Shown: in pieces, positions 1-64,000 of the stretch | Layout: every line of letters starts with the position of its first letter | How positions within the stretch are numbered: position 1 is the stretch's first letter | Source: Fibrobacter sp. UWP2 | GTDB taxonomy: Bacteria; Fibrobacterota; Fibrobacteria; Fibrobacterales; Fibrobacteraceae | NCBI RefSeq assembly: GCF_900141705.1 | Contig: NZ_FQYM01000004.1 | Span: 1 to 64,000, forward strand | Direction of reading: 5' to 3' | Length of the DNA stretch: 64,000 bases | Translations under genes and position numbers: made by a program | The notes under the pieces: generated by a model | Told to the model about the DNA's origin: nothing | The model's database searches: none | What the model saw: only the letters and a program-made list of their open reading frames with translations

Positions 1-285
1 TACGCGCACCTTCGCCTTGCCGCCCGCGATGTACACGGAACCGCCCTGGCTGGACCACTTCTTGAAGCCCTCCCTGGGGTGGTATGCTGCACCGCCGAGC
101 TGTTCCCTTTCGGCCAGGAGTATCGCCTCCACGAGCCTTGCGCCCATCTCCCTCGACAGCGCGTCAAGGCAGCTTTTCCCCTGTTCGGCAAGGTCGGCCA
201 GAACCACCCCGATACTGGTCGAAATGTCGATTTCTTCGCGGCGGACGATTGACAGTTTTGGGGTTCTTTTTGTACTTTTCATCAT
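1..285 (-). mobile_element. IS256/mutator-type transposase, N-terminal part (cut by window edge)
   Basis: Ninety-five codons read leftward without a stop and run off the window. The product begins MMKSTKRTPKLS and later has a GGSVYIAGGKAKVRV segment, which resembles the stretch before the catalytic domain of IS256-like transposases (a G-x-V/Y strand followed by KVxVRxPR). GAGG lies about 10 bases before the paired ATGs at 285/282. The catalytic DDE residues are outside the window, so activity cannot be judged. The element starts only 42 bp from the 3' end of the neighbouring methyltransferase gene, whose C-terminus looks unusual. It could be another transposase family with the same N-terminal layout. 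Confidence 0.65.
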
Positions 286-327
286 GGTGGTTATCCTCTT
301 GCTTGGTGTTTTTTTGCTGAACCAAAT

Positions 328-1656
328 TTACAAGTTGGAGACCACCTTTTTCTTTTTGGTTGCAGAAATTTCAACTAACTTTGGGGCATCTTCCGCGATG
401 TGGATCCCGTCCTTGAATCGGTTGCCATCGCCGCATTCATTTTGCAGGTGCTTCCCGATTTTGGCATAAAGCTTGGGGGCGTCAAAGTTCAGGCGCTTGC
501 CGTAGGGCGGGTTGAGCAGAATGACGGTTTGGCCCGCAAGGGGTTTAAAATCCTCCGCCTTGTAGCTAAAGAAGTCGCGGACCTGCGGGTCCACGAGCTC
601 GGGGGCGATTGTTGCCAACGGAGAATGCTCCACATTGTGGCGTGTAATCTCGACTGCCCGTTCTGAGATGTCGGAGGTGACGATGGTGTGGGATGTGGAG
701 TGAGGAGTGTGGGAAGTGAAATTGACGATGTGGTTCCACGTGGCGGGCTTGAAGGCGGGCTGGTGCTTGAGGGCAAAGTCGCGGCACTTGCCGGGGATAA
801 GCCCAGATGCCATGTAGGCGGCTTCGAGGCTGAACGTGCCGCTCCCTGCCATTGGATCAATGAGGGTGATGTTCGCTGGTGCAGTGTCATCCTGAGCGGA
901 GTGCGCAGCACGAAGTCGAAGGATCTCGATGGTCTCGAGAATCATGCCGGCGGCAAGCGTTTCCTTGAGGGGGGCGTCGTTTACGAACCGCTCGTGCCCG
1001 CGCTTGTACAGTTCTTCGCCCGCGAGGTCGAGCCAGACGGTGCAGCGGTCATCGATGAGCGTGACGTAGATGTTTTGCGGCGGAACGTTCCCTTCGGCTT
1101 TCGGGGCGTTGCGGGGTGCCCCCGCAGAGGGGGTAGCGGAAGCCCCGGCCGGGGCTGCAGCGAGGGGGACGCTTCCCCCTTCAATTACTTTGTACAAACG
1201 CTCGGCGACGGCATCGCTATGGTACAGGCGCGAATGCTTGCAGGTCACGTGGATGCTTATAGATCCTTCGACTTCGCCCTTCGACGCGCTTCGCTTGCTC
1301 AGGGACCTTAATAAGGATGGTGAGCTTGCCGAACCACGCTCAGGATGACACGGGAGGTACAGTTCCCACGGGATCTCGGCGGCTTTTTTCTCGAGGTCGC
1401 GGAAGTTTTCTGCCTTGAAGTCGGCGATGTGCATCATGATGCGGTTCGCGATGCGGCTGTAGGCCACGGCCTTCCAGGCGTCGGTGATTTTGCCCGTGAA
1501 TTCCACCTTGCCGTCGTTTGTGGGGGCGGCCTCGATGCCAAAGCCTTGCAGTTCGCGGGCGAGAGTCGCTTCGAACCCCAGGGGCGCCACGGCCCAAAAG
1601 CGGTGAGGCTTACCAATGACCTGCCGCTTGAGGCGCTTTTCGAGGTTCTGGTCCAT
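328..1656 (-). CDS. THUMP-type RNA methyltransferase (COG0116, RlmL N-terminal-like) with in-frame repeat insertions
   Basis: A SAM-dependent methyltransferase of the family that modifies guanine N2 in 23S rRNA. The N-terminal 100 residues fit the THUMP region. Motif I DPMAGSG is at about 267-273 and the catalytic NPPYG at about 382-386. Three stretches look foreign to the family: residues about 103-132 (CHPERGSASSP...), an Ala/Pro-rich block at about 163-193, and about 247-258 (RLRAAHSAQDD). Each matches a repeat-like DNA segment listed separately. All keep the frame, so the protein should still be made. After NPPYGKR the end (…SATKKKKVVSNL) lacks the family's usual final strand and may be truncated or replaced near the transposon. 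It is last in the leftward run, 9 bp after the MBOAT gene. Confidence 0.85.
   Translation of the reverse strand: MDQNLEKRLKRQVIGKPHRFWAVAPLGFEATLARELQGFGIEAAPTNDGKVEFTGKITDAWKAVAYSRIANRIMMHIADFKAENFRDLEKKAAEIPWELYLPCHPERGSASSPSLLRSLSKRSASKGEVEGSISIHVTCKHSRLYHSDAVAERLYKVIEGGSVPLAAAPAGASATPSAGAPRNAPKAEGNVPPQNIYVTLIDDRCTVWLDLAGEELYKRGHERFVNDAPLKETLAAGMILETIEILRLRAAHSAQDDTAPANITLIDPMAGSGTFSLEAAYMASGLIPGKCRDFALKHQPAFKPATWNHIVNFTSHTPHSTSHTIVTSDISERAVEITRHNVEHSPLATIAPELVDPQVRDFFSYKAEDFKPLAGQTVILLNPPYGKRLNFDAPKLYAKIGKHLQNECGDGNRFKDGIHIAEDAPKLVEISATKKKKVVSNL
885..926. repeat. Short repeat of the TGTCATCCTGAGC…GGATC family inside a coding region
   Basis: The plus strand reads TGTCATCCTGAGC at one end and CGAAGTCGAAGGATC at the other. 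These are the same end signatures, in opposite orientation, as the copies at 1262-1351 and 58466-58561. It is translated as RLRAAHSAQDD within the methyltransferase and preserves the reading frame. Confidence 0.7.
1078..1180. repeat. GC-rich palindromic segment translated as an Ala/Pro-rich insert
   Basis: This stretch of the methyltransferase gene is dense in G- and C-runs with internal palindromes, for example GCCCCGGCCGGGGC, and paired GGGG/CCCC blocks near both ends. It encodes a low-complexity Ala/Pro/Gly stretch between conserved parts of the protein. No second copy is present in the window, so calling it a dispersed repeat is an inference from its structure and from its two repetitive neighbours. 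Confidence 0.45.
1262..1351. repeat. 90-bp repeat (GATCCTTCGAC…GCTCAGGATGACA) inserted in frame
   Basis: The plus strand begins GATCCTTCGACTTCG and ends GCTCAGGATGACAC. The same ends bound the intergenic copy at 58466-58561. The length of 90 bp (30 codons) keeps the methyltransferase open, giving the CHPERG…EVEGS insert. Internally it contains imperfect complementary segments (CTTCGACGCGCTTCG and nearby). Confidence 0.8.
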
Positions 1657-1665
1657 AAGACCTCT

Positions 1666-3516
1666 TTAGAACTGGAAGTAGATGAACGGCGGGGTGTCGG
1701 CGCTCATGAACTGGTAAATCACAAAGATGATGAACGCCGTGGCAAGCACCATCAATGGTGCGGGGAGGCTGGCAAAGGTAATGCGGTAACGGCTCTTGAC
1801 TTTTTTGGGAATCCAGTGGATAAGCATGCCCGCGATGAACACAAGGATGATGTTGATGTGTTCCCAGGCGATGGTGCCGAGGGTATCCCATTTCCAGGCG
1901 GTGCCCATTTGGTGGACCATGTTCTTTGCGGTATTCCAGGCGACTTCGTTGGCCTCTGCCGGGTCGAGGTTACTGCCGGCGCGGAAGAATAGTCGCGTGA
2001 AGGTGATGAACACGAAGGTGAGGGTCACGTTCCAGGCGGTGTTGAGCCAGGTGACGGGCTTGCTTGTGAACAGGTGGTAGATGATGGTCGCGTAAATGCC
2101 AATAAAGAGCACGCCGAACCACACGGCGGTAATGGCGCAAATGGGGATGGTGTAGTGCTTGTAAAGGATGGCGCTAATGGAGAACAGGGCTAGGGAAATG
2201 GCGGCGCGGACAGTGGCGCTGCGCTTGACCCAGAGCTTGTTGAAAACTTGCCCAAAGCCGTTCAAGCCTCCCCAAATGATGAAGTTCCAGCTCGCGCCGT
2301 GCCACCAACCGCCAACAATCTGTGTTGCCATGGCGTTCATGTTCGTGGAAATCGTCTTGCGGGATTCGGGCTTGAAGTAGGCGAGGAGGCCGAGATAGAG
2401 GAACAAGGCGGCGAGGGCGATTCCCACCCAGACGCTACCCGAAAGCAGGACCGCTACGAGGCTCAAGAATCCCATCCAGAAGAAGGTGCCTATGGTCGCG
2501 TTGCGGTTTCCGCCAAGAGGGATGTACAGGTAGTCGCGCCACCAGCTCGAAAGGCTGATGTGCCAACGGCGCCAGAATTCCGTGGGGCTCTTTGCTTTGT
2601 AGGGGCTGTTGAAGTTTTGCGGCAGTCGGAAACCCATCAGGAGCGCGACGCCAATCGCAATGTCGGTGTAGCCCGAGAAGTCGGCGTAAACCTGGAGCGA
2701 GTAGGCAAAAAGGGCGATGAGGTTCTCGAGACCCGTAAAGAGCAGCGGAGTGTCGAAAACGCGGTCCACGAAGTTGGTGGCGAGGTAGTCGCTCAAAATA
2801 ATCTTTTTGGCGAGACCGTTCAAAATCCAGAATACGGCAATGCCAAAGGCACGACGGGGGAGAAAATACGGCTTGTAAAGCTGCGGCACGAACTTGTCGG
2901 CGCGCACAATGGGGCCTGCCACCAGCTGCGGGAAAAACGAGAGGTAAAAACCGAAGTTCAAAATGTTCGTGACGGGCTTGATTTTACCGCGGTAGATGTC
3001 GATGCAGTAGCTCATCGCCTGGAACGTGAAGAACGAGATGCCCACCGGGAGGATGATGGTGTCAACAAGGGAGTGCGTGCCGAACATCTTGTTGCTAGCC
3101 GCTGCAAAGAAGTTGTAGACGTGCAGCTCGATACCCGTAAAGTCGTAGAGGGCGTCCAAGAAGAAGTAGGAATACTTGTAGTAGCACAGCACCAAAAGGT
3201 CAATGATGACGACAATGACCATCCAGAACTTCTTTTTCCATTTTTGTTCGGCTTTCTCGATCCACTTGCCAATAAAGAAGTTTGCGATGACGCAGAAAAT
3301 CAAAATGCACACATAGCTGCCGCTCGTCTTGTAATAGAAAAAGAGGCTTGTGGCAAAGAGGAACGCGTTGCGGAGCAAAAGTTTGCTATGGACCAGCGAG
3401 AAAAAGAGGAAGACGACGGCGAAGAACCCCCAGAAGTAGAACTGCGTAAAGAGCAGGGGGCTGTTCGGGTCGAATGCAAACGTGCGGGTGAGGAATGGTA
3501 TTAAATAGTCTAGCAT
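1666..3516 (-). CDS. MBOAT-family O-acyltransferase (AlgI/PatA-like)
   Basis: An integral membrane O-acyltransferase, probably moving acyl (acetyl) groups across the membrane onto a cell-wall or surface polysaccharide. Many hydrophobic helices are present. The family blocks FWRRWHISLSSWWRDYLYIPLGG and, further on, WWHGASWNFIIWGG are clear; the His of WWHGASWN (about residue 406) is the expected catalytic residue. About 65 residues with extra hydrophobic helices separate the two blocks, longer than in typical AlgI. The ATG at 3516 is preferred; a TTG at 3534 in the same frame is possible, and neither has a strong ribosome binding site. Two SGNH-like proteins sit directly upstream, the usual partners of AlgI/PatA-type transferases. 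The polysaccharide is unknown. Confidence 0.87.
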   Translation of the reverse strand: MLDYLIPFLTRTFAFDPNSPLLFTQFYFWGFFAVVFLFFSLVHSKLLLRNAFLFATSLFFYYKTSGSYVCILIFCVIANFFIGKWIEKAEQKWKKKFWMVIVVIIDLLVLCYYKYSYFFLDALYDFTGIELHVYNFFAAASNKMFGTHSLVDTIILPVGISFFTFQAMSYCIDIYRGKIKPVTNILNFGFYLSFFPQLVAGPIVRADKFVPQLYKPYFLPRRAFGIAVFWILNGLAKKIILSDYLATNFVDRVFDTPLLFTGLENLIALFAYSLQVYADFSGYTDIAIGVALLMGFRLPQNFNSPYKAKSPTEFWRRWHISLSSWWRDYLYIPLGGNRNATIGTFFWMGFLSLVAVLLSGSVWVGIALAALFLYLGLLAYFKPESRKTISTNMNAMATQIVGGWWHGASWNFIIWGGLNGFGQVFNKLWVKRSATVRAAISLALFSISAILYKHYTIPICAITAVWFGVLFIGIYATIIYHLFTSKPVTWLNTAWNVTLTFVFITFTRLFFRAGSNLDPAEANEVAWNTAKNMVHQMGTAWKWDTLGTIAWEHINIILVFIAGMLIHWIPKKVKSRYRITFASLPAPLMVLATAFIIFVIYQFMSADTPPFIYFQF

Positions 3517-3552
3517 TTGTTTTAGAGGGGGCAAAACCTAATGTTTATTGTC

Positions 3553-3573
3553 ATCCCCGGCTTGGCCGGGGAT
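3553..3573. repeat. Perfect 9-bp palindrome in the gap between SGNH and MBOAT genes
   Basis: ATCCCCGGC, a TTG loop and GCCGGGGAT form a perfect hairpin just after the stop of the SGNH gene and before the MBOAT start. There is no T-run in the leftward direction. It looks like a short extragenic palindrome or mRNA-processing hairpin rather than a strong terminator. Confidence 0.6.
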
Positions 3574-3576
3574 CTT

Positions 3577-5268
3577 CTATTTTTTCTTTTTTTCCTCCAC
3601 CTTCTTCGGAGTCGGTTCGAGGGCGGGGAGGTTCGCGATGTGTTCCTGGTAGGCTTTGATCAATGCCTTGTAGAACATGTCGCCCAGCAGGTGGTAGCCC
3701 GCCATTTTAAAGTGGACCTTGTCGGCCTTGGCGAGGTCGGCCTTTTCCCATTTGGCCATAGAACCGAGCCCGCCCATGATGCTGAACTTGTCCCAAACGC
3801 CGGCGCCGTGCTTGGCAGCCAGCTCGAAGAACGCCTTGCGGGCGATTTCGCCGTTAGGGTGCTGCACGTAGCGGCGCTTTTTAACCTTGCGGAAGCTGTC
3901 GTTGTTCGTTTCAAAGATAAACGCGGTATTCGGGCTCACCTTCTTGATGCGGGCGATGAGCTTGTCGTAGTCTTCGCGAAAACGCTTGTCGTTGAACTTT
4001 TTCACATTGGCGTCGTTGATGCCAATGGCAAAGATCACGAGGTCGGGCTTGTAGTAGGCCATCTCCTTTTCAAAGAGCGGGCAGACCTCTTCGAAGTAGT
4101 CGTGAACCTTGGCACCGTTGATGCCCACGTTGGTGTAGCTGATGCCCGGGGCGTCGGTTTCGGCGAGAATGCCTGTGAGCGTAAAGTGTGGGCGGGCGTT
4201 CTTTTTCACGGAATCGGGAACGACCTCCGCTTCGACAATGCAGTGCTCGTCTTCATCGTTCGATTCGTCCAGTTCGCCTTCTTCGTAATTCGGCTTGGGC
4301 TTTTTGGGAATGTCGCTGCACTTGCGGGCAGCTGCGTTTGCAGGCAAGTCCTTTTTGTCTTCCTTGGCGAGGCAGGCGGTGTCCATCACGTCGCATTCGC
4401 CCTGGAACATGGAGTCCAGCGGGAGCGCCACGTTTTGCGGAATGACGGCCTTGGCGACCGTATCGGTTTTGGCTCCGGAATCGGCCTTGGTGGAATCGGC
4501 GTTTGCGCGCATGATGGAATCTTGCACGAGGGAGTCGGTAATGAACTGCGCGACCGTGGCCTGCTTGAGTGTGTCGACCCAGCGGAACTGAATTTGTATG
4601 GTGTCGATGGGGCGCGGGCTCTTGAATACGTAGCTCTGGCTTGCGGTATCGAGTACACCCTTGATGTCGGTGGAATCTACGCGGAGCACGGGCTCCATGT
4701 CACCGTTGTCGCTGTAGCCGAACAGGCGGAATCTGGTCTCGCCCCACATGGGCTCGCTATTGTATTTGTCGAGCAAGATGGTGATTTCGGCACGCGGGTC
4801 GCTGGTGCTCACGGCAATGCCCAAAAGCCCGAGCGGCTTGGTGACTTCTTTTTGGACGTTCTTGCTCTTGTCCCAAATGCCCTGGTAATAGCTGGCGTAG
4901 CTGGAGGGCGTGTTGGTACGTGCGGCTGCGTACGGGAATACAAAGCCTCTACCGGCGCTTGCACCGGGGTATTCTTTGATGAGGTGTTCGCGGATTCGTC
5001 CCGAGATGACGTCGGCCTGCAGGTGCGAACCACCAATGTGCAGGATTTTCACTTGACCGCGGTTCTCGAACACGAGGGTGTCTAGCTTTTTGAAGAACGG
5101 CTCAAAGTTCGCGTTCCCTTTGGGGAACTGGATAGTGTTGAGCGTCGTGTCGATGAACGAATACTTGCTGAGGTCAATGTTGTAGCTGCCCGGGGCCGGC
5201 ATGGCGCTTGCGGCAAAACTCAACGCGGCGTTCAAGGCTGCTGTGCAAAGGAGGGCGAGTTTTTTCAT
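3577..5268 (-). CDS. Exported SGNH-hydrolase-like protein (acylation partner)
   Basis: A 563-residue protein with an N-terminal signal peptide (MKKLALLCTAALNAALSFAASA). SGNH signatures are readable: GGSHLQ at 79-84 (block I, Ser 81), GIND at 416-419 (block III, Asn 418) and DKVHF at about 516-520 (catalytic Asp/His). The middle (about 260-360) is acidic, Cys-containing and low in family character. The C-terminus is Lys-rich. Block I is GGS rather than the usual GDS. It overlaps the next upstream gene by 4 bp and lies before the MBOAT gene, so it probably receives or hydrolyses acyl groups on an envelope glycan, as PatB or AlgX/J do. Substrate and direction of the reaction are not shown. Confidence 0.8.
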   Translation of the reverse strand: MKKLALLCTAALNAALSFAASAMPAPGSYNIDLSKYSFIDTTLNTIQFPKGNANFEPFFKKLDTLVFENRGQVKILHIGGSHLQADVISGRIREHLIKEYPGASAGRGFVFPYAAARTNTPSSYASYYQGIWDKSKNVQKEVTKPLGLLGIAVSTSDPRAEITILLDKYNSEPMWGETRFRLFGYSDNGDMEPVLRVDSTDIKGVLDTASQSYVFKSPRPIDTIQIQFRWVDTLKQATVAQFITDSLVQDSIMRANADSTKADSGAKTDTVAKAVIPQNVALPLDSMFQGECDVMDTACLAKEDKKDLPANAAARKCSDIPKKPKPNYEEGELDESNDEDEHCIVEAEVVPDSVKKNARPHFTLTGILAETDAPGISYTNVGINGAKVHDYFEEVCPLFEKEMAYYKPDLVIFAIGINDANVKKFNDKRFREDYDKLIARIKKVSPNTAFIFETNNDSFRKVKKRRYVQHPNGEIARKAFFELAAKHGAGVWDKFSIMGGLGSMAKWEKADLAKADKVHFKMAGYHLLGDMFYKALIKAYQEHIANLPALEPTPKKVEEKKKK

Positions 5269-6860
5269 TTGGCGGCCTCCGTAGAATCCTTTTTGGTGGT
5301 GTCGGCGGGGGCGTTCTTCAAGCTGTCGGCGAATTCGTGGATTTCGCCGAGCTTTTCGTCGCTAATGTGGTGGCGGTCGCGGAACCTAAAGTAGTCGTAG
5401 TGCATGCGGAGCGCGGCACAGAAGAGGTCGCCCATGTAGGCGGCACCGCGGCGCGTAAAGTGGATGTGGTCGGTGAAACCGAGGGCGGGTTCCTTGTTGG
5501 CCCATTTGATCATGGAGCCGTTGCCGCCCATCACGCGGTGCATGTCCCAGTAGGCGAGTCCGTTGTCGAGGGCGACTTCGCGCAAAGTCTTGATAGTGAG
5601 GGCGAGACCGGGGTAGGTCTTCCACTCGCCATCTTGTTGTTTGGCCATGTCGGCGGGGCCAATGAACAGGATGTCGGCGTCGGGGTTGGCCTTTTGAATG
5701 GCCAAAATTTGGCGGGTGATGAGCTTTTTGGTCCACTCCACGTTGCCCCTGTTGGTTCCTGGCACCAGGTTGCCGCCGTACTCCATGATGATGAGGCGTG
5801 CGTTCATGGCCTTGTAGCTCTCGGCCAAAAGTTCCGAATCAATGCGGTGGAATATTGTTCCCGAGCTTCCACGCATGGCCACGTTGTCGACCGCGACGCC
5901 GTAGGCACCGTCGGCGGAGATGGCATAGATTTCGGCACTGCCGCTCAGGTAGATTTTGGCGCTGCTGGTGGTGTCGGGCAGTTTCCAGGTGTAAACGTTG
6001 AGGCGCTTGAGCTTTTCAACTTGCGGGGAGTCGGCTTCCACCGTTTTAACGGTGCGCTTGAGCTTGAACGAACTGTCGGCGTTCAAACCAACGGTGTCGA
6101 TGATGGTGCGTTCGTAAGAGAGCTTGAGCTTGAGGTTTCCGCGCTTGCCGGCGAGCACCTTGACGATGGAGTAACCGCCTACGTGCTTAAAGGCGTTCTT
6201 GCGGTCGTCGCGCTTTTTGATGCCAATGACGGCGCTGCCTTCCAGGTCGGCGAACTGGGCGAGGGGGCCGTAGCGATTGTGGTCGGCTTCCTCCTCCTTG
6301 GGTCCAAACAAAATGTAGCGCTTGAGGTCGCCGCTGTTCCAGTGGCTTGTGGTCTGCGACGGCACTGCCATAATGGGTGGCATCATACCGGGGCCGGCAC
6401 CGCCGAACTCGTCCTGAAGGTCTTCGCGGATGGTCGCCGAAATGCGGTCCTCCTCGAGCTGTGAGTCACCGTAGTGCACGATGTGGACCACGTTGGAGTC
6501 CAGTTCCGCCAGTTGCAGGTGCAAAAAGAACCGGTCGAACCAAGTCGGGTCGTTGTTCGGCAGGTCAAAGCGGGTCTTGCCCTTTTTGAAAAAGTCCTCG
6601 TAGAATTTGAGCGAGTCCGAATAGGCGGCAAATTCCTTTCTCTTGGTGGCCTCCATCATTTCGCGGATGGCGTCCTCGGGGTCGGCGACCGCCGAATCCC
6701 CGGTGGAATCGGTCTGCGCCTTCATAAAGATGTCGGTCAGTTTGGGGTAGCGGAAGGTGGTGTCGCCCACGCTGATCCCACCCTGGGGATACACGACCGC
6801 CACAACGGCGAGGACAACAAACAGGCTAATGATAGAAAGGAGGACTTTTAAAGGGGACAT
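5265..6860 (-). CDS. Membrane-anchored SGNH-hydrolase-like protein
   Basis: A 531-residue protein with a hydrophobic N-terminal segment (about 5-25), which fits a signal anchor or signal peptide. Block I is GDSQLEED (Ser about 133). A GGN occurs in MEYGGNLV, and DHIHF near the end (Asp about 464, His about 467) completes an SGNH-type catalytic set. The start directly follows the hisS stop and the stop overlaps the next start (ATGA-type), so the genes are translationally coupled. Paralogy with the following SGNH protein suggests two steps or two acceptor sites in one acylation system with the MBOAT protein. Confidence 0.8.
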   Translation of the reverse strand: MSPLKVLLSIISLFVVLAVVAVVYPQGGISVGDTTFRYPKLTDIFMKAQTDSTGDSAVADPEDAIREMMEATKRKEFAAYSDSLKFYEDFFKKGKTRFDLPNNDPTWFDRFFLHLQLAELDSNVVHIVHYGDSQLEEDRISATIREDLQDEFGGAGPGMMPPIMAVPSQTTSHWNSGDLKRYILFGPKEEEADHNRYGPLAQFADLEGSAVIGIKKRDDRKNAFKHVGGYSIVKVLAGKRGNLKLKLSYERTIIDTVGLNADSSFKLKRTVKTVEADSPQVEKLKRLNVYTWKLPDTTSSAKIYLSGSAEIYAISADGAYGVAVDNVAMRGSSGTIFHRIDSELLAESYKAMNARLIIMEYGGNLVPGTNRGNVEWTKKLITRQILAIQKANPDADILFIGPADMAKQQDGEWKTYPGLALTIKTLREVALDNGLAYWDMHRVMGGNGSMIKWANKEPALGFTDHIHFTRRGAAYMGDLFCAALRMHYDYFRFRDRHHISDEKLGEIHEFADSLKNAPADTTKKDSTEAAK

Positions 6861-8168
6861 TTATGCTTGAGGTAATGTGGAATGTTTAATGATTTCTTCG
6901 GGGGTTCCCACATGCATGGTGCCGTCGCGGAGGTCCTTGAACTCGAACTGGCCTGCAGTCGCCTTGTCGCCGTCGACATATACGACGATTTTGGCGCCCT
7001 GGTAGTTTGCCTGTTCCAGCTGCTTGCCCATTTTCATGGCGGCAAGCGGGTGCGACACGGTGAAGTTCTGGGTAGCGCTGCTGGCGGCACGGAACTTCTG
7101 CGCGGTCTCAAAGACCTTTTTCATGTCGTTTGTGAAGCTCGCGATGTAAAAGTCCACGCTCTGCTTGGGGGAGGGGAGCAGATTGTGCTCGCGGAGGAGG
7201 TCGGCGAGCACCACGTCGCCCATGCCAAAACCCACGCCCGGGATGCGGTCTCCGCCGAGTTTTTCGGTGAGGCTGTCGTAACGTCCGCCGCCGGCGATGG
7301 CGCGCATGGACTTGCCCTTGTCAAAGACTTCAAAGACGATGCCCGTGTAGTAGGCGAGACCGCGCACAATGGAGAGGTCCAGATTCACGCAGGCGCCAAA
7401 ACCGGCGCTTTCGAGCGTTGAAAACAGGTCCTCGATTTCTTGGAGGGCGGCGGTCGCGTTTTCGCTGTGTACTGCCGCACGGACTTCTTCGATACTCTTG
7501 CAACTCATGAAGTCATCGAGCTGCTTGATCTGCGTTTCGGAGAGGCCTGCTTCGGTGAGGGCTTTGGCGAATGCCTCGGGCCCGATTTTCAGGCGGCGGT
7601 CAAGCACCGGGTACACCAGCGCGGGGTTCGGGGCGCCAATCTCTTCGAGGTAGGTGGCCAAAAGCTTGCGGCTCGAAACGCCAATTGCAAATTCGCCGTC
7701 CTTCAGGCCGAACTTGCGGAGCATGGTGGCGATGGATGCCATGAGGTCGGCCTCGGCGTAGATGCTCTCGGTGCCGATGATGTCCATGTTCAGCTGGAAA
7801 AATTCGCGCAGGCGGCCTTTCTGGGCCTTCTCGTAGCGGAACAGGCGCGGCATGCTGAACCACTTGAAGGGCTTCTTGAGTTCGCGGGCCTTCTGGATCA
7901 CAAGGCGGGCGAGCGTCGGGGTCATTTCGGGGCGGAGCGCGATTTCGCGGTCGCCCTTGTCTTTGAAGTTGTAAAGCTGGCTTACGATTTCGTCGCCGGA
8001 CTTGCCTGTGTACAGTTCCAGGTGCTCGAACATGGGGCCTTCGTACTCTTCGTAGGCAAAGCTTTCGGCAACCTTGCGCCAGGTATCAAAAATATAGTTC
8101 TGGATGCGTTCCGCTTCCGGGTAAAAATCACGGGTGCCCTTGGGCAACTGGGGGATGGCAATACTCAT
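6861..8168 (-). CDS. hisS: Histidine-tRNA ligase
   Basis: Charges tRNA-His in the cytoplasm. Class II synthetase motifs are clear: TRDFYPEAERI at the start (motif 1 region), LRPEMTPTLAR (motif 2), the HisA-type YYTGIVFEVF, AGGGRYD and GVGFGMGD (motif 3), followed by an anticodon-binding domain. Its 435 residues are normal for the family. ATG at 8168 is preferred because MSIAIPQLPKGTRDF is the usual beginning. A -10-like TATAAT about 25 bases upstream suggests its own promoter, which would also drive the downstream SGNH/MBOAT genes. Confidence 0.96.
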   Translation of the reverse strand: MSIAIPQLPKGTRDFYPEAERIQNYIFDTWRKVAESFAYEEYEGPMFEHLELYTGKSGDEIVSQLYNFKDKGDREIALRPEMTPTLARLVIQKARELKKPFKWFSMPRLFRYEKAQKGRLREFFQLNMDIIGTESIYAEADLMASIATMLRKFGLKDGEFAIGVSSRKLLATYLEEIGAPNPALVYPVLDRRLKIGPEAFAKALTEAGLSETQIKQLDDFMSCKSIEEVRAAVHSENATAALQEIEDLFSTLESAGFGACVNLDLSIVRGLAYYTGIVFEVFDKGKSMRAIAGGGRYDSLTEKLGGDRIPGVGFGMGDVVLADLLREHNLLPSPKQSVDFYIASFTNDMKKVFETAQKFRAASSATQNFTVSHPLAAMKMGKQLEQANYQGAKIVVYVDGDKATAGQFEFKDLRDGTMHVGTPEEIIKHSTLPQA

Positions 8169-8268
8169 AATGAGCCCAAAGATAGAAAATTATAAGAATG
8201 CCCCGAGCAGGCACCCCTGCGTATTGTCACCCTTTTGATGCTTTTTGGAAGATGCTCTGACCATTCCC

Positions 8269-9279
<1,011 letters not shown>

Positions 9280-9344
9280 TAAGACTCTGTTCGCTCAGTA
9301 CGTTTTGAATCGGGACCTCCGGTTATTCGCGAGCTCCCGACACC

Positions 9345-9376
9345 GCCCCTGGTTGATACCAGGGGCTTTGTGTCTC
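9345..9376 (+). terminator. Hairpin terminator after mdh
   Basis: GCCCCTGGT, loop TGAT, ACCAGGGGC: a perfect 9-bp stem followed by TTTGTGTCT. A second, weaker GC pair followed by eight T lies at about 9418-9440. Confidence 0.65.
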
Positions 9377-9456
9377 ACGAGACGCTTGATTTTTGCAGAT
9401 ATATGTTCTAAATCACCCCGGACGAGAGCCGGTTTTTTTTAGGAGCTTTTTTTTGG

Positions 9457-9462
9457 TATATT
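9457..9462 (+). promoter_or_regulatory. -10 element placed for a leaderless mscS transcript
   Basis: TATATT ends six bases before the GTG start at 9469, so transcription is expected to begin at or next to the start codon. No ribosome binding site lies in range; the AGGAG near 9441 is too far upstream. Confidence 0.5.
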
Positions 9463-9468
9463 TAATGT

Positions 9469-10404
9469 GTGAATTTTATCAGGTCCGTCATTCCCAAGGA
9501 TTCCATCATCGAGCAGTTGCTGCTGGTGGTCCTGGTCATTTTGCTGGTCAAGTTCCTGAATATCGCTATCCGCAAAATTTTGGAACGCGCCTCCAAGCGC
9601 GGTTTTGACCGCGCCGCGATCCCCCTGATTTCGGACCTCTCCAAGTACGCGCTCTACGTGATTGGGTTGCTGCTCTGCCTCAACATCATGGGCGTCAACA
9701 CCAACGGCCTTTTGGCAATGATCGGTGCCGCGAGCCTTGCCGTGGGCCTTGCTCTCAAAGATACGCTTTCGAACGTGGCCGCAGGCATCCTGCTTTTGTT
9801 CCTCAAGCCCTTCTGTGCCGGCGACTATATCGAGTGCGGCACCATCAAGGGTAAAATCAGCGGCATCGGCATGTTCAACACGACTTTCGAGACCATGGAC
9901 GGCCTTTACGTCTCCGCCCCGAACAGCTCGCTCTGGGGCGCCCCGATTGTGAACTACAGCCGCAACTTGACCCGCCGCCTGGACCTGACCGTCGGCGTCG
10001 CCTACAAGGAGTCGCTCGATCGCGTCCTCCGCATTTTGCGCGAGATGGTGGCTCGCGAAGCCCGCTTTTTAAAGATTCCGGTCCCGCAGTTTTTTGTGTC
10101 GGAGCTCGCCGACAACTCGGTCAACATCACCATCTGGGTGTGGGTGAACACTTACGAGTACCATATGCTCGACCGCCTCTACCGCGAAATCATCAAAAAC
10201 ACCCTGGATGAGTACAACATCGAAATCCCGTTCCCGCAGCGTGTGGTGCACATGGCGAAGGAAGACGAGGTCCCTGCCGACCCGGCGCCAAAGCAAGACG
10301 AAGAAAACGAATTAGACAATCCCGACAGCGAACTCATGCAGATTGTGAACGGCCGCAAAAAGCCGAACGGGGACGAAGACCATTTTATGAAGGATCTCGT
10401 CTAA
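9469..10404 (+). CDS. MscS-family mechanosensitive ion channel
   Basis: A small-conductance mechanosensitive channel of the inner membrane that opens under hypo-osmotic stress. Three hydrophobic segments occur in the first 120 residues. The pore-lining helix has the Gly/Ala-rich pattern GAASLAVGLALKDTLSNVAAG, followed by the beta domain (LKPFCAGDYIECG, FETMDGLYVSAPNS, VNYSRNLTRRLDL). The C-terminal tail (about 265-311) is acidic and probably disordered. GTG at 9469 is the only start in frame close to the conserved region; the ATG at 9465 is out of frame. Confidence 0.92.
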   Translation: MNFIRSVIPKDSIIEQLLLVVLVILLVKFLNIAIRKILERASKRGFDRAAIPLISDLSKYALYVIGLLLCLNIMGVNTNGLLAMIGAASLAVGLALKDTLSNVAAGILLLFLKPFCAGDYIECGTIKGKISGIGMFNTTFETMDGLYVSAPNSSLWGAPIVNYSRNLTRRLDLTVGVAYKESLDRVLRILREMVAREARFLKIPVPQFFVSELADNSVNITIWVWVNTYEYHMLDRLYREIIKNTLDEYNIEIPFPQRVVHMAKEDEVPADPAPKQDEENELDNPDSELMQIVNGRKKPNGDEDHFMKDLV

Positions 10405-10520
10405 ATCCGCCCGCCGTACCATACAACCAAATTTTACCTGGGAAATCAGTTCGTTTCCCTCTTTTTTAGTGTATATTGGTAATGTATTTGGTGTATCAAA
10501 CCATATAAAATGGAGCGGAA

Positions 10521-11117
10521 ATGAGTACAAAAGAAAAGCTTATCCTGGCGTTCTCCCTGGTTTTTGCTATGGGAATGACCGCGTGCGGTGATGATTCCTC
10601 CTCGTCTGGCGGAGATGCCGAAGAAGAAACCCCAGCGTCTTCGGACAGCGGCTCCCAGCCGCCTTCGTCTTCTTCTGTGACGTCGCAGTATTCCGGCTTT
10701 ACCGGCTGCGCCTTTACCGCCGATGCCGACGAATGGAGCTTCTCGTACACCAGGACCTACAAAAAAGGTTTTGTGCAGGCCGACGAACTGTACGTGCACA
10801 AGTACACGGCGACCGCCGACACCATCTACGAAGTTGAATCGACCATCGACAAGACGACGAAGGGCGACAAGTGCGATATGGTCCTCGTGGACCTTTGCGG
10901 CGAAGACCTCGATTGCCTTGGCGTTCTGGAACAGACGGACCGCTATGTGGTAGAAAGCAAGCTCGGCCAGGAGACATACGAATACTGCTCCGAGGAAGGG
11001 CTCGTCACCGAGGTGGAAACCAAGCATGTGTTGAACGAGTTCACCACAAAGGTGGATGTGTTTGGCGAAGCCCAGGAGAAGTGTGCCGAAAAGCAGGCGC
11101 TGACCGCGGCCCAGTAA
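10521..11117 (+). CDS. Lipoprotein of unknown function with Ser-rich linker
   Basis: The signal peptide ends in a lipobox (GMTAC|G, Cys 22), followed by a Ser/Glu-rich linker (DDSSSSGGDAEEETPASSD) and a 145-residue domain with eight or so Cys, suggesting disulfides in the periplasm or outside. I do not recognise the domain. GGAG lies 6 bases before the ATG and a TATATT is at 10472-10477. The linker type is shared with the GH5 lipoprotein and the lipoprotein at 55.6 kb. A surface role is inferred from the linker only. Confidence 0.8.
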   Translation: MSTKEKLILAFSLVFAMGMTACGDDSSSSGGDAEEETPASSDSGSQPPSSSSVTSQYSGFTGCAFTADADEWSFSYTRTYKKGFVQADELYVHKYTATADTIYEVESTIDKTTKGDKCDMVLVDLCGEDLDCLGVLEQTDRYVVESKLGQETYEYCSEEGLVTEVETKHVLNEFTTKVDVFGEAQEKCAEKQALTAAQ

Positions 11118-11129
11118 TGGACCAAGCGC

Positions 11130-12185
11130 CTATTCGCAGCCGCGCAACTTTTGCCCCACGCGCAGTGGGGCGTTTTTCTTTAGGTTGTTCAGGCGGCACA
11201 GCGCCTCGATAGAGATGTTGAACCAGGTCGCCACATCCTGCTGGGTGTCGCCTTTTTTGACCACGTACACGTTCTCTTTTTGAAGCTTCGCCTGCATTTT
11301 GCGGTGGGCGGCGATGAGTTTTTTGGTGGGAACCTTCTCTACGTCGGGCCGCAGCTCCCACTTGGGGAAGTTCACGATGGTGGCGGGGTCGATGTTGATG
11401 TCCTTGTAGCGGATTTCAAAGTGCAGGTGCGCCGCCGAGGATTTGCCGGTGTTGCCGGCGAGCCCCACGATGTCGCCCGGGAACACGTATTCGCCGACCT
11501 TGACCTTGCGTTCCGAGAGGTGCCCGTAAAGCGTTTGCAGCCCGTTGTCGTGGTCGATGATCACGTAATGGCCGTAGCCGCCCTTGTTGTACTTGGAGAC
11601 GGTGATGTGGCCGGGGAGCGCCGCCACAACGGGCTCGTCCTTGATGACGTTCACGTCGACGCCGCGGTGCAGGCGGTGGTCGCGGATGCCGTAGGGGCTG
11701 CCCAACAGGGCCTCGTGCGTGATGGGCACGAGCATGCTCGAAAAGTCGAGGAACTCGCCCGGTTTTTGAATCTTGGGGACCGCGGCGGCCTGGTCTTTGA
11801 TGGAATTGCCCACCATCTCGAACTCAATGCCCTGCTTTTCGAGGAGGATGGCCTTGGTGAACGCCTTGGGATCCGAGGCGTCAATCTTGATTACGGAGGA
11901 ATCGCTTGCGGCCTCGGGCTGCGCAGCCTTGGCGCTTTTATCGCTTTTGGCTTTTTTCTTTTTTGCGGGCTTCTTGGCTTCTTTCTTTTTGGGCTTCGCC
12001 TTTTCTTTTTTGGCTTCCTTCTTTTTGGGAGCGGCTTTTTTCGTCGGCTTTTTTTGGACTGCCGTACTGGATGTTTTTTTGGAAGAGTCGGTAGCCCTGG
12101 CATGGGAGGGCGTGTTTATACAAAGTAACGCCACCACCAACACGGCCAGTGCCGTGATGAAACTATGTCTACCCCAAAAAAGCAT
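11130..12185 (-). CDS. M23 peptidase with Lys/Ala-rich linker and C-terminal LysM
   Basis: A predicted peptidoglycan endopeptidase (LytM/NlpD-like). Order: signal peptide or anchor (about 7-28); a Lys-rich stretch of about 50 residues (KKKEAKK/AKPKKK repeats); a linker; the M23 core with RLHRGVDV (His and Asp zinc ligands), YGHYVIIDH, LYGHLSE and AAHLHFEIR (HxH); and a C-terminal LysM module (VVKKGDTQQDVA … LNNLKKNAPLRVGQKL). The start at 12185 precedes the signal sequence; the longer frame overlaps the next gene and is unlikely. The 3' end contains the neighbouring lipoprotein gene's terminator on the opposite strand. Confidence 0.9.
   Translation of the reverse strand: MLFWGRHSFITALAVLVVALLCINTPSHARATDSSKKTSSTAVQKKPTKKAAPKKKEAKKEKAKPKKKEAKKPAKKKKAKSDKSAKAAQPEAASDSSVIKIDASDPKAFTKAILLEKQGIEFEMVGNSIKDQAAAVPKIQKPGEFLDFSSMLVPITHEALLGSPYGIRDHRLHRGVDVNVIKDEPVVAALPGHITVSKYNKGGYGHYVIIDHDNGLQTLYGHLSERKVKVGEYVFPGDIVGLAGNTGKSSAAHLHFEIRYKDINIDPATIVNFPKWELRPDVEKVPTKKLIAAHRKMQAKLQKENVYVVKKGDTQQDVATWFNISIEALCRLNNLKKNAPLRVGQKLRGCE
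11153..11181 (+). terminator. Rho-independent terminator of the lipoprotein, located inside the M23 gene
   Basis: GCCCCAC, loop GCGCA, GTGGGGC then GTTTTTCTTT. It follows the lipoprotein stop by about 35 bp and falls within the last codons of the convergent M23 gene (region encoding APLRVGQKL). Confidence 0.8.
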
Positions 12186-12205
12186 CCTGCCTAACCCGTA
12201 AAACT

Positions 12206-12577
12206 TTATTTGAGGAACGCGAAGAACACCGCGCCGATGATGAGCGCAAATGCCACGATGTGGTTCCACTGGAGCGTTTCGTTGTTGAATACGGTTGTCG
12301 CGATGACTGTGAATATAGTGAGCGAGACTGCCTCTTGGATGACCTTGAGTTGCATGAGGCTAAAGGGCCCGCCGTTGATGCGGCTCCCGATGTTGTTTGC
12401 AGGAATCATGAAACAGTATTCGAAGAGGGCCACTCCCCACGAGGCGAGAATCACGAGGATGAGCGGCCAGTCAGTGGAAATGTGCATTTCTTTCAGCTTG
12501 AGGTTCCCGTACCATGCGGTGGTCATGAACACGTTGCTGATGATGAGGAGGATGACTGTAAAGATGCCTGCTTTCAT
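12206..12577 (-). CDS. DMT-family membrane protein (DUF486)
   Basis: A 123-residue protein with four hydrophobic helices. The sequence FMTTAWYGNLK, the EYCFMIPANNIGS region and LKVIQEAVSL match the DUF486/COG3169 drug/metabolite-transporter-like family. The function in this family is not established. The start overlaps the DUF4416 stop by 4 bp, so the two are co-translated. It is shorter than full transporters and may work as an oligomer, as small DMT proteins do (inference). Confidence 0.85.
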   Translation of the reverse strand: MKAGIFTVILLIISNVFMTTAWYGNLKLKEMHISTDWPLILVILASWGVALFEYCFMIPANNIGSRINGGPFSLMQLKVIQEAVSLTIFTVIATTVFNNETLQWNHIVAFALIIGAVFFAFLK

Positions 12578-13140
12578 TGTTTTGCTCTCAATCTATATGG
12601 TTTTCCCGTGCTCATCTGGTAGGCGAGGCGGGCGCGTACTTGTTCCAGGTAGTTGATGTAGGTCTCGCTTTGGTAGTCGCGGTAGGTCCACTCGAAGGCG
12701 TGAAAGTGCCCGTCTTGAAAGTAGAGGGTGGGCTCCACAAAAATGCCGTCGCGCATGTACACGCGTTGGCGCTGGTCCTTGGTGGTTGCCAAAAAGAATT
12801 GCCCCAGGGTCATGTAACCCGGGTCGAGGTTCACGGGACGCAGGTTCGGCGTGCCGTTTTTTTCGGCAATCTCGAGTTCCACGTCGTTGGTCCAGCGCTT
12901 GATCTCTACAATCTCGGTGCGGTCTACCAGCGGCTCGTAGCTAAAGAAGGCGCGCACGGGGGTGCTTCCGATTTCGTCGATGTAGTAGTTTGTGAAGGTG
13001 AACGGGAAGGGGGCGAGGTTCAGGTCTTCGCAGCCAAAGCGCTGGCGCAGGGGTTCGCGGACGGCCTCTACCGCCGCCGCATTCTTGGCCAGTACGCCTA
13101 CGATGATTTTGACCTTGGCTGGTTCACGAATTGCGCCCAT
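12574..13140 (-). CDS. DUF4416 family protein
   Basis: A 188-residue soluble protein starting MGAIREPAKVKIIVGVLAKN. The order VKIIVGVL … FTFTNYYIDEIGS … RPVNLDPGYM … AYFQDGHF-like matches DUF4416 proteins of unknown function. There is no signal peptide. It is first in a two-gene unit with the DUF486 gene, with a TCTATT box about 10 bases before the start and little room for a ribosome binding site. Confidence 0.8.
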   Translation of the reverse strand: MGAIREPAKVKIIVGVLAKNAAAVEAVREPLRQRFGCEDLNLAPFPFTFTNYYIDEIGSTPVRAFFSYEPLVDRTEIVEIKRWTNDVELEIAEKNGTPNLRPVNLDPGYMTLGQFFLATTKDQRQRVYMRDGIFVEPTLYFQDGHFHAFEWTYRDYQSETYINYLEQVRARLAYQMSTGKPYRLRAKQ

Positions 13141-13178
13141 AGTGCATCAAAAATAGAAAAGTTTTCTACTTTTTTTTT

Positions 13179-13934
13179 ATGCGCTATTCTGCTGTTCTTT
13201 TCTCTGCGCTTGTCGCTGTGCTGGTTTCGGGCGTTTTTGCCCAGGCTCCCCGTGTGCAGCCCGAAATTCTGGACTCCGTGGCTCACGACCCGGCGCACTT
13301 TACCCAAGGGCTTTTTTTTGACGGGAAACAACTCGTAGAATCAACAGGTCTGTACGGGAAGTCGGGAATTTACCGCTATGCGACCCCCGGTGGCGCGGTT
13401 CTGGATTCCTCCCGCTTGGAGGAGCGTTATTTTGGCGAAGGTTCCGTCGCTGTGGGGAACGATGTTTTTTATTTGACCTGGAAGTCCAAGAAGGCGTTCA
13501 TCTTTTCGCGTAAGCCTTTTGCCAAAAAGGGGGCGTTCCGCATTCCTACCGAGGGCTGGGGGCTTACGTACTGGCGTGACGCGCTCCTCATGAGTAACGG
13601 CAGTGCAGAACTTTTGCAAATTGCCCTGGGGGCGTTCAATGTGGTGGGGATTTTCACCGTGACCGATGGCGGCAAGCCAGTAGAGAGGCTCAACGAGCTC
13701 GAGGTTGTTGATGGCAAGCTTTACGCGAACATCTGGCAGACGCCGCTTATCGCGGTCATCGACTTGCCTAGCGGCAAGGTGCTGAAGTATCTCGATTTTT
13801 CGCAAAAAGCAAAAGGCATTGAGGCGAAATACCCCAATGCCGATGTGTTGAACGGGATTGCCTACGACGGCAAGTTCCTGTGGATTACTGGCAAGAACTG
13901 GCCGTGGATTTATAAAGTCGCAGTCCCTAAATAA
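13179..13934 (+). CDS. Glutaminyl-peptide cyclotransferase (bacterial/plant beta-propeller type)
   Basis: Predicted to cyclise N-terminal Gln to pyroglutamate on exported proteins. The signal peptide is MRYSAVLFSALVAVLVSGVFA. The five-bladed-propeller signatures are present: HDPAHFTQGLFFDG, ESTGLYGKS, EGWGLTY, LNELEVVDGKLYANIW and VLNGIAYDG. Its 251 residues match the family. A TCTACT box 8 bases before the ATG suggests a very short leader. In other bacteria with type IX secretion, N-terminal pyroglutamate is common on exported proteins, which would fit this genome (established knowledge plus inference). Confidence 0.9.
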   Translation: MRYSAVLFSALVAVLVSGVFAQAPRVQPEILDSVAHDPAHFTQGLFFDGKQLVESTGLYGKSGIYRYATPGGAVLDSSRLEERYFGEGSVAVGNDVFYLTWKSKKAFIFSRKPFAKKGAFRIPTEGWGLTYWRDALLMSNGSAELLQIALGAFNVVGIFTVTDGGKPVERLNELEVVDGKLYANIWQTPLIAVIDLPSGKVLKYLDFSQKAKGIEAKYPNADVLNGIAYDGKFLWITGKNWPWIYKVAVPK

Positions 13935-13947
13935 TAGTAGTCGCTCT

Positions 13948-13999
13948 GTGAGCGCCAGCCCTGTACCTGTTATACAGAATCTAGCGCGAACGGTCGCTT
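13948..13999. repeat. 52-bp direct repeat, copy 1
   Basis: Begins GTGAGCGCCAGCCCTG and ends GCGAACGGTCGCTT. Identical to 14045-14096. It contains the small inverted pair CTGTA/TACAG. Confidence 0.85.
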
Positions 14000-14012
14000 C
14001 GTGAGCAACAAA

Positions 14013-14034
14013 GCCCCAGTTATTAAACTGGGGC
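14013..14034. terminator. Bidirectional hairpin with ATTA loop between convergent genes
   Basis: GCCCCAGTT, loop ATTA, AACTGGGGC: a perfect 9-bp stem between the two 52-bp repeats, flanked by GCAAC/GTTGC that extend the pairing. There is no long T-run, so its role as terminator is inferred from position between convergent genes. Confidence 0.5.
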
Positions 14035-14044
14035 GGTTGCGAAA

Positions 14045-14096
14045 GTGAGCGCCAGCCCTGTACCTGTTATACAGAATCTAGCGCGAACGGTCGCTT
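14045..14096. repeat. 52-bp direct repeat, copy 2, touching the metG stop codon
   Basis: Identical to 13948-13999. Its last two bases are part of the metG stop codon (14095-14097 on the minus strand). Confidence 0.85.
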
Positions 14097-16164
14097 AATG
14101 CACGCCAGAACCGTCGGCGACGTCGCAGGTCACGGGCTTGCCGTTCACTTCGAGCGCGAGGGCGTCACAGAATACGCAGCCACCCTTCACGGAGAGCGCA
14201 ATCTTCTCGAAGTCCTTGACCTTGAGTTCGCGCGGTTCGCTCGGGACCACTCCCTTGAACAGGGCGCGGTCACCCGGTTTAGCGTCTTCGGGCACGGAGA
14301 CGAGGCGGCAAGTGTGTGCTTCGTTGTCGAGGTCGCCCGCAAAGAGCATGCCCTGGCTCATGATTCCGCGGAGGGCGCTCGGCTTGAGGTTTGCGAACAA
14401 GAGAATCTTGCGATCCTTCAGTTCTTCGGCCTTGTAGCTGTTCTTGAGGCCGCTGCAGATGGTGCGGAGTTCGCCTTCGCCGGCATCGACCTTGAGCACG
14501 TAGAGGCTCGTGGCGTCCGGATGGTCGGCCACTTCCTTGATCTGGGCGACGCGCATGTCCATCGCTGCGGGCACGTCGGCAGCCATCAGCGGCTTGTTCT
14601 GCTTGGGCTTCGGCTGGGCTTCCTGCTTCTTGACTTCTTCTTCAATACGCGGGAAGAGCGGCTTGCCTTCACCGAACGCTTCGCCACCCTTGAGGATTCC
14701 CCAAGCGAGGTCGTCGGCGCTCTGGAACTTGGAACCGATCATGGCGAGGCCTTCTTCGGCCTTGCCCGGAATTACCGGCCACAGCAGGCAGAGCGAGAGA
14801 CGTACGGCTTCGGCGGAAACGTAGAGCACGGTCGCGAGTTCGTCCTTGAGGGCGGGGTCCTTCGCGAGCTTCCACGGGGCCTTGACTTCGAGGTAGCGGT
14901 TGATGCTACGCACCAATTGCATAATGGTCTCGATGGACTGGGAGAGGCGGGCCTGCGGAAGGCCTTCCTTGATTTCGGCAATCACCTTGTTCGCAAGTTC
15001 GATGACTTCCTTCTCGGCGCCGCCGATGGCGGTGGCGGCGGGGAGCTTGCCTTCAAAGTTGTTGAGCACCAGGCGGTGTACGCGGTTCAGCACGTTGCCG
15101 AGGTCGTTCGCGAGGTCGCTGTTGATGCGGCGCACGAAGGCGTCGTGCGTGAAGTTGGCGTCCTGACCCACCACCATTTCGCGGGCGAGGAAGTAACGGA
15201 ACGCGTCGATGCCGTACTTTTCCATGTAGTCCATCGGGTTTACCACGTTGCCTGCGGACTTGCTCATCTTTTCGCCGCCGTTCACGAGCCACCAGCCGTG
15301 GGCCAAAATGTGCTGCGGGAGCGGAATGTCGAGAGCCATGAGCATGGTCGGCCAGTACACGCTGTGGGTGGTCAAAATATCCTTACCGATCAGGTGGTAA
15401 GTGGCGGGCCAGATTGGCGTGCCGTCGGCATAAGTCTTGTGGAAGGCGGTGGAGGCGCTCACGTAGTTGAGGAGCGCGTCGAACCACACGTAGGTCACGT
15501 AGTCGGTGTCGAACGGCAGCGGAATGCCCCAGCTGAGGCGGGCCTTCGGGCGGCTGATGCACAGGTCGTTCAGCGGCTGGCGCAGGAACCCGCGGATTTC
15601 GTTCCAGCGGTAGTCCGGCACAATCCAGTCCTTGTGGCTTTCGAGGAAGTCAATCAGCTTCTGCTGGTAGGAACCCATCTTGAAGAAGTAGTTCTTTTCC
15701 TTGAGCCATTCTACCGGGCGGTGGCTGATGGGGTCGCACTTGTTCTCGTCGAGTTCGTCTTCGCCGAAGAAGCGTTCTTCGCCCACGGAGTACCAGCCCT
15801 CGTATTCCTTCGAGTAGATTTCGCCCTTGTCCCAGAGCTTCTGCAGACATTCCTGCACAAAGGCCTTGTGTTCGGGCATTGTGGTGCGGATAAAGAAGTC
15901 GTTACCGATACCCATCTTCTTCCACAGGTCCTCGAAGCGGTGGTAGTACTCGTCCACGTGTTCCTGCGGGGTCACGCCGCGCTTTTCGGCGGCGCGCTGC
16001 ACCTTCTGACCGTGTTCGTCGGTACCGGTCAAGAAGAACGTCTGGTAGCCCAGGATTTTGTGGAAGCGAGTGAGGATGTCCGCGAGGACGGTGGTGTAGG
16101 AGTGCCCGATATGCGGGGCGTCGTTAACGTAATAAATCGGGGTAGTAACGTAAAAATTTTTCAT
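14095..16164 (-). CDS. metG: Methionine-tRNA ligase with C-terminal tRNA-binding domain
   Basis: Charges tRNA-Met. It starts MKNFYVTTPIYYVNDAPHIGHSY with the HIGH-type motif and has KMSKS in GGEKMSKSAGN. The zinc-knuckle insertion lacks the paired Cys sets, so this is the zinc-less class. The C-terminal 110 residues form an OB-fold tRNA-binding module (MRVAQIKEVADHPDATSLYVLKVD … LKPSALRGIMSQGML). At 689 residues it is full length. ATG at 16164 is chosen because the conserved N-terminus starts there; upstream codons in frame are not family-like. Confidence 0.96.
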   Translation of the reverse strand: MKNFYVTTPIYYVNDAPHIGHSYTTVLADILTRFHKILGYQTFFLTGTDEHGQKVQRAAEKRGVTPQEHVDEYYHRFEDLWKKMGIGNDFFIRTTMPEHKAFVQECLQKLWDKGEIYSKEYEGWYSVGEERFFGEDELDENKCDPISHRPVEWLKEKNYFFKMGSYQQKLIDFLESHKDWIVPDYRWNEIRGFLRQPLNDLCISRPKARLSWGIPLPFDTDYVTYVWFDALLNYVSASTAFHKTYADGTPIWPATYHLIGKDILTTHSVYWPTMLMALDIPLPQHILAHGWWLVNGGEKMSKSAGNVVNPMDYMEKYGIDAFRYFLAREMVVGQDANFTHDAFVRRINSDLANDLGNVLNRVHRLVLNNFEGKLPAATAIGGAEKEVIELANKVIAEIKEGLPQARLSQSIETIMQLVRSINRYLEVKAPWKLAKDPALKDELATVLYVSAEAVRLSLCLLWPVIPGKAEEGLAMIGSKFQSADDLAWGILKGGEAFGEGKPLFPRIEEEVKKQEAQPKPKQNKPLMAADVPAAMDMRVAQIKEVADHPDATSLYVLKVDAGEGELRTICSGLKNSYKAEELKDRKILLFANLKPSALRGIMSQGMLFAGDLDNEAHTCRLVSVPEDAKPGDRALFKGVVPSEPRELKVKDFEKIALSVKGGCVFCDALALEVNGKPVTCDVADGSGVH

Positions 16165-16258
16165 ATGCGTAAAAATAGTAAAATATGTTAGGTGAAGAGC
16201 GTCATGGCTGGCTTGACCCGCCATCTAGATTTTATATTTCAATAAAAAAGAGGTCCCT

Positions 16259-16780
16259 ATGTCTTTTATCGAACTTGCCAAGAATCGCTATAGCTGCCGT
16301 GCCTTTACCGCCCAGGCCGTAGAACCCGAAAAACTCGCCCAGGTGCTGGAGGCGGGTCGCCTGAGCCCGACGGCAATTAACGCTCAGCCTGTAACCGTGA
16401 AGGTCGTCAAGTCCCCCGAGGCTCTGGAAAAGATCCGCGGCATTACCCGCATGGCCTACAACGCCCCCGTTGTGCTCATGGTCTGCTACGACGAACCCAA
16501 CTGCTATACCGCCGAAAAGTATAACGACAGTTTTAACAGCGGCGTGATGGACTCAAGCATCGTTACCTCCTCCATGATGATGCAGGCGACCGACCTCGGC
16601 CTTGCGACCCTCTGGGCTCGAGGTTTTAATGCGGCTGAAATTGAACGTGCGTTCAACTTTCCGAACAACTTAAAACTTGCCTGCCTTTTGGATATCGGCT
16701 ACGCCGATCCCGAGAACGGCGGCCCTTCGCCCAGGCACCCGGTGCGCAAGAGCATGGAAGAATTCGCCAGCGAAGTGTAA
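16259..16780 (+). CDS. Nitroreductase-family flavoprotein
   Basis: An FMN-dependent NAD(P)H oxidoreductase. Family features: RYSCRAFTAQAV at the start (FMN phosphate contact), RLSPTAINAQP, GVMDSSIVTSSMMMQATDLGLATLWARGF, and a C-terminal DIGYADPENGGPSPRHPV. The length of 173 residues is normal. AGAGG stands 6 bases before the ATG. The physiological substrate cannot be inferred. Confidence 0.9.
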   Translation: MSFIELAKNRYSCRAFTAQAVEPEKLAQVLEAGRLSPTAINAQPVTVKVVKSPEALEKIRGITRMAYNAPVVLMVCYDEPNCYTAEKYNDSFNSGVMDSSIVTSSMMMQATDLGLATLWARGFNAAEIERAFNFPNNLKLACLLDIGYADPENGGPSPRHPVRKSMEEFASEV

Positions 16781-16787
16781 AACACTA

Positions 16788-17066
16788 CTAGCAGTAGTAT
16801 GTAATTGTTCCGAAGAATTCTTTCCATTTGTTGATGACTTCTTCGTTTCTCGCTTCAATAATCCGAAGGATATTTTGAAGAATTGTTGGATTGATGCGAG
16901 AATTGTTATGGGCTAGTAGGCATTTGCCTGCTTTTGTAATCCAGATCTTTGTGGCGTTTGCTGTGGGTGCGCTTTCAGACACGTGAACGTGGATTGGCTC
17001 CAACGGATCGTTTTCGTTGGACCAAAAATAAACCCAGAAAGAACCTATTTTAAAGATTTGCGGCAT
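16788..17066 (-). CDS. DUF4160 family protein
   Basis: A 92-residue protein beginning MPQIFKIGSFWVYFWSNEN with EPIHVHVSES, the His-x-His strand typical of DUF4160. Such genes usually lie next to a DUF2442 or similar small gene and are suspected of belonging to toxin-antitoxin-like pairs (not proven). The ATG at 17066 is preferred because AAAGGTGGG stands just upstream; a GTG at 17078 would bury that site. It overlaps the preceding gene by 17 bp. Confidence 0.75.
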   Translation of the reverse strand: MPQIFKIGSFWVYFWSNENDPLEPIHVHVSESAPTANATKIWITKAGKCLLAHNNSRINPTILQNILRIIEARNEEVINKWKEFFGTITYYC

Positions 17067-17373
17067 TGCTAAACCCACCTTTCTGAGAGAATTCTATTAT
17101 CAGATGAGCTGTCGACTCAATCACCTTTTTATAGCGGTCGAGTTCCTCATCTGAAAAACCGAATATATCTTCCCATGTGTAGGAGGGTAAATAGCATGTT
17201 GCCCGATGAAAGCCGTCTTTTGCATCGGGCTTTTCGATGTACACCTTGACACGTCCGTCATTGCCCATTTCGGAATGGACAATTTCAGCGTTGTCGTCTA
17301 ATGTCATGAAAGGGTACATCATATTGCTAAATGGCAATATAACTTTTTCTTGCCTAGTCTGGCTAGTATTCAT
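17050..17373 (-). CDS. Small protein of unknown function paired with DUF4160
   Basis: A 107-residue acidic soluble protein (MNTSQTRQEKVILPF…), overlapping the DUF4160 gene downstream. It holds the place where DUF2442 proteins usually sit, but I do not see the DUF2442 pattern. GGAAGGAGC lies before the start. Base composition is lower in GC than the neighbours, consistent with acquisition together with the DUF4160 gene. Confidence 0.65.
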   Translation of the reverse strand: MNTSQTRQEKVILPFSNMMYPFMTLDDNAEIVHSEMGNDGRVKVYIEKPDAKDGFHRATCYLPSYTWEDIFGFSDEELDRYKKVIESTAHLIIEFSQKGGFSNAANL

Positions 17374-17682
17374 TTTCGCTCCTTCCGCCTACATGCTAGA
17401 AAAGGCGGGGATATGATGTTATTGTTTAATCAAATGCTGGTGCACATTTGTGTATTTAAAATATGTTATTGAATAGCGTTTGTCAAGTTAAAAAATGATT
17501 TTTTACAAATTTCCATATTGGAATAGTCCTTTGGACTCTTTTATGTTTGAGGAATATATATTATAACGAATAGACTTTGGAGAATTTATGCATTTTAATT
17601 TGTTCTAGGCTTGGCGATGAGGAAACAAACGATTCCGTTTTTTATGGAGGCTGTTCCGTATTAAAAAGGGAGAGTGACTAAT
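17374..17682. other. AT-rich intergenic region with a likely promoter
   Basis: Between divergent units. A candidate promoter for the rightward block is TTGGAC (17531-17536) with TATATA (17555-17560), spacing 18. The leftward promoter is not obvious. The stretch 17600-17660 has no convincing reading frame. Confidence 0.5.
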
Positions 17683-18272
17683 ATGAAATACTGTTTAAAG
17701 TGTGCGCGACAAATTGGAGATGAGCATTCGTTTTGTCCATATTGTGGATCATCACAAAAATGGGAAAAGAATATTGAATCTGAAAAAAATCTAGTGAAAC
17801 GTCTTCAAAATTGCCAATCATCATAGGATTGGTTATTGCAATGATGATTGTTTCTGTCATTATTGCATTTATAGAAAAATCAAATATTGAAAAATCGAAC
17901 TACTCATATAAAACTACGCAAACACGGGTACAAGAGAAATCGTTCTCTTCACCGGTAATATCCGTTTCGGCAAAGCAGATTTTGAGTGATTTTAATAGTA
18001 ATGAAGTTCGTGCTGGAGATCAGTATAATGGCAAACGTGTTAGAATATCAGGGTGTGCTGCAAGCATTGATAATATGATGGGGATTTTGTCTGTTTATAT
18101 CAATTCCTGTGGAGGTGATTTTGATATTGATTATGTACGTGCGCAATTTCCTAATAGAGCAAAAGAAAAATTATCCCGATTAAATAAAGGACAAAAAGTT
18201 GTTGTTGAGTGTACAATTGACGATGGTGGTGATATCATGGGTGTTGCCGCATCTAATTGTATATTGAAATAG
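17683..18272 (+). pseudogene. Zinc-ribbon / membrane / tRNA_anti-like (OB) protein, frameshifted at a run of seven A
   Basis: The first frame (17683-17826) starts after AAAGGGAGAG and encodes MKYCLKCARQIGDEHSF followed by CPYCGSS, a four-Cys zinc ribbon, then stops. The second frame, open from 17784 and ending at 18272, encodes a membrane helix (LPIIIGLVIAMMIVSVIIAF) and a domain with DFNSNEVRAGDQYNGKRVRI, the pattern of tRNA_anti-like OB domains. The frames join at A-AAA-AAT (17784-17790) by a -1 shift, giving the expected order ribbon, helix, OB domain. It could be a recent mutation, a sequence error, or slippage during expression; the heptamer fits a -1 site. The function of this family is unknown. 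Confidence 0.7.
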
Positions 18273-18281
18273 GAGGATAAA

Positions 18282-18743
18282 ATGGAAAATGAAGATCTTG
18301 AGTATGTCGGATTCTGGGCAAGGGTGGTAGCAACAATTGTTGATTCTTTGTTGCTCATTATTGTTACGTTTCCTTTTTTACTTATTTTCTATGGGTTAGA
18401 TTATCTAGATAGCGAAGGGCTTGTTGTTGGCCCAGTAGATTTTCTTTTGTCTTATGTTTTTCCGATAGTTGCTACGCTTGTTTTCTGGTTTTGGAAACAG
18501 GCAACTCCTGGAAAAATGGCTTTATCTGCAAAAATTGTTGATGCAAGAACCGGTAACGAACCGTCGGCAGGGCAATATATTGGTCGTTATTTTGCATATA
18601 TTTTGTCTGCTCTACCTTTATGTCTTGGATTTTTATGGATTGCTTTTGACTCCAAAAAACAGGGCTGGCATGATAAACTTGCAGGAACTGTTGTGATAAG
18701 GCCGAAGAATCATACAGAAGCAGTAAAATTTGAAAAGGATTAA
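18282..18743 (+). CDS. RDD-family membrane protein
   Basis: A 153-residue protein with three or four hydrophobic helices. RDD signatures: VGFWARVVATIVDSLLL at the start, TPGKMALSAKIVDARTG in the middle and SKKQGWHDKLAGTVVI at the end. It begins 9 bp after the frameshifted gene with AGGAGG directly upstream and is followed by the NERD gene, so the three form an operon. The family's role is poorly defined (ion transport has been proposed for some). AT-rich codon use sets it apart from GC-rich neighbours. Confidence 0.85.
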   Translation: MENEDLEYVGFWARVVATIVDSLLLIIVTFPFLLIFYGLDYLDSEGLVVGPVDFLLSYVFPIVATLVFWFWKQATPGKMALSAKIVDARTGNEPSAGQYIGRYFAYILSALPLCLGFLWIAFDSKKQGWHDKLAGTVVIRPKNHTEAVKFEKD

Positions 18744-18748
18744 GTGAA

Positions 18749-19498
18749 ATGGGTAAGAAATTTCGGACACATGTTCAAGGTGAATCCCTTCAGAAGAAAA
18801 TAGATGCGGATTTTGAAAAATACTATAGTCTTTGGGCTCTTTTTATTGCTTTTCTTTTATTGACTATTTATGTATGGCTGTTTTATTTTAAGGTCTTTGA
18901 TATTACGTTAAGTCTTGCCATTACATTTACAATACTAACAGGTGTAATATTTATTTACGGATTCAGGAAAAGCTGTAGGTTGATAAAGCATATTCGCAAC
19001 TGCTATAAGGGAATGGAGGGTGAAAGACTCGTTGGTGAAATGTTGAACAAATTAAGCAATGATTCGGTTAGAGTCTTTCACGATGTTTGTGGGAGTGAAT
19101 TTAATGTTGATCATTTAATTGTCAGTACGCGCGGTATTTTTACGATAGAAACAAAACACTATGATCGCAAGAAGGGGTATAACTTTTTATTTCAGGACGG
19201 AAAACTTCTATTTAATGGTCGCCAATGCAGAACGCTGCTGAATCAAATGGATGGTGAGGCTAGTTTTATCCGTGAGAAGTTAGATGAACTCTGCGGACGG
19301 GTTTACCCGATTCAAAAGGTTGCTATTATCATTGGCGCATATATTGATAATCCGCAAAGTGATTTTTCTAATTATTGGATTCTAAATGAAAACAGTTTCC
19401 CGAAATTTTTTAATAATTCTAAAGAAGTTCTCTCTATTGATGAAGTTCGCTTGATTTCTACGCAATTGACAGAATGGCTAAAGGTTTCTGTTGATTAG
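18749..19498 (+). CDS. Membrane-anchored NERD (nuclease-related domain) protein
   Basis: Two hydrophobic helices (about 28-50 and 55-75) precede a cytoplasmic NERD domain: GMEGERLVGEML, a VFHDV strand, FNVDHLIVSTRGIFTIETKHYD (the D and ExK catalytic-type residues of the nuclease fold), then a C-terminal helical part. NERD proteins share the fold of restriction endonuclease-like enzymes; activity here is unproven. It is the last gene of the AT-rich trio. Its composition and association with small membrane proteins suggest an acquired module. Confidence 0.8.
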   Translation: MGKKFRTHVQGESLQKKIDADFEKYYSLWALFIAFLLLTIYVWLFYFKVFDITLSLAITFTILTGVIFIYGFRKSCRLIKHIRNCYKGMEGERLVGEMLNKLSNDSVRVFHDVCGSEFNVDHLIVSTRGIFTIETKHYDRKKGYNFLFQDGKLLFNGRQCRTLLNQMDGEASFIREKLDELCGRVYPIQKVAIIIGAYIDNPQSDFSNYWILNENSFPKFFNNSKEVLSIDEVRLISTQLTEWLKVSVD

Positions 19499-19507
19499 GA
19501 CTTTCTC

Positions 19508-19969
19508 ATGCAACCCAATTCCAACAACATCGTTGTCCTGCGGGCGGAAGAGGAATGGCAGCGTGTAGGGGCGTATTCTGTCCGCATTCAGGGTATGAAC
19601 CGACAGCACCATATTTCGCTGCGGGAGGAATTTGACGAGCATGATGGTGACGGTACGAAGTATATTGTGCTGCTCGATGCCGGGTACCCGGTGGCGACGT
19701 GTAGGTTCTTTGAGACAGCCACTGGGCATGTGACGCTCGGGCGGGTGGTCGTTCTGCCGGAATACCGTGGGCGCAAACTGGGCGCGATGGCGGTTTGCGA
19801 GGCGGAAAAGTGGATTGCGGAGTGTGGCTATACGGAAATTGATATTGAAAGCCGCCTCGAGGCGGTAGAATTTTACGAAAAACTCGGTTATGCGCGCGTT
19901 GACGACAGTGTAGTCCGGAGCGGCGTGTTTGGCTGCATCCGCATGCGGAAATCCCTTTCGGCGAAGTAG
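19508..19969 (+). CDS. GNAT-family N-acetyltransferase
   Basis: A 153-residue acetyltransferase. The acetyl-CoA-binding segment is LGRVVVLPEYRGRKLGAMAV, followed by AEKWIAECGYTEIDIESR and EFYEKLGYARVDD, a ElaA/YjcF-like layout. The acceptor is unknown. GC content returns to the genome average here, marking the right boundary of the AT-rich block; the start is 9 bp after the NERD stop. Confidence 0.85.
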   Translation: MQPNSNNIVVLRAEEEWQRVGAYSVRIQGMNRQHHISLREEFDEHDGDGTKYIVLLDAGYPVATCRFFETATGHVTLGRVVVLPEYRGRKLGAMAVCEAEKWIAECGYTEIDIESRLEAVEFYEKLGYARVDDSVVRSGVFGCIRMRKSLSAK

Positions 19970-20015
19970 TTTTTTTCTAAATTTATCCTTGCAAAAATTC
20001 AAAAAAGGATAAAAC

Positions 20016-21458
20016 ATGCGCGATCAGTTCGAAAGCCCGCTTATCAAGCGTTACGCCAGCAAGGAAATGAGTTTCATCTTCAGCCCGCAGTACAAGTTCC
20101 AGACTTGGCGCAAGCTGTGGATTTACCTCGCCGAATCCGAAATGGAACTCGGCCTCCCGATTACGCAGGAGCAGGTGGACGAACTGAAGGCCCACGAGAA
20201 GGATATCAACTTCGAAGTCGCCGAAGAAGAAGAAAAGCGCCGCCGTCACGATGTGATGAGCCACGTTTACGCTTACGGCGTCCAGTGCCCGAAGGCGAAG
20301 GGCATCATCCACCTGGGTGCAACGTCTGCATTCGTGGGCGACAACACCGACCTTATCCAGATGCAGCAGGCCATGATTCTCGTCCGCAAGCGCCTTTGCC
20401 GCGTGATGGACAAGCTTTCCAAGTTTGCTATGGAATACAAGGACATGGCCCAGCTCGGTGCCACGCACTTCCAGGCCGCTCAGCTCACGACTGTCGGTAA
20501 GCGCGCTTGCCTCTGGCTCCAGGACATGCTCATCGACCTTGAAGAATTGAACTTCCTCATCGAAGTGCTTCCGTTCCGCGGCGTGAAGGGCACGACCGGT
20601 ACGCAGGCCAGCTTCATGGACCTGTTCAACGGCGACGAAGAAAAGATTATGGAACTGGACCGCAGGGTCACGGCAAAAGCCGGATTTAAGCGTGTGCTCA
20701 CCATCACCGGTCAGACCTACACTCGTAAGTGGGACAACCGCGTGAACCAGGTGCTCAGCTCCATCGCTCAGTCTCTGCACAAGTTTGCTACCGACATGCG
20801 CCTCATGCAGGGCGTGAAGGAAGTGGAAGAACCGTTCGAAAAGACCCAGATCGGTTCCTCTGCCATGGCTTACAAGCGCAACCCGATGCGCAGCGAACGC
20901 ATCTGCTCCCTGGCCCGTTTCGTGATGGCCCAGGTCAACAGCACCGCCTTCACGCAGGCGACGCAGTGGTTCGAACGCACCCTCGACGATAGCGCCAACA
21001 AGCGCCTTGCCATTCCGGAAGCGTTCCTCGCCATGGATGCCATGCTCATCATCGCCGAAAACGTTACCAACGGCCTTGTCGTTTATCCGAAGGTTATCGA
21101 AAAGCGCATCATGGCCGAACTCCCGTTTATGGCTACCGAAAACATCATCATGGAAGGCGTGAAGAATGGCGGCGACCGTCAGGAACTCCACGAAGAAATC
21201 CGCGTGATGTCCATGGAAGCTGGCAAGGTCGTGAAGGAACAGGGCAAGGACAACGACTTGCTCGAACGCGTGCTGAAGAACGAAAAGTTCCAGAAGCTCG
21301 GCATCACCGAAGAAAAACTCAAGGAAATCCTCGACCTCCGCAAGTTCGTGGGCCGCGCTCCGGGACAGGTCGTGAAGTTTGTGACCGAAGAGGTCCGCCC
21401 GGCAATTGAGGCGATTCCGGATTGGGCGACGATCGATGCCGGCGAACTAAAGGTCTAA
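20016..21458 (+). CDS. purB: Adenylosuccinate lyase
   Basis: Acts twice in purine synthesis, releasing fumarate from SAICAR and from adenylosuccinate. Its 480 residues show the fumarase/aspartase superfamily signature in [19 protein letters not shown], plus [26 protein letters not shown] and [16 protein letters not shown]. The length and sequence resemble the longer class also seen in eukaryotes. AAAAGGAT stands before the ATG. Product of the AICAR transformylase branch elsewhere in the window (24.5 kb) follows this step. Confidence 0.95.
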
Positions 21459-21518
21459 TTTGCCGTTCGATTTTTTTTGTCACCCCGGACTCCCTTCCGG
21501 GGCGGCATCGAATAAATG

Positions 21519-21548
21519 AAAAGGGCAGCCCAGAGGGCTGCCCTTTTT
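21519..21548. terminator. Strong bidirectional terminator between purB and the 19-codon gene
   Basis: AAAAGGGCAGCCC, loop AGA, GGGCTGCCCTTTT followed by T on the plus strand and by AAAA/TTTT symmetry on the minus strand. The stem of 13 bp serves both convergent units. Confidence 0.85.
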
Positions 21549-21562
21549 GTTGGGGAAAATCG

Positions 21563-21622
21563 CTACGGCTTGAACGGGGGGATATAATCATCGTCTTCCG
21601 TTTTGACATTTATGTAAGTCAT
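21563..21622 (-). CDS. Candidate 19-residue small protein
   Basis: ATG at 21622 preceded by AAGGAG with 5-6 bases spacing; the product is MTYINVKTEDDDYIPPFKP, then TAG. A TATATT-like -10 lies about 25 bases upstream on the same strand and the purB terminator closes the unit on the other side. The full set of promoter, ribosome binding site, frame and terminator is more than chance would usually provide. The peptide is acidic with an aromatic/proline tail. It has no known family; it may be a small regulatory protein, a peptide precursor or a leader. Confidence 0.5.
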   Translation of the reverse strand: MTYINVKTEDDDYIPPFKP

Positions 21623-21824
21623 ATGCACTCCTTGAGTTTATTGCAGAATATACGTACTTTTACAGGGCGAAAAGTGAGCGGAAAATCACACTGTGACGGG
21701 CCGCACAGAATGCGGTGGACTATATTCTATTTTGGAGCAAGGTGAAGTTGGTCTCGCAAAAGAAAATTTTTTTGCTATATTTAGCCCACCTTCGGGGTGT
21801 AGCTCAGCCTGGTAGAGCGTCTGC

Positions 21825-21945
21825 CGTGAGCAAAAAACGCCTCGTATTGCGGTATAATCGCATAAACCGGCGCCTCGACAATAGAAACAAGTAAACTTGT
21901 TTCTGCTGTGCTCGGCTTAGGTTTATTTAACGAGGCGTGATTGCG
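21825..21945 (+). repeat. Structured insert in the anticodon arm of tRNA-Pro copy 1
   Basis: Starts CGTGAGCAAAAAACGCCTCG. A 9-bp inverted pair ACGCCTCGT (21837-21845) and ACGAGGCGT (21930-21938) encloses the hairpin AAACAAGT-AA-ACTTGTTT (21885-21902) and a small GCG/CGC hairpin. The CGTGAGC opening resembles the repeats at 14 kb and 41.8 kb. Confidence 0.6.
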
Positions 21946-21978
21946 GTCTTTTTAGGGATCAGAATGTCGTTAGTTCGA

Positions 21979-22074
21979 CAAAAACACCGGTGAGCAACGC
22001 GAACGTAAAGGTGTTTTTGCGCTTGCGCTGCGCGCAAGCCCGCAGGGCGGAGCGAAACGTAGTGAACGCTCCGC
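21979..22074 (+). repeat. Structured 96-nt element, copy 1, in a tRNA T-loop
   Basis: Immediately follows AGTTCGA of the T-loop. Three stems are predicted: AAAAACACC with GGTGTTTTT; a Cys-codon-free GC stem GCTTGCG/CGCAAGC; and GGAGCG/CGCTCC. Nearly identical to the copy at 22219-22314. Confidence 0.8.
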
Positions 22075-22159
22075 AATCTGGCTACCCCTGGTCCGTGAGG
22101 ACCATACAAAAACGAATTATATCCGCAAATAACAAAATATTTTCTATATTTGGGGCACT

Positions 22160-22329
22160 CGGGGTGTAGCTCAGCCTGGTAGAGCGTCTGCTTTGGGAGC
22201 AGAATGTCGTCAGTTCGACAAAAATACCGGTGAGCAACGCGAACGTAAAGGTGTTTTTGCGCTTGCGCTGCGCGCAAGCCCGCAGGGCGGAGCGAAACGT
22301 AGTGAACGCTCCGCAATCTGGTTACCCCT
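22160..22329 (+). pseudogene. tRNA-Pro(UGG) copy 2, interrupted in the T-loop
   Basis: 22160-22218 equals the first 59 bases of the intact tRNA, including the TTTGGGA anticodon loop. The 96-nt element then splits the T-loop after TTCGA, and AATCTGGTTACCCC resumes at 22315. The T-stem can still pair on each side of the insert. The last acceptor base is T instead of G, weakening the first pair. TATATT at 22145-22150 lies upstream. Confidence 0.85.
22219..22314 (+). repeat. Structured 96-nt element, copy 2, in a tRNA T-loop
   Basis: Same three-stem layout as at 21979-22074, with AAAAATACC/GGTGTTTTT as the first stem (one C-G pair replaced by a wobble pair). Flanked by tRNA-Pro sequence on both sides. 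Confidence 0.85.
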
Positions 22330-22399
22330 GGTCCGTGAGGACCATACAAAAACGAATTATATCCGCAAATAACAAAATATTTTCTATATTTGGGGCACT

Positions 22400-22473
22400 C
22401 GGGGTGTAGCTCAGCCTGGTAGAGCGTCTGCTTTGGGAGCAGAATGTCGTCAGTTCGAATCTGGCTACCCCGA
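22400..22473 (+). tRNA. tRNA-Pro(UGG), intact
   Basis: A 74-nt cloverleaf: acceptor CGGGGTG with TACCCCG, D-arm GCTCAGCCTGGTAGAGC, anticodon stem TCTGC/GCAGA with loop TTTGGGA (anticodon TGG), T-stem GTCAG/CTGGC with loop TTCGAAT, discriminator A. CCA is not encoded. TATATT is at 22385-22390 and a 17-bp terminator hairpin follows directly. It is the last and only complete copy of the three in this cluster. Confidence 0.95.
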
Positions 22474-22511
22474 TACACAAAAGGTCCCCTTTATGGGGAC
22501 CTTTTGTGTAT
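22473..22511. terminator. Terminator of the tRNA-Pro unit
   Basis: ATACACAAAAGGTCCCC, loop TTTAT, and the exact complement: a 17-bp perfect stem that starts at the tRNA discriminator base. The stem itself carries A- and T-runs, so it can work in both directions. Confidence 0.85.
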
Positions 22512-22521
22512 CTTAGGTATC

Positions 22522-22628
22522 GCCAGATCGAACTGACCAGTTCGACAAAAACACCGTTGAGCGAAGCGAAAGTAAAGGTGTTTTTGCGCTTATGCGCAAG
22601 CATAAGCCCGTAGGGCGGCGCGAAACTT
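22522..22628 (+). repeat. Inverted T-arm fragment followed by a third, diverged structured element
   Basis: GCCAGATCGAACTGAC (22522-22537) is the reverse complement of the tRNA-Pro T-arm with one base missing; it abuts CAGTTCGA (22538-22545) head to head. The element then begins CAAAAACACC at 22546. Its second stem is CTTATGC-GCAA-GCATAAG, different in sequence from the other copies but still paired, and the third stem is cut off near the trmFO stop. Confidence 0.75.
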
Positions 22629-22634
22629 CTTGTT

Positions 22635-23969
22635 TTAAAACTTCCTTGTTGCAATCCATTCGCGGACGCACTGTTCCGCTTCGTTGGCGAGAAATTCCTT
22701 CTTGTTCGACTTCTTCATCTTGAGCCCCTCGGTATGGGGGAGCAACCCGAAGTTGAAGTTCATGGGTTGAAAGTCCTCGTTTTCCTCGACGAGTCGGTTC
22801 ATGAGGGCTCCAATACAGCTCCCGTCAGGGAGCGGGTCGGCATGCCCGTGTAAAATCGTAGAAGCCATGTTCCAGGCGGCGTACCAGCCTGTGGCGACGG
22901 CTTCGGTGTAGCCTTCGCTGCCGGTAATTTGCCCCGCGAACCATGTGGGCGGGATTCCCTGGGCGCATGGAAGTTTGGGCCTTAAACGCAGGGTGGCGTC
23001 CAGGAACTTGGGCGATTCGATGAAGGTATTGCGGTGCATGCAGCCGAGGCGCGCGAACTTTGCGTTGCGCAAGGCCGGGACCATCGTGAAGATTTCCTTT
23101 TGCGTGCCCCACTTGAGGCGCGTCTGGAACCCGACCATGTTGTAGAGTGTCTTCTGCTTGTTCTCGGCGCGCAGCTGGATGACTGCATACCACAGGTGCC
23201 CATTGTTGCCAAGGCCCAGGCCAATGGGCCGCATGGGGCCGTGGCGGAGCGTCTCGTAGCCGCGGCGGGCGAGTTCCTCCACGGGGAGGCAGCCCTCGAA
23301 CAGTTCGTGCTTCTCGTAGGGGCGAGGCTCCACGCCCTCGGCTTCGGTGAGCTTGCGGACAAACTCCGCGTAGGTTTCCTTGTCGAGGGGGCAGTTGATA
23401 AAGTCCGCGGTTTCGCCCTTTTCCCATCGGTTCATGTAAAAGGCGTGGTCAAAGTCGATGCTGTCGGTCTCGACTACGGGGGCGATGGCGTCAAAAAAGT
23501 GCAGGCGTTCGCTGCCCAGCCGCTTGAAGATGTCGTCGGTCAGGGCGTCGCTGGCGAGCGGCCCTGCGGCCACGAGCGTCGGGCAGTCACCTTCCAGCGA
23601 GGTCACTTCTTCGTGGTGGAGGGTAATGTTGGGGGCGTCGGCAATTTTTCTCTCCACCGATTCGCTGAACAGGTCGCGGTTCACGGTGAGGGAGTCGCCT
23701 GCGGGCACTGCCGCCTCGCGGGCGCTTTCGAGTAAAAAGCTCCCGAGCATCGTGAGCTCCTGTTTAAGGAGTCCGTGTGCGCTCGTTTTGCCCATGGCCT
23801 TGAAACTGTTGGAGCACACGAGCTGTGCCAAATGGCCGTCCCTGTGGGCGGGCGTCATTTTGTTTGGACGCATCTCATAAAGGTCAACCCGAAAACCGCG
23901 GCTTGCAAGCTGCAGGGCCGCTTCGCATCCGGCGAGTCCGCCGCCAATCACTCTGACGCGTTCGTTCAT
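22635..23969 (-). CDS. trmFO: Methylenetetrahydrofolate--tRNA (uracil-54-C5)-methyltransferase
   Basis: An FAD- and folate-dependent enzyme that makes ribothymidine at position 54 in the tRNA T-loop. It starts MNERVRVIGGGLAGCEAALQLA (FAD-binding), then RPNKMTPAHRDGHLAQLVCSNSF and, later, GLGNNGHLWYAVIQL and ITGSEGYTEAVATGWYAAWN, all family signatures. Its 444 residues match TrmFO. The start at 23969 is fixed by the dinucleotide-binding N-terminus. Its substrate loop is the same loop that is interrupted in the neighbouring tRNA-Pro copies, probably a coincidence. Confidence 0.95.
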   Translation of the reverse strand: MNERVRVIGGGLAGCEAALQLASRGFRVDLYEMRPNKMTPAHRDGHLAQLVCSNSFKAMGKTSAHGLLKQELTMLGSFLLESAREAAVPAGDSLTVNRDLFSESVERKIADAPNITLHHEEVTSLEGDCPTLVAAGPLASDALTDDIFKRLGSERLHFFDAIAPVVETDSIDFDHAFYMNRWEKGETADFINCPLDKETYAEFVRKLTEAEGVEPRPYEKHELFEGCLPVEELARRGYETLRHGPMRPIGLGLGNNGHLWYAVIQLRAENKQKTLYNMVGFQTRLKWGTQKEIFTMVPALRNAKFARLGCMHRNTFIESPKFLDATLRLRPKLPCAQGIPPTWFAGQITGSEGYTEAVATGWYAAWNMASTILHGHADPLPDGSCIGALMNRLVEENEDFQPMNFNFGLLPHTEGLKMKKSNKKEFLANEAEQCVREWIATRKF

Positions 23970-23974
23970 CGGGG

Positions 23975-24430
23975 CTAGTTCAGGACAATCTTCTTGTAGC
24001 TCTTGGCGTTGCCGATCCAGAGTTTCACGAGCAGTTCCTCGAGGGAGGCTGTCGAGACGCAGTCGGGGTCGGCATCCTGGATCTCGTCCGAGATCAGGTT
24101 CGCCTGAGTCAAATTGAGCATCCCGTAATACAGCGCTTCCATGAGCTGCGACGCGAACTTGGGCGAAATGTTCGTTACATAGTCCATGTCGTTGAGCGGG
24201 GGAAGCTGCGTATTGTCGGGGGAGAACTGGTCCAGGTTGTCCATGGTCCACATGTCGGCAGCCTTGCCCATGTCGGGGGTGGGGGCTATGCTCAAGAGCT
24301 TCTTGTGATAGTCCCTCCACTCGGCGTCCGAGGTTTTGCCCGATTTACGGACAGCCTTCAAGAACGAAAGCACCGCGTAATACAGTTCTTTCTCTTTCTG
24401 GTTGACTTCTTTTGTGGACGTAGGATTCAT
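23975..24430 (-). CDS. Conserved-looking hypothetical protein upstream of trmFO
   Basis: A 151-residue, mainly helical, acidic soluble protein (MNPTSTKEVNQKEKELYYAV…) with no motif I recognise. Its stop is 6 bp before the trmFO start, so the two are probably co-transcribed, as is the upstream purine gene. The start at 24430 is preferred over 24448 because the upstream codons are hydrophobic and non-specific. Confidence 0.7.
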   Translation of the reverse strand: MNPTSTKEVNQKEKELYYAVLSFLKAVRKSGKTSDAEWRDYHKKLLSIAPTPDMGKAADMWTMDNLDQFSPDNTQLPPLNDMDYVTNISPKFASQLMEALYYGMLNLTQANLISDEIQDADPDCVSTASLEELLVKLWIGNAKSYKKIVLN

Positions 24431-24450
24431 ACCCTTAATATATACCAAAA

Positions 24451-25503
24451 TTAGTGACGGAAGTGGCGCATGCCGGTAAATACCATGGCGATGTCAAATT
24501 CGTCACACTTTTCGATAGAAAGGTCGTCTTTTTTGGAGCCGCCCGGCTGCACAATGTAGCGCACGCCAGCATCGTGGGCCGCCTCGACGTTGTCGGGGAA
24601 CGGGAAGAATGCATCGGAACCCATCACGACTTCGCTAAAGACCTTCTTTTCGAGGGCCTTGAGGCCGGCTTCGTTGATGCACTTGCCGTTTTCGTCAAAG
24701 AATGGCTTTGCTTCTTCCATGCGGGCGACGTTGTCGCGCACGCGCGGCTGGCAAAGGCGGAGGTTAGAGTCAATGCGGTTCGGCTGGCCGGGGCCAAGAC
24801 CCATGATTTGGAAGTAACCGGGCTTGTATTCGTAGCACATCACGATGGCATTGCTCTTCGTGTGCTTGGTGACGAGCCAGGTAAAGCGGGCGAGGTCTTC
24901 TTTGTTTTTGGGGAACTGCGCCTTTGTGACGCATTCAAACTTTTCCCAGGTGCCCACGTCGCGGTCCTGCACCAGCATGCCGCCAATCACGTGCTTGTAC
25001 ACCTTGCAGGTCGTGGCCTTCTTGATTTCGCCCACTTCCAACAAGCGGATGTCCTTGGATTTGTTCTTCAAGAATTCGAGGGCGTCGTCGTCAAAGGCGG
25101 GTGCGAGGAGGATTTCCACAAAACGGCCCTTGAGGAATTCGGCGGTCTTGAGGTCTACCTTGCGAGTCACGGCAATCACGGAGCCGAAGGCCGACACCGG
25201 GTCGCCCGCCCAGGCGGCTTCCATGGCTTCACGGAGGCTTTCGCCGGTAGCGAGTCCGCAGGGGTTCATGTGCTTTACGATCACGACGGCGTTGCCGTCG
25301 CTGAATTCGCGGGCCATCTCGAGGGCGGCGTCGGCGTCAACGATGTTGTTGTAGCTGAGTTCCTTGCCCCAGAGCTGCTTTGCGGTGGCGAGGCTTGCCT
25401 CGGTGCAGGTCGGGTCGCGGTAGAACACCGCGGACTGGTGGGAGTTTTCGCCGTAGCGCATGGGCACGGGGTCAACGAATTTGAGAATCAATTCTTCGGA
25501 CAT
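24451..25503 (-). CDS. purH: Stand-alone AICAR transformylase (PurH C-terminal domain only)
   Basis: Formylates AICAR with 10-formyl-tetrahydrofolate in purine synthesis. Motifs: MRYGENSHQSAVFY, VDADAALEMAREFS, IVKHMNPCGLA, DPVSAFGSVIAVTR, SNAIVMC, GPGQPNRIDS, and SDAFFPFPDNVEAAHDAG near the end. Its 350 residues correspond to the transformylase half of bifunctional PurH; the MGS-like IMP cyclohydrolase domain of about 190 residues is absent and no separate copy is in the window. MSEELILKF at 25503 with GAGGAAAAA upstream is the start. Confidence 0.92.
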   Translation of the reverse strand: MSEELILKFVDPVPMRYGENSHQSAVFYRDPTCTEASLATAKQLWGKELSYNNIVDADAALEMAREFSDGNAVVIVKHMNPCGLATGESLREAMEAAWAGDPVSAFGSVIAVTRKVDLKTAEFLKGRFVEILLAPAFDDDALEFLKNKSKDIRLLEVGEIKKATTCKVYKHVIGGMLVQDRDVGTWEKFECVTKAQFPKNKEDLARFTWLVTKHTKSNAIVMCYEYKPGYFQIMGLGPGQPNRIDSNLRLCQPRVRDNVARMEEAKPFFDENGKCINEAGLKALEKKVFSEVVMGSDAFFPFPDNVEAAHDAGVRYIVQPGGSKKDDLSIEKCDEFDIAMVFTGMRHFRH

Positions 25504-25540
25504 TTTTTCCTCGTTGTTTTTCGTAAAAATAGCAAATGCG

Positions 25541-26362
25541 TTAGTACATGCTGGCTGGCGGGTTGTTATCATCGAGGCCGGGCAGGTCGGGGTTCGCGGG
25601 GTAGTTCGCGAGCGGATCCTCGGGTTCCACGGTCAGGTTGTAATAGACATTGTTCTTGAGTTCGTCCTCGATGTAAAAGAGCGTGCCGCCCATGGCGCTT
25701 CCGCAACCGGCGCATGCCCCCTGGTAGCGGATTTGCAGGCGGTTGTCGTCGGTCAAGTCCAGAATCTCGATGTCGCCGCCGTCGCCCTGCAGCGTGCCGC
25801 GCACGGTCTGGTGCAACCATTCCTCGATCTTCTCAATTTTTTGCACCTTGGTCATGGCGTTCCACTCGGCGTCGGCCTCGGCGCGTCCTTCGGCGCTTTG
25901 CGTGCGGTACTTGATGCGCTCCATCTTTTCGCGCACAATAATGGCGGCGCCCTTCTTTTGGGGGTAGGTTTCGGCGATTTTGCCGATGAGTGTTTGCATT
26001 TGCGAGACCTCGACGGCATTCTCTGGGATGGCTGGCTCGTCGGGAGTGTCGCGCAGGTTTTGCTCGATGCTTGCCGCGGTAATGGCGCACGCCTCGTCAA
26101 TTGTTTTTTGCTGTATCAGTTTGCAGAAGGTGTCGGCGAGGGCGGTAAAGACTGGACCGCCGTACGTGAAAAATCGCGTTTCCAAAATCTTGTCGCAGTC
26201 CGGGTCCACCATCAGGTAGACCTTGAGGCTAGCTTCCTTCACGTCTACGAGGGCGAGGCCTTTTTCGTCGGCTTCAATCTGGAAAATGGCACCACGGTAC
26301 TTGGGGGCCTTCGCGATCTCCTGCACCTTCTGGGAAAGCTTTGTAGAATTTTCTTCGTTCAT
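25541..26362 (-). CDS. NifU-like iron-sulfur protein with degenerate N-terminal scaffold domain
   Basis: A 273-residue protein. The C-terminal NifU domain (GDGGDIEILDLTDD … GACAGCGSAMGGTLFYIEDEL) keeps the CxxC that binds a 4Fe-4S cluster. The N-terminal part is IscU-like in order (VKVYLMVDPD, ETRFFTYGGPVFTAL, IDEACAITAASIEQNLRD), but the usual Cys of the FxxFGC loop is replaced (YGGPV) and the first ligand Cys is also missing. It probably works through the C-terminal domain as a carrier. The start at 26362 lies 12 bp after the AsmA-like gene's stop. Confidence 0.8.
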   Translation of the reverse strand: MNEENSTKLSQKVQEIAKAPKYRGAIFQIEADEKGLALVDVKEASLKVYLMVDPDCDKILETRFFTYGGPVFTALADTFCKLIQQKTIDEACAITAASIEQNLRDTPDEPAIPENAVEVSQMQTLIGKIAETYPQKKGAAIIVREKMERIKYRTQSAEGRAEADAEWNAMTKVQKIEKIEEWLHQTVRGTLQGDGGDIEILDLTDDNRLQIRYQGACAGCGSAMGGTLFYIEDELKNNVYYNLTVEPEDPLANYPANPDLPGLDDNNPPASMY

Positions 26363-26374
26363 ATCGGTAGTCAA

Positions 26375-28618
26375 CTATTGCACGTCCACCGTCACCTTGT
26401 ACATGGGCTTGCCACGGTGGCCCGAGAGCCCTCCGGCAGGGGCGGTAATCACCTTGAGGTTCTTCTTGGTGACGCCCGGCTGCTGTTGCAAAACCTTGAG
26501 CAGATCCGCGTTGCGCTTGGCGGCGAGTTCGGCGAGTTCTTTTTTGAGGGCGTTCAGGTCGATGCTCGCCTCGTGTTCTTTAACGTAGGCATCCAGACCT
26601 TCTTCGCTGTCCTTCATCTCGAGGATGGCACGTTCGTCCAGCTCGGTCAGGGCGGTCTTCGCGTTCTTTTGCTTGTAGAAGTCCGTCTTGAGCTTGTGGG
26701 ACTTATACTCCTTGGCTGTCTTCTTGGGGTTGTAATACTGCGTGAAGGTGAGCGAGAGCTTGGGGTCCTTCTTGAGGGCTTCCGTCATTTTCCGCGCCTT
26801 GTCGTACTGTTCGCTGGTAAATGTCGTGCTGGCGGCGTCCACCACGACTTCGTCGTCCTTGCCCAGGTTCAGGCCAACGGCAGATGCACCCGTGTTGGCC
26901 ACGTTGCCCACGATCTTGATGGGGGAGAGGGCCACCTTCACCAGAAGCTTCGTGATGGTGTTCCAAACGATTTTTAGGTAGGAGAATTCGGGGTCCTTCA
27001 GGTTGCCCTTGACCGGGACGTCAAACTGGATTTTGTCGTCCTTGTCCTTCAAAATGTAGAGACCGACCTTCATGGGCACAGGGTATTCGGGGTCGGCGTT
27101 CGGGTCCTTGTCGGCCACGTCGATGTTGTAGATGTCGATGGTGTTCTTGCTGTCGATTTCAAAGTTGTTGATCTTGTTCTCGCTTGCAAAGGCCATTGTG
27201 CCGGCACTCAATGGGTAGCCCGTGTAGTGGTGGCTGTAGTTGCTAAAATTTTTGAGTGCCAAGTTCTTTACGCTAATGTAGGCGTCCATAGTGCCGAGGT
27301 CGCTAATGGCGCCCTTGTACTTGAGGCTCATTCTGCCGCCGTCCGGGAATGCCGCCGAGACATTCACGGTGCAGGGTGTGTCAAAGTTGATGTTCGAACC
27401 GTTCACCGTAATGGCGCTCACCGTGTAGTGGAACGGGTTCGTGATGGTCATGTCGTTGGCGTTCACGGTCGTGTTTTGCACCAAGAGCTTGGTGATTTTC
27501 GCCTTCATCTTCTTGGCGGGGGTGGCTTCCTTGGAGGTGGTGTCCGGTGCGGCCTCGCTCTCGGTTTTGTTGCTTGTTTTGAGCAGGGCGTCAATGTTCG
27601 TCTTGCCGCCCTTGTACAGGTCAAGGTGGGCAAACGCGCCGTCCACAATCACGGAGTCAATGTCAAAGTTGTTCTCGTTCAGGTTCACGCGCGCAATGCC
27701 CACGCCCACGTGGTTCACTCCGATTGTCTTGTTGTTCGTTTCGGTGAGCACAATGCTGTCGAGGGCGACCGTCCCCTTCACGTTGCTCGAGAGAACGTCT
27801 CCCAGGTTTCCTTCCACCTGGATGTGCGTGGTGAGGCTTCCGCTAAAGTCCTTGTAGTTGATGAAATCGTTCAAGTAGGGCTTGCCGCAGGCGAGGGCGA
27901 ATTTTTCGAGCCCTACGTCTACCTTGAAGTCGTTTGTGGCGGCGTTCATGTTCACCTTCACATTCAGGTCGCCGCCGTCGGCGAACTTGAAGCTCACGCC
28001 CACGTCGGTTTGCTTGTTGCTCAGGTAAACCGCGGGAATGCCCACGTTGAAGTCTTGCAGGTGGATCTTGGAGCCAATTTTTTTGTCTTCGTAAATGATG
28101 TTGCCTTTTTCAAAGAAGATGTTCTTGACCGAGATACTGACCGGGAGGCCCTTCGCAATCTCGGCTGCGTTCACCATGCCCGTGTCGGTGGCAGTCGTGT
28201 CCACCTTGACGGAGTCCTTCGCGCTGGTGTCGGCCTTCGCCAAAAAGTCCAGGATGTCGCTGAAGTTGAAACGGTCTCCGTTTTGCGTCACGTGGATGTA
28301 GAGGCCCTTCATGTAGATTTCGCTCACGGCCGCGGTCTTGGAGACGATCTTTAGCGGGTCGATGTTGATGCGGAACTTCTCGAACCCGACGAACGGCGTT
28401 TTGCCGTCCTGTTCCATGATGGCGAAGCTGTCGACATTCACGGTGAAGGTGAGCGGGTTCAGGCTCACATTCTCGATGGCGACCTTGCGACCGATGAATT
28501 CTTCGGAGTGGGCGACGACGTAGTCCTTGACGAACCCCGGGGCGAGCTTAAGCGCAGCAAGCACGAGAATGATAAGGACAGCAACAACAATGGCGATGAT
28601 TTTGAGAGCTTTTTTCAT
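26375..28618 (-). CDS. AsmA-like protein (DUF748)
   Basis: A 747-residue envelope protein with one N-terminal membrane helix (IIAIVVAVLIILVLAALKLA), followed by long repetitive beta-strand-rich sequence (FVKDYVVAHSEEFIGRKVAIENVSLNPLTF typical of DUF748/AsmA starts) and a coiled C-terminal part. Members of the wider AsmA group span the periplasm and are tied to lipid or outer-membrane assembly. The N-terminal signature is clear; the exact role here is not. ATG at 28618 is preferred to a GTG at 28624. First gene of the run with NifU and purH. Confidence 0.82.
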   Translation of the reverse strand: MKKALKIIAIVVAVLIILVLAALKLAPGFVKDYVVAHSEEFIGRKVAIENVSLNPLTFTVNVDSFAIMEQDGKTPFVGFEKFRINIDPLKIVSKTAAVSEIYMKGLYIHVTQNGDRFNFSDILDFLAKADTSAKDSVKVDTTATDTGMVNAAEIAKGLPVSISVKNIFFEKGNIIYEDKKIGSKIHLQDFNVGIPAVYLSNKQTDVGVSFKFADGGDLNVKVNMNAATNDFKVDVGLEKFALACGKPYLNDFINYKDFSGSLTTHIQVEGNLGDVLSSNVKGTVALDSIVLTETNNKTIGVNHVGVGIARVNLNENNFDIDSVIVDGAFAHLDLYKGGKTNIDALLKTSNKTESEAAPDTTSKEATPAKKMKAKITKLLVQNTTVNANDMTITNPFHYTVSAITVNGSNINFDTPCTVNVSAAFPDGGRMSLKYKGAISDLGTMDAYISVKNLALKNFSNYSHHYTGYPLSAGTMAFASENKINNFEIDSKNTIDIYNIDVADKDPNADPEYPVPMKVGLYILKDKDDKIQFDVPVKGNLKDPEFSYLKIVWNTITKLLVKVALSPIKIVGNVANTGASAVGLNLGKDDEVVVDAASTTFTSEQYDKARKMTEALKKDPKLSLTFTQYYNPKKTAKEYKSHKLKTDFYKQKNAKTALTELDERAILEMKDSEEGLDAYVKEHEASIDLNALKKELAELAAKRNADLLKVLQQQPGVTKKNLKVITAPAGGLSGHRGKPMYKVTVDVQ

Positions 28619-28818
28619 GCGCACAAATTTAGAAAATGGCGCCGAAGATGGCTTGAAAATGCTGTTATTTGATTAATTTGGGCAAAATCGGGTTTGTGCC
28701 GCCTTCGGTTGTAACTTGTTGATTGTCAAAAGGTTAGCTCGTTCGGGGTGTGTTTTTCCCGTTCACTATCGTAAACAGAAAATATACGTAAAAAGCGCTT
28801 GTTTCGGGTGCAAAAAGC

Positions 28819-28824
28819 TATTCT
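28819..28824 (+). promoter_or_regulatory. -10 element for a leaderless GH9 transcript
   Basis: TATTCT ends six bases before the ATG at 28831, and no ribosome binding site is visible. Same geometry as at 9457-9462 and 36253-36258. Confidence 0.4.
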
Positions 28825-28830
28825 TACGCC

Positions 28831-30498
28831 ATGAGTTGCAAGGTCGAGTGTAAAATCCGCTATAATCACGTCGGTTACGGGGTCAAGTTCCCCAAACGAT
28901 TTTTTGTAGCGGTTCCTGCAGTGGGCGAGTCTGCCTGCGGTTCGAATATGCGCGACTATGCCGGCGCCCGCTTTGTGGTTGTGGGGGAATCCGGGGCGCT
29001 CGCCTTCGAGGGGACGCTTGCCAAGCGCGGATTTTGTGACTATACTCGCGAGATGGTTTACGAGGGCGATTTTTCGAATGTTGCCGCCCCCGGCAAGTAC
29101 AAAATCAAGGTGTTTTTGGGGAGCGACGAAGGCACGCTTTGCCTCGCTTCGCACGAGTTCTCGGTTTCGGACGAATGGTTTTCGCGGCAGCTCATGGCGA
29201 ACATCAAGTCGTTCTATTTTCAGCGCAGCGGCGTGGCCCTCCCGGTAGAGAAGGCGGGAAAGTGGGCGAGACCCGCGGCGCATTTGGACGACTGCATTGC
29301 CTTCCATGCCATTATGAATCGCGAGGGCACTTGGAATGCGCATGGCGGCTGGTACGACGCCGGCGATTACGGCAAGTACATTGTGAACGGCGGTGTAAGC
29401 GTGGGGACGCTTTTGCTCGCTTGCGAGATGTGCCCGCCCGAGCCCACACTCCTTGAAGAGATCCGCTTTGAGCTGGACTTCTTTTTGCGTATGCAAGATG
29501 CCGATGGCGGCGTGTTCTTCAAGGTGACGCCCGGCCATTGGGACGGCTTTATGATGCCCGTGGATTCTGACGTGATGCAGAAGCGTTTTATTATGGGCAA
29601 GTCCACCTCGTCGACGCTCAATTTTGCGGGGGCGCTGGCCCAGGCGCACCGGGTGTTCCAAAAGCTGGACCCCGATTATGCCGCCCGGTGCCTCGCCGCA
29701 AGTCGCCGCGCCTACGAATGGGCGGTTCAAAATCCCGATGCCGACTGGCCGCACAATACCGAAGGGAGTGGCGGCTACGGCGACGAACACGTCGAGGACG
29801 AGTTCTTCTGGGCCCGAGCCATGCTGTACCGCGAAAGCCGTGATCCCGCTCTCCGCGCGCAGCTGCCGGGCGACATGCTGTTGAACCCGGTGCAGCCCTG
29901 CCTCAGCTGGCGCGACACTCATAATTTTGGGTGGATGGCGCTTGCCTTGCTCGATGCCCCCTCGGGTGCCGACGCCGACCTACAAAAGAACGCTAGGACC
30001 GAACTCGAACGCATTTCCGCCGAAATAGTGAATCTCCACGAGGCCGACGCCTACGGCCTTTCCATCCGCAAGTTCGTGTGGGGGAGTAACGGCGAAATCG
30101 CGAACCACGCGCTCACCTTGCTTGTGACTTACAGCTGGACTCGCGACCCCAAGCTGCTGAATACCGCAATGGAGCTGGTCCACTTTGTGTACGGTCGCAA
30201 TCCGGTCGACACCAGCTTTGTGACGGGTTCTGCCTGGAGTTCGCCCATGCACCCGCACCACCGCATTTGCCATTCCGACGGTGTGGAGGAGCCCATCCCG
30301 GGGCTTTTGGTGGGCGGGCTCAACAACGACCGCCAGGACTTGCACCGCATGGCGCATTATTCCAGCGATTTGCCGGGCTTTGCCTATACCGACGAACGTT
30401 GCAGCTTTGCGAGCAACGAGACCGCCATCAATTGGAACGCCCCGCTCACCGCAGCGCTCGCCTTAATCCGCTACTACAGTTTGGGCCAAAATACTTGA
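28831..30498 (+). CDS. Glycoside hydrolase family 9 enzyme without signal peptide
   Basis: A GH9 enzyme acting on beta-1,4-glucans or oligosaccharides. An N-terminal immunoglobulin-like domain (CelD_N type, about 1-110) is followed by the alpha/alpha barrel: GGWYDAGDYGKYIVNGG (catalytic base Asp), MHPHHRICHSDG (the His signature) and SNETAINWNAPLTAAL (catalytic acid Glu). Its 555 residues are normal. The protein begins MSCKVECKIRYNHVGYGVKF with no signal peptide or lipobox, so it may be a cytoplasmic cellodextrin-degrading enzyme, or its start may be misplaced, although no upstream alternative is visible. Confidence 0.9.
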   Translation: MSCKVECKIRYNHVGYGVKFPKRFFVAVPAVGESACGSNMRDYAGARFVVVGESGALAFEGTLAKRGFCDYTREMVYEGDFSNVAAPGKYKIKVFLGSDEGTLCLASHEFSVSDEWFSRQLMANIKSFYFQRSGVALPVEKAGKWARPAAHLDDCIAFHAIMNREGTWNAHGGWYDAGDYGKYIVNGGVSVGTLLLACEMCPPEPTLLEEIRFELDFFLRMQDADGGVFFKVTPGHWDGFMMPVDSDVMQKRFIMGKSTSSTLNFAGALAQAHRVFQKLDPDYAARCLAASRRAYEWAVQNPDADWPHNTEGSGGYGDEHVEDEFFWARAMLYRESRDPALRAQLPGDMLLNPVQPCLSWRDTHNFGWMALALLDAPSGADADLQKNARTELERISAEIVNLHEADAYGLSIRKFVWGSNGEIANHALTLLVTYSWTRDPKLLNTAMELVHFVYGRNPVDTSFVTGSAWSSPMHPHHRICHSDGVEEPIPGLLVGGLNNDRQDLHRMAHYSSDLPGFAYTDERCSFASNETAINWNAPLTAALALIRYYSLGQNT

Positions 30499-30505
30499 TT
30501 CTCCA

Positions 30506-31366
30506 CTAATTTTTGACGGTGGCGGTGTCTTTGGCGGGTTTTATGTCTGTCTTCGCGCTGTCTTCCTTCACGCTGTCGACCTTGGTGCTGTCCGCCGCTT
30601 TCACGGTGTCGCCGGCGGCCGCTTTTTTAGACAGCTGCTGCAAGTCGATTACAGGGTCGTCCAGTTCCTCTTCGGCAATGGAGCGGATCCTTGAGTAGTA
30701 GGTGGAATCGGCCACGTCAAGCGTGTCACGCCCCCACAGGTCAAAGTAGGAGTTTAAAAGAGCCGCCCATTCGTGGAGCCAACTCTTGCGCGATTCTCTG
30801 TCAAAGAACCAGTCATCGGCGTTGTACATGTAGTGATGGATGTCGGCTGCCAAATAGGTGGTGCTTGTGCCGGTGAGGTGCGTAAAGATGTTGACGGCGC
30901 GGTGCGTGGCTGCGGCGGCGGTCACCAAGAGGACCGTGTCCATGTGGTGCAACTTGATCCAAGGGATGATGGTGTAGGCTTCGGCGACGGTGGAGGGGTC
31001 GTCGTGGCGGGCTAAAAAGATGGTCCCCTTGTCAAAGTTGCCGAGCGTCAAAAAGTCTTCGGCGTAAAAATCGGCGTTGCTCTTGTCGCGGAAGGCGCGC
31101 CTGCCCAAAATCATCACCGAGTCCACCTTGCCTTCGGCGAGGAGCCCGGCGGCAAAGTCGTTGCGTTCCAGGTCGGGAGTCTGGCCGTCAAGAATCACCG
31201 CCCACTTGACGTGCGTGAATTCGTCGTCCTGGACCAACCAGCGCCCGCTTTTGGTAATGGTGATGTAAAAGAGTGCGACGAGCACGACGAACACAACTGC
31301 CAAGACGCCGAACAGTCTTTTGTGGCTCTTGTGCGAGCTCCTGTCTTTCATTAGTATTTTAGACAA
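30506..31366 (-). CDS. Membrane-anchored YdcF/SanA-like protein (DUF218)
   Basis: One N-terminal membrane helix (LFGVLAVVFVVLVALFYITI), then a domain with WAVILDGQTPDLERNDFAAGLLAEGKVDSVMILGRR, which follows the DUF218 pattern (hydrophobic strand, Gly, Arg, then a GR/GG loop), and a Lys/Asp/Thr-rich C-terminal tail. The assignment is moderate. TTG at 31366 has GAGGG at the right distance; ATG at 31351 (281 residues) is the alternative. It follows rimI by 12 bp and belongs to the ddl-tsaB-rimI run. Confidence 0.55.
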   Translation of the reverse strand: MSKILMKDRSSHKSHKRLFGVLAVVFVVLVALFYITITKSGRWLVQDDEFTHVKWAVILDGQTPDLERNDFAAGLLAEGKVDSVMILGRRAFRDKSNADFYAEDFLTLGNFDKGTIFLARHDDPSTVAEAYTIIPWIKLHHMDTVLLVTAAAATHRAVNIFTHLTGTSTTYLAADIHHYMYNADDWFFDRESRKSWLHEWAALLNSYFDLWGRDTLDVADSTYYSRIRSIAEEELDDPVIDLQQLSKKAAAGDTVKAADSTKVDSVKEDSAKTDIKPAKDTATVKN

Positions 31367-31378
31367 AGTAAATCCCTC

Positions 31379-31846
31379 TTATCTTTGGTACAATATAGCG
31401 TTTTCGCCGTCGGCGTAATAGTTCTTGCGCTCGCTGAATGCGGTAAAATGGTGCTTTTCGTAGAACCGTCGGGCTTTGGCGTTCCCTTCACGTACTTCGA
31501 GGAACATCTTGTCGCCGGCGGCAAAATCCAGCTGGGCAAGCCCTGCGTTCAAGAGTGCCGTGCCAATGCCTTGTCGCTGCACGCTGGGTGAGGCGGCGAT
31601 GCTCAGCAGCTCGGAATCCGCGCCCATCATGTGGAAAACCGCGTACCCCAAAATTTTGTCCGCCTCCGGCGCAATACAATCCGGCGCAGCACAATCCTTA
31701 GGTTCTGCGGTATACACGACGCATAGCGCATAGCCGGCACGCAGTTCCGCTGAGAACTGTTTTTCGTTCCAATCCTGGAATGCGAGCTCCCGCTGCAAAG
31801 CGAGCACCTGTGGCAAGTCTGACTCTGTCATTTTGCGGATTGGCAT
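31379..31846 (-). CDS. rimI: RimI-type N-terminal acetyltransferase
   Basis: A 155-residue GNAT: MPIRKMTESDLPQVLALQREL, LLSIAASPSVQRQGIGTALLNAGL (acetyl-CoA pocket), FLEVREGNAKARRFYEKHHF, a RimI signature. It would acetylate ribosomal protein S18 or other N-termini. Position directly after tsaB, a common bacterial arrangement, supports the call. A short insert of Cys/Ala/Pro residues occurs at about 48-62. Confidence 0.9.
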   Translation of the reverse strand: MPIRKMTESDLPQVLALQRELAFQDWNEKQFSAELRAGYALCVVYTAEPKDCAAPDCIAPEADKILGYAVFHMMGADSELLSIAASPSVQRQGIGTALLNAGLAQLDFAAGDKMFLEVREGNAKARRFYEKHHFTAFSERKNYYADGENAILYQR

Positions 31847-31871
31847 TGCTTTTGCACCCCCGGCAAACCAA

Positions 31872-32537
31872 TTAGACGTTCAGTTTTTCAAAGTATGAGG
31901 GCTGGATGTAGTTCGCTTCCTGGATCAGGCTCGGCTTTACCGTGCCAAATAGCGGAGCCCAGTCGCTGAGCGGCTTGCCCGTGTCGGGCGTGACGCTTGC
32001 ACCAATCTCTTTGAACAGGACTTGGAGTGCTTCGTCTGCCATGGCGGCTGTGTCGGCGACAATCGCCTGTACCGGGTTCGCCCTCAGTTGCGCTACCACC
32101 TGCGCGGTCTCTATAAAACTTTCGATGTCGTTCAGCCGCAAATACCAGTAGCCGTTTCGCGCGCGGATCACCACGGCGACGTTTTCTTTGGTACAACCCG
32201 TGTTCTTGGGGGCGAGGGCAAAACATTCCAGAGCCTGCAAAGTCGTGACGCCAAACAGTTGACGCTTGCCGCTAAAGCAAATGCCCTGGCAAAAGGCGAC
32301 TCCTGTGCGGAGCCCGCTGAACGAGCCCGGGCCGACAGTCACCATCACGCGCTTCACGTCGTCGAGCTTTGCGCCCACGCGGTTCAAGAGCTCGTCGAGC
32401 GAGCCTCCCAGCGTTTCGCCTTTCGCCTCGGGGTTCACGATCTCCTCGTACAGGGGGGCGGCACAGTCCTTGCCTGCGGCGGCTAGTGCCATCGAGATGC
32501 CCTTCCGGGAGGTGTCTACATAGAGGTCAAGCTTCAT
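31872..32537 (-). CDS. tsaB: tRNA threonylcarbamoyladenosine biosynthesis protein TsaB
   Basis: Partner of TsaD in making t6A37 of ANN-decoding tRNAs. MKLDLYVDTSRKGISMALA at the start, then VMVTVGPGSFSGLRTGVAFCQGI, the universal TsaB signature. Its 221 residues are normal. The ATG at 32537 is used; upstream codons (CRVECA) come from a C/A-rich intergenic stretch. TsaD, TsaE and TsaC are not in the window. Confidence 0.93.
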   Translation of the reverse strand: MKLDLYVDTSRKGISMALAAAGKDCAAPLYEEIVNPEAKGETLGGSLDELLNRVGAKLDDVKRVMVTVGPGSFSGLRTGVAFCQGICFSGKRQLFGVTTLQALECFALAPKNTGCTKENVAVVIRARNGYWYLRLNDIESFIETAQVVAQLRANPVQAIVADTAAMADEALQVLFKEIGASVTPDTGKPLSDWAPLFGTVKPSLIQEANYIQPSYFEKLNV

Positions 32538-32564
32538 TGCACATTCCACACGACACACTACACA

Positions 32565-33599
32565 TTATCGCTTGATCGCGATGCTCTTGTCGATAATCAG
32601 GTCGATGAGCTGGCTGTAGGTGATGCCCACGCAGGCCGCCTGCTGCGGCAAAAGCGATGTCGGAGTCATGCCCGGGAGCGTGTTCGTCTCGATAGCGAAG
32701 AGTTCGCCATCCTTCGTGATGCGCACGTCGGTACGGCTGTAGCCTGCGCCGCCGAGGGCGTAATGCGCGTTCTTCACGAGTTCCTGGATGCGGGCTGTCA
32801 GTTCCGGCGCGAATTCCGCGGGCGTCACTTCCTGGCATTCCCCGTTGTACTTCGCCTCGAAGTCGAAGTATTCACGGGTCGTCATGCGCATCTCGGTGGG
32901 CGGGAGCGGCTTTTCGCCTTCGATGTAGCCGCAGCTCGCTTCGCCGCCGGCAATAAACTTTTCGCACAGCAGGCGGTTAGAATCCTTGAACAATTCCTGC
33001 GTAATCTTGCCGGCTTCGTCCATGTCCTTCGCGATGCCGATGCCAATGCTGGAGCCGCCCAGCGGGTCCTTGATCACGAGCGGGAACCCGAGTTCGTCGG
33101 CGACGCTCACGAGCGTATCGCCCGTAAAGTCGTGCTTCCAGATGACGCGGTACGGCGGGGTCGGGATGCCGTTCGCGCGGTAGATTTCCTTGGACTTGAT
33201 CTTGTCCATCGCGAGTGCGGAAGCGAGAAGCCCGCAACCCGTGTACGGGATGCCCCAGTTCTCGAGCAGGGCCTGGATGTGGCCGTCTTCGCCCCACTTG
33301 CCGTGCAGCGCCAAGAACGCGATGTCGGCAGCCGGGAGTTCGGAGAGGGCAGGGGACTTCTTGGTGCAGGCGGCCGTGCCTTCGAGGCTACGGAAGTAGT
33401 TCACCGAGAAGTTGTCCTTCTGGTACGGGGAAAGTTCGCGGGCGGACCAGTGCCAGGTGCCGTCCTTGTCAATCAAAACGGGGTGGATGTTGTAGCGTTC
33501 CGGATTCATGGCGCGCACCACGCCGGTACCGCTGACAACAGAAACATCGTGCTCGGTGGACGGGCCACCCATCAAGACCAATACGCGTAAACGAGACAT
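32565..33599 (-). CDS. ddl: D-alanine--D-alanine ligase
   Basis: ATP-grasp enzyme making the D-Ala-D-Ala end of the peptidoglycan stem peptide. MSRLRVLVLMGGPSTEHDVSVVSG at the start, FLALHGKWGEDGHIQALLE, LVIKDPLGGSSIGIGIA and GYSRTDVRITKDGELFAIETNTLPGMTPTSLLPQQA, all characteristic. Its 344 residues are complete. AGAGG stands 6 bases before the ATG at 33599. Its substrate is supplied by alr at 42-43 kb. First gene of the run ddl, tsaB, rimI, DUF218-like. Confidence 0.95.
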   Translation of the reverse strand: MSRLRVLVLMGGPSTEHDVSVVSGTGVVRAMNPERYNIHPVLIDKDGTWHWSARELSPYQKDNFSVNYFRSLEGTAACTKKSPALSELPAADIAFLALHGKWGEDGHIQALLENWGIPYTGCGLLASALAMDKIKSKEIYRANGIPTPPYRVIWKHDFTGDTLVSVADELGFPLVIKDPLGGSSIGIGIAKDMDEAGKITQELFKDSNRLLCEKFIAGGEASCGYIEGEKPLPPTEMRMTTREYFDFEAKYNGECQEVTPAEFAPELTARIQELVKNAHYALGGAGYSRTDVRITKDGELFAIETNTLPGMTPTSLLPQQAACVGITYSQLIDLIIDKSIAIKR

Positions 33600-33772
33600 A
33601 TAAACCTCTTGAAAAACCTTACGGCTCATAATCTAGCATTTCTTGCCTAAATTGGCTGATTTTGGTGGGAAGAGTGATTGATTTCGGTGAAATTCGGTGC
33701 GATTTCGGCGAAATGTATCGGCAATCTGGAAATCTTTTTTTGTTATATTACAAGCATAACAAAGAGGTGCTT

Positions 33773-34693
33773 ATGCGCGTATTCGTCACTGGGGGTACTG
33801 GGTTTATTGGCCATTATGTGGTCAAGGCTTTGCTCGAAAAGGGGCACGAGGTGGTTGTCGCCACCCGCCATCCCAACAAGGTCCCCTCGCTCAGGGCCCA
33901 GCCCAAGGTGAGCTTTGTCGAAGCGTCCCTCACTGACTTTGACAAGATGGCCGACGGCCTCGTGGGCTGCGACGCTTGCATCCACATTGCGCTTGGCTGG
34001 GGCGAGACCCCGACGTCCATGCTTATGAACGATACCCGCGCGACTGTGACGCTCCTCGAGATGGCGGCCAAGGCGGGTTGCAAAAAGTTCATTCAGACCA
34101 GCAGCACGGCGGCGATGGGCCGCATGCGCCCTGTGATGCGCGAGGTCACCAGTAACTTGCCCTTGGACCTGTACGGCGCGACCAAGGCGGCTGGCGAGGC
34201 CTTTGTTCTCGGCTTCCGCCACGGCTACGGCAAAAACTTCCCCGAAGTCACCATGACACGCAACATCATCCGTCCGGGCTACACCTTTGGTAACCCCGCG
34301 TTCCCCGACGGCTGCAGCCAGCCGGATCGCCGCTTCTTTGAGATGGCGCGCGCCGTCAAGGATGGACAAAACATCAACATCGTCAAGAACGACGGCACGC
34401 AGTTCATCCATGCGAGCCAGCAGGCGCAACTCTACCTCAAGCTGCTCGAGAGCGACAAGAACGAGGAAATCTACCTGGGTCTCGGCTCGGTTTGGGTCAG
34501 CTGGAAGGAAATCGCCGAGAAGATGATCGCGCTCTGCCCGGGCTCCAAGTCTAAAATCGTGGAAACCGACCTGGGCTGGGGCGACGAGCCCATGCTCTTT
34601 GACGTGCAAAAGATTAAGGACCATTTTGGCCTGGTCTTTGACGCCCACGAGTTCCTTGACGGACACATCAAGTGGACCTTTGACAACGCCTAA
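33773..34693 (+). CDS. NAD(P)-dependent epimerase/dehydratase (extended SDR)
   Basis: A 306-residue extended short-chain dehydrogenase. MRVFVTGGTGFIGHYVVKALLEKGHEV gives the nucleotide-binding site, QTSSTAAMG the Ser, and LYGATKAAGE the YxxxK catalytic pair. The C-terminal part ends with a KIKDHFGLVFDAHEFL-type epimerase tail. AGAGG lies 6 bases before the ATG and TATATT at 33744-33749. The sugar nucleotide or other substrate cannot be told. Confidence 0.87.
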   Translation: MRVFVTGGTGFIGHYVVKALLEKGHEVVVATRHPNKVPSLRAQPKVSFVEASLTDFDKMADGLVGCDACIHIALGWGETPTSMLMNDTRATVTLLEMAAKAGCKKFIQTSSTAAMGRMRPVMREVTSNLPLDLYGATKAAGEAFVLGFRHGYGKNFPEVTMTRNIIRPGYTFGNPAFPDGCSQPDRRFFEMARAVKDGQNINIVKNDGTQFIHASQQAQLYLKLLESDKNEEIYLGLGSVWVSWKEIAEKMIALCPGSKSKIVETDLGWGDEPMLFDVQKIKDHFGLVFDAHEFLDGHIKWTFDNA

Positions 34694-34826
34694 CTGGTGC
34701 TGCCCTCGGCTCTAGCTTACAATACTCCAAATTGAAATTGCGACTTTCGCCAAAGCCCTGGTTTTGGCGAACCGCTACTTCGTATTTTGTTCGTAGGGGT
34801 TAAACACGACAAATAGGAGGTGCGTT

Positions 34827-35270
34827 ATGAACCAGGTAAAAACGATGGCGGTTGCCGTTCTCGCCTTGGCGGTGGCTGCCGCATTCGCAGCGAACAAGGT
34901 CAAGTCCAAGGCTGGTGGAGTCGATCTTACGACGGAGAGGGGAGGCGGTCAGGTAATCTGCACTGCCGACTTCAACGACGAGATGTCCATCATCAGGGAC
35001 GCCGGGACCGAAGTCCTCGTGAAGGGGAGCTGCGGCCAGGGATGGGTGGACAAGTCGAAACTCGAGTATGTGGCGCGCCCCGCCGGGGACAAGGCGTACA
35101 CGTTTAACGAGTTCGACATCCGCGCCTGGATAGACAACCAGACTGCCTTCGGCGTCCTGATGGACGACTACGAAGAGTTCGAGGGCGTCAAGATCGACCG
35201 CGATTTTAGGGAGTACCTGCGGGAAACCATGGATCGCGAGCAGGTCGAGCGGCGTCACGCCGAAAACTAA
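34827..35270 (+). CDS. Small exported protein of unknown function
   Basis: A 147-residue protein with a signal peptide (MNQVKTMAVAVLALAVAAAFA|AN). The mature part is charged, with two Cys (VICTAD, GSCGQGW) that could pair. It has no recognised family. AGGAGG sits 7 bases before the ATG and a terminator follows at once, so this is an independent gene. Confidence 0.75.
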   Translation: MNQVKTMAVAVLALAVAAAFAANKVKSKAGGVDLTTERGGGQVICTADFNDEMSIIRDAGTEVLVKGSCGQGWVDKSKLEYVARPAGDKAYTFNEFDIRAWIDNQTAFGVLMDDYEEFEGVKIDRDFREYLRETMDREQVERRHAEN

Positions 35271-35275
35271 AAGCA

Positions 35276-35310
35276 AGGGCTTCCGGGATTCCGGAGGCCC
35301 TTTCTGTTTT
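35276..35310 (+). terminator. Terminator after the small exported protein gene
   Basis: AGGGCTTCCGG, loop GATT, CCGGAGGCCCT then TTCTGTTTT. One G-T pair interrupts an otherwise complete stem of about 11 bp. Confidence 0.8.
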
Positions 35311-35312
35311 GA

Positions 35313-36215
35313 TTAAACCGCGGTCGAGACGACGAGGGCGACGAGCCCCACGAACATCGAGAGCTTGGTCACGCTTTGCGCCTTGCGGTAGTTGCGGCGG
35401 TGCGCCTGCACCAGTATGTAGGCAAAGCAGGGGGACATTGTCGCCCCCGTCAAAATCACAAAGAGCACGGGGTATGTTCCTTGCAGCACGGGCATGGGCA
35501 GGCTAATCCAGGTGAACAGCAAGAATGCGCCGGCAAAGCGGCGTGCCGTGGTGGCGCCCGCGATGAGTGGGAAGGTCATGATGCCCGCCTTGAGGTCGCC
35601 CGTTTCGTCTTCCAGGTCCTTGTAAATTTCGCGTGCTGTGGTGAGCAGGAACGCGAATAGCATGGCGGGGAAGAGGAACGCGAATTTGGTGAGGGGCTCC
35701 AGCGAGGCGCCGTCGCTCTCGATTGGCCCTACAGGCGACACGAGGCACAAAAGGAGTGGTGTCGCGCACAAAAAGGCGACGGTCATGTTCTTTAACAGCG
35801 GAATGTGCTTGAGTTTTATGTTGTATGCAATCAGGAACAGGGCGAGTCCCACCGCAAAAATGGTTGGGATGGCGCTGTACGCCCAAAAACCGTCGGCGAC
35901 ACCGCAGCCGATGGTGAGGATGGCGGACATGGCGCTGCATACCTTGGCCGCCTTGACTGTCGCTTTGCCGCAAACGAGCGGACGTTCGGGACGGTTTGCC
36001 CGGTCACTTTCGAGGTCGAGGATGTCGTTCTGGATGTTCGCGAAGGCGATGGCGAACGCGAACAGGAGGAGCTCCGCCGCAAGGCGCGCTGAACCCAGGG
36101 CCTCGGTTTCGCTGCCGGGCAGTTCCCCCAGCAAAAAGTAGCCGATGAGGAGCGTCGCCATGGCGATGACTATGTTCACGGGGCGGATCATTTTGAAGAG
36201 CGTTGCGATGTCCAT
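35313..36215 (-). CDS. UbiA-family prenyltransferase
   Basis: A polytopic membrane prenyltransferase of 300 residues with about eight helices. The two Asp-rich diphosphate-binding motifs are present: NIQNDILDLESDRANRPERPL and, later, DLEDETGDLKAG. This fits quinone or lipid (geranylgeranylglycerol phosphate-like) prenylation; the acceptor is not given by neighbours. ATG at 36215 starts MDIATLFKMIRPVNIVIA; the ten residues upstream in frame are unlikely to be used. Confidence 0.87.
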   Translation of the reverse strand: MDIATLFKMIRPVNIVIAMATLLIGYFLLGELPGSETEALGSARLAAELLLFAFAIAFANIQNDILDLESDRANRPERPLVCGKATVKAAKVCSAMSAILTIGCGVADGFWAYSAIPTIFAVGLALFLIAYNIKLKHIPLLKNMTVAFLCATPLLLCLVSPVGPIESDGASLEPLTKFAFLFPAMLFAFLLTTAREIYKDLEDETGDLKAGIMTFPLIAGATTARRFAGAFLLFTWISLPMPVLQGTYPVLFVILTGATMSPCFAYILVQAHRRNYRKAQSVTKLSMFVGLVALVVSTAV

Positions 36216-36252
36216 GCCTTGAATGTAGAAAAAAACGGGCGGCAAACATTAT

Positions 36253-36258
36253 TATATT
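36253..36258 (+). promoter_or_regulatory. -10 element for a leaderless small-protein transcript
   Basis: TATATT ends six bases before the ATG at 36265; no ribosome binding site fits between them. Confidence 0.45.
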
Positions 36259-36264
36259 TGGGAT

Positions 36265-36516
36265 ATGGCGTTTTTCACAAAAAGCAACCTGGAAGACCTG
36301 CGCAAGGAGGCGGAGCAGCTCTCGATTTGCGTGGAGCATTTTTTGTACGCCTCAGAACACATTCCCGAGGGCGACTGGAAGACCAAGGGGTTCTACGACA
36401 ACTGCATCGAAAAATGCAACGGCCGCCTCAAGGCGATCCACTTTTTGATGGAGTCCATTCGCCAGAACCGTCCGGTTAGTGAGAAGGAACTGGAAACGGG
36501 GGCGGAACGCGAATAG
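36265..36516 (+). CDS. Small helical protein of unknown function
   Basis: An 83-residue charged protein (MAFFTKSNLEDLRKEAEQLS…) predicted mainly helical, with Cys at about 22, 47 and 51 (ICVEHF, NCIEKCNG). It has no known family. It lies divergent to the prenyltransferase gene, with only about 50 bp between the two starts. GC content and codon use match the genome core. Confidence 0.65.
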   Translation: MAFFTKSNLEDLRKEAEQLSICVEHFLYASEHIPEGDWKTKGFYDNCIEKCNGRLKAIHFLMESIRQNRPVSEKELETGAERE

Positions 36517-36643
36517 GACCGAGTCTACGCTTTTTTTGTTGAAATGTGGACTTTTTTTTGAAAGAAAATGATTAAAAATGTTAAAAAACATTGAATTATG
36601 CCTAAAATGTAGACAATTTTTTGTAAAAAATGTAAAATAGGCG

Positions 36644-36672
36644 TTGACTTTGGCTGCGCAAAAACCTATGTT
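36644..36672 (+). promoter_or_regulatory. Promoter of the GH43 gene
   Basis: TTGACT (36644-36649) and TATGTT (36667-36672) with 17-bp spacing, in an AT-rich upstream region containing several A-runs that could act as an UP element. Confidence 0.65.
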
Positions 36673-36712
36673 TATATAAACCATTGTTGGTTCAAAAAAA
36701 GGGATTGGATTT

Positions 36713-38797
36713 ATGGGTATGAATTTTTCAAAAAAGACTTTGATTTGGGGCGCGGTCGCCGTGTCCGCCCTCGGTACGCAAGCACCTGCTGCCGACTGGT
36801 TCGCTAAGGACAACCTCCAGCCGGGGCACGACCCCACGGTGTACAGGGACGAGAACGGCTACATTCTCATGTCCACGAACAACAATTTGTCGATGTGGAC
36901 TTCTCCCGACATGGTCAAGTGGACTGCCAAGGGCCGGATTTTTAACGACAGCCCCCAGTGGCTCAAGGATGCTGTGGGTGGCAAGACCGACGGTATCTGG
37001 GCTCCGGACCTGTTCCATTTCAACAATCAGTACGGTGTGTTCTATTGCGGTTCCGTATTCGGCAAGCGCACGTCCGCCATTGGCGTCACGACGAATGCGA
37101 ACCTGGACTTCTCCAATCCGGCACAGGGCTGGACCGACCAGGGCGAAGTCACCCGTACTACAAACAGCAACAACTACAACGCCATTGACGCCGACGTGGT
37201 GGTGACGCCCGATGGTCAGTACTGGATGACGTACGGTTCCTGGAACGCGGGCGGCATTCGCCTGATCAAGCTGGACCCCAAGACCGGCAAGCAGGCGTCT
37301 GACGACAAGACCAACTACCAGATTGCGACCCGCGGTGGTTCGGGAATCGAAGGCCCGAGCCTTATTGAGCACGGCGGGCAGTACTTCCTCTTTACCGCAT
37401 GGGATGTGTGTTGCAAACAAGGTGACGAAATTGAGCAGACCACCTACAAGACCGCCATGGGCCGTGCCGACAAGGTGAACGGCACCTACAAGGACCGCGG
37501 TGGCAAGGAACTCAACAGCGGTGGCGGCACTATTTTGATGCAGCGCTACAGCCGTTATGTGGGCCCGGGTGGCGGAGAGGCGTTTAAGGACCTGAACCGC
37601 ATCCGCTTTGTGCACCACTATTACGACTTGAACGGCGACAAGTTCAACCATATCCACATTCGTGACCTGGTGTTCACCGACGACAACTGGCCCGAAATGG
37701 GTCAGCCTTTCCTTGGCCGCTACCTAAGCGCCGAAGCGGAACACGGCATTATGACCCGTGCTGTTTCGGGCGACATCACGTTCAATTACACGAAGGACGC
37801 CTCCAATGGCGAGTACGTGGGTTACATTAATACAAAGGGCTCCAAGATCCGCCTCCCCATGAACATCATGCAGGCGGGCGACTACCTGCTGCGCTACCGC
37901 TATGCGAACGGCGGCGACGCTGAGGCGACGCACAAGGTGACGGTCAACGGGAAAACGCAGACGGTGAAGCTCCCGGTGACGGGCGCCTGGGGCACGTTCC
38001 CCGAGAAATCGGTTGTGTATATCCCCGTGACGCTCAAGCGCGGCGGCAATTTTATCGAGGTGGAACCCGACCAGAATTTTGCGGAACTTGACCGCATCGA
38101 CTTCTTGCGCATCATCCGCGACACGATCCCTACGAACGGCTTTGACAACGGCATCAAGGTGCGCCTTACCGACAAGGACGAGTTCGCCATCAAGGAAGGC
38201 GGCTATGCGATTTTCGAGAACGCGGTGCTGGATTCTCTCAAGGACGTGTCCGAGGTGTTCCTCCAGGTGAAAAGCGCCTCGTCGGGCAAAATCCAGCTTC
38301 GCGAAGGCTCCAAGGACGGGACAGCGTTCATGACGTGCGACTTGTCCAACGCCTCTCCCGCAGATAACGGCTGGTCCATGGCGAAGTGTACGGGCGACAT
38401 GAGCTTCAAAGGTACCAAGGACTTGTACCTGACTGTGTCCGGAGTTCCGGGCGAAACCATTCTCGGAAACCTTGTTTTCCAGTCGCGGGTGGTTTGTACC
38501 CAGGAACCGTGCGGCGATCCGGCTTCCAGCTCCAGCACGGAGCCCTCCAGCGCCGAGTCGAGCTCCGGGACTACGGGCCTGGACGGGATTGCGGGTGTTG
38601 CGGGCAAGCCGCACTTGCTTGGATTCTCGCGCGAAGCTGGCGTGCGTTTCTCGGCCCCGGTAAAGTATGTGCTGGCCGACATGCAGGGCAACATTTTGCG
38701 CGTGGGTTACGGCGAGCACATTGCCGCCGAGTCCCTCAACGCGGGCGTTTACGTGCTGCGTTATGCGGGCAAGGCGCAAGCTATCAAGCTCAAGTAA
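36713..38797 (+). CDS. Secreted GH43 family arabinanase-like enzyme with CBM-like domains and sorting-type C-terminus
   Basis: Signal peptide to about residue 27. A GH43 five-bladed propeller follows at about 30-340: GHDPTVYRDENGYI (base Asp), IDADVVVTPDGQYWMTYGS (second Asp) and GIEGPSLIEHGGQY (acid Glu), closest in layout to endo-1,5-alpha-arabinanases. About 345-465 is CBM6/35-like (YVGYINTKGSKIRLPM … DYLLRYRYANGG). About 475-600 is a second beta domain. After a Ser-rich linker (PASSSSTEPSSAESSS) the last 60 residues (PVKYVLADMQGNILRVGYG … LNAGVYVLRYAGKAQAIKLK) resemble a type A type IX secretion signal. AGGGATTGG precedes the ATG. Confidence 0.9.
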   Translation: MGMNFSKKTLIWGAVAVSALGTQAPAADWFAKDNLQPGHDPTVYRDENGYILMSTNNNLSMWTSPDMVKWTAKGRIFNDSPQWLKDAVGGKTDGIWAPDLFHFNNQYGVFYCGSVFGKRTSAIGVTTNANLDFSNPAQGWTDQGEVTRTTNSNNYNAIDADVVVTPDGQYWMTYGSWNAGGIRLIKLDPKTGKQASDDKTNYQIATRGGSGIEGPSLIEHGGQYFLFTAWDVCCKQGDEIEQTTYKTAMGRADKVNGTYKDRGGKELNSGGGTILMQRYSRYVGPGGGEAFKDLNRIRFVHHYYDLNGDKFNHIHIRDLVFTDDNWPEMGQPFLGRYLSAEAEHGIMTRAVSGDITFNYTKDASNGEYVGYINTKGSKIRLPMNIMQAGDYLLRYRYANGGDAEATHKVTVNGKTQTVKLPVTGAWGTFPEKSVVYIPVTLKRGGNFIEVEPDQNFAELDRIDFLRIIRDTIPTNGFDNGIKVRLTDKDEFAIKEGGYAIFENAVLDSLKDVSEVFLQVKSASSGKIQLREGSKDGTAFMTCDLSNASPADNGWSMAKCTGDMSFKGTKDLYLTVSGVPGETILGNLVFQSRVVCTQEPCGDPASSSSTEPSSAESSSGTTGLDGIAGVAGKPHLLGFSREAGVRFSAPVKYVLADMQGNILRVGYGEHIAAESLNAGVYVLRYAGKAQAIKLK

Positions 38798-38823
38798 ACT
38801 GAGCCCGTGTTTGGCAGAGTCTT

Positions 38824-38856
38824 AAAAGGGAAGGCCGCGATGGCGCTTCCCTTTTT
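38824..38856 (+). terminator. Terminator after the GH43 gene
   Basis: AAAAGGGAAG, a GC-containing loop of about 11 bases, CTTCCCTTTTTGTTTT: a 10-bp stem with a T-run. Confidence 0.8.
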
Positions 38857-38886
38857 GTTTTGTGAAAGTTTCTAAATTGCAGTTGA

Positions 38887-40095
38887 ATGCGTAATGACGG
38901 TTTAGACGACTCGCTGGACGACGAATTGCAAGGCGAAGCTCCGCTTAGGAGCGTGCGCCCGACTCGCCGTGACCACCGCACTCGCCGCATCGATGTGATG
39001 CGGGAGCTGGAATCGGGCGTTGTGGACGAGCGTCCGACCAAGGTGCGTTTTAGCCGTGAGTGCCGCAAGGCGAAAATCAAGCGCGTCAAGAACCCTATCG
39101 AGAACATTGGCGAAGAGAACTGCGTTGAGGGCCTGGTGCTCGAGGTTCACCGCCGTACCTGCGAGGTGAGGCTCTCGGCGACGTCTGAGCAAGGCGATTG
39201 CACTGAGGAAGTGGTGACGGCGATGTACCGCGCGACGACCTCTAAAACGTTGGGCGAGTTCCCGGCGGTGGGCGACCGAGTGCTTTTGGGCCTCGTGAAC
39301 AGTGACGACGACTCGGGCGACGGCGTGGGCTCGCAAAAGTACTGCGTGGTGCGGGTACTCCCTCGCAAGTCCCTCCTCAGACGCCCCGGCCCCCGCGACA
39401 GCTTTTATAAGCAGCAGACCCTCGCGGCGAACATTGACCAGGTGGTCATTGTGGCGAGCGTGACGCAGCCCGAGTTCAATTACGGTTTTATGGACCGCTT
39501 TTTGCTGGCGGCGAACCTGAATGATCTTCCCTTTGTTTTGGTGCTCACCAAGATGGACCTCCTCCCGGGAGGGGAAACCGACCTTTCCAGTGACATCAGG
39601 GACTTTATGAGCATCGCCGACAAGGTCATCCCGGTGAGCGTCAAGAGCGGAGTTGGCCTCGAGGAACTGCGCAGGGAACTGAACGGCAAGGCCTCGGTGT
39701 TCAGCGGCCAGAGCGGCGTCGGCAAGTCGACGCTCATCAACGCGCTGGTGCCCGAGGCGGAACTCGAGACGGGTGCTGTGCGTGAACGTGACGGCAAGGG
39801 CCGCCACACGACTACCTCCTCGAGCCTGTTCGATTTGCCGGTGGTAGATTTTCCCGAGGGCGGAATTGTGATAGACACCCCCGGGATTAGGAGCATTGGC
39901 CTCATGGACATGGAAGGGGAGACTCTCGCCAAGATTTTCCCCGGTTTTTTTGAGGGCGACCTGTTCACCTGTAAGTACAGCAACTGCCTGCACCTCAGGG
40001 AACCCGGTTGCGCCGTGCGCGAGGCGGTGGAGTCGGGCAAGATTTCACGCGCCCGTTACGCGAGTTACCTGCGTATTTTGAATTCGAGAAGTTAA
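38887..40095 (+). CDS. rsgA: Ribosome small-subunit-dependent GTPase A with N-terminal extension
   Basis: A circularly permuted GTPase that aids 30S maturation. Order: an extra N-terminal stretch of about 75 residues rich in Arg/Asp, an OB domain, G4 TKMD, G1 SGQSGVGKSTLIN, G3 DTPGIRSIG, then the zinc site CKYSNCLHLREPGC. Its 402 residues are longer than the usual 300-350 because of the extension. TCTAAA lies 10 bases before the ATG and no clear ribosome binding site is seen. It is followed 2 bp later by a small membrane protein gene. Confidence 0.93.
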   Translation: MRNDGLDDSLDDELQGEAPLRSVRPTRRDHRTRRIDVMRELESGVVDERPTKVRFSRECRKAKIKRVKNPIENIGEENCVEGLVLEVHRRTCEVRLSATSEQGDCTEEVVTAMYRATTSKTLGEFPAVGDRVLLGLVNSDDDSGDGVGSQKYCVVRVLPRKSLLRRPGPRDSFYKQQTLAANIDQVVIVASVTQPEFNYGFMDRFLLAANLNDLPFVLVLTKMDLLPGGETDLSSDIRDFMSIADKVIPVSVKSGVGLEELRRELNGKASVFSGQSGVGKSTLINALVPEAELETGAVRERDGKGRHTTTSSSLFDLPVVDFPEGGIVIDTPGIRSIGLMDMEGETLAKIFPGFFEGDLFTCKYSNCLHLREPGCAVREAVESGKISRARYASYLRILNSRS

Positions 40096-40097
40096 TC

Positions 40098-40505
40098 ATG
40101 GATGTTGCACTTAAAATTACCTTGATTGCATCCATCATCTTGATGGGTTACAATGTGTCTGAATTTGTGACGAGTTACGAGGCTCTCTGCGAAAAGACGG
40201 ACGAGTTTAAAAAGCTCGCCGTCGAAAACGAATCCAACGAGGGGGACCTCCGCCGTTCGAATTTGCTGCTCTCGATGGGGCTTTCGATTGTGTTCATAGG
40301 GCTCACTTACCTCTCGGGGCTTGCGTTCTGGATAACCGCCGTGGTGGCGGTAAAGCTGTTTTTTACGCTTTATTGCTCCGATTCGCTGCTAGTTTGCGTT
40401 TTGCGGGTGGGCGACATCCCCAAAAAATTCTATATGCTATCTAAGGTAGATGCGCTGCTCAATGCCTTTTTGGGTTTGGGCGTCGCCCTCATTTTGGTTT
40501 TGTGA
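40098..40505 (+). CDS. Small integral membrane protein of unknown function
   Basis: A 135-residue protein with three or four hydrophobic helices (LKITLIASIILMGYNV, LLLSMGLSIVFIGLTYLSGLAF, VVAVKLFFTLYC, ALLNAFLGLGVALILVL). It has no family I recognise. The start is 2 bp after the rsgA stop and its stop is next to the following start, so it sits in a tight operon rsgA - this gene - beta-barrel-like protein - nadD. Confidence 0.75.
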   Translation: MDVALKITLIASIILMGYNVSEFVTSYEALCEKTDEFKKLAVENESNEGDLRRSNLLLSMGLSIVFIGLTYLSGLAFWITAVVAVKLFFTLYCSDSLLVCVLRVGDIPKKFYMLSKVDALLNAFLGLGVALILVL

Positions 40506-40506
40506 T

Positions 40507-41118
40507 ATGAAACGCTTAAGTATTTTAAAGGTCCTGATGGTTGCCCTGGCTTTTTGCCTGGGGAGTTCCTTTGCGCAGGCCCCGGCGGACGCTACTTCTG
40601 CTGCGGCCGCCCCGGCGGATCCGGCTGCGGGCTCCATGAGCTTTTTGACGCCGTTCTTTTTGGGCGGTGCGCTGGGCTTTGGCTCGGGTACGGGCGTCGG
40701 CACGGAACGCGGGCTTGGCCTGCGCCAAATTGAACCGATGGTTGGCCTGTGGTATCCTGGGCTTGGATTTTTGCGCGTGGGCTACGGCTTTTTTGACTTT
40801 GAAGAAGACGCCGAGAAAGGGGAAGATTACAAGGTGGAACACTCCGATTTTGACGTGGAAGTGGGGCTACACTTGCTTGGGCTCTTTTACGTGGTGGGCA
40901 ACTACTCCCGTGCCCGTGACCTGAGCGATATGGGCGACGTCTCGTGGAACGAATGGGGTGTGGGCTTTGGTTCCATCATCAACATTTTTGCAAAGACCAT
41001 GCTCTTTGCCGATGTCTCGTACCGCTGGGTGCTGGAGCATTACGATCCGTTCCTCGACAAGGATGTTTCGGGAAGCCGCATCCAGCTTAACCTGGGCTTT
41101 GCCGCTATGATCTTTTAG
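40507..41118 (+). CDS. Predicted outer-membrane beta-barrel-like protein
   Basis: A signal peptide (MKRLSILKVLMVALAFCLGSSFAQA) and an Ala/Pro-rich linker are followed by Gly/Tyr/Phe-rich amphipathic strands (GLWYPGLGFLRVGYGFF, FDVEVGLHLLGLFYVVGNY, FADVSYRWVLE) ending in an aromatic residue (GFAAMIF), as in small outer-membrane barrels. Function unknown. Start ATG 40507 overlaps the end of the preceding gene region by almost nothing. Confidence 0.7.
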   Translation: MKRLSILKVLMVALAFCLGSSFAQAPADATSAAAAPADPAAGSMSFLTPFFLGGALGFGSGTGVGTERGLGLRQIEPMVGLWYPGLGFLRVGYGFFDFEEDAEKGEDYKVEHSDFDVEVGLHLLGLFYVVGNYSRARDLSDMGDVSWNEWGVGFGSIINIFAKTMLFADVSYRWVLEHYDPFLDKDVSGSRIQLNLGFAAMIF

Positions 41119-41132
41119 TCGGGGCCCCTGCG

Positions 41133-41762
41133 ATGAAGAAAGTGGCGATTATGGGCGGCGCTTTTGACCCGGTGCATAAAGATCACGTGGCCGCCGCCAA
41201 GATGAGCCTGGACTGCGGACTGTGCGAAGAAGTGTGGTTTATGCCCAGCCCCGACCGCTGGGACAAGACTTTGAATGCAAGCCCCGAGGACCGCTTTGCC
41301 ATGCTCGAGCTTGCGTTTTCGGGAGACAAGCGCATGGTGCTCTCGGATTTGGAAATCGAACAGGGCGAGTATCGCGGCTCTTACGTGTTCCTCATGGGGC
41401 TCAAGGAAAAATTCCCCGACATCCATTTTTTGCTTTTGACCGGCGCTGATTCGTATGAGGGGATCCCGCATTGGCGCGACCCCATGACTTTTTTTGGAAC
41501 AAACTATAACGGACATTTGTTGTTGCGCGACATTGAACTGATTGTGTTTGCGCGCAAGGGCTACCCCAAGCCCGATTTGGAACAACATAAGGCGAACGGC
41601 TATGCGCCGCTGCATTGGCTGGGCAAGGAACAGGGTTTTGTGGGGAAGTATTCCAGTACCGAAATCCGCAAGGTGCTGCCCTACAACCGCACGCAATGCC
41701 CCGAAGGCCTGGAACCGACGGTTTTCCAGTACATTTTAGATCACGACTTGTATCGCGAATAA
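41133..41762 (+). CDS. nadD: Nicotinate-nucleotide adenylyltransferase (NadD-like)
   Basis: A nucleotidyltransferase that forms NaAD in NAD synthesis. GGAFDPVHKDHVAAA carries the (H/T)xGH-type motif, with KDH in place of the common xGH, and YSSTEIRK is the second family signature. Its 209 residues are normal. The stop codon and the bases before it reappear in each unit of the 95-bp array downstream. The GH-to-DH substitution leaves some doubt about substrate choice within the superfamily. Confidence 0.82.
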   Translation: MKKVAIMGGAFDPVHKDHVAAAKMSLDCGLCEEVWFMPSPDRWDKTLNASPEDRFAMLELAFSGDKRMVLSDLEIEQGEYRGSYVFLMGLKEKFPDIHFLLLTGADSYEGIPHWRDPMTFFGTNYNGHLLLRDIELIVFARKGYPKPDLEQHKANGYAPLHWLGKEQGFVGKYSSTEIRKVLPYNRTQCPEGLEPTVFQYILDHDLYRE

Positions 41763-42087
41763 GCGGAGGTCTTGAAACCTCACGTACAGAGCGTGCGGTC
41801 TGTGTGAGCCGAAGTCACTGATATTAATCAGTGACGAAGGCGAGAGCACGCGAATAAGCGGAGGTCTTGAAACCTCACGTACAGAGCGTGCGGTCTGTGT
41901 GAGCCGAAGTCACTGATATTAATCAGTGACGAAGGCGAGAGCACGCGAAAAAACGCAGGTCTTGAAACCTCACGAACAGAGCGTGCGGTCTGTGTGAGCC
42001 GAAGTCACTGATATTAATCAGTGACGAAGGCGAGAGCACGCGAAAAAACGCAGGTCTTGAAACCTCACGTACAGAGCGTGCGGTCTT
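41754..42087. repeat. 95-bp tandem array (three full units and one partial) between convergent nadD and alr
   Basis: The AGGTCTTGAAACCTCAC block recurs at 41767, 41862, 41957 and 42052, exactly 95 bp apart. Each full unit contains the perfect hairpin GTCACTGAT-ATTA-ATCAGTGAC and complementary ends (GCGTGCGG / GCACGCG). The nadD end CGCGAATAAGCGG is repeated at the second unit; units three and four carry CGAAAAAACGC instead. The last unit is cut by the alr stop (42088). The layout resembles the 14-kb repeat pair. Confidence 0.9.
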
Positions 42088-43311
42088 TTACCTTAAGGGG
42101 TATTCGCGGTAGTCCTGCACGCCGAATTCCTGCTTGAGGTAATCCCATCGCACCAGACGATTCTTCCAGAAATACTTGCGGTACAGGCGGCGAGCTACGC
42201 GGCTTGTGAGTTCGTACGGGATGGTATGGTGGTCGTCGGCGACCGATTCCATTGAAATGCGGAAGTCAAGCTCGCCGTTCACGACGTCGACTGTCTCGCC
42301 GACTTGCACGTCGGGAATATGGCTCACGTCGACCATCGTCGCGTCCATGCAGACGCGCCCGAGAATCGGGCAAATCTGGTTACGGATCATCACGAAACCC
42401 TTGTTGTATTCGCCGCGCAGGTAACCGTCGCCGTAACCGATGGCGATGGTCGCGATGCGCGTGGTCTGCTGCGCCATCCAGTAACCGCCGTAGCTCACGG
42501 TCTCGCCGGGCTTTACATCGTGGATGTGGCGGATGGTGGACTTGATCTTCATGACGGGCTTGATGGGCCACGGGGAGGGCGCTGCGCCCATGCAGTTGTA
42601 GCCGTAAAGAGCAAGGCCCGGACGCACCATGTCGAAGTGGCTCTCGGGGTGCGTGAGCGTCCCTGCTGAGCTGCTGCAGTGGCATATGGGTGGACGGAGG
42701 CCTTCTGCCTTGAGTACGTCGACCAGGCGGCTAAAGCGCTGTATCTGGATCTCAGTCTTGGGGTTCCCGGGCATGTCGGCAGTGGCGAGGTGCGTGAACA
42801 TGCCCTCGAAATGCAGGTTCTTTAAACTCAATGCCGCGCGGATGTTGTTGAAGTCCTCGGCGTCGAAGCCGTAACGGTTCATGCCGGAGTCAATTTTTAA
42901 GTGCGCCTTGCAGGTGGTTCCCGTTTCGCCGAGGAACTGGTCGAACGCCACGGCGGTGCGAAGGTCGGTAATGGCTGCCGTGAGCTGGAACTCCACGAAG
43001 TAGGCGAAGTCGGCGGGGGTGCAGGGGCCGAGCACCAGGATGGGCAGGTCCATGCCGTACTGCCGCAGCAGCATGCCCTCGCTGATGTGGGCGACGCCCA
43101 GGTAGTCGGCACCGCCTGCGCGGGCGGCAAAGGAGCAAGCGAGGCTTCCGTGACCGTAGGAGTCCGCCTTTACCGGGAGCAGGATCTTGGTGGTCGAGGG
43201 AATTTGGCTTCTAATGAATTTGATGTTGTTGCATAGGGCGTCAAGATTGATTTCAATCCAGTTCGGGCGCGCGATCTTGTTTAAGTCGGGAGGGGTCTGT
43301 AAAAGCTTCAT
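42088..43311 (-). CDS. alr: Alanine racemase
   Basis: PLP enzyme supplying D-alanine for peptidoglycan. PVKADSYGHGSLA holds the PLP Lys, with IDSGMNRYGF, the MVRPGLALYGYN phosphate/PLP region, ETVSYGGYW with the catalytic Tyr, and GRVCMDATMVDV. Its 407 residues include a slightly long C-terminal tail. Works upstream of ddl (33 kb). The ATG at 43311 starts MKLLQTPPDLNKIARPNWIEINLDAL, in which NWIEINLDAL is conserved. Confidence 0.95.
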   Translation of the reverse strand: MKLLQTPPDLNKIARPNWIEINLDALCNNIKFIRSQIPSTTKILLPVKADSYGHGSLACSFAARAGGADYLGVAHISEGMLLRQYGMDLPILVLGPCTPADFAYFVEFQLTAAITDLRTAVAFDQFLGETGTTCKAHLKIDSGMNRYGFDAEDFNNIRAALSLKNLHFEGMFTHLATADMPGNPKTEIQIQRFSRLVDVLKAEGLRPPICHCSSSAGTLTHPESHFDMVRPGLALYGYNCMGAAPSPWPIKPVMKIKSTIRHIHDVKPGETVSYGGYWMAQQTTRIATIAIGYGDGYLRGEYNKGFVMIRNQICPILGRVCMDATMVDVSHIPDVQVGETVDVVNGELDFRISMESVADDHHTIPYELTSRVARRLYRKYFWKNRLVRWDYLKQEFGVQDYREYPLR

Positions 43312-43462
43312 AATGCCGAAAATATAAATAAGCTTTTGAGTGTTTGGTTATGGGCTTTGTCAAAAAGGCTCCGTTAAAGGCGCCCTGGGCCCGCAAGAGG
43401 AGGATACTTCTAATTTGGAATGATTTTTTGTAAAGTCAGGTAGTTTAAAAACGGGGGATTTT
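43312..43462. other. Intergenic region upstream of alr
   Basis: Contains a GGCGCCCTGGGCCCGC GC-rich patch and AT-rich sequence on both sides. No clear gene or terminator. Confidence 0.4.
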
Positions 43463-43621
43463 TTGAACGCGAACCCAATAAATACAAGGCTTTGGTCAAT
43501 AAGTTATTTTGTACGTAAAATTTACATAGCGGATGATGAATTTTTGTTTACCGATGCGCATGAATCCAAACGGAATCTTCTTTATATTTTAAAACCGATG
43601 GGAGATAATTCCGCTCTATGA
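43463..43621 (+). CDS. Possible 52-residue small protein
   Basis: TTG at 43463 follows GGGGGATTTT. The frame MNANPINTRLWSISYFVRKIYI… continues with DDEFLFTDAHESKRN to a TGA at 43619. The composition is protein-like (aromatic, charged), but there is no family, and the start codon is weak. It may be a real small gene or the end of a decayed one. Confidence 0.35.
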   Translation: MNANPINTRLWSISYFVRKIYIADDEFLFTDAHESKRNLLYILKPMGDNSAL

Positions 43622-43640
43622 CTTAACCAAGGAGTGAATT

Positions 43641-43679
43641 ATGAAAAAATCTGTTTGGTGTACATTGCTGAGCGTCTAA
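43641..43679 (+). pseudogene. Orphan signal-peptide start (12 codons)
   Basis: AAGGAG, six bases, then ATG and MKKSVWCTLLSV followed by a stop. This looks like the start of an exported protein gene with a good ribosome binding site and nothing after it, so a degraded gene or a leader. 43680-43860 contains two hairpins (AGGCTT/AAGCCT and AGTTCC/GGAACT) and no frame. Confidence 0.4.
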
Positions 43680-43875
43680 TGCCACGACGTCTCGGTTGAT
43701 TCCTTTAGACATGTAAAAAACTTGTTGTAGGCTTGCCGCGTAAGCCTCGTTCTTCGCTGTATTCTAGCATGCGTCGAAAAGTTCCTCTATGGAACTGTTG
43801 TTCCCCTATTACCCAAAAACAAAATACATACAAACTAAACCATAAACAGTCCCTTGCGGGATGGAGGATAAAATC

Positions 43876-44811
43876 ATGAAACAGACACAAAAAAACATGG
43901 ACGCGTTTATCGCCTCGCTTTTGCCGGATTCCGACAAGAAGATGGGTGCCATTGCGGGCGTAGCCTTGCTTGTGGCGCTAATGCTCTGCTTTTGGGCTGC
44001 GGCATACGAGGTCGTGATAGACGATGTCATTTTTGAACATTCGTCAAACGACGAAATGAAGGCTACGTTGAACGTCATTGAACGAAAGGAGAAAAAAGTC
44101 GAAAAGGAGAAGAAGAAAATCGTGGATCCGTACCCCAGCAAAAAGGCGGGTGGCGGCGGAAAGCAAAAGGGCCAGGGCAAAAAACATGCCGAATTGAACA
44201 AGAGCGTGCTCAAGATGCTGACCGCCCAAACGCACAATGCAAGCGCGATGACCTATGACCTCGTCAAGCAGACGTTCGCCAAGGATATCGAGAAGGTGCT
44301 CAAGAACACCAGCGGTTTGCAGACCACGGGCAAAACCAAGATTGGCGAGCTGCGCGGGAAGGTGGAGGGTGGCTTTAACGAAGGTTACGCTGCCGGCGGA
44401 AGCGGGGGCATTGGCGGTTTCTTTGATGACTTGAGAGGGCCGGGCGCTCCGGGAACGAGCAAGGCGTTGAAGGGCCGCATGAAAGCTCCATCCGAAAGGG
44501 ATATCGACGTGGGGTCGGCAAGCGCGGGACGTTCCGCGGCCGACATCATGAAGGTGGTTCGCAATCGGACTCCTGGGCTGCGGCATGTGTACAACATGTT
44601 CCTCAAAAAGAAACGCGGATTCCAGGGGAAGGTAACGCTCCGGTTTAGCATTGCCCCAGGCGGCGAGATTGTGAGCATCGCCATAGTCTCTTCAACGACG
44701 GATTATGCGGAATTTGACGAGGCCGTGAAGCATGCCGTGAGCCGCTGGAGATTCAACAAGGTGAAGTCGGGCAATACCGTGGTGACGATCCCCTTCACGT
44801 TCACGGAATGA
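43876..44811 (+). CDS. TonB/AgmX-type envelope protein
   Basis: One membrane helix near the N-terminus (GAIAGVALLVALMLCFWAAAYEV), a Lys/Glu-rich stretch, a Gly-rich stretch (GGSGGIGGFF), and a C-terminal TonB-like domain: SAADIMKVVRNRTPGLRHVYN, GKVTLRFSIAPGGEIVSIAIVSS, FDEAVKHAVSRWRFNKV, VVTIPFTF, as in AgmX/PglI C-terminal proteins. Likely part of an energy-transducing or envelope-spanning complex. Start at 43876 is chosen because GGAGGA lies 7 bases upstream; the ATG at 43861 contains that site. Confidence 0.83.
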   Translation: MKQTQKNMDAFIASLLPDSDKKMGAIAGVALLVALMLCFWAAAYEVVIDDVIFEHSSNDEMKATLNVIERKEKKVEKEKKKIVDPYPSKKAGGGGKQKGQGKKHAELNKSVLKMLTAQTHNASAMTYDLVKQTFAKDIEKVLKNTSGLQTTGKTKIGELRGKVEGGFNEGYAAGGSGGIGGFFDDLRGPGAPGTSKALKGRMKAPSERDIDVGSASAGRSAADIMKVVRNRTPGLRHVYNMFLKKKRGFQGKVTLRFSIAPGGEIVSIAIVSSTTDYAEFDEAVKHAVSRWRFNKVKSGNTVVTIPFTFTE

Positions 44812-44926
44812 TTCTGTGGGCTGAATAATATCCTTTGTCGAGAAAATTCCTGCGTCATGGCGAATTTTTTGCCATGGCGCTTTTAAAATGTTATTATTGC
44901 TTTGAACAAAATTAAAGAAGGCTAAA

Positions 44927-46045
44927 ATGAAAGACATCCGTGTTACGCAACTTGCAGAAAATTTGATTAACAACGCCATCGCCTTGAAGGCGGGCGAGAA
45001 TATTTTGATCGAGACGACCGACACTCCCGACGAAATCTCCACGGAGCTCGTAAAGGCGGTGGTGAAAGCGGGCGGGAACGCTTTTGTACGCAATTCGAAC
45101 AGTCGCGTACGCCGCGAATGGATAAAGTCCGCCACAAAGCAGGCGCTGGAACTCCGCGCGAAGCTCGACCTCGACGAAATGAAGCAGATGCAGGCCTATA
45201 TCGCTATCCGCGGTGCCGATAACGCTATGGAAAACTGCGACATCGATGACGAAAAGATGTTTTTGTTCCGCACGCTCAATGAGGACGTGCTCAACTACCG
45301 CGTGAACGAAACGCGCTGGTGCGTACTCCGCTGGCCGAACCCCTCCATGGCGCAGGGCGCGAAGATGAGCACCGAGGCGTTCGAGGACTTCTACTTCAAG
45401 GCATGCCTTGCCGATTACCCCAAGATGAACAAGGCGGCGAGCCACCTGGTGGATTTGATGAACAGGACCGACAAGGTGCGCTTGGTGGCTGCCGATACCG
45501 ACCTTACCTTTAGCATCAAGGGCATCCCCGCGGTGCCGTGCTGCGGCAACATGAACATCCCCGACGGCGAAGTCTATACCGCCCCGGTGCGTAATAGCGT
45601 GAACGGCGTCATCCATTACAACACCCCGACGCTTTATGAGGGCAAGTTCTTCAGCAACTTACGCCTGACCTTCAAGGACGGCAAGATTGTGGATGCTAGT
45701 TGCGAAACCGGCGACCCGAAGGCGCTTGAAGCTTTGTTCAATACCGACGAGGGCGCACGCTACGTGGGCGAGTTCGCTATCGGCTTCAACCCATATGTGG
45801 ACGCTCCCATGTGCGACATTCTTTTTGACGAAAAAATCAAGGGGAGTATCCACTTTACGCCGGGCCGCTGCTACGAGGACGCCCCCAACGGCAACGCGAG
45901 CGCCATCCACTGGGACTTGGTGCTCATCATGCGCCCGGAATACGGCGGCGGCGAAATCTGGTTCGACGACAAGCTCATCCGCAAGGACGGCCTGTTCGTT
46001 GTGGACGAACTCAAGTGTCTGAACCCCGACCAGCTGGGGAAATAA
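44927..46045 (+). CDS. M29-family metallo-aminopeptidase
   Basis: A 372-residue aminopeptidase of the AmpS/PepS (M29) type. Start NLINNAIALKAGENILIETTD; NIPDGEVYTAP, GARYVGEFAIGFNP, SIHFTPGRCYEDAPNGNASAIHWDLVL and GEIWFDDKLI provide the Glu, His and Asp metal ligands. AAGAAGG stands before the ATG. It is followed by a terminator. Intracellular peptide turnover is the known role of the family. Confidence 0.88.
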   Translation: MKDIRVTQLAENLINNAIALKAGENILIETTDTPDEISTELVKAVVKAGGNAFVRNSNSRVRREWIKSATKQALELRAKLDLDEMKQMQAYIAIRGADNAMENCDIDDEKMFLFRTLNEDVLNYRVNETRWCVLRWPNPSMAQGAKMSTEAFEDFYFKACLADYPKMNKAASHLVDLMNRTDKVRLVAADTDLTFSIKGIPAVPCCGNMNIPDGEVYTAPVRNSVNGVIHYNTPTLYEGKFFSNLRLTFKDGKIVDASCETGDPKALEALFNTDEGARYVGEFAIGFNPYVDAPMCDILFDEKIKGSIHFTPGRCYEDAPNGNASAIHWDLVLIMRPEYGGGEIWFDDKLIRKDGLFVVDELKCLNPDQLGK

Positions 46046-46067
46046 AGCGGAACCTTAAACGCCTTTT

Positions 46068-46100
46068 ACACGGAATCATACTGGTTCCGTGTTTTTTTTT
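46068..46100 (+). terminator. Terminator after the M29 gene
   Basis: ACACGGAA, a nine-base loop, TTCCGTGT followed by eight or more T. Confidence 0.8.
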
Positions 46101-46177
46101 ATTGCATTTTTTCTTTTCGAATAATATCTTTATTTTAGAAATCATTTTGGTGTTGGTTTCTAAAAATGGAGTGTGGT

Positions 46178-48493
46178 ATGTTTGGGAAAAAGGGCGTAGT
46201 GACGACCCTCTTATTGGGGCTACTTTCCGCAAATGCTTTTGCTGACATTTATGGCTATGTTAAGTTGCCGCAGGGAGATGCAATGTCCGGAGTCTCGGTG
46301 GCGCTTAAGTCTTCTGGAAAAACAGCTGTGACCGATGCAAATGGGTATTACCAGATTTCGACGGAGGGAACAACAATTGTTTCTGCCCCCGTTGCTTTGA
46401 ATACTGCCCGTTTTGAATCTGGAAACCTCCTGTTTTCGTTGAACGAAAGTGCTTCCGTTCGTATAGCCGCATACAATGTCCTTGGTAAGACTGTGTTTAA
46501 CGCACCGGTACGGCAGATGTCTGCTGGCGAACATGATATTGCGCTATTTGATGAAAAAACTCCGAAGGGTGTTTACCTTGTCAAGGTGAAGGCAAATAAC
46601 CTTGAAATGACTTATAGGGTGAATTTCTCTTCAAACGGAAGCGCTTCGATTGTTTCTGAAAAACGTTCTCTGCGTAAAGTCCTGGCTGTCGCCGATTCCT
46701 TGACGTTTAGTTATAATGGCTCCTCTGTTCAAGGCTCTGTTCCCGTATATAACGATGAAGGCAAAATTGCCGATGTTGTGTTGACTCATAAGAATGTTAT
46801 GGGAAAAATCCCGACGGATGCATCGAGTGGGTATTCCGTAAAAGTCTCGATGTTGGGGAGCTCCGGTGAAAAATTTTCGTCTTCAGCGGTCGTTGCAGCG
46901 GGGGAGTATAAGGCGGAATCTCCATGGATGGTGTACGATGCCACAAGAACTTGGGAAATCTCTGCCAACAATGTATCGCTCAAAGGGATCAAGGATGATG
47001 TTTTGTCTGTTCAACTAGACTTGAACGCCTCTGTCGATACAACGAAATTTAATTTATCTGCAACTCTTGAGGCTGATGGGTTAAATTACAGTTTTGTAAC
47101 AGTTGACTTAAATCCGAGTAACATTGCCGGTGCGTTAGGAATTTCTGAGTCTGCTCTTTCTTCTGTAACGTATTATGCTGTAAATCCCGATGGAACCTTT
47201 GATTCTGTGTCGACAGCAAATAATCCTGGTCATTGGTTTAATCAGTCGGGAAAGGTTGTTGAATATGGCAGTGAAGCCTATGTTTATTCTGAAGTAAACA
47301 TGTCTGCAATGACAGCGAATGTCGGTCAATATCCAGGTAAGCTTGAGGCCGATAAGATCTATACAATCAGGCAGGCATTCCGCAGTGGTAATAAAATTGC
47401 GTTGGTTACAATTTCATTGAATGTGATTGTTTCTGGCAGTAGTTCTTCTTCTGGGCTGGGCCTTTCAAGCAGTTCCGTTTCCTCGACATCCTCAAGTAGC
47501 TCGGCTACATCGGCGGCATCGAGTAGCTCCTCGACTTCCGTAGTAACGACAATTACTATGGCAAGCCTTGCAACAAGTAATCCCGACCGTTACAAGTTTG
47601 TGAACTGGGAATGGGATTATCGACTTTCGCAAAACGGAATCGCTAAGGGTTCCGACGGAACTTATGACGACTACCGTATTGAATCGGCCCGCAACTGGAC
47701 TTTTTATCAGATTGTCGAAAATGGAGGTTATCTCAATTTCTGCGTGCGCTGGCAAAGTCCTCAGGAATTGACTTTGGTTCGCAGGCAGCAGATTGTGCAG
47801 ATGTTGAATGATGAGATAAATCTGTGGGCAAAACATCTTGTCGGATTTGAGGGCTGGCCTTATGATTCCATTCCGGTGAATGTGACTGGTTGGGCGGTAC
47901 TTGACGAAAGTATCGTGAAGGACAAACAATCCGATGAGATTGTCTATGCCAATTATTCCATTGATGATCCGCAGAATGGCTATGATTACAACATAACTGA
48001 TAATGCGGTTCTTAAGCAGCCGATGTGTCCCGATGCTTGTTCCCGTTCCAAGAAATTTTACGGAGAAATTTCGAATTACAATTCCTGCCCGAATTACTCC
48101 AAGACAAATGATACGCATTTTGATCAGTTTATTCAGCCTGTCGCCGCATCGACAAGCTATACGGCAACGAATTGGGGCTTTGCCTCGGGAACGGGCGAGG
48201 GACTTTGGATAAACGACAGTTACCTCATTAGTACCTTGGGATCCAGCTTGCCGCATATTGTGGTACATGAATCGGGACATAACTGGGGTCTTCCGGATTT
48301 CTACGAAAGTTGGGATTTCCCCGATGCCAATTTCTCGTCGCCGATGGCGAGTGCGAATACCGCAAATTCGAGTTACTCAGGCATAGCTCGGAGCATGGTG
48401 ATGAATGCGGGGTCTTCTGCAACAGTGACTGAAGATGACGCGTGGCTTCTGCGAAAAATATGGTACGAAATAAAGTCGAATATGGGTTTCTAA
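46178..48493 (+). CDS. Large secreted protein: CarboxypepD_reg-like, sorting-like, DUF4859-like and metallopeptidase-like domains
   Basis: Signal peptide (MFGKKGVVTTLLLGLLSANAFA). Then a carboxypeptidase-regulatory-like beta sandwich (YGYVKLPQGDAMSGVSVALK…), a segment resembling a type IX sorting domain but near the N-terminus (SVRIAAYNVLGKTVF … TPKGVYLVKVKAN), and a DUF4859-like domain. A Ser-rich linker (GLGLSSSSVSSTSSSSS) leads into a final ~310-residue domain with HIVVHESGHNWGLPDFYE, a zinc HExxH site. That domain (WTFYQIVENGGYLNFCVRW, GFEGWPYDSIPV) resembles extracellular proteins of fungi and actinomycetes as I recall them. The start at 46178 has GGAG six bases upstream; 46166 is less likely. 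Confidence 0.75.
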   Translation: MFGKKGVVTTLLLGLLSANAFADIYGYVKLPQGDAMSGVSVALKSSGKTAVTDANGYYQISTEGTTIVSAPVALNTARFESGNLLFSLNESASVRIAAYNVLGKTVFNAPVRQMSAGEHDIALFDEKTPKGVYLVKVKANNLEMTYRVNFSSNGSASIVSEKRSLRKVLAVADSLTFSYNGSSVQGSVPVYNDEGKIADVVLTHKNVMGKIPTDASSGYSVKVSMLGSSGEKFSSSAVVAAGEYKAESPWMVYDATRTWEISANNVSLKGIKDDVLSVQLDLNASVDTTKFNLSATLEADGLNYSFVTVDLNPSNIAGALGISESALSSVTYYAVNPDGTFDSVSTANNPGHWFNQSGKVVEYGSEAYVYSEVNMSAMTANVGQYPGKLEADKIYTIRQAFRSGNKIALVTISLNVIVSGSSSSSGLGLSSSSVSSTSSSSSATSAASSSSSTSVVTTITMASLATSNPDRYKFVNWEWDYRLSQNGIAKGSDGTYDDYRIESARNWTFYQIVENGGYLNFCVRWQSPQELTLVRRQQIVQMLNDEINLWAKHLVGFEGWPYDSIPVNVTGWAVLDESIVKDKQSDEIVYANYSIDDPQNGYDYNITDNAVLKQPMCPDACSRSKKFYGEISNYNSCPNYSKTNDTHFDQFIQPVAASTSYTATNWGFASGTGEGLWINDSYLISTLGSSLPHIVVHESGHNWGLPDFYESWDFPDANFSSPMASANTANSSYSGIARSMVMNAGSSATVTEDDAWLLRKIWYEIKSNMGF

Positions 48494-48521
48494 TTTAATT
48501 GAGCGAATGGTGTTTGGGTGA

Positions 48522-48551
48522 AAAAAGCCGCTCCTTCTGGAGCGGCTTTTT
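48522..48551. terminator. Bidirectional terminator between the secreted protein and asd
   Basis: AAAAAGCCGCTCC, loop TTCT, GGAGCGGCTTTTT: a 13-bp perfect stem between convergent genes. Confidence 0.9.
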
Positions 48552-48611
48552 GAATGTTCTTCGCTAAAGCGAAAGTCGCGCATCCGCGCGACTTTTCATT
48601 GTTAACGAAAG

Positions 48612-49634
48612 TTACACACCCTTGACGAGGTATTCGCCAATCTGCACGGCGTTGAGGGCAGCGCCCTTGCGGATTTGGTCGCCGGTGAGCCACAGCGTGT
48701 TGCTGTTCTCGTCGGCGAGGTCCTTGCGGATTCGGCCGACGAACACGTTGTCCTTGCCGGCGCTTTCGAGCGGCATGGGGTAGACGTAGTTCTGCGGGTC
48801 GTCCTTGAGGGTCACGCCCGGGGCGTTCTTCAAAGCGTTGCGGATTTCTTCGACGGAAACCGGACGTTCCGTTTCGAACCACACGGATTCGGAGTGGGAA
48901 CGCAGCGAGCTCACGCGCACGCAGGTAGCGCTCGTACGCACGTCGGAGTGCATGATCTTGCGCGTTTCGTTGAACATCTTCATTTCTTCCTTCGTGTAGT
49001 CGTTTTCCGTCATCTTGTCGATCTGCGGAATCACGTTGTACGCGAGCTGGAACGGGAACTTCGCGATGTGGGTGGTGGTGCCCGTCTCGATGATGTCCTT
49101 GTACTGCTGCTTGAGTTCTTCCATGGCGACGGCACCAGCGCCGCTGGCACTCTGGTAAGAAGAAATGTGGATCTTCTTGATCTTGGAAATCTTGTTGATC
49201 GGGTTCAGTACGACGACCATCATGATGGTCGTGCAGTTCGGGTTGGCGATGATGCCCTTGCCGCCCTTTTCGGCCTTGTAGAGCTCGATGTCTTCGGGGT
49301 TCACTTCGGGCACGACCAGCGGGACCTTCGGGTCCATGCGGAAGAAACTCGTGTTGTCGACGACCACGGCGCCGTTCTCGACGGCGATGGGGGCGAATTC
49401 CTGGGAAATCGCGGCACCGGCGGAGCTGAGCACCAGGTCGATACCCTTGAAGGAATCCTTGTTCAGGACTTCGCACTTGAGGGTTTCGCCCTTGAACTTG
49501 AATTCCTTGCCCGCACTGCGTTCCGAAGCGAGGAGCTTCAGGCTCTGCAGCGGGAAATTGCGCTCTTCGAGGATGGAGAGAATTTCTTGTCCTACGGCGC
49601 CCGTGGCGCCCATGATCGCTACATTACGAATCAT
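48612..49634 (-). CDS. asd: Aspartate-semialdehyde dehydrogenase
   Basis: Reduces aspartyl phosphate to the semialdehyde for lysine/DAP, threonine and methionine. MIRNVAIMGATGAVGQEILSIL (NADP site), GIIANPNCTTIMMV with the catalytic Cys, SYQSASGAGAVAMEEL, and RVSSLRSHSESVWFE with the catalytic His. 340 residues. It is last of a leftward group with ssb and a membrane protein. The DAP it feeds enters the same wall pathway as ddl and alr. Confidence 0.95.
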   Translation of the reverse strand: MIRNVAIMGATGAVGQEILSILEERNFPLQSLKLLASERSAGKEFKFKGETLKCEVLNKDSFKGIDLVLSSAGAAISQEFAPIAVENGAVVVDNTSFFRMDPKVPLVVPEVNPEDIELYKAEKGGKGIIANPNCTTIMMVVVLNPINKISKIKKIHISSYQSASGAGAVAMEELKQQYKDIIETGTTTHIAKFPFQLAYNVIPQIDKMTENDYTKEEMKMFNETRKIMHSDVRTSATCVRVSSLRSHSESVWFETERPVSVEEIRNALKNAPGVTLKDDPQNYVYPMPLESAGKDNVFVGRIRKDLADENSNTLWLTGDQIRKGAALNAVQIGEYLVKGV

Positions 49635-49651
49635 TGGTGTAACCTTTAGTT

Positions 49652-50623
49652 TTATTCTTGTTGAGGTTGATTGTTTGAAAGGATGTTCTGGACGCCGTTA
49701 CGGAATCGTTCCAGATAAATCTTGGTTTGGGCAATCTGGCTGCGAGCCTGCTTGTACTGCGTCATCTGCTCCTCGGGGTTCTCCTGGAGGGAGTAGGTGT
49801 ACAGCGAGTAGGCGGCTAGGCGCAGGCTCTCGCTTGCCTGGATAAGTTCGGTGTGGACTTCACTGGACTCGTGCGGGTGGAACAGGCCGAGCGCTTTTTT
49901 GCTGATGGCAATGGCGTTGTTGTTGATGGCGAGCGCCTGGCTGCCACGCTGTTCGCGTTCCGCGTCAGTGATGTTGGGCTGAATCGGCTCGAAGTTGTCA
50001 ATGGCTTCCATGATTGAGTTCATGCGGTCAACGACTTTGCTTGTCTCGTTCACATAGCGGCCAAAACGGCCCTTGGCGGCGTCGGAAAGCTGGACAGGTG
50101 CGCCGGAGGAAGCGCCTGCATTGGGCGTGTTCACGACAGTGCCGGTCCTGGCTGCCTTTTGGGGCGTTTCTTTCCACTGACCCCCGTTGCCATTCTGGAA
50201 CGAGGAGATGTAATCCTGGTACTTGGCGTTTTGTGCGGCGAGTTCGGCGGGGGAGTAATCCGACACCACGAGGAGCGTCGGACGTTCCCAGTAGCAAATG
50301 CCGAGGAAAGCCGCGAGCATGAACGCCGAGAACATGCCGTTTGCGATTTTGCCGGCAATATCTTCGCTACGGACCACGTAGAGCAGTCCAAAGAAGAACA
50401 TGCTGGCAAACGCCAACAGGAGTCCGCCGTCGGAATTGTAGCTAATGAAGGAGTTCCTCGCGAAGTAGAACATGCAGTCCATCACCACGACGATGAGGGA
50501 GAAGAATGCGCCAAGGATCTTTTCGTTTCGGTACTCGGCAGCGGCCGTCTGTAGAATGGTGATGAAGGTGATCCCGAGCGGGAGGACGAACATCAAAGCA
50601 ATTTCAGCAATGCCGTAAGTCAT
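49652..50623 (-). CDS. Membrane protein of unknown function
   Basis: A 323-residue protein. Four hydrophobic helices occupy about 5-125 (MFVLPLGITFITIL, ILGAFFSLIVVVMDCMFYF, LLLAFASMFFFGLLYVV, GMFSAFMLAAFLGICYW). The C-terminal 190 residues are helical, soluble and Gln/Ala-rich, likely coiled coil. No family recognised. It lies 3 bp after ssb and 17 bp before asd, so it is co-transcribed. Confidence 0.75.
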   Translation of the reverse strand: MTYGIAEIALMFVLPLGITFITILQTAAAEYRNEKILGAFFSLIVVVMDCMFYFARNSFISYNSDGGLLLAFASMFFFGLLYVVRSEDIAGKIANGMFSAFMLAAFLGICYWERPTLLVVSDYSPAELAAQNAKYQDYISSFQNGNGGQWKETPQKAARTGTVVNTPNAGASSGAPVQLSDAAKGRFGRYVNETSKVVDRMNSIMEAIDNFEPIQPNITDAEREQRGSQALAINNNAIAISKKALGLFHPHESSEVHTELIQASESLRLAAYSLYTYSLQENPEEQMTQYKQARSQIAQTKIYLERFRNGVQNILSNNQPQQE

Positions 50624-50626
50624 AGG

Positions 50627-51106
50627 CTAGAACGGGAGGTCGTCGTCGCCTTCGGGCATCGGGGCGTCATAGCTGGGGGCGCCGCCTTGGGGCTGACTGA
50701 AGTTGTTGGACTGGCTGTAGCTGCTGCCCTGGTTGTAGTTGCCTGCACCCGGAGCGCCGCCCTGGCCACGGGGAGTGAGGAGCTGGAATGTGTCCATGTT
50801 CACTTCGGTGGTGTAGCGTTTTTGGCCGCTAGCTTGGTCGGTCCAGCTGCGGTTGGTGAGGGTGCCTTCGACATAGAGGCTCATGCCTTTGCGAATACCG
50901 AGCTGCTCGACGATATCGGCGATTTTGCCCCAACCCACAATGTTGTGCCAGTCGGTCTGTTCCTTTTGTTCGCCGTTGTTGTCGCGGTAGCGACGGCTGG
51001 TGGCAAGGGAGAAGGATACACGCTTGCGTCCACCATTGGGGCTCATGCGGATTTCGGGGTCCTTGCCAATATTACCAATGAGCATCACTTTATTCAGATA
51101 AGCCAT
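50627..51106 (-). CDS. ssb: Single-stranded DNA-binding protein
   Basis: OB-fold SSB: MAYLNKVMLIGNIGKDPEIR, VSFSLATSRRYRDN, DWHNIVGWGKIADIVEQ, LYVEGTLTNRSW, followed by a Gly/Gln/Ser/Asn-rich tail and the acidic tip DDDLPF that binds partner proteins. 159 residues. AGGATTAATT precedes the ATG. Confidence 0.96.
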   Translation of the reverse strand: MAYLNKVMLIGNIGKDPEIRMSPNGGRKRVSFSLATSRRYRDNNGEQKEQTDWHNIVGWGKIADIVEQLGIRKGMSLYVEGTLTNRSWTDQASGQKRYTTEVNMDTFQLLTPRGQGGAPGAGNYNQGSSYSQSNNFSQPQGGAPSYDAPMPEGDDDLPF

Positions 51107-51212
51107 AATTAATCCTATTGTTGATTTTTATGCCGTAAAAATATAAAATTGAAATGTCACAAAAGTGACAAGATCCAATCATTTTCCCCGATTTTAATTT
51201 ATTTTTCAGTCC

Positions 51213-52310
51213 ATGGTAACTTTAGCTCTTTCGCATTTTGAAAAATCCTTCCCGGCAGCCCTTAAGGGTAAGCGCCTCGGTGCGGTCCTTCACCCGGCAT
51301 CCGTTTGTGCCGACCTCCATTACACCCTTGATTTGCTCAAGGAATACGACGGCAAACTCTTTAAGCTTTCGGCCCTTTTTGGCCCCCAGCATGGCATTAA
51401 GGGGCACACCCAAGACAACATGATCGAATGGGAAGGTTACACCGACCCCGAACTCGGCATCCCTGTCTATAGCCTTTACGGCGAACACCGCGAACCGACC
51501 CCTGAGATGCTCAGCCACGTGGACGTTATGCTTGTGGACCTGCAAGACGTGGGGGCTCGCTACTATACGTTTATTTGGACTCTCTACCTGGTGATGAAGG
51601 CCTGCGAAAAGCTCGGCATTCCGGTTGTGGTGGTGGACCGCCCGAACCCCATCAACTGTATCGACGAAGAAGGCCCGGTGCTGGACCTGAACTACACTAG
51701 TTTTGTGGGACTTCACAGCATCCGCACGCGCCATGCGAAGACTATTGGTGAACTTGCGGTGCAGTTCAAAGAAGAATGTTTTCCCAAGTGCGAACTCTAC
51801 GTACTCGAAATGGAAGGTTACGACAAAAAGATGTGGTACGACCAGACCGGACTTCCGTGGATTCTGCCCAGCCCCAACATGCCCACCCTCGATACTGCTA
51901 TCGTTTACCCCGGCATGTGCCTGTTCGAGGCCACCAACGTGAGCGAAGGCCGCGGCACTACCCGCCCCTTCGAGATTTTCGGTGCGCCGTTCATCGATGC
52001 AGTCAAGCTCTGCAAGTACATGAACGGATTGAAATTGCCCGGCGTGTACTTCCGCGAGAACTACTTCCAGCCCACGTTCCACAAGGGTGCGGGCCAGATT
52101 TGCGGCGGTGCGCAGATTCACGTGCTCGACCGCGACAAGTTCCGCAGTTTCGATATGGCGGTGAAACTGTTGCAGTACATCTTCAACGAGTACCCGAACG
52201 ATTTCGCCTGGAAGCAGCCGCCCTACGAATATGAATTCAAGAAGTTGCCCATCGACATTTTGCTCGGCAACGGCACGTTTAGAAAGGAATTTATAGAGAG
52301 TAGCATTTAA
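51213..52310 (+). CDS. namZ: DUF1343 / NamZ-like exo-N-acetylmuramidase
   Basis: A 365-residue protein with LFGPQHGIKGHTQDNM, VYSLYGEHREPTPEM, MLVDLQDVGARYYTFIWTL, VVVDRPNPINC and FEATNVSEGRGTTRPFEIFGAPF, all DUF1343 signatures. The family removes MurNAc from peptidoglycan fragments (NamZ, GH171). No signal peptide is visible, so it may recycle wall fragments in the cytoplasm, unlike secreted NamZ. Confidence 0.85.
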   Translation: MVTLALSHFEKSFPAALKGKRLGAVLHPASVCADLHYTLDLLKEYDGKLFKLSALFGPQHGIKGHTQDNMIEWEGYTDPELGIPVYSLYGEHREPTPEMLSHVDVMLVDLQDVGARYYTFIWTLYLVMKACEKLGIPVVVVDRPNPINCIDEEGPVLDLNYTSFVGLHSIRTRHAKTIGELAVQFKEECFPKCELYVLEMEGYDKKMWYDQTGLPWILPSPNMPTLDTAIVYPGMCLFEATNVSEGRGTTRPFEIFGAPFIDAVKLCKYMNGLKLPGVYFRENYFQPTFHKGAGQICGGAQIHVLDRDKFRSFDMAVKLLQYIFNEYPNDFAWKQPPYEYEFKKLPIDILLGNGTFRKEFIESSI

Positions 52311-52330
52311 CCACCAAAGAAGAGGAAAAT

Positions 52331-52930
52331 ATGATTCAGCAAGCAAACGGAAAGTTTGAAATGCCCGCCCTCCCGTATGCGGCGGCGGACCTGGTCCCGG
52401 CCCTCAGCGCCGAAACTATCGAATTCCACTACGGTAAGCACCTGCAGACTTACCTCAATAATTTGAATGCGGCCCTTCCGGGCAGCGCCTTCGAAGGCAA
52501 GTCCCTCGAAGACATCGTGAGGACTGCCGAAGGCGGCGTTTTCAACAACGCGGGCCAGTTCCTGAACCACTGCATGTACTTCCTGCAGTTTGCCGCCCCG
52601 AAGGCCGGCAACGCCCCCTCGGGCAAGATTGCGGAAGCCATCGCCCGGGACTTCGGCTCCTTCGAGAAGTTCCAGGAAGAATTCCAGGCAAAGGGTGCCG
52701 GCCTCTTCGGTTCCGGTTGGGTCTGGCTCTCTGCCGATGCAAGCGGCAAGCTCGTCATCACGCAGGAAGGCAACGCCCAGAACCCGCTTACCAAGGGCCT
52801 CAAGCCGCTCCTCACCTTCGACGTGTGGGAACATGCCTACTACATCGACTACCGCAACCGCCGTCCGGACTACCTAAAGGCGCTGTGGAGCATCATCAAC
52901 TGGGACGAAGTCAACAAGCGTCTGGGGTAA
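52331..52930 (+). CDS. sodB: Fe/Mn superoxide dismutase
   Basis: Converts superoxide to peroxide and oxygen. PALPYAAADLVPALSAETIEFHYGKHLQTYLNNLN contains two His metal ligands, FNNAGQFLNHCMYF lies in the active-site region, and DVWEHAYYIDYRNRRPDYL gives the last Asp and His ligands. The residue set is nearer the iron type. GAGGAAAAT precedes the ATG. It is 20 bp after the NamZ gene. Confidence 0.94.
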   Translation: MIQQANGKFEMPALPYAAADLVPALSAETIEFHYGKHLQTYLNNLNAALPGSAFEGKSLEDIVRTAEGGVFNNAGQFLNHCMYFLQFAAPKAGNAPSGKIAEAIARDFGSFEKFQEEFQAKGAGLFGSGWVWLSADASGKLVITQEGNAQNPLTKGLKPLLTFDVWEHAYYIDYRNRRPDYLKALWSIINWDEVNKRLG

Positions 52931-52961
52931 ATTGCAGGCTCCCAAAGCGAGGACGGAATTT

Positions 52962-53594
52962 ATGGACAACGAACTGACGCTTTTGATAGGGAAGGATGAA
53001 AAGATTCTCTATGCCGGCAAGCCCGACAAGAGGTGCTTCATTTTTGAATGCATCTTCAATCCGCTGCTCCCGTTCGCGCTTGTATGGGGACTTTTTGACA
53101 TGTTCTTTATCGGGGCGGCCTTTTCTTCGGACAAGTCGAACGAGGCAGCCTTCTTTATTGTCCCCTTCATGGCACTTCACCTGATGCCGGTATGGCTTTA
53201 CTTGGGCGGGGCTCTGCTCTCGTTTAGGCGGTACCGTAATACGGCTTACATCGTCACGGATAAGGGTATCTACGCTTCTGGCGGTATCTTTGCAAGGACA
53301 TACAAGTCAAAACCTTTTGCGGAACTTTCGCATGTGGACTTGCATCGCGGTATTTTTGACCAGTGGTTTGGCGTGGGCGATATCATCACGACCTCGGCCC
53401 AGGCGAACCCGGCGACGCTGAACGGGCGAGGAAGGTCGACTAATGCGGGCATTTCCATCGACAGCATTGCCAATTACGCTGAAGTGTACAAGCTCGTGAA
53501 AAAGCTGCAAGAAGACATCTACACCGACGTGATGTACCCCAACGACTTGCGCCCCCAGGAAAATCACGGGTATAAGTCGAAGTATAAAGGCTAG
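52962..53594 (+). CDS. Bacterial PH-domain membrane protein
   Basis: 210 residues. A short N-terminal segment (LLIGKDEKILYAGKPDKR) and two hydrophobic helices (LLPFALVWGLFDMFFIGAAF, FFIVPFMALHLMPVWLYLGGALL) precede a bPH2-like domain: YIVTDKGIYASGGIFARTYKSKPFAELSHVDLHRGIFDQWFGVGDI. Typical of YdbT-type proteins, whose role is unclear. GAGG lies before the ATG at 52962. Confidence 0.78.
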   Translation: MDNELTLLIGKDEKILYAGKPDKRCFIFECIFNPLLPFALVWGLFDMFFIGAAFSSDKSNEAAFFIVPFMALHLMPVWLYLGGALLSFRRYRNTAYIVTDKGIYASGGIFARTYKSKPFAELSHVDLHRGIFDQWFGVGDIITTSAQANPATLNGRGRSTNAGISIDSIANYAEVYKLVKKLQEDIYTDVMYPNDLRPQENHGYKSKYKG

Positions 53595-54031
53595 GGCTTG
53601 ATGGTTATCGGCGTGCCATCTTTGACGGCGTCGTATATTTCTTCGATTTCGTCGTTCGTGACGGCGATGCAGCCGGCGGTCCAGTCTTTCCACTTGTGCC
53701 AGAATTTAAAGAGGAATGCAGGAAATCTGTTCGGATAGCCGTGAATCATGATGTCGCCGCCGGGCTCGTAGTTGCCTTCTTTTGCGGCCTTGATTTGCTC
53801 TGCGTTCGGGTACGAAATCTTTAGCGATAAATGGAAAATGCTCTTGGGATTGTGTCTTTCGATGGTGTAGTCGCCTTCGGGTGTCTTGTTGTCGCCGGAC
53901 TTGACCTTCGCACCCACGGGATTCTTGCCCAGCGAAATCCTGTACGTCTTGACGATATTCTCGCCGTTGCGCAAGTGCATTTGGCGCTTCGCCTTTTCTA
54001 CGAGAATGTTGTCGATGGGTGAGGAGAGCAT
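53591..54031 (-). CDS. L,D-transpeptidase (YkuD domain), no signal peptide
   Basis: A 146-residue single-domain YkuD protein: ILVEKAKRQMHLRNGENIVKTYRISLGKNPVGAKV, TPEGDYTIERHNPKS, GGDIMIHGYPN (active-site His) and DWTAGCIAVTNDEIEEIY (Cys nucleophile). Such enzymes form 3-3 or other cross-links in the wall. With the ATG at 54031 there is no export signal; a TTG at 54073 in frame adds 14 residues but no signal either. It overlaps the PH-domain gene stop by 4 bp on the opposite strand. Confidence 0.85.
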   Translation of the reverse strand: MLSSPIDNILVEKAKRQMHLRNGENIVKTYRISLGKNPVGAKVKSGDNKTPEGDYTIERHNPKSIFHLSLKISYPNAEQIKAAKEGNYEPGGDIMIHGYPNRFPAFLFKFWHKWKDWTAGCIAVTNDEIEEIYDAVKDGTPITIKP

Positions 54032-54055
54032 GGGTTGAAATGTAGTTTTTTTAGA

Positions 54056-54179
54056 ATTCGCCGCAAAACTCAAGGCCGAGTTGGTGTAGGGTGGGGTTGC
54101 GTGCTAAAGTTCATTGCTCGTAAAGAGCGACTATAAGACCTACTTTTGAATATTTCTTTAGTTATGCGGGCTCGCAAGC
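54056..54179. repeat. Repeat, unsplit copy (empty-site candidate)
   Basis: Begins CGCCGCAAAACTCAAGG and GGTGTAGGGT, then GCTC-GTAAA-GAGC, TATAAGACCTAC, and ends TTATGCGGGCTCGCAAGC. Its left part matches 55503-55585 and its right part 56842-56890, which lie on either side of a lipoprotein gene. TATAAG at 54132-54137 is the junction. Confidence 0.75.
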
Positions 54180-54184
54180 AGCTT

Positions 54185-54772
54185 TTATGTTGTCACGAAC
54201 TTAATCAGTTCTGTATAATCCCCAGAATCGGCAGCATGAAGCGCGTCAATATACTTCTTCCGTAAATCCGTAATGTCGTTCAAGCTGGTATCACCCCAGT
54301 AGAGCCGCGGCTCGCCAAGTTGCTGCATAAGCAGGTCCGCCATCAGTCGCGAAATTCTACCATTGCCGTTAGGGAACGGGTGGATTAAAACAAGCCTGTG
54401 GTGAAGCCGGACGGCTATTTCCAAGTTGGGGAATGTATGGTTCTCCATCCAGAATTTCACATCATCGAACAACGTCTTCAATTTGACGGGAATTTGGTAT
54501 GGCGCGACCCCAATGTTTCTTTCCGTCGTTCGGTATTCACCGGCCCATTTCCACACTTGACCGAACATCCTTTTGTGCAATTTCATAAGGAATGTATCGT
54601 TTAGAACATCTCGTTGCTTGTGAGTTGCGAGCCACATTTCAGCATCCAAAATATTGCGCGTTTCGAACTCGTTGAGTTCGCGCCTAAGTGTTATCCACTT
54701 GGGCTTTAACCCTTCGCGTTCTTCTGGCGTAAGGGGCGTAGAATTGTCGTCTGATGTAAATATATCGGCCAT
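54185..54772 (-). CDS. Fic-domain protein (mobile mystery protein B)
   Basis: A 195-residue Fic protein. LHHRLVLIHPFPNGNGRISRLMAD carries the full HPFxxGNGR catalytic loop (His about 131). KRMFGQVWKWAGEYRTTERNIGV is also family-typical. The N-terminal pattern DNSTPLTPEEREGL matches mobile mystery protein B. Paired with the HTH protein upstream, it looks like a toxin or regulator in a two-gene module. No separate inhibitory (S/T)xxxE(G/N) peptide is obvious. The start ATG at 54772. Confidence 0.85.
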   Translation of the reverse strand: MADIFTSDDNSTPLTPEEREGLKPKWITLRRELNEFETRNILDAEMWLATHKQRDVLNDTFLMKLHKRMFGQVWKWAGEYRTTERNIGVAPYQIPVKLKTLFDDVKFWMENHTFPNLEIAVRLHHRLVLIHPFPNGNGRISRLMADLLMQQLGEPRLYWGDTSLNDITDLRKKYIDALHAADSGDYTELIKFVTT

Positions 54773-54832
54773 ACCCAAAATATAAATTATGGGCATGTCA
54801 TAAAATGACAAAATGACGAATGGGGAAAATTT

Positions 54833-55276
54833 TTACTTATCCCAAATGCGCCTTATGTTCTTGGCTATCATCTCATCGGCCATGTCCGTCAGGATATGCG
54901 GATCATCGGCAAGTTGATTTTCCAATGCCATGTTCGTGTTGACGCTCGATAGGATTGCTTCGGCTTTTTTGTGGGCCTGTCGTTTAATCGTCTCCTGCAG
55001 GCTGCTCTTGGGGATAAAACCGTAAACGAAATCGCAGTCAAGGCCTTCCGCGATTTTTTTCATGGTCGAAATCTTGAGGTTGCTTTCGTTGAGTTCCATC
55101 TTGGCGATGCGCGGCTGAGAAAGCCCGACGCGTTCCGCAAGTTGTTTTGCGGTCATTCCGAGAGCCCGACGAACGGCGGAAATCCACCCTTGCTTGGGAG
55201 GTTGGGCGTCGCGAAGCTGGGCGAGGTTTCCCGTCTTATGGGCAAGAGCCCTGAGCAAAATCAACCTTTCGTTCAT
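54833..55276 (-). CDS. HTH protein (mobile mystery protein A)
   Basis: 147 residues. GWISAVRRALGMTAKQLAERVGLSQPRIAKMELNESNLKISTMKKIAEGLDCDF is a helix-turn-helix of the XRE type with the mobile mystery protein A flank. Upstream is an AT-only inverted repeat (55286-55325), a likely operator and promoter, so it probably represses its own two-gene operon. The Fic gene follows 60 bp downstream. Confidence 0.87.
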   Translation of the reverse strand: MNERLILLRALAHKTGNLAQLRDAQPPKQGWISAVRRALGMTAKQLAERVGLSQPRIAKMELNESNLKISTMKKIAEGLDCDFVYGFIPKSSLQETIKRQAHKKAEAILSSVNTNMALENQLADDPHILTDMADEMIAKNIRRIWDK

Positions 55277-55285
55277 AAAATAACC

Positions 55286-55325
55286 TATTTATTATAATAT
55301 TCTTAGATAATATAATAAATATATT
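55286..55325. promoter_or_regulatory. AT-rich inverted repeat, probable operator of the HTH/Fic pair
   Basis: TATTTATTATAATATT and ATAATATAATAAATA face each other around CTTAG, directly upstream of the HTH gene. TATAAT-like -10 boxes are present in both arms, so the repressor could block its own promoter. Confidence 0.5.
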
Positions 55326-55502
55326 ATATAATTTCAATAAAATATAACTTTTTTATTGTAAATTGAAACGTGGCTGCGAAAATTCCAAAAAACAATTTGA
55401 AGTCTAGGAAGAAAACTGCTAATATATCGGCGCTTTTGATAGAATCTAAGAGGAATTCGCCAATATTTGAGCACGAGTGTGGATTTTGGGACTTGATTTT
55501 AA

Positions 55503-55585
55503 GAACTCGCCGCAAAGCTCAATGCCGAGATGGTGTAGGGTAGGGCTCGCGCTAAAAGCATCTGCTCATAAAGAGCTGCTATAAG
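55503..55585. repeat. Repeat, left part next to the lipoprotein 3' end
   Basis: CGCCGCAAAGCTCAATGCCGAG … GCTC-ATAAA-GAGC … GCTATAAG; about 80% identical by eye to 54058-54137. It ends in TATAAG (55580-55585), 4 bp before the lipoprotein stop codon. Confidence 0.75.
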
Positions 55586-55589
55586 GCGA
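55586..55589. other. Junction between repeat and lipoprotein stop codon
   Basis: GCGA separates TATAAG from the TAA (minus strand) of the lipoprotein. The rest of 55326-55502 is AT-rich without a supported gene. Confidence 0.4.
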
Positions 55590-56828
55590 TTATTGTGCCA
55601 GCGTAATTAGGCAAGCCTTAAATTCGTCAATATTTTCAATTTTGTACGAGTCAACATATTCGACACCGGTTTCTTCATGCGTATCCAATTCAAAGTTGGG
55701 CGCATTTTCGGCCTTGCATGTTTCACTGGTGAGCTTAGCATCTCTAAAGTAATGCAGATGGCAAACTTTGCTGCCGGAGGCGAGGTCCAAATCAACTTCA
55801 GACTGGGAATCGGAATAATACTGGATACGGTGAGTGTTTTCACCAAGGGTGGCCGAAAATTCCTGACCGCCGATAGTGAAGGTAACGGCATACTTGCTTT
55901 GACTTGAAATAGCCACTTCGGATGGAATGGTAATTCCGCCCGATTGAAGGAAGAAATCGTAAGGATAAATGCTTATGTTTTTAGTGTCACCTTTTTTGAT
56001 GTTTATAATGGATTCATAAAGGGATCGCATGGCGTAGGTATCGGTGTAGCTTTCGTCTTTATCCAAGGTTCCTTCGCTTGGCATTAAAGATTCGGGCGGG
56101 ATACAGCTCCCGTCTGCTAGAGTGGTATATACAAGCTGAGAATCTGCTTCAAAAACATAATGGATTGTGTATGGTTTGGGTTTGTTATTGCAAGAAATGG
56201 AACCTGCTTCGTAGTCGCATGTTGTGAAGGCCCAGTCTCCGAGGAGGTTGTTCGTGGAACCACCCACCAAAACGGTGGCCATAGTATCGGGATCGCCTTC
56301 TTTGTTCTGAATTATAACTAGAGTATCTCCGATAAAGATGTAACTCCGTTTATGCTGCAGAACTTCGTCTATATGGGCAAATGTATAGTTGCCATTTAGA
56401 TGTTGGCATTCGTCGTAGGAGTGATCTTCAAATATGGTGAATTTCTTGTTTGCGTCGTCATGGTTATACTTGTATCGAAAATTAGTGGAACAGTAGTCCT
56501 TAGCACTTGCGACTGCGCTGGAACTGCTTTCGGTACTGGGTGAAGATGGCGTTGCTGTTGATGAGGATGATCCGTTACTAGAGGAAGATTCAACGGCACT
56601 GGAGGAGGATTCTTTTGCGCTAGAATAGGGTTCGGTAGCGCTAGATTGTGTCGATTCTTCGCTGGAGATTGCATCGGAACTGCTTTCAATGTCTTCTACG
56701 CTGCTAGAAGATTCTAGTGACGAATCTGGGACGCTGGAACTGTTATCGTCTCCGCATGCTGAGATAAAGATTGCGGACAACAGCACGATACAAGAAATAA
56801 TAAATGTTTTACCCGAAACAGTCTTCAT
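55590..56828 (-). CDS. Ser-rich lipoprotein of unknown function
   Basis: 412 residues. The signal peptide ends in a lipobox (IFISAC|G, about residue 25). A low-complexity linker of about 80 residues alternates Ser/Glu/Ala (SLESSSSVEDIESSSD and repeats). The C-terminal domain of about 300 residues has many Cys and beta-type sequence, without a known family. The linker places the domain away from the membrane. It is AT-richer than core genes and lies between two halves of a repeat, so it may be an inserted unit. Confidence 0.8.
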   Translation of the reverse strand: MKTVSGKTFIISCIVLLSAIFISACGDDNSSSVPDSSLESSSSVEDIESSSDAISSEESTQSSATEPYSSAKESSSSAVESSSSNGSSSSTATPSSPSTESSSSAVASAKDYCSTNFRYKYNHDDANKKFTIFEDHSYDECQHLNGNYTFAHIDEVLQHKRSYIFIGDTLVIIQNKEGDPDTMATVLVGGSTNNLLGDWAFTTCDYEAGSISCNNKPKPYTIHYVFEADSQLVYTTLADGSCIPPESLMPSEGTLDKDESYTDTYAMRSLYESIINIKKGDTKNISIYPYDFFLQSGGITIPSEVAISSQSKYAVTFTIGGQEFSATLGENTHRIQYYSDSQSEVDLDLASGSKVCHLHYFRDAKLTSETCKAENAPNFELDTHEETGVEYVDSYKIENIDEFKACLITLAQ

Positions 56829-56841
56829 ATAAAGATCCTTT

Positions 56842-56890
56842 TATAAGACTTACAACCTTAATATACCTTTATTTATGCAGGTTCACAAGC
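56842..56890. repeat. Repeat, right part upstream of the lipoprotein
   Basis: TATAAGACTTAC … AATAT … CTTTATTTATGCAGGTTCACAAGC resembles 54132-54179. It begins with the TATAAG that also ends the left part. Confidence 0.65.
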
Positions 56891-56964
56891 GTTTTGTCGC
56901 TGAAAAAATCAGAAATTTAAGATAAAAGAACTGCGGTTTTGTCCATTTTTTTTGCTCACAATAC

Positions 56965-56998
56965 AAAAAACGCCCAGGCTTTGAACTTGGACGTTTTT
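56965..56998. terminator. Terminator downstream of the lipoprotein at 57-58.4 kb
   Basis: AAAAACGCCCAGGC, loop, CTTGGACGTTTTT; imperfect stem of about 10 bp with T-runs on both strands. Nearly the same sequence as at 58423-58453. Confidence 0.65.
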
Positions 56999-57047
56999 GA
57001 AAAGGGGTGGGGTGTGTCTCTCCCTCGTCTAGGGCACCGGCCTAAAA

Positions 57048-58406
57048 CTAGAAATCTAGGACCCTCATTGAGAAAGGTCTTTGTGCAAAATCTTTTAGAA
57101 GAGACGATTTTGGCAATGCATTGATTTTTTTATTGAACTCGTCAGAAAAAACATACGGATAAGAACGGTATGCGATAAGAATGTGTAGGGTGTGGTTTAT
57201 CCAAGGAGTTATGGTTGAATTTAATTCTTGATATATTTTGTGGTAGACTGTGGAGTCTGACACGGTGTTTTTATCTAGTAAATTGAGAAGGGAAAATTCG
57301 TAGTCAGAAATTGGCATGGCTCCATAATATTTTTCTAGTCTTAAGGCGGCATTCAAGTATGTCCGTAAAGAATCGAGTTTTCCTTCATCAAGGGCTCGGA
57401 TTATGCTTGAACGGACTGGTATTTCGGCTGGTATTGAAATGGGGGATTTTATTTGGTAAGGCTTGAAATGTACATTGTGAGGGGATGTGTTGTGCAGCGA
57501 GTTATAGGGAATATGTTCTGAGTAGCTGTTTAGCACTAAATCGCCGTCAAATTTAGCATAGGGCTTCAGTAGAAAAATCCGTGCAGATGAATCCGGAGTA
57601 GATGTCTGTCCTAAGGTGACAAGACTTTTCATTTCTTCGTTAAAGAACATACCTTGATGTTCTACATATGAAAACTCATAAACGGAATCTTCTGGCGCTT
57701 TAACCCATTGTTGAGTTTCTTTATCAAAGAATTCGATGATTTTGAGTCTTCCTGCAGTATAAAATTTTCTTTTTTTGTCATTGAATAATTTTAAGATGAG
57801 TATATATCTTTCGTTTTCGGGGATTATATTTGATTCTTGGAGAAAATCATGACGTAAGTCGTAATTTTCATCGGATATAGCCACACCAGGCCAAGTCATT
57901 TCCCAATGCCTTCCGTCGTCCTTCTTTAATGAAAGTAGTTTTCCGTAAATCAGGCTTTGATGATTTGCTGGATTATCGTTTGCCCTGTCGGCATAATTTG
58001 GTGCGTATTTACTACGTGGTCGGGGAGAGGGGTTCTTTTGATAGAGTTCTCGATATTTGGAATAATACTCAATGGCTTTTTTTGTATCTTGTTTATGCAT
58101 TACGCGCTCGGCGTATCCCATGTAGATATGTGGGTTGAGTGAGTCTAGAAGCCAAGCTCGGTTGAAATATGGCATGCAAAATCCATAGCCTGCCGAAAAG
58201 CCTTCTGCAATAAGTTCTTTTGCTTTTTCTTGCGCGGAGTCTACTTCTTGGGCCCAGGCGAGATCTTTTTGGTAGATGGAATCGGCTTTGATTTCTTCCA
58301 TAGTTTTTTCGGGGTAACCATATAGTGGAAGTTCGTTAAGCGGAGGATAGTAACATCCGACAAACAGACATGATATGCCGAGTAGTAAAATTATGTATAA
58401 ACGCAT
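57048..58406 (-). CDS. Lipoprotein of unknown function
   Basis: 452 residues with a lipobox (SCLFVGC|YYP, Cys 18). The first ~140 residues after it include AELIAEGF… NPHIYMGYAERVMHKQDTKKAIEYYSKYRELYQKNP, a TPR-like helical pair; the rest is beta-rich. AT-rich codon use differs from the core genes on its right. No partner genes are adjacent. Confidence 0.78.
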   Translation of the reverse strand: MRLYIILLLGISCLFVGCYYPPLNELPLYGYPEKTMEEIKADSIYQKDLAWAQEVDSAQEKAKELIAEGFSAGYGFCMPYFNRAWLLDSLNPHIYMGYAERVMHKQDTKKAIEYYSKYRELYQKNPSPRPRSKYAPNYADRANDNPANHQSLIYGKLLSLKKDDGRHWEMTWPGVAISDENYDLRHDFLQESNIIPENERYILILKLFNDKKRKFYTAGRLKIIEFFDKETQQWVKAPEDSVYEFSYVEHQGMFFNEEMKSLVTLGQTSTPDSSARIFLLKPYAKFDGDLVLNSYSEHIPYNSLHNTSPHNVHFKPYQIKSPISIPAEIPVRSSIIRALDEGKLDSLRTYLNAALRLEKYYGAMPISDYEFSLLNLLDKNTVSDSTVYHKIYQELNSTITPWINHTLHILIAYRSYPYVFSDEFNKKINALPKSSLLKDFAQRPFSMRVLDF

Positions 58407-58422
58407 ACTTATAAAATAATAT

Positions 58423-58453
58423 AAACGCCCAGGCTTTTAACCTGGACGTTTTT
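58423..58453. terminator. Hairpin between leuD and the lipoprotein gene
   Basis: AAACGCCCAGG, loop CTTTTAA, CCTGGACGTTTTTG. It follows leuD on the minus strand and resembles 56965-56998. Confidence 0.55.
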
Positions 58454-58465
58454 GAAATGTGACTA

Positions 58466-58561
58466 GATCCTTCGACTACGCAACTTGCGTTGCTTCTACC
58501 CAAAGGGCATAACTCAACTAGAGAACTAAAGTTCTAAGTTTCGTTTAGCTCAGGATGACAC
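58466..58561. repeat. GATCCTTCGAC…GCTCAGGATGACA repeat, intergenic copy
   Basis: Same ends as the in-gene copy at 1262-1351, with a different middle (TACGCAACTTGCGTTGCTTC… and AACTAGAGAACTAAAGTTC…), about 96 bp. It lies between leuD and the downstream terminator. Confidence 0.75.
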
Positions 58562-58604
58562 CTCATACCTCAAAGGCACGAAGTGCCGACCTCACGCCTC
58601 ATTC

Positions 58605-59207
58605 CTACTTCAGAAAGTTCATGTACGGCAGCTTGCTTGCAAGTTCCTGCACCTTGTCGGCGTTGGCCATGAGGGCGGAGCGTGCGTGCCAGGAGCCGTC
58701 GAGGAACTGACCGCGGGGGCCGTCAGCAAGCGTGAGCTCGATGGTTTCGTCACCCATCTTGAGCGTGCGGCTTTCGGTGCTCGTCACGAGTTCTTCGCTC
58801 GGGTGTGCTTCGATCCAAGCGAGAATCTTGTCGGCCACTTCGTGGCTCACCTTGTAGCAAGGCACGCCAATGGCCACGCAGTTACCGAAGAAGATTTCGG
58901 AGTAGCTTTCGGCGATGATGGCGCGGATGCCCCAGCGCTTGAGAGCCTGCGGAGCGTGTTCACGGCTGGAACCGCAACCGAAGTTCTGGTTCGAAACGAG
59001 AATGGAACCGTTCTTGTAGGCCGGATCGCGGAACGGGTGAACCTTGCCCTGTGCGGCGAGGCCAGCGATATCGTCGGCAAAGGCGTTGTCGCCGAGGCCT
59101 TCGAACGTGACGCACTTGAGGAAGCGTGCCGGGATGATACGGTCAGTGTCGATGTCGTTGCCGCGTACAGGAACGCCGGAACCTTTAACAATGTCGATAG
59201 AATTCAT
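58605..59207 (-). CDS. leuD: 3-isopropylmalate dehydratase small subunit
   Basis: Swivel domain of the aconitase-type LeuCD in leucine synthesis: VKGSGVPVRGNDIDTDRIIPARFLK, ILVSNQNFGCGSSREHAPQALKRWGIRAIIAESYSEIFFGN. 200 residues, normal. It starts 18 bp after the leuC stop, so the two are co-transcribed. Confidence 0.95.
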   Translation of the reverse strand: MNSIDIVKGSGVPVRGNDIDTDRIIPARFLKCVTFEGLGDNAFADDIAGLAAQGKVHPFRDPAYKNGSILVSNQNFGCGSSREHAPQALKRWGIRAIIAESYSEIFFGNCVAIGVPCYKVSHEVADKILAWIEAHPSEELVTSTESRTLKMGDETIELTLADGPRGQFLDGSWHARSALMANADKVQELASKLPYMNFLK

Positions 59208-59225
59208 TTTTTAAATCTCCTTGCG

Positions 59226-60635
59226 TTACTTGATGTACTTGCGGACGTCGGTGACCTTGCCTTCGATGGCGGCGGCGGCCACCATGGCGGGGCTCATGAG
59301 GATGGTGCGGCCCGTGGGGCTGCCCTGACGGCCCTTGAAGTTACGGTTGCTGGAGCTTGCGCTCACCTGGCGACCCTTGAGCTTGTCCGGGTTCATGGCG
59401 AGGCAGAGCGAGCAGCCTGCTTCGCGCCATTCGGCACCGGCTTCCTTAAAGATCTTGTCGAGACCGAGAGCTTCGGCTTCCACCTTGATCTTCATGGAAC
59501 CAGGAACGACCCACATCTTGACGGTCGGGGCGACCTTGTGGCCCTTGATGATTTCGGCGGCGGCCTGCAAGTCGCTCAAGCGGCCGTTGGTGCAGCTACC
59601 CACGAAGGCGATGTCGATCGGGCGGCCAATCATCTTGGAACCTTCTTCCCAGCCCATGTATTCGTAGGCTTCGGAGATGACCTTCTTTTCGCTGCCTTCG
59701 AATTCGCTGATCTTCGGCATGTTGCCGTTCAGCGGAATGGCCTGGGCAGGCGTAATGCCCCAGGTCACCATCGGTTCGAGGTTGTCGCAATTGATTTCAA
59801 CTTCGTCGTCAAACTGGGCGTCGGCGTCGGTAGCCACAGACTTCCAGTAAGCGACGGCTTCGTCCCACTTGTCGGCCTTCGGGGCGTACGGACGGCCCTT
59901 GAGGTATTCAAAAGTCTTTTCGTCGGGGTTGCAGTAACCGACGCGGGCGCCGCCTTCGATAGCCATGTTGCAGACCGTCATACGGCCTTCCATGCCCATT
60001 TCTTCGATGACCGGACCTGCAAATTCGTAAGCGTAGCCAACGCCACCGTTCACGCCGAGCTTTGCGATGTAGGCGAGGGCCACGTCCTTGGCGGTCACAC
60101 CCGGCTTCAGCTTGCCGGTGAACTTGATGCGGCGAGTCTTGAGCGGGCTCATGGCGAGCGTCTGGGTAGCGAGAACGTCTGCCACCTGGCTCGTGCCGAT
60201 ACCGAATGCGATTGCACCGAAGGCACCGTGCGTTGCCGTGTGGGAGTCACCGCAGGCAACAGTCATGCCCGGCTGGGTCACGCCTTCTTCCGGGCCCACG
60301 ATGTGGATAACGCCCTGTTCGGCGGTAGCGGGGCCAAAGAACTTGATGCCGTTGTTCTTGGTGTTGTTTTCGATATGGGAGAACATCTCTTCGGAAATGC
60401 CGTCCTTGAGCGGGCGGTTGCGTTCCGGGAACGTGGTCGGGATAATGTGGTCGACCGTGGCGAAAGTGCGTTCCGGGAACAGCACCTTCTGGCCTTCTTC
60501 GCGGAGCTGCGCAAAAGCCTGCGGGCTCGTGACTTCGTGGCAGAGGTGGAGCCCGATAAAGAGCTGGCACTGGCCGCTCGGGAGCTTTGCTACCGTGTGG
60601 CTTTCAAAAATCTTCTGATAGAGTGATTTTCCCAT
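59226..60635 (-). CDS. leuC: 3-isopropylmalate dehydratase large subunit
   Basis: Catalytic iron-sulfur subunit. [54 protein letters not shown] and [12 protein letters not shown] supply the three cluster Cys. [25 protein letters not shown] is the closing signature. The 469-residue form starting at ATG 60635 ([15 protein letters not shown]) is normal; a longer upstream reading frame is not supported. Confidence 0.96.
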
Positions 60636-60812
60636 AGCTTTCTCGTTTTGTTGAATATTTTTGCCGCGCGGCCTCGGGAGGGGTTTTTGCCCAGGCGGGG
60701 CTTTGCGGTGCCAAATATAGCATTTTGTTTTCTCTCGTAAACGTTTTTTGGCGCTTTCTGTTGAGTATAGTCCGTTCAATGGAGTAGTTTTAGGGTATAA
60801 CAAGGATTGGTT

Positions 60813-63113
60813 ATGCGTTTTTTTCGATACACATTGATTTCCCTGGTGGCATCCTTTGGGCTGTTGGCCTGTTCTGACGATTCCTCTTCCGAAGAAAACT
60901 CCGTTGTCGCTGCAAACGAAGGGGTCCCTGGCGGTAACGCCCCCGGCGAGGAAATCGTCCATCAGGAGAACATATCGGTGGATTCGGTAGCCCTTTCGCT
61001 TTCGGGCGTTGCCGAGGTGGGACCGTTCCTTGCGGGTGGTAGCGTTTTGGTGGTGGAACTCAATCCTGAAACATTTTCGCTGTCCGAGAACTCTTTAAAA
61101 GCTTCCATTTCTTCGAATACGGGTAGCTTTACGCTGGCGGGCCCGTTTCATTCGGCGTATGCATCAGTCACGGCGAGCGGCGCGTTCTATAATTATCAAC
61201 GGCTCGATTCGACGATGACGGTGACCCTGCGTGCCCTTTCGGAAGTGAATGACCGCAAGAACCTCAACGTGAATGTGCTCACCGAACTGGAATACGATCG
61301 CGTCAAAAAGCTGATTGGAGAAGGCATGACCTTCATGGACGCCAAGCGCACTGCCGAAAAGGAGATCCGCGCCGCGTTTAACCTTTTGCCCGATACGACG
61401 CTCTTCGAAAACGCCTCCCTTTATGGCTCGGGCGCCTCGGCAGTCAATCTGCTTACAGTGACGACCATCCTTTTGGGAGAACGTTCCGAGGAGGAATTCA
61501 AGATGTACATGGCGTCGATGGCAGCCGACTTGGCCGACAACGGCAAGTGGGATGACGACAGCCTGCGTGCCATTTTGGCCGACGAGGCCTACGGCAGTTC
61601 CGTTGATTACATTGCCTTCAACATTGCCGACCGTAACAAAGTCGATGCTGTGGAGGTGTTTGGACCGACAGTCATGAACTTTTGGGCAAACGTCTATGGC
61701 ATTGGGGCGTGCGACGAGTCTACGAGCGGCACAATGCTCCAGAATACAAATAAATTAAGCATTAATTACGAAAAGTATTTCAGGTGCTTGGGCGGGGAAT
61801 GGCTCGTTGTTTCGCAGGCAGTCCTTTTGAGCCTTGAAAAAAGCAAGGAGTTCGGCGAGTGTACAGACGATAAAGAAAATGTGATGAAGACTGACGCGGC
61901 AAATGACACCTACATTTGCAAAAAGGGCTACTGGCGCCTTGCCACGGCATCGGAACTCGCCAACAAGGTGGTCGCCGAAGCCAAGGGCGAATGCTCCGCC
62001 GACAAGTATAGTTCGGTCGAATTCCTGGATTCCAAGTACTACATTTGCGTTTCCAATGTTTGGAAGCCGATCGAAAAAAAACCGGTGGATTACTCCAAGG
62101 GCCGTAAGATGAATGAACGCCTTGGCCGCGGCATCAACCTGGGTAACGCCTGGGAATCGAGCGGCAACGGCGCCTCGGCGGATTGCGGTTGGAACAACTG
62201 CATCGAGGACGGCTATTTTAAGATTGTGAAGGATGCGGGTTTTAATTCGGTGCGCATCCCTGTGCGCTGGAATGCCGACGCCATGAGGAGTGAACCCTAT
62301 ACACTTGATGCAGGCCGCCTCGCGGGAGTCAAGGCCGACGTGTCGCTCGCCATTGCGCAAGGGCTTGCCGTCATTATCAACATCCATCATTATTCCGAGA
62401 TGCTGAGTGCTGCGGGCAATTACAAAAAGAACCCGGACAACTATAAAAAAGAGAAGGCCCGCATGGTGGCCATGTGGTCTCAAATCGCCAAAGAGTTCAA
62501 CTCGTTCCCCGACAGCCTCCTTGTATACGAAATCTTTAACGAACCGCGCGACATGGACATTGCGCAGCTCAATGACTTTATGCTCGCCTCCTACAAGGTG
62601 ATGCGCGAAAACGCCCCCGGCAAGACCATCATGTTTGAATCCAATGGCTATTCTAAGTTTGCCCAGATCAAGAACCTGGAACTGCCCGAAGACGGCAACA
62701 TCATTGTGAGCGGCCACTATTACGAGCCCTACACGGTGACGCACCAAGGCCACGGCTACGACTGCAGCAATTCGCTCGGTAGCTGGGACAAGTCATCGGT
62801 CAAGGCGCACTTTAGGGAATACGTGGACTCCACGGCGGTCCATTTCCCCGACATCAACGGCGGTTACGTGCCCATGAACATGGGCGAGTTTGGAGTTTCG
62901 GGTCAGCACGGTTCCTCGTGCGGCGGTAACGGGGTCTCCGATGCCCTGCGTGCCGAGTGGACGGACGCCATCATCGCCGAAGCCGAAAAGTATCACATGT
63001 CCTGGCAGTATTGGGGCTTTGTGGGCGTGGGCGGCTTTGAAGCCTACGACAAAAACGGCGGCAAGTGGTACCCCGAACTCCTCCAAGTATTCAGCAAGTA
63101 CTTGGGGAAATAA
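60813..63113 (+). CDS. GH5 endoglucanase-like lipoprotein with large N-terminal region
   Basis: 766 residues. Lipobox (SFGLLAC|S, Cys about 20), an acidic Ser linker, then about 410 residues of Fibrobacter-type unknown sequence with several Cys. The C-terminal GH5 domain (about 430-766): [46 protein letters not shown] (acid/base Glu), [11 protein letters not shown] and [10 protein letters not shown] (nucleophile Glu). It would hydrolyse cellulose or related beta-glucans at the cell surface. AAGGA six bases before the ATG at 60813 fixes the start. Confidence 0.9.
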
Positions 63114-63192
63114 CTCGTAAATAAATCAGGAATAAAGAAAACGTGGCCCCTTTCGGAGTCACGCTTTTCTCTCAAAAAAGTTCTGTTGAGGA

Positions 63193-63642
63193 TTAGAACT
63201 GTTCGAGCTGGGTATCGAACTTGTACTTTTCTTTGTAGTAGCTGACCATTTCTTCGCTGTTCCTGAAGGCTCCGTTGCGGAGGGCTTCGCGGACTTCGGG
63301 GTCGGTGCGCATCATCTTGCGGATTTCGGTATCGATGTCCTTGAAGAAGAGGTCGTTGGACGCCATGGCAACATGATTCTGGTTGTAGTTCATGTTGTAG
63401 CGACGTTCGAGCGTCTGGAACAGTTCCGTCTGGCAGGCGTTTTCGGGAGGAATGCGCTTGGCTACAGGCAAGTAGCACTTTTCGATGTAGGCCTGCTTCA
63501 TCTCGACGATCATGTTGTCGATGGCGGGGATGTTGCGGTCAGAGTCGTGGCTGGCGAGTTCTGCTGTCGGGGTCTTGATGCCAGAGCAGCCGGCCAAAAG
63601 TGCGGTTGCGATGGAAAGTGTAGCAATAAGGCTAATTTTCAT
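63193..63642 (-). CDS. Small lipoprotein of unknown function
   Basis: 149 residues with a lipobox (ALLAGC|S). The mature part is helical and charged with two Cys. No family. The ATG at 63642 (MKISLIATLSIATALLAGC) gives a proper signal sequence; two upstream ATGs in frame would add charged residues before it. Confidence 0.78.
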   Translation of the reverse strand: MKISLIATLSIATALLAGCSGIKTPTAELASHDSDRNIPAIDNMIVEMKQAYIEKCYLPVAKRIPPENACQTELFQTLERRYNMNYNQNHVAMASNDLFFKDIDTEIRKMMRTDPEVREALRNGAFRNSEEMVSYYKEKYKFDTQLEQF

Positions 63643-63804
63643 TTTGTTTTTTATCTCCATAAATACTCTCACATCCCGCACTCAAAGTTATTTATTTGAG
63701 GGTGTTTTGGCACTGGTTTGATGTAACTTTTGAGAAACAAAAGAAAAAAAACAGTTTAATTTCGTGGAATTTGTGACGGTTGTCACTATTGTTCTGCGGA
63801 ACCA

Positions 63805-63822
63805 CCGTGACGCCCGTCACGG
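63805..63822. terminator. Hairpin at the 3' end of the partial M23 gene
   Basis: CCGTGAC, loop GCCC, GTCACGG. The 3' arm includes the stop codon of the M23 gene on the minus strand. Confidence 0.5.
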
Positions 63823-64000
63823 GGAGCTCGGCTTGAACATGTAGAACCACTTTATGGGGTCAATTACTTTGTACTTAACGTTGCCGATCCGCTTGTTGCC
63901 GTTTTTGCTGATGAGACCTGTGACGATGTGCGCGTGAGGCCCTGTGGTGTGGCCAGTCGTGCCGACGGTCGCGATGGGGTCGCCGGGCATGACTTCTTGC
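63817..64000 (-). CDS. M23 family peptidase, C-terminal part (cut by window edge)
   Basis: 61 codons are visible: QEVMPGDPIATVGTTGHTTGPHAHIVTG, then NGNKRIGNVKYKVIDPIKWFYMFKPSSP. The HTTGPHAHI segment is the HxH zinc motif of M23 peptidases. The catalytic N-terminal half is outside the window. Confidence 0.75.
   Translation of the reverse strand, partial: QEVMPGDPIATVGTTGHTTGPHAHIVTGLISKNGNKRIGNVKYKVIDPIKWFYMFKPSSP

Follow-up and report, generated by a model that had tools for sequence, protein, structure and literature searches.

RtT-type tRNA-trailer cassettes in Fibrobacteraceae carry the T-arm of the resident tRNA

Results

The structured element that splits tRNA-Pro copies in the genome of Fibrobacter sp. 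UWP2 is, with a probability of about 0.8, an RtT-type tRNA-trailer RNA cassette, of the kind known from the tyrT operon of E. coli. Transcription from the tRNA promoter would run on into the cassette, and tRNA processing would probably set the RNA free. It is a known kind in a new phylum, real and conserved. The cassette can be described as a copy of the T-arm and acceptor 3' strand of the resident tRNA, opened in the T-loop and filled with a conserved core (H1, H2, CCCGNAGGG and H3). A first-pass annotation, made from the letters of this DNA, had known of no described element with such behaviour; this view is not supported, since the RtT of E. coli tyrT (RF00391) has the same anatomy and each of the two models finds the other.

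The tRNA-Pro locus of the window

The window is the whole stretch of 64,000 nucleotides that was analysed, and all coordinates refer to it. By repeat search and direct reading, three copies of the element were located on the plus strand (21979-22074, 22219-22314 and 22546-22628), and all of them start directly 3' of the TTCGA of a tRNA-Pro T-loop. As read in the first-pass annotation, elements 1 and 2 each split a near-complete tRNA-Pro copy, the 96-nt core being preceded by CAGTTCGA/TAGTTCGA and followed by the tRNA remainder AATCTGGYTACCCC. Both lie inside a 240-bp tandem duplication with 97% identity.

The 5' part of tRNA-Pro copy 1 (acceptor 5' strand, D arm and start of the anticodon arm, 21792-21824) is identical to the intact tRNA over 33 nt (repeat family D3). 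A second break follows, an insert of about 120 nt in the anticodon arm (21825-21945, direct reading) that is separate from the RtT-type element, and the remainder of the copy up to the TTCGA of the T-loop (21946-21978; repeat family D4, 85% to the intact tRNA) has a decayed anticodon arm. This insert is a second, different structured insert in the decayed upstream tRNA-Pro, and a similar start, CTGYCGTGAGC, was seen in several species (L041, L088 and L092). Core 1 (21979-22074) comprises H1, H2, a CCCGCAGGG mini-hairpin and H3; behind it come the tRNA-Pro 3' end (T-stem 3' strand and acceptor 3' strand, 22075-22088, repeat family D6) and, by direct reading, a short hairpin, TGGTCC-GTGA-GGACCA (22089-22104), with a second copy at 22329-22344. 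A GGTCCGTNAGGACC-type hairpin likewise stands behind split copies at L086, L088, L089 and L092, with a variant at L041. Copy 2 holds positions 1-60 of tRNA-Pro(UGG) and ends in TTCGA (22159-22218; 100% to the intact tRNA, Rfam tRNA 31.5 bits), core 2 (22219-22314) splits its T-loop, and the tRNA-Pro 3' end resumes at 22315-22328 (repeat family D6).

The intact tRNA-Pro(UGG) noticed nearby in the first reading was retrieved by ARAGORN at 22399-22474 (Rfam 63.7 bits). It is followed by a terminator-like hairpin with 18-bp arms (22472-22512, inverted repeat I1), behind which element 3 is found. The third element had been described with an inverted T-arm fragment, and this reading stands: the stretch 22523-22545 carries the antisense tRNA-Pro T-arm CCAGATCGAACTGA (22523-22536; P1 5' strand CCAGAT, P2 5' strand CGAACTG) and then the direct T-stem 5' strand with TTCGA (direct reading), and core 3 begins at 22546, behind CAGTTCGA. 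This core lacks the final ATCTGG and its last hairpin, H3, is truncated (end at 22628).

The covariance model R2 was trained on Fibrobacteraceae units of tRNA-Pro(CGG) and tRNA-Ser(CGA), arms included, without the Pro(UGG) copies. Against the 64 kb it retrieved the three elements and nothing else, with E = 7e-15, 5e-13 and 9e-11 and scores of 56.0 (21954-22083), 49.6 and 41.9 bits (22523-22634, where P1 and P2 are paired by the model), so that a chance origin of these matches is set aside. By DNA similarity the three elements of the window are the only copies in the source genome (72 contigs). An assembly artefact is an unlikely origin of the arrangement, because T-loop-split tRNA copies recur in other genomes.

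A simple promoter and terminator scan of the region returned no usable promoter and no terminator. Two miRNA families matched in the Rfam scan, mir-9457 and mir-944, were rejected as chance matches on the long terminator hairpin. The convergent neighbour of the locus is TrmFO, which methylates U54 of tRNA T-loops (22635-24320, minus strand), apparently also in several relatives; at L022 the block of tRNA and cassettes appears inverted relative to TrmFO. This proximity is probably a coincidence.

Anatomy and covariation of the cassettes

A standard unit opens with P1, an antisense copy of the T-stem 3' strand; after a GA comes P2, a hairpin that joins the T-stem 5' strand in antisense and in sense form, with GTTC. 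Behind another GA stand H1, H2, CCCGNAGGG and H3, and the unit closes with the sense T-stem 3' strand and the acceptor 3' strand. The core is thereby placed within a T-loop, at TTCGA|AAT. In downstream units of the standard form, the T-stem strands pair each with its own antisense copy (P1 and P2) and not with each other, which prevents a tRNA fold. The apical motif GA-RC-GNA-GY-GA is found in both H1 and H3. Shorter cassettes (L032, L037, L066, L098 and others), made of P1, H2, CCCGNAGGG and a different H3 without P2 and H1, are mixed with the long form in arrays and are sometimes chimeric (L071).

Stem sequences differ between copies and the pairing is kept. In alignment A2 (19 Fibrobacteraceae units, 40 pairs), 92.5% of the cells are paired versus 78.7% after shuffling, with two-sided change in 21 pairs, and the covariation score of 0.370 (0.144 shuffled) was reached by 0 of 500 shuffles, which strongly bears out the paired changes and the conserved structure proposed from the window alone. 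By single-sequence folding against shuffles, split copy 2 folded no better (z -0.9), element 3 gave z -3.3 and one Ser unit z -6.6. Gap placement hid H1 and H2 from RNAalifold in the Pro(UGG) alignment, and the stems were therefore counted by script and on a second alignment. H1 showed 372 Watson-Crick, 8 GT and 1 AC pairs in 405 cells; H2, with 36 distinct stems, 241 Watson-Crick, 4 GT and 2 AC in 252 cells; H3 192 Watson-Crick, 3 GT and 5 AC. The acceptor stem of tRNAs, taken as control, gave 281 Watson-Crick, 36 GT and 4 AC in 322 cells. The G-T share is thus 1.6-2.0% in H1 and H2 versus 11% in tRNA acceptor stems, a gap that is still large given that the register filters of the count tilt it somewhat toward Watson-Crick pairs.

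So few G-T pairs are unusual for a structure selected only as RNA, and their scarcity may reflect a palindromic renewal of the stems in the DNA itself, which keeps a DNA-level role as a live rival. The hairpins would then act as extruded or single-stranded DNA, as a recombination, replication or protein-binding site, the RNA being incidental. Arrays of up to six units (L283) fit such a role, as do the recurring C-GNA-G loops, which are very stable in DNA. However, all copies lie on the strand of the tRNA and the Y1 transposase family PF01797 is absent in four of the five element-carrying genomes tested. The E. coli RtT is moreover reported as a transcript in PMC4986893, and we regard a purely DNA-level element as rather unlikely. 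A derivative of IS200/IS605 or of REP-RAYT was rejected as an identity: PF01797 is absent in the source genome, and of the genomes tested G000, G016, G108 and G162 lack it and only G159 has it.

Distribution in Fibrobacter and beyond

Searched as DNA, the element was found in 10 of 101 genomes, and the copies fetched were all linked to tRNA-Pro(UGG). At most of the distinct tRNA-Pro(UGG) loci (n = 69), between one and four units are present, and the tRNA 3' end is repeated at the close of each unit. Nine tRNA-Pro(UGG) loci of one clade (L074-L082) consist of tRNA, terminator and gene only, so the cassettes at Pro(UGG) are not essential in that clade.

A second covariance model, R1, was built from 28 Pro(UGG) cores, the tRNA-derived flanks being left out. 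It matched in 77 of 80 Fibrobacter genomes, many of the matches lying outside the training sites, behind tRNA-Pro(CGG) or tRNA-Ser(CGA) and flanked by the T-arm of that tRNA; five further genera of Fibrobacteraceae carry the element as well. With R2, 87 of the 168 genomes of the phylum were positive, all in one family and distributed over 7 genera. Single units or tandem arrays stand behind the tRNA terminator, and the tRNAs concerned in the family are Pro(UGG), Pro(CGG), Ser(CGA) and Gly(GCC). In the source genome the element also stands behind Pro(CGG) (two units) and Gly(GCC): six of its seven R2 matches are at Pro(UGG) or behind one of these two, and the seventh (E = 2.65) is at chance level. 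All matches inspected in relatives are behind a tRNA or have the arms of one, except the weak L319 (E 0.033). With these two exceptions, all inspected copies are tied to a tRNA. A test for a dispersed MITE in the source genome and relatives gave no significant copies at unrelated sites; all were at or behind tRNAs. The exact-pattern scan of genome and viral contigs with GCAATCTGGYTACCCC returned Fibrobacter matches and apparent chance 16-mers, with matches in only 4 viral contigs.

Among 24 other bacterial genomes, R2 detected units behind tRNA-Gln(CUG) in two Candidatus Thiodiazotropha and behind tRNA-Ser(CGA) in Rhodanobacter, again with the arms of their own tRNA. With Tyr in E. coli, these cases and Pro(CGG), Ser(CGA) and Gly(GCC) in the family support the prediction that the element also concerns tRNAs other than Pro. 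At two Rhodanobacter loci (L358, L360), RtT-type units occur along with a tRNA-Ser 3' end and a terminator, but no intact tRNA was seen close by, which looks like a displacement together with islands.

Other repeats were observed in tRNA trailers. Behind tRNA-Arg(ACG), L220 (G000:C1) carries two repeats of a unit of about 298 bp, both of which close with an intact tRNA-Arg T-arm, the acceptor 3' end and a terminator. Above cut-off, tRNA was the only Rfam family to match this unit, and it represents another tRNA-trailer repeat family. At L204 (minus strand, tRNA-Arg(UCU)) and L196 (tRNA-Asp(GUC)), the antisense of the tRNA's own 3' end lies right behind the terminator without a direct copy, and at L230 GGCCTTGGCGCGAAGCGGCGAGGCC palindromes are repeated behind tRNA-Glu(UUC).

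Arms of the cassettes and origin of the split tRNA copies

The T-arm of the resident tRNA was compared with 37 other T-arms for each distinct unit of Pro(UGG), Pro(CGG) and Ser(CGA), and it fits best or ties in 123 of 144 cases. As a control, the test was run with Lys or Glu genes that also lie upstream of these units, and none of 19 was best or tied. The same crude test gave 1 of 4 best or tied for the Tyr units, the Gly and Tyr units being too few or too diverged for it. The arms of Pro(CGG) units also vary by genus, with CGAGAT/GAACTCAC in Fibrobacter and the CGGGAT/GGACCCAC type in g29.

These results bear on the possibility of a selfish mini-element, mobilised in trans, with tRNA T-loops as its specific insertion site. 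The precise TTCGA|AAT site, shared by tRNAs that differ in specificity and seen also in split copies of Pro(UGG), Pro(CGG) and Ser(CGA), is what such an element would leave, and T-loops are known as integrase crossover sites (PMC1762012, PMC4383910). Nevertheless, only a few tRNAs carry the element and several others with a TTCGAAT loop are free of it, the same tRNAs are occupied at orthologous positions across 7 genera, and the units contain neither integrase nor ORF. A travelling element should also sometimes bring foreign arms, whereas the arms match the resident tRNA. We consider this explanation quite improbable. Entry into any tRNA T-loop, or mobility, raised as a possibility from the window, is not supported: the element is confined to the trailers of a few tRNAs, at orthologous positions family-wide, with arms that follow the resident tRNA. 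The remnant of an integrative island was discarded as an identity, as units of 100-240 bp leave no room for an integrase or island genes. The same applies to a group I or II tRNA intron, no intron family in Rfam matching at E up to 1 and an intact tRNA-Pro standing alongside.

Split near-complete tRNA copies also occur elsewhere upstream of the intact gene, at L279 (Ser(CGA)), L283 (Pro(CGG)) and L083, L086 and L054 (Pro(UGG)), several of them decaying; such copies apparently arose at least three times. They would be recombinants, formed where tRNA and cassette share an identical T-stem-TTCGA stretch; in the window the 240-bp tandem duplication would have come afterwards, and the copies would be tolerated because the intact tRNA-Pro remains. 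The whole element could also have arisen neutrally, as a by-product of unequal crossing-over and template switching at the 3' ends of tRNAs and at terminators, given the alternation of direct and inverted tRNA ends, the tandem copies, the concerted arms and the decayed split copies. A nested insert of about 160 bp with GGCAACC/GGTTGCC ends, within H1 of the L056 split-tRNA copy upstream of tRNA-Pro and missing in the near relative L054, points the same way. By contrast, the loop motifs (CCCGNAGGG and GA-RC-GNA-GY-GA) are kept from Fibrobacteraceae to E. coli and the stems change compensatorily. As an account of the cassettes the by-product explanation is very unlikely, and it likely holds for the split tRNA copies only.

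Relationship to the RtT RNA

The cassettes sit in tRNA trailers and end in a copy of that tRNA's 3' end. In an Rfam scan at lenient threshold, RF00391 matched the tRNA-Ser(CGA) units over their full length with 25-33 bits. Genome-wide, at E up to 0.05, it gave 33 full-length matches (1-130/130) in 29 of 80 Fibrobacter genomes; the 15 loci fetched were all cassettes behind tRNA-Ser(CGA) or Pro(CGG), and most of the other matches overlap those of R1. Among 14 control genomes, E. coli was the sole match. The curated gathering cut-off of RF00391 (45 bits) was passed in none of the 80 Fibrobacter genomes (best 37.6 bits), for which reason the cassettes are named RtT-type and not curated members of the family, and the window region with its Pro(UGG) elements gave no RF00391 match at E up to 1.

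In the reverse direction, the arm-less R1 detects the E. coli RtT weakly (7.9 bits), and R2 was built with arms for this reason. On the tyrT-tyrV locus of E. coli K-12, R2 returned exactly four RtT units (46.9, 40.9, 39.3 and 38.3 bits), with E values of about 1e-11 to 1e-13 and no further match in 2 kb; Rfam found the same four. Direct reading of this locus gives GGATGAGAAGCTTCGACCAAGGTTCGA, a core with CCCGAAGGG, and AATCCTTCCCCCACCACCA, i.e. the T-arm of tRNA-Tyr opened in its T-loop.

Discussion

The RtT-type reading entails that the Fibrobacter units would be transcribed by read-through from the tRNA promoter and, by analogy with E. coli RtT, cut out at the copied tRNA 3' end by tRNA processing, as suggested by the faithful copy of this end that closes each unit. 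PMC4986893, citing Bosl and Kersten 1991, reports the release of the E. coli RtT from the transcript of the tRNA operon and an effect of RtT on the stringent response. By analogy, a regulatory role of the cassettes tied to tRNA supply is possible. More tentatively, RtT-type cassettes could form a general bacterial class of tRNA-matched RNA (Tyr, Gln, Ser, Pro, Gly) that keeps both strands and the antisense of its own T-arm, co-evolves with the tRNA and acts on its precursor, for example as a trap for the T-arm or as a competitor in 3'-end processing or in the modification of the T-arm. No description of a general T-arm rule was found in the accessible literature, most subscription papers lying outside it.

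Until now RtT stood as an isolated curiosity, seen in the tyrT operon of E. coli and relatives, and the same architecture is now found family-wide in Fibrobacteraceae. It yields a testable rule across several tRNA types and two phyla, namely that the RNA is a tRNA T-arm opened in the T-loop and held open by antisense copies. The arm rule points to a function on the neighbouring tRNA, and hundreds of natural variants are at hand for testing it. It also carries a warning, as tRNA annotation and island-finding tools can misread such loci.

Like the tRNA 3'-fragments of the Islander type, with crossover in the T-loop or T-stem, the cassettes present a direct tRNA repeat from T-loop to 3' end downstream of an intact tRNA; unlike them, they have no island, integrase or ORF between the repeats, and they show units of 100-240 bp, antisense arms and a conserved folded core. 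With REP/BIME, RAYT and IS200/IS605 derivatives they share palindromic repeats, but they are not dispersed and the source genome has no Y1 transposase. RtT-like elements of Enterobacteria have been reported as part of BIMEs and may attenuate transcription (PMC2965389). Covarying tandem GA has been described in RtT (PMC7657543), with which the GA-stem-GA motif of the Fibrobacter cassettes fits. The closest likeness is with the E. coli RtT itself, in the order of arms and hairpins, GATGAGAAC...GTTCGA, CCCGAAGGG, the GA-flanked GNA hairpins, the closing copy of the tRNA 3' end, the tandem units behind a tRNA and the reciprocal model matches. The Fibrobacter units differ by their phylum, by a much longer H1 and by arms that copy tRNA-Pro, Ser or Gly where those of E. 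coli copy Tyr; they also often have their own terminator-like hairpin and usually no CCA copy, and some split a near-complete tRNA, unlike the RtT of E. coli.
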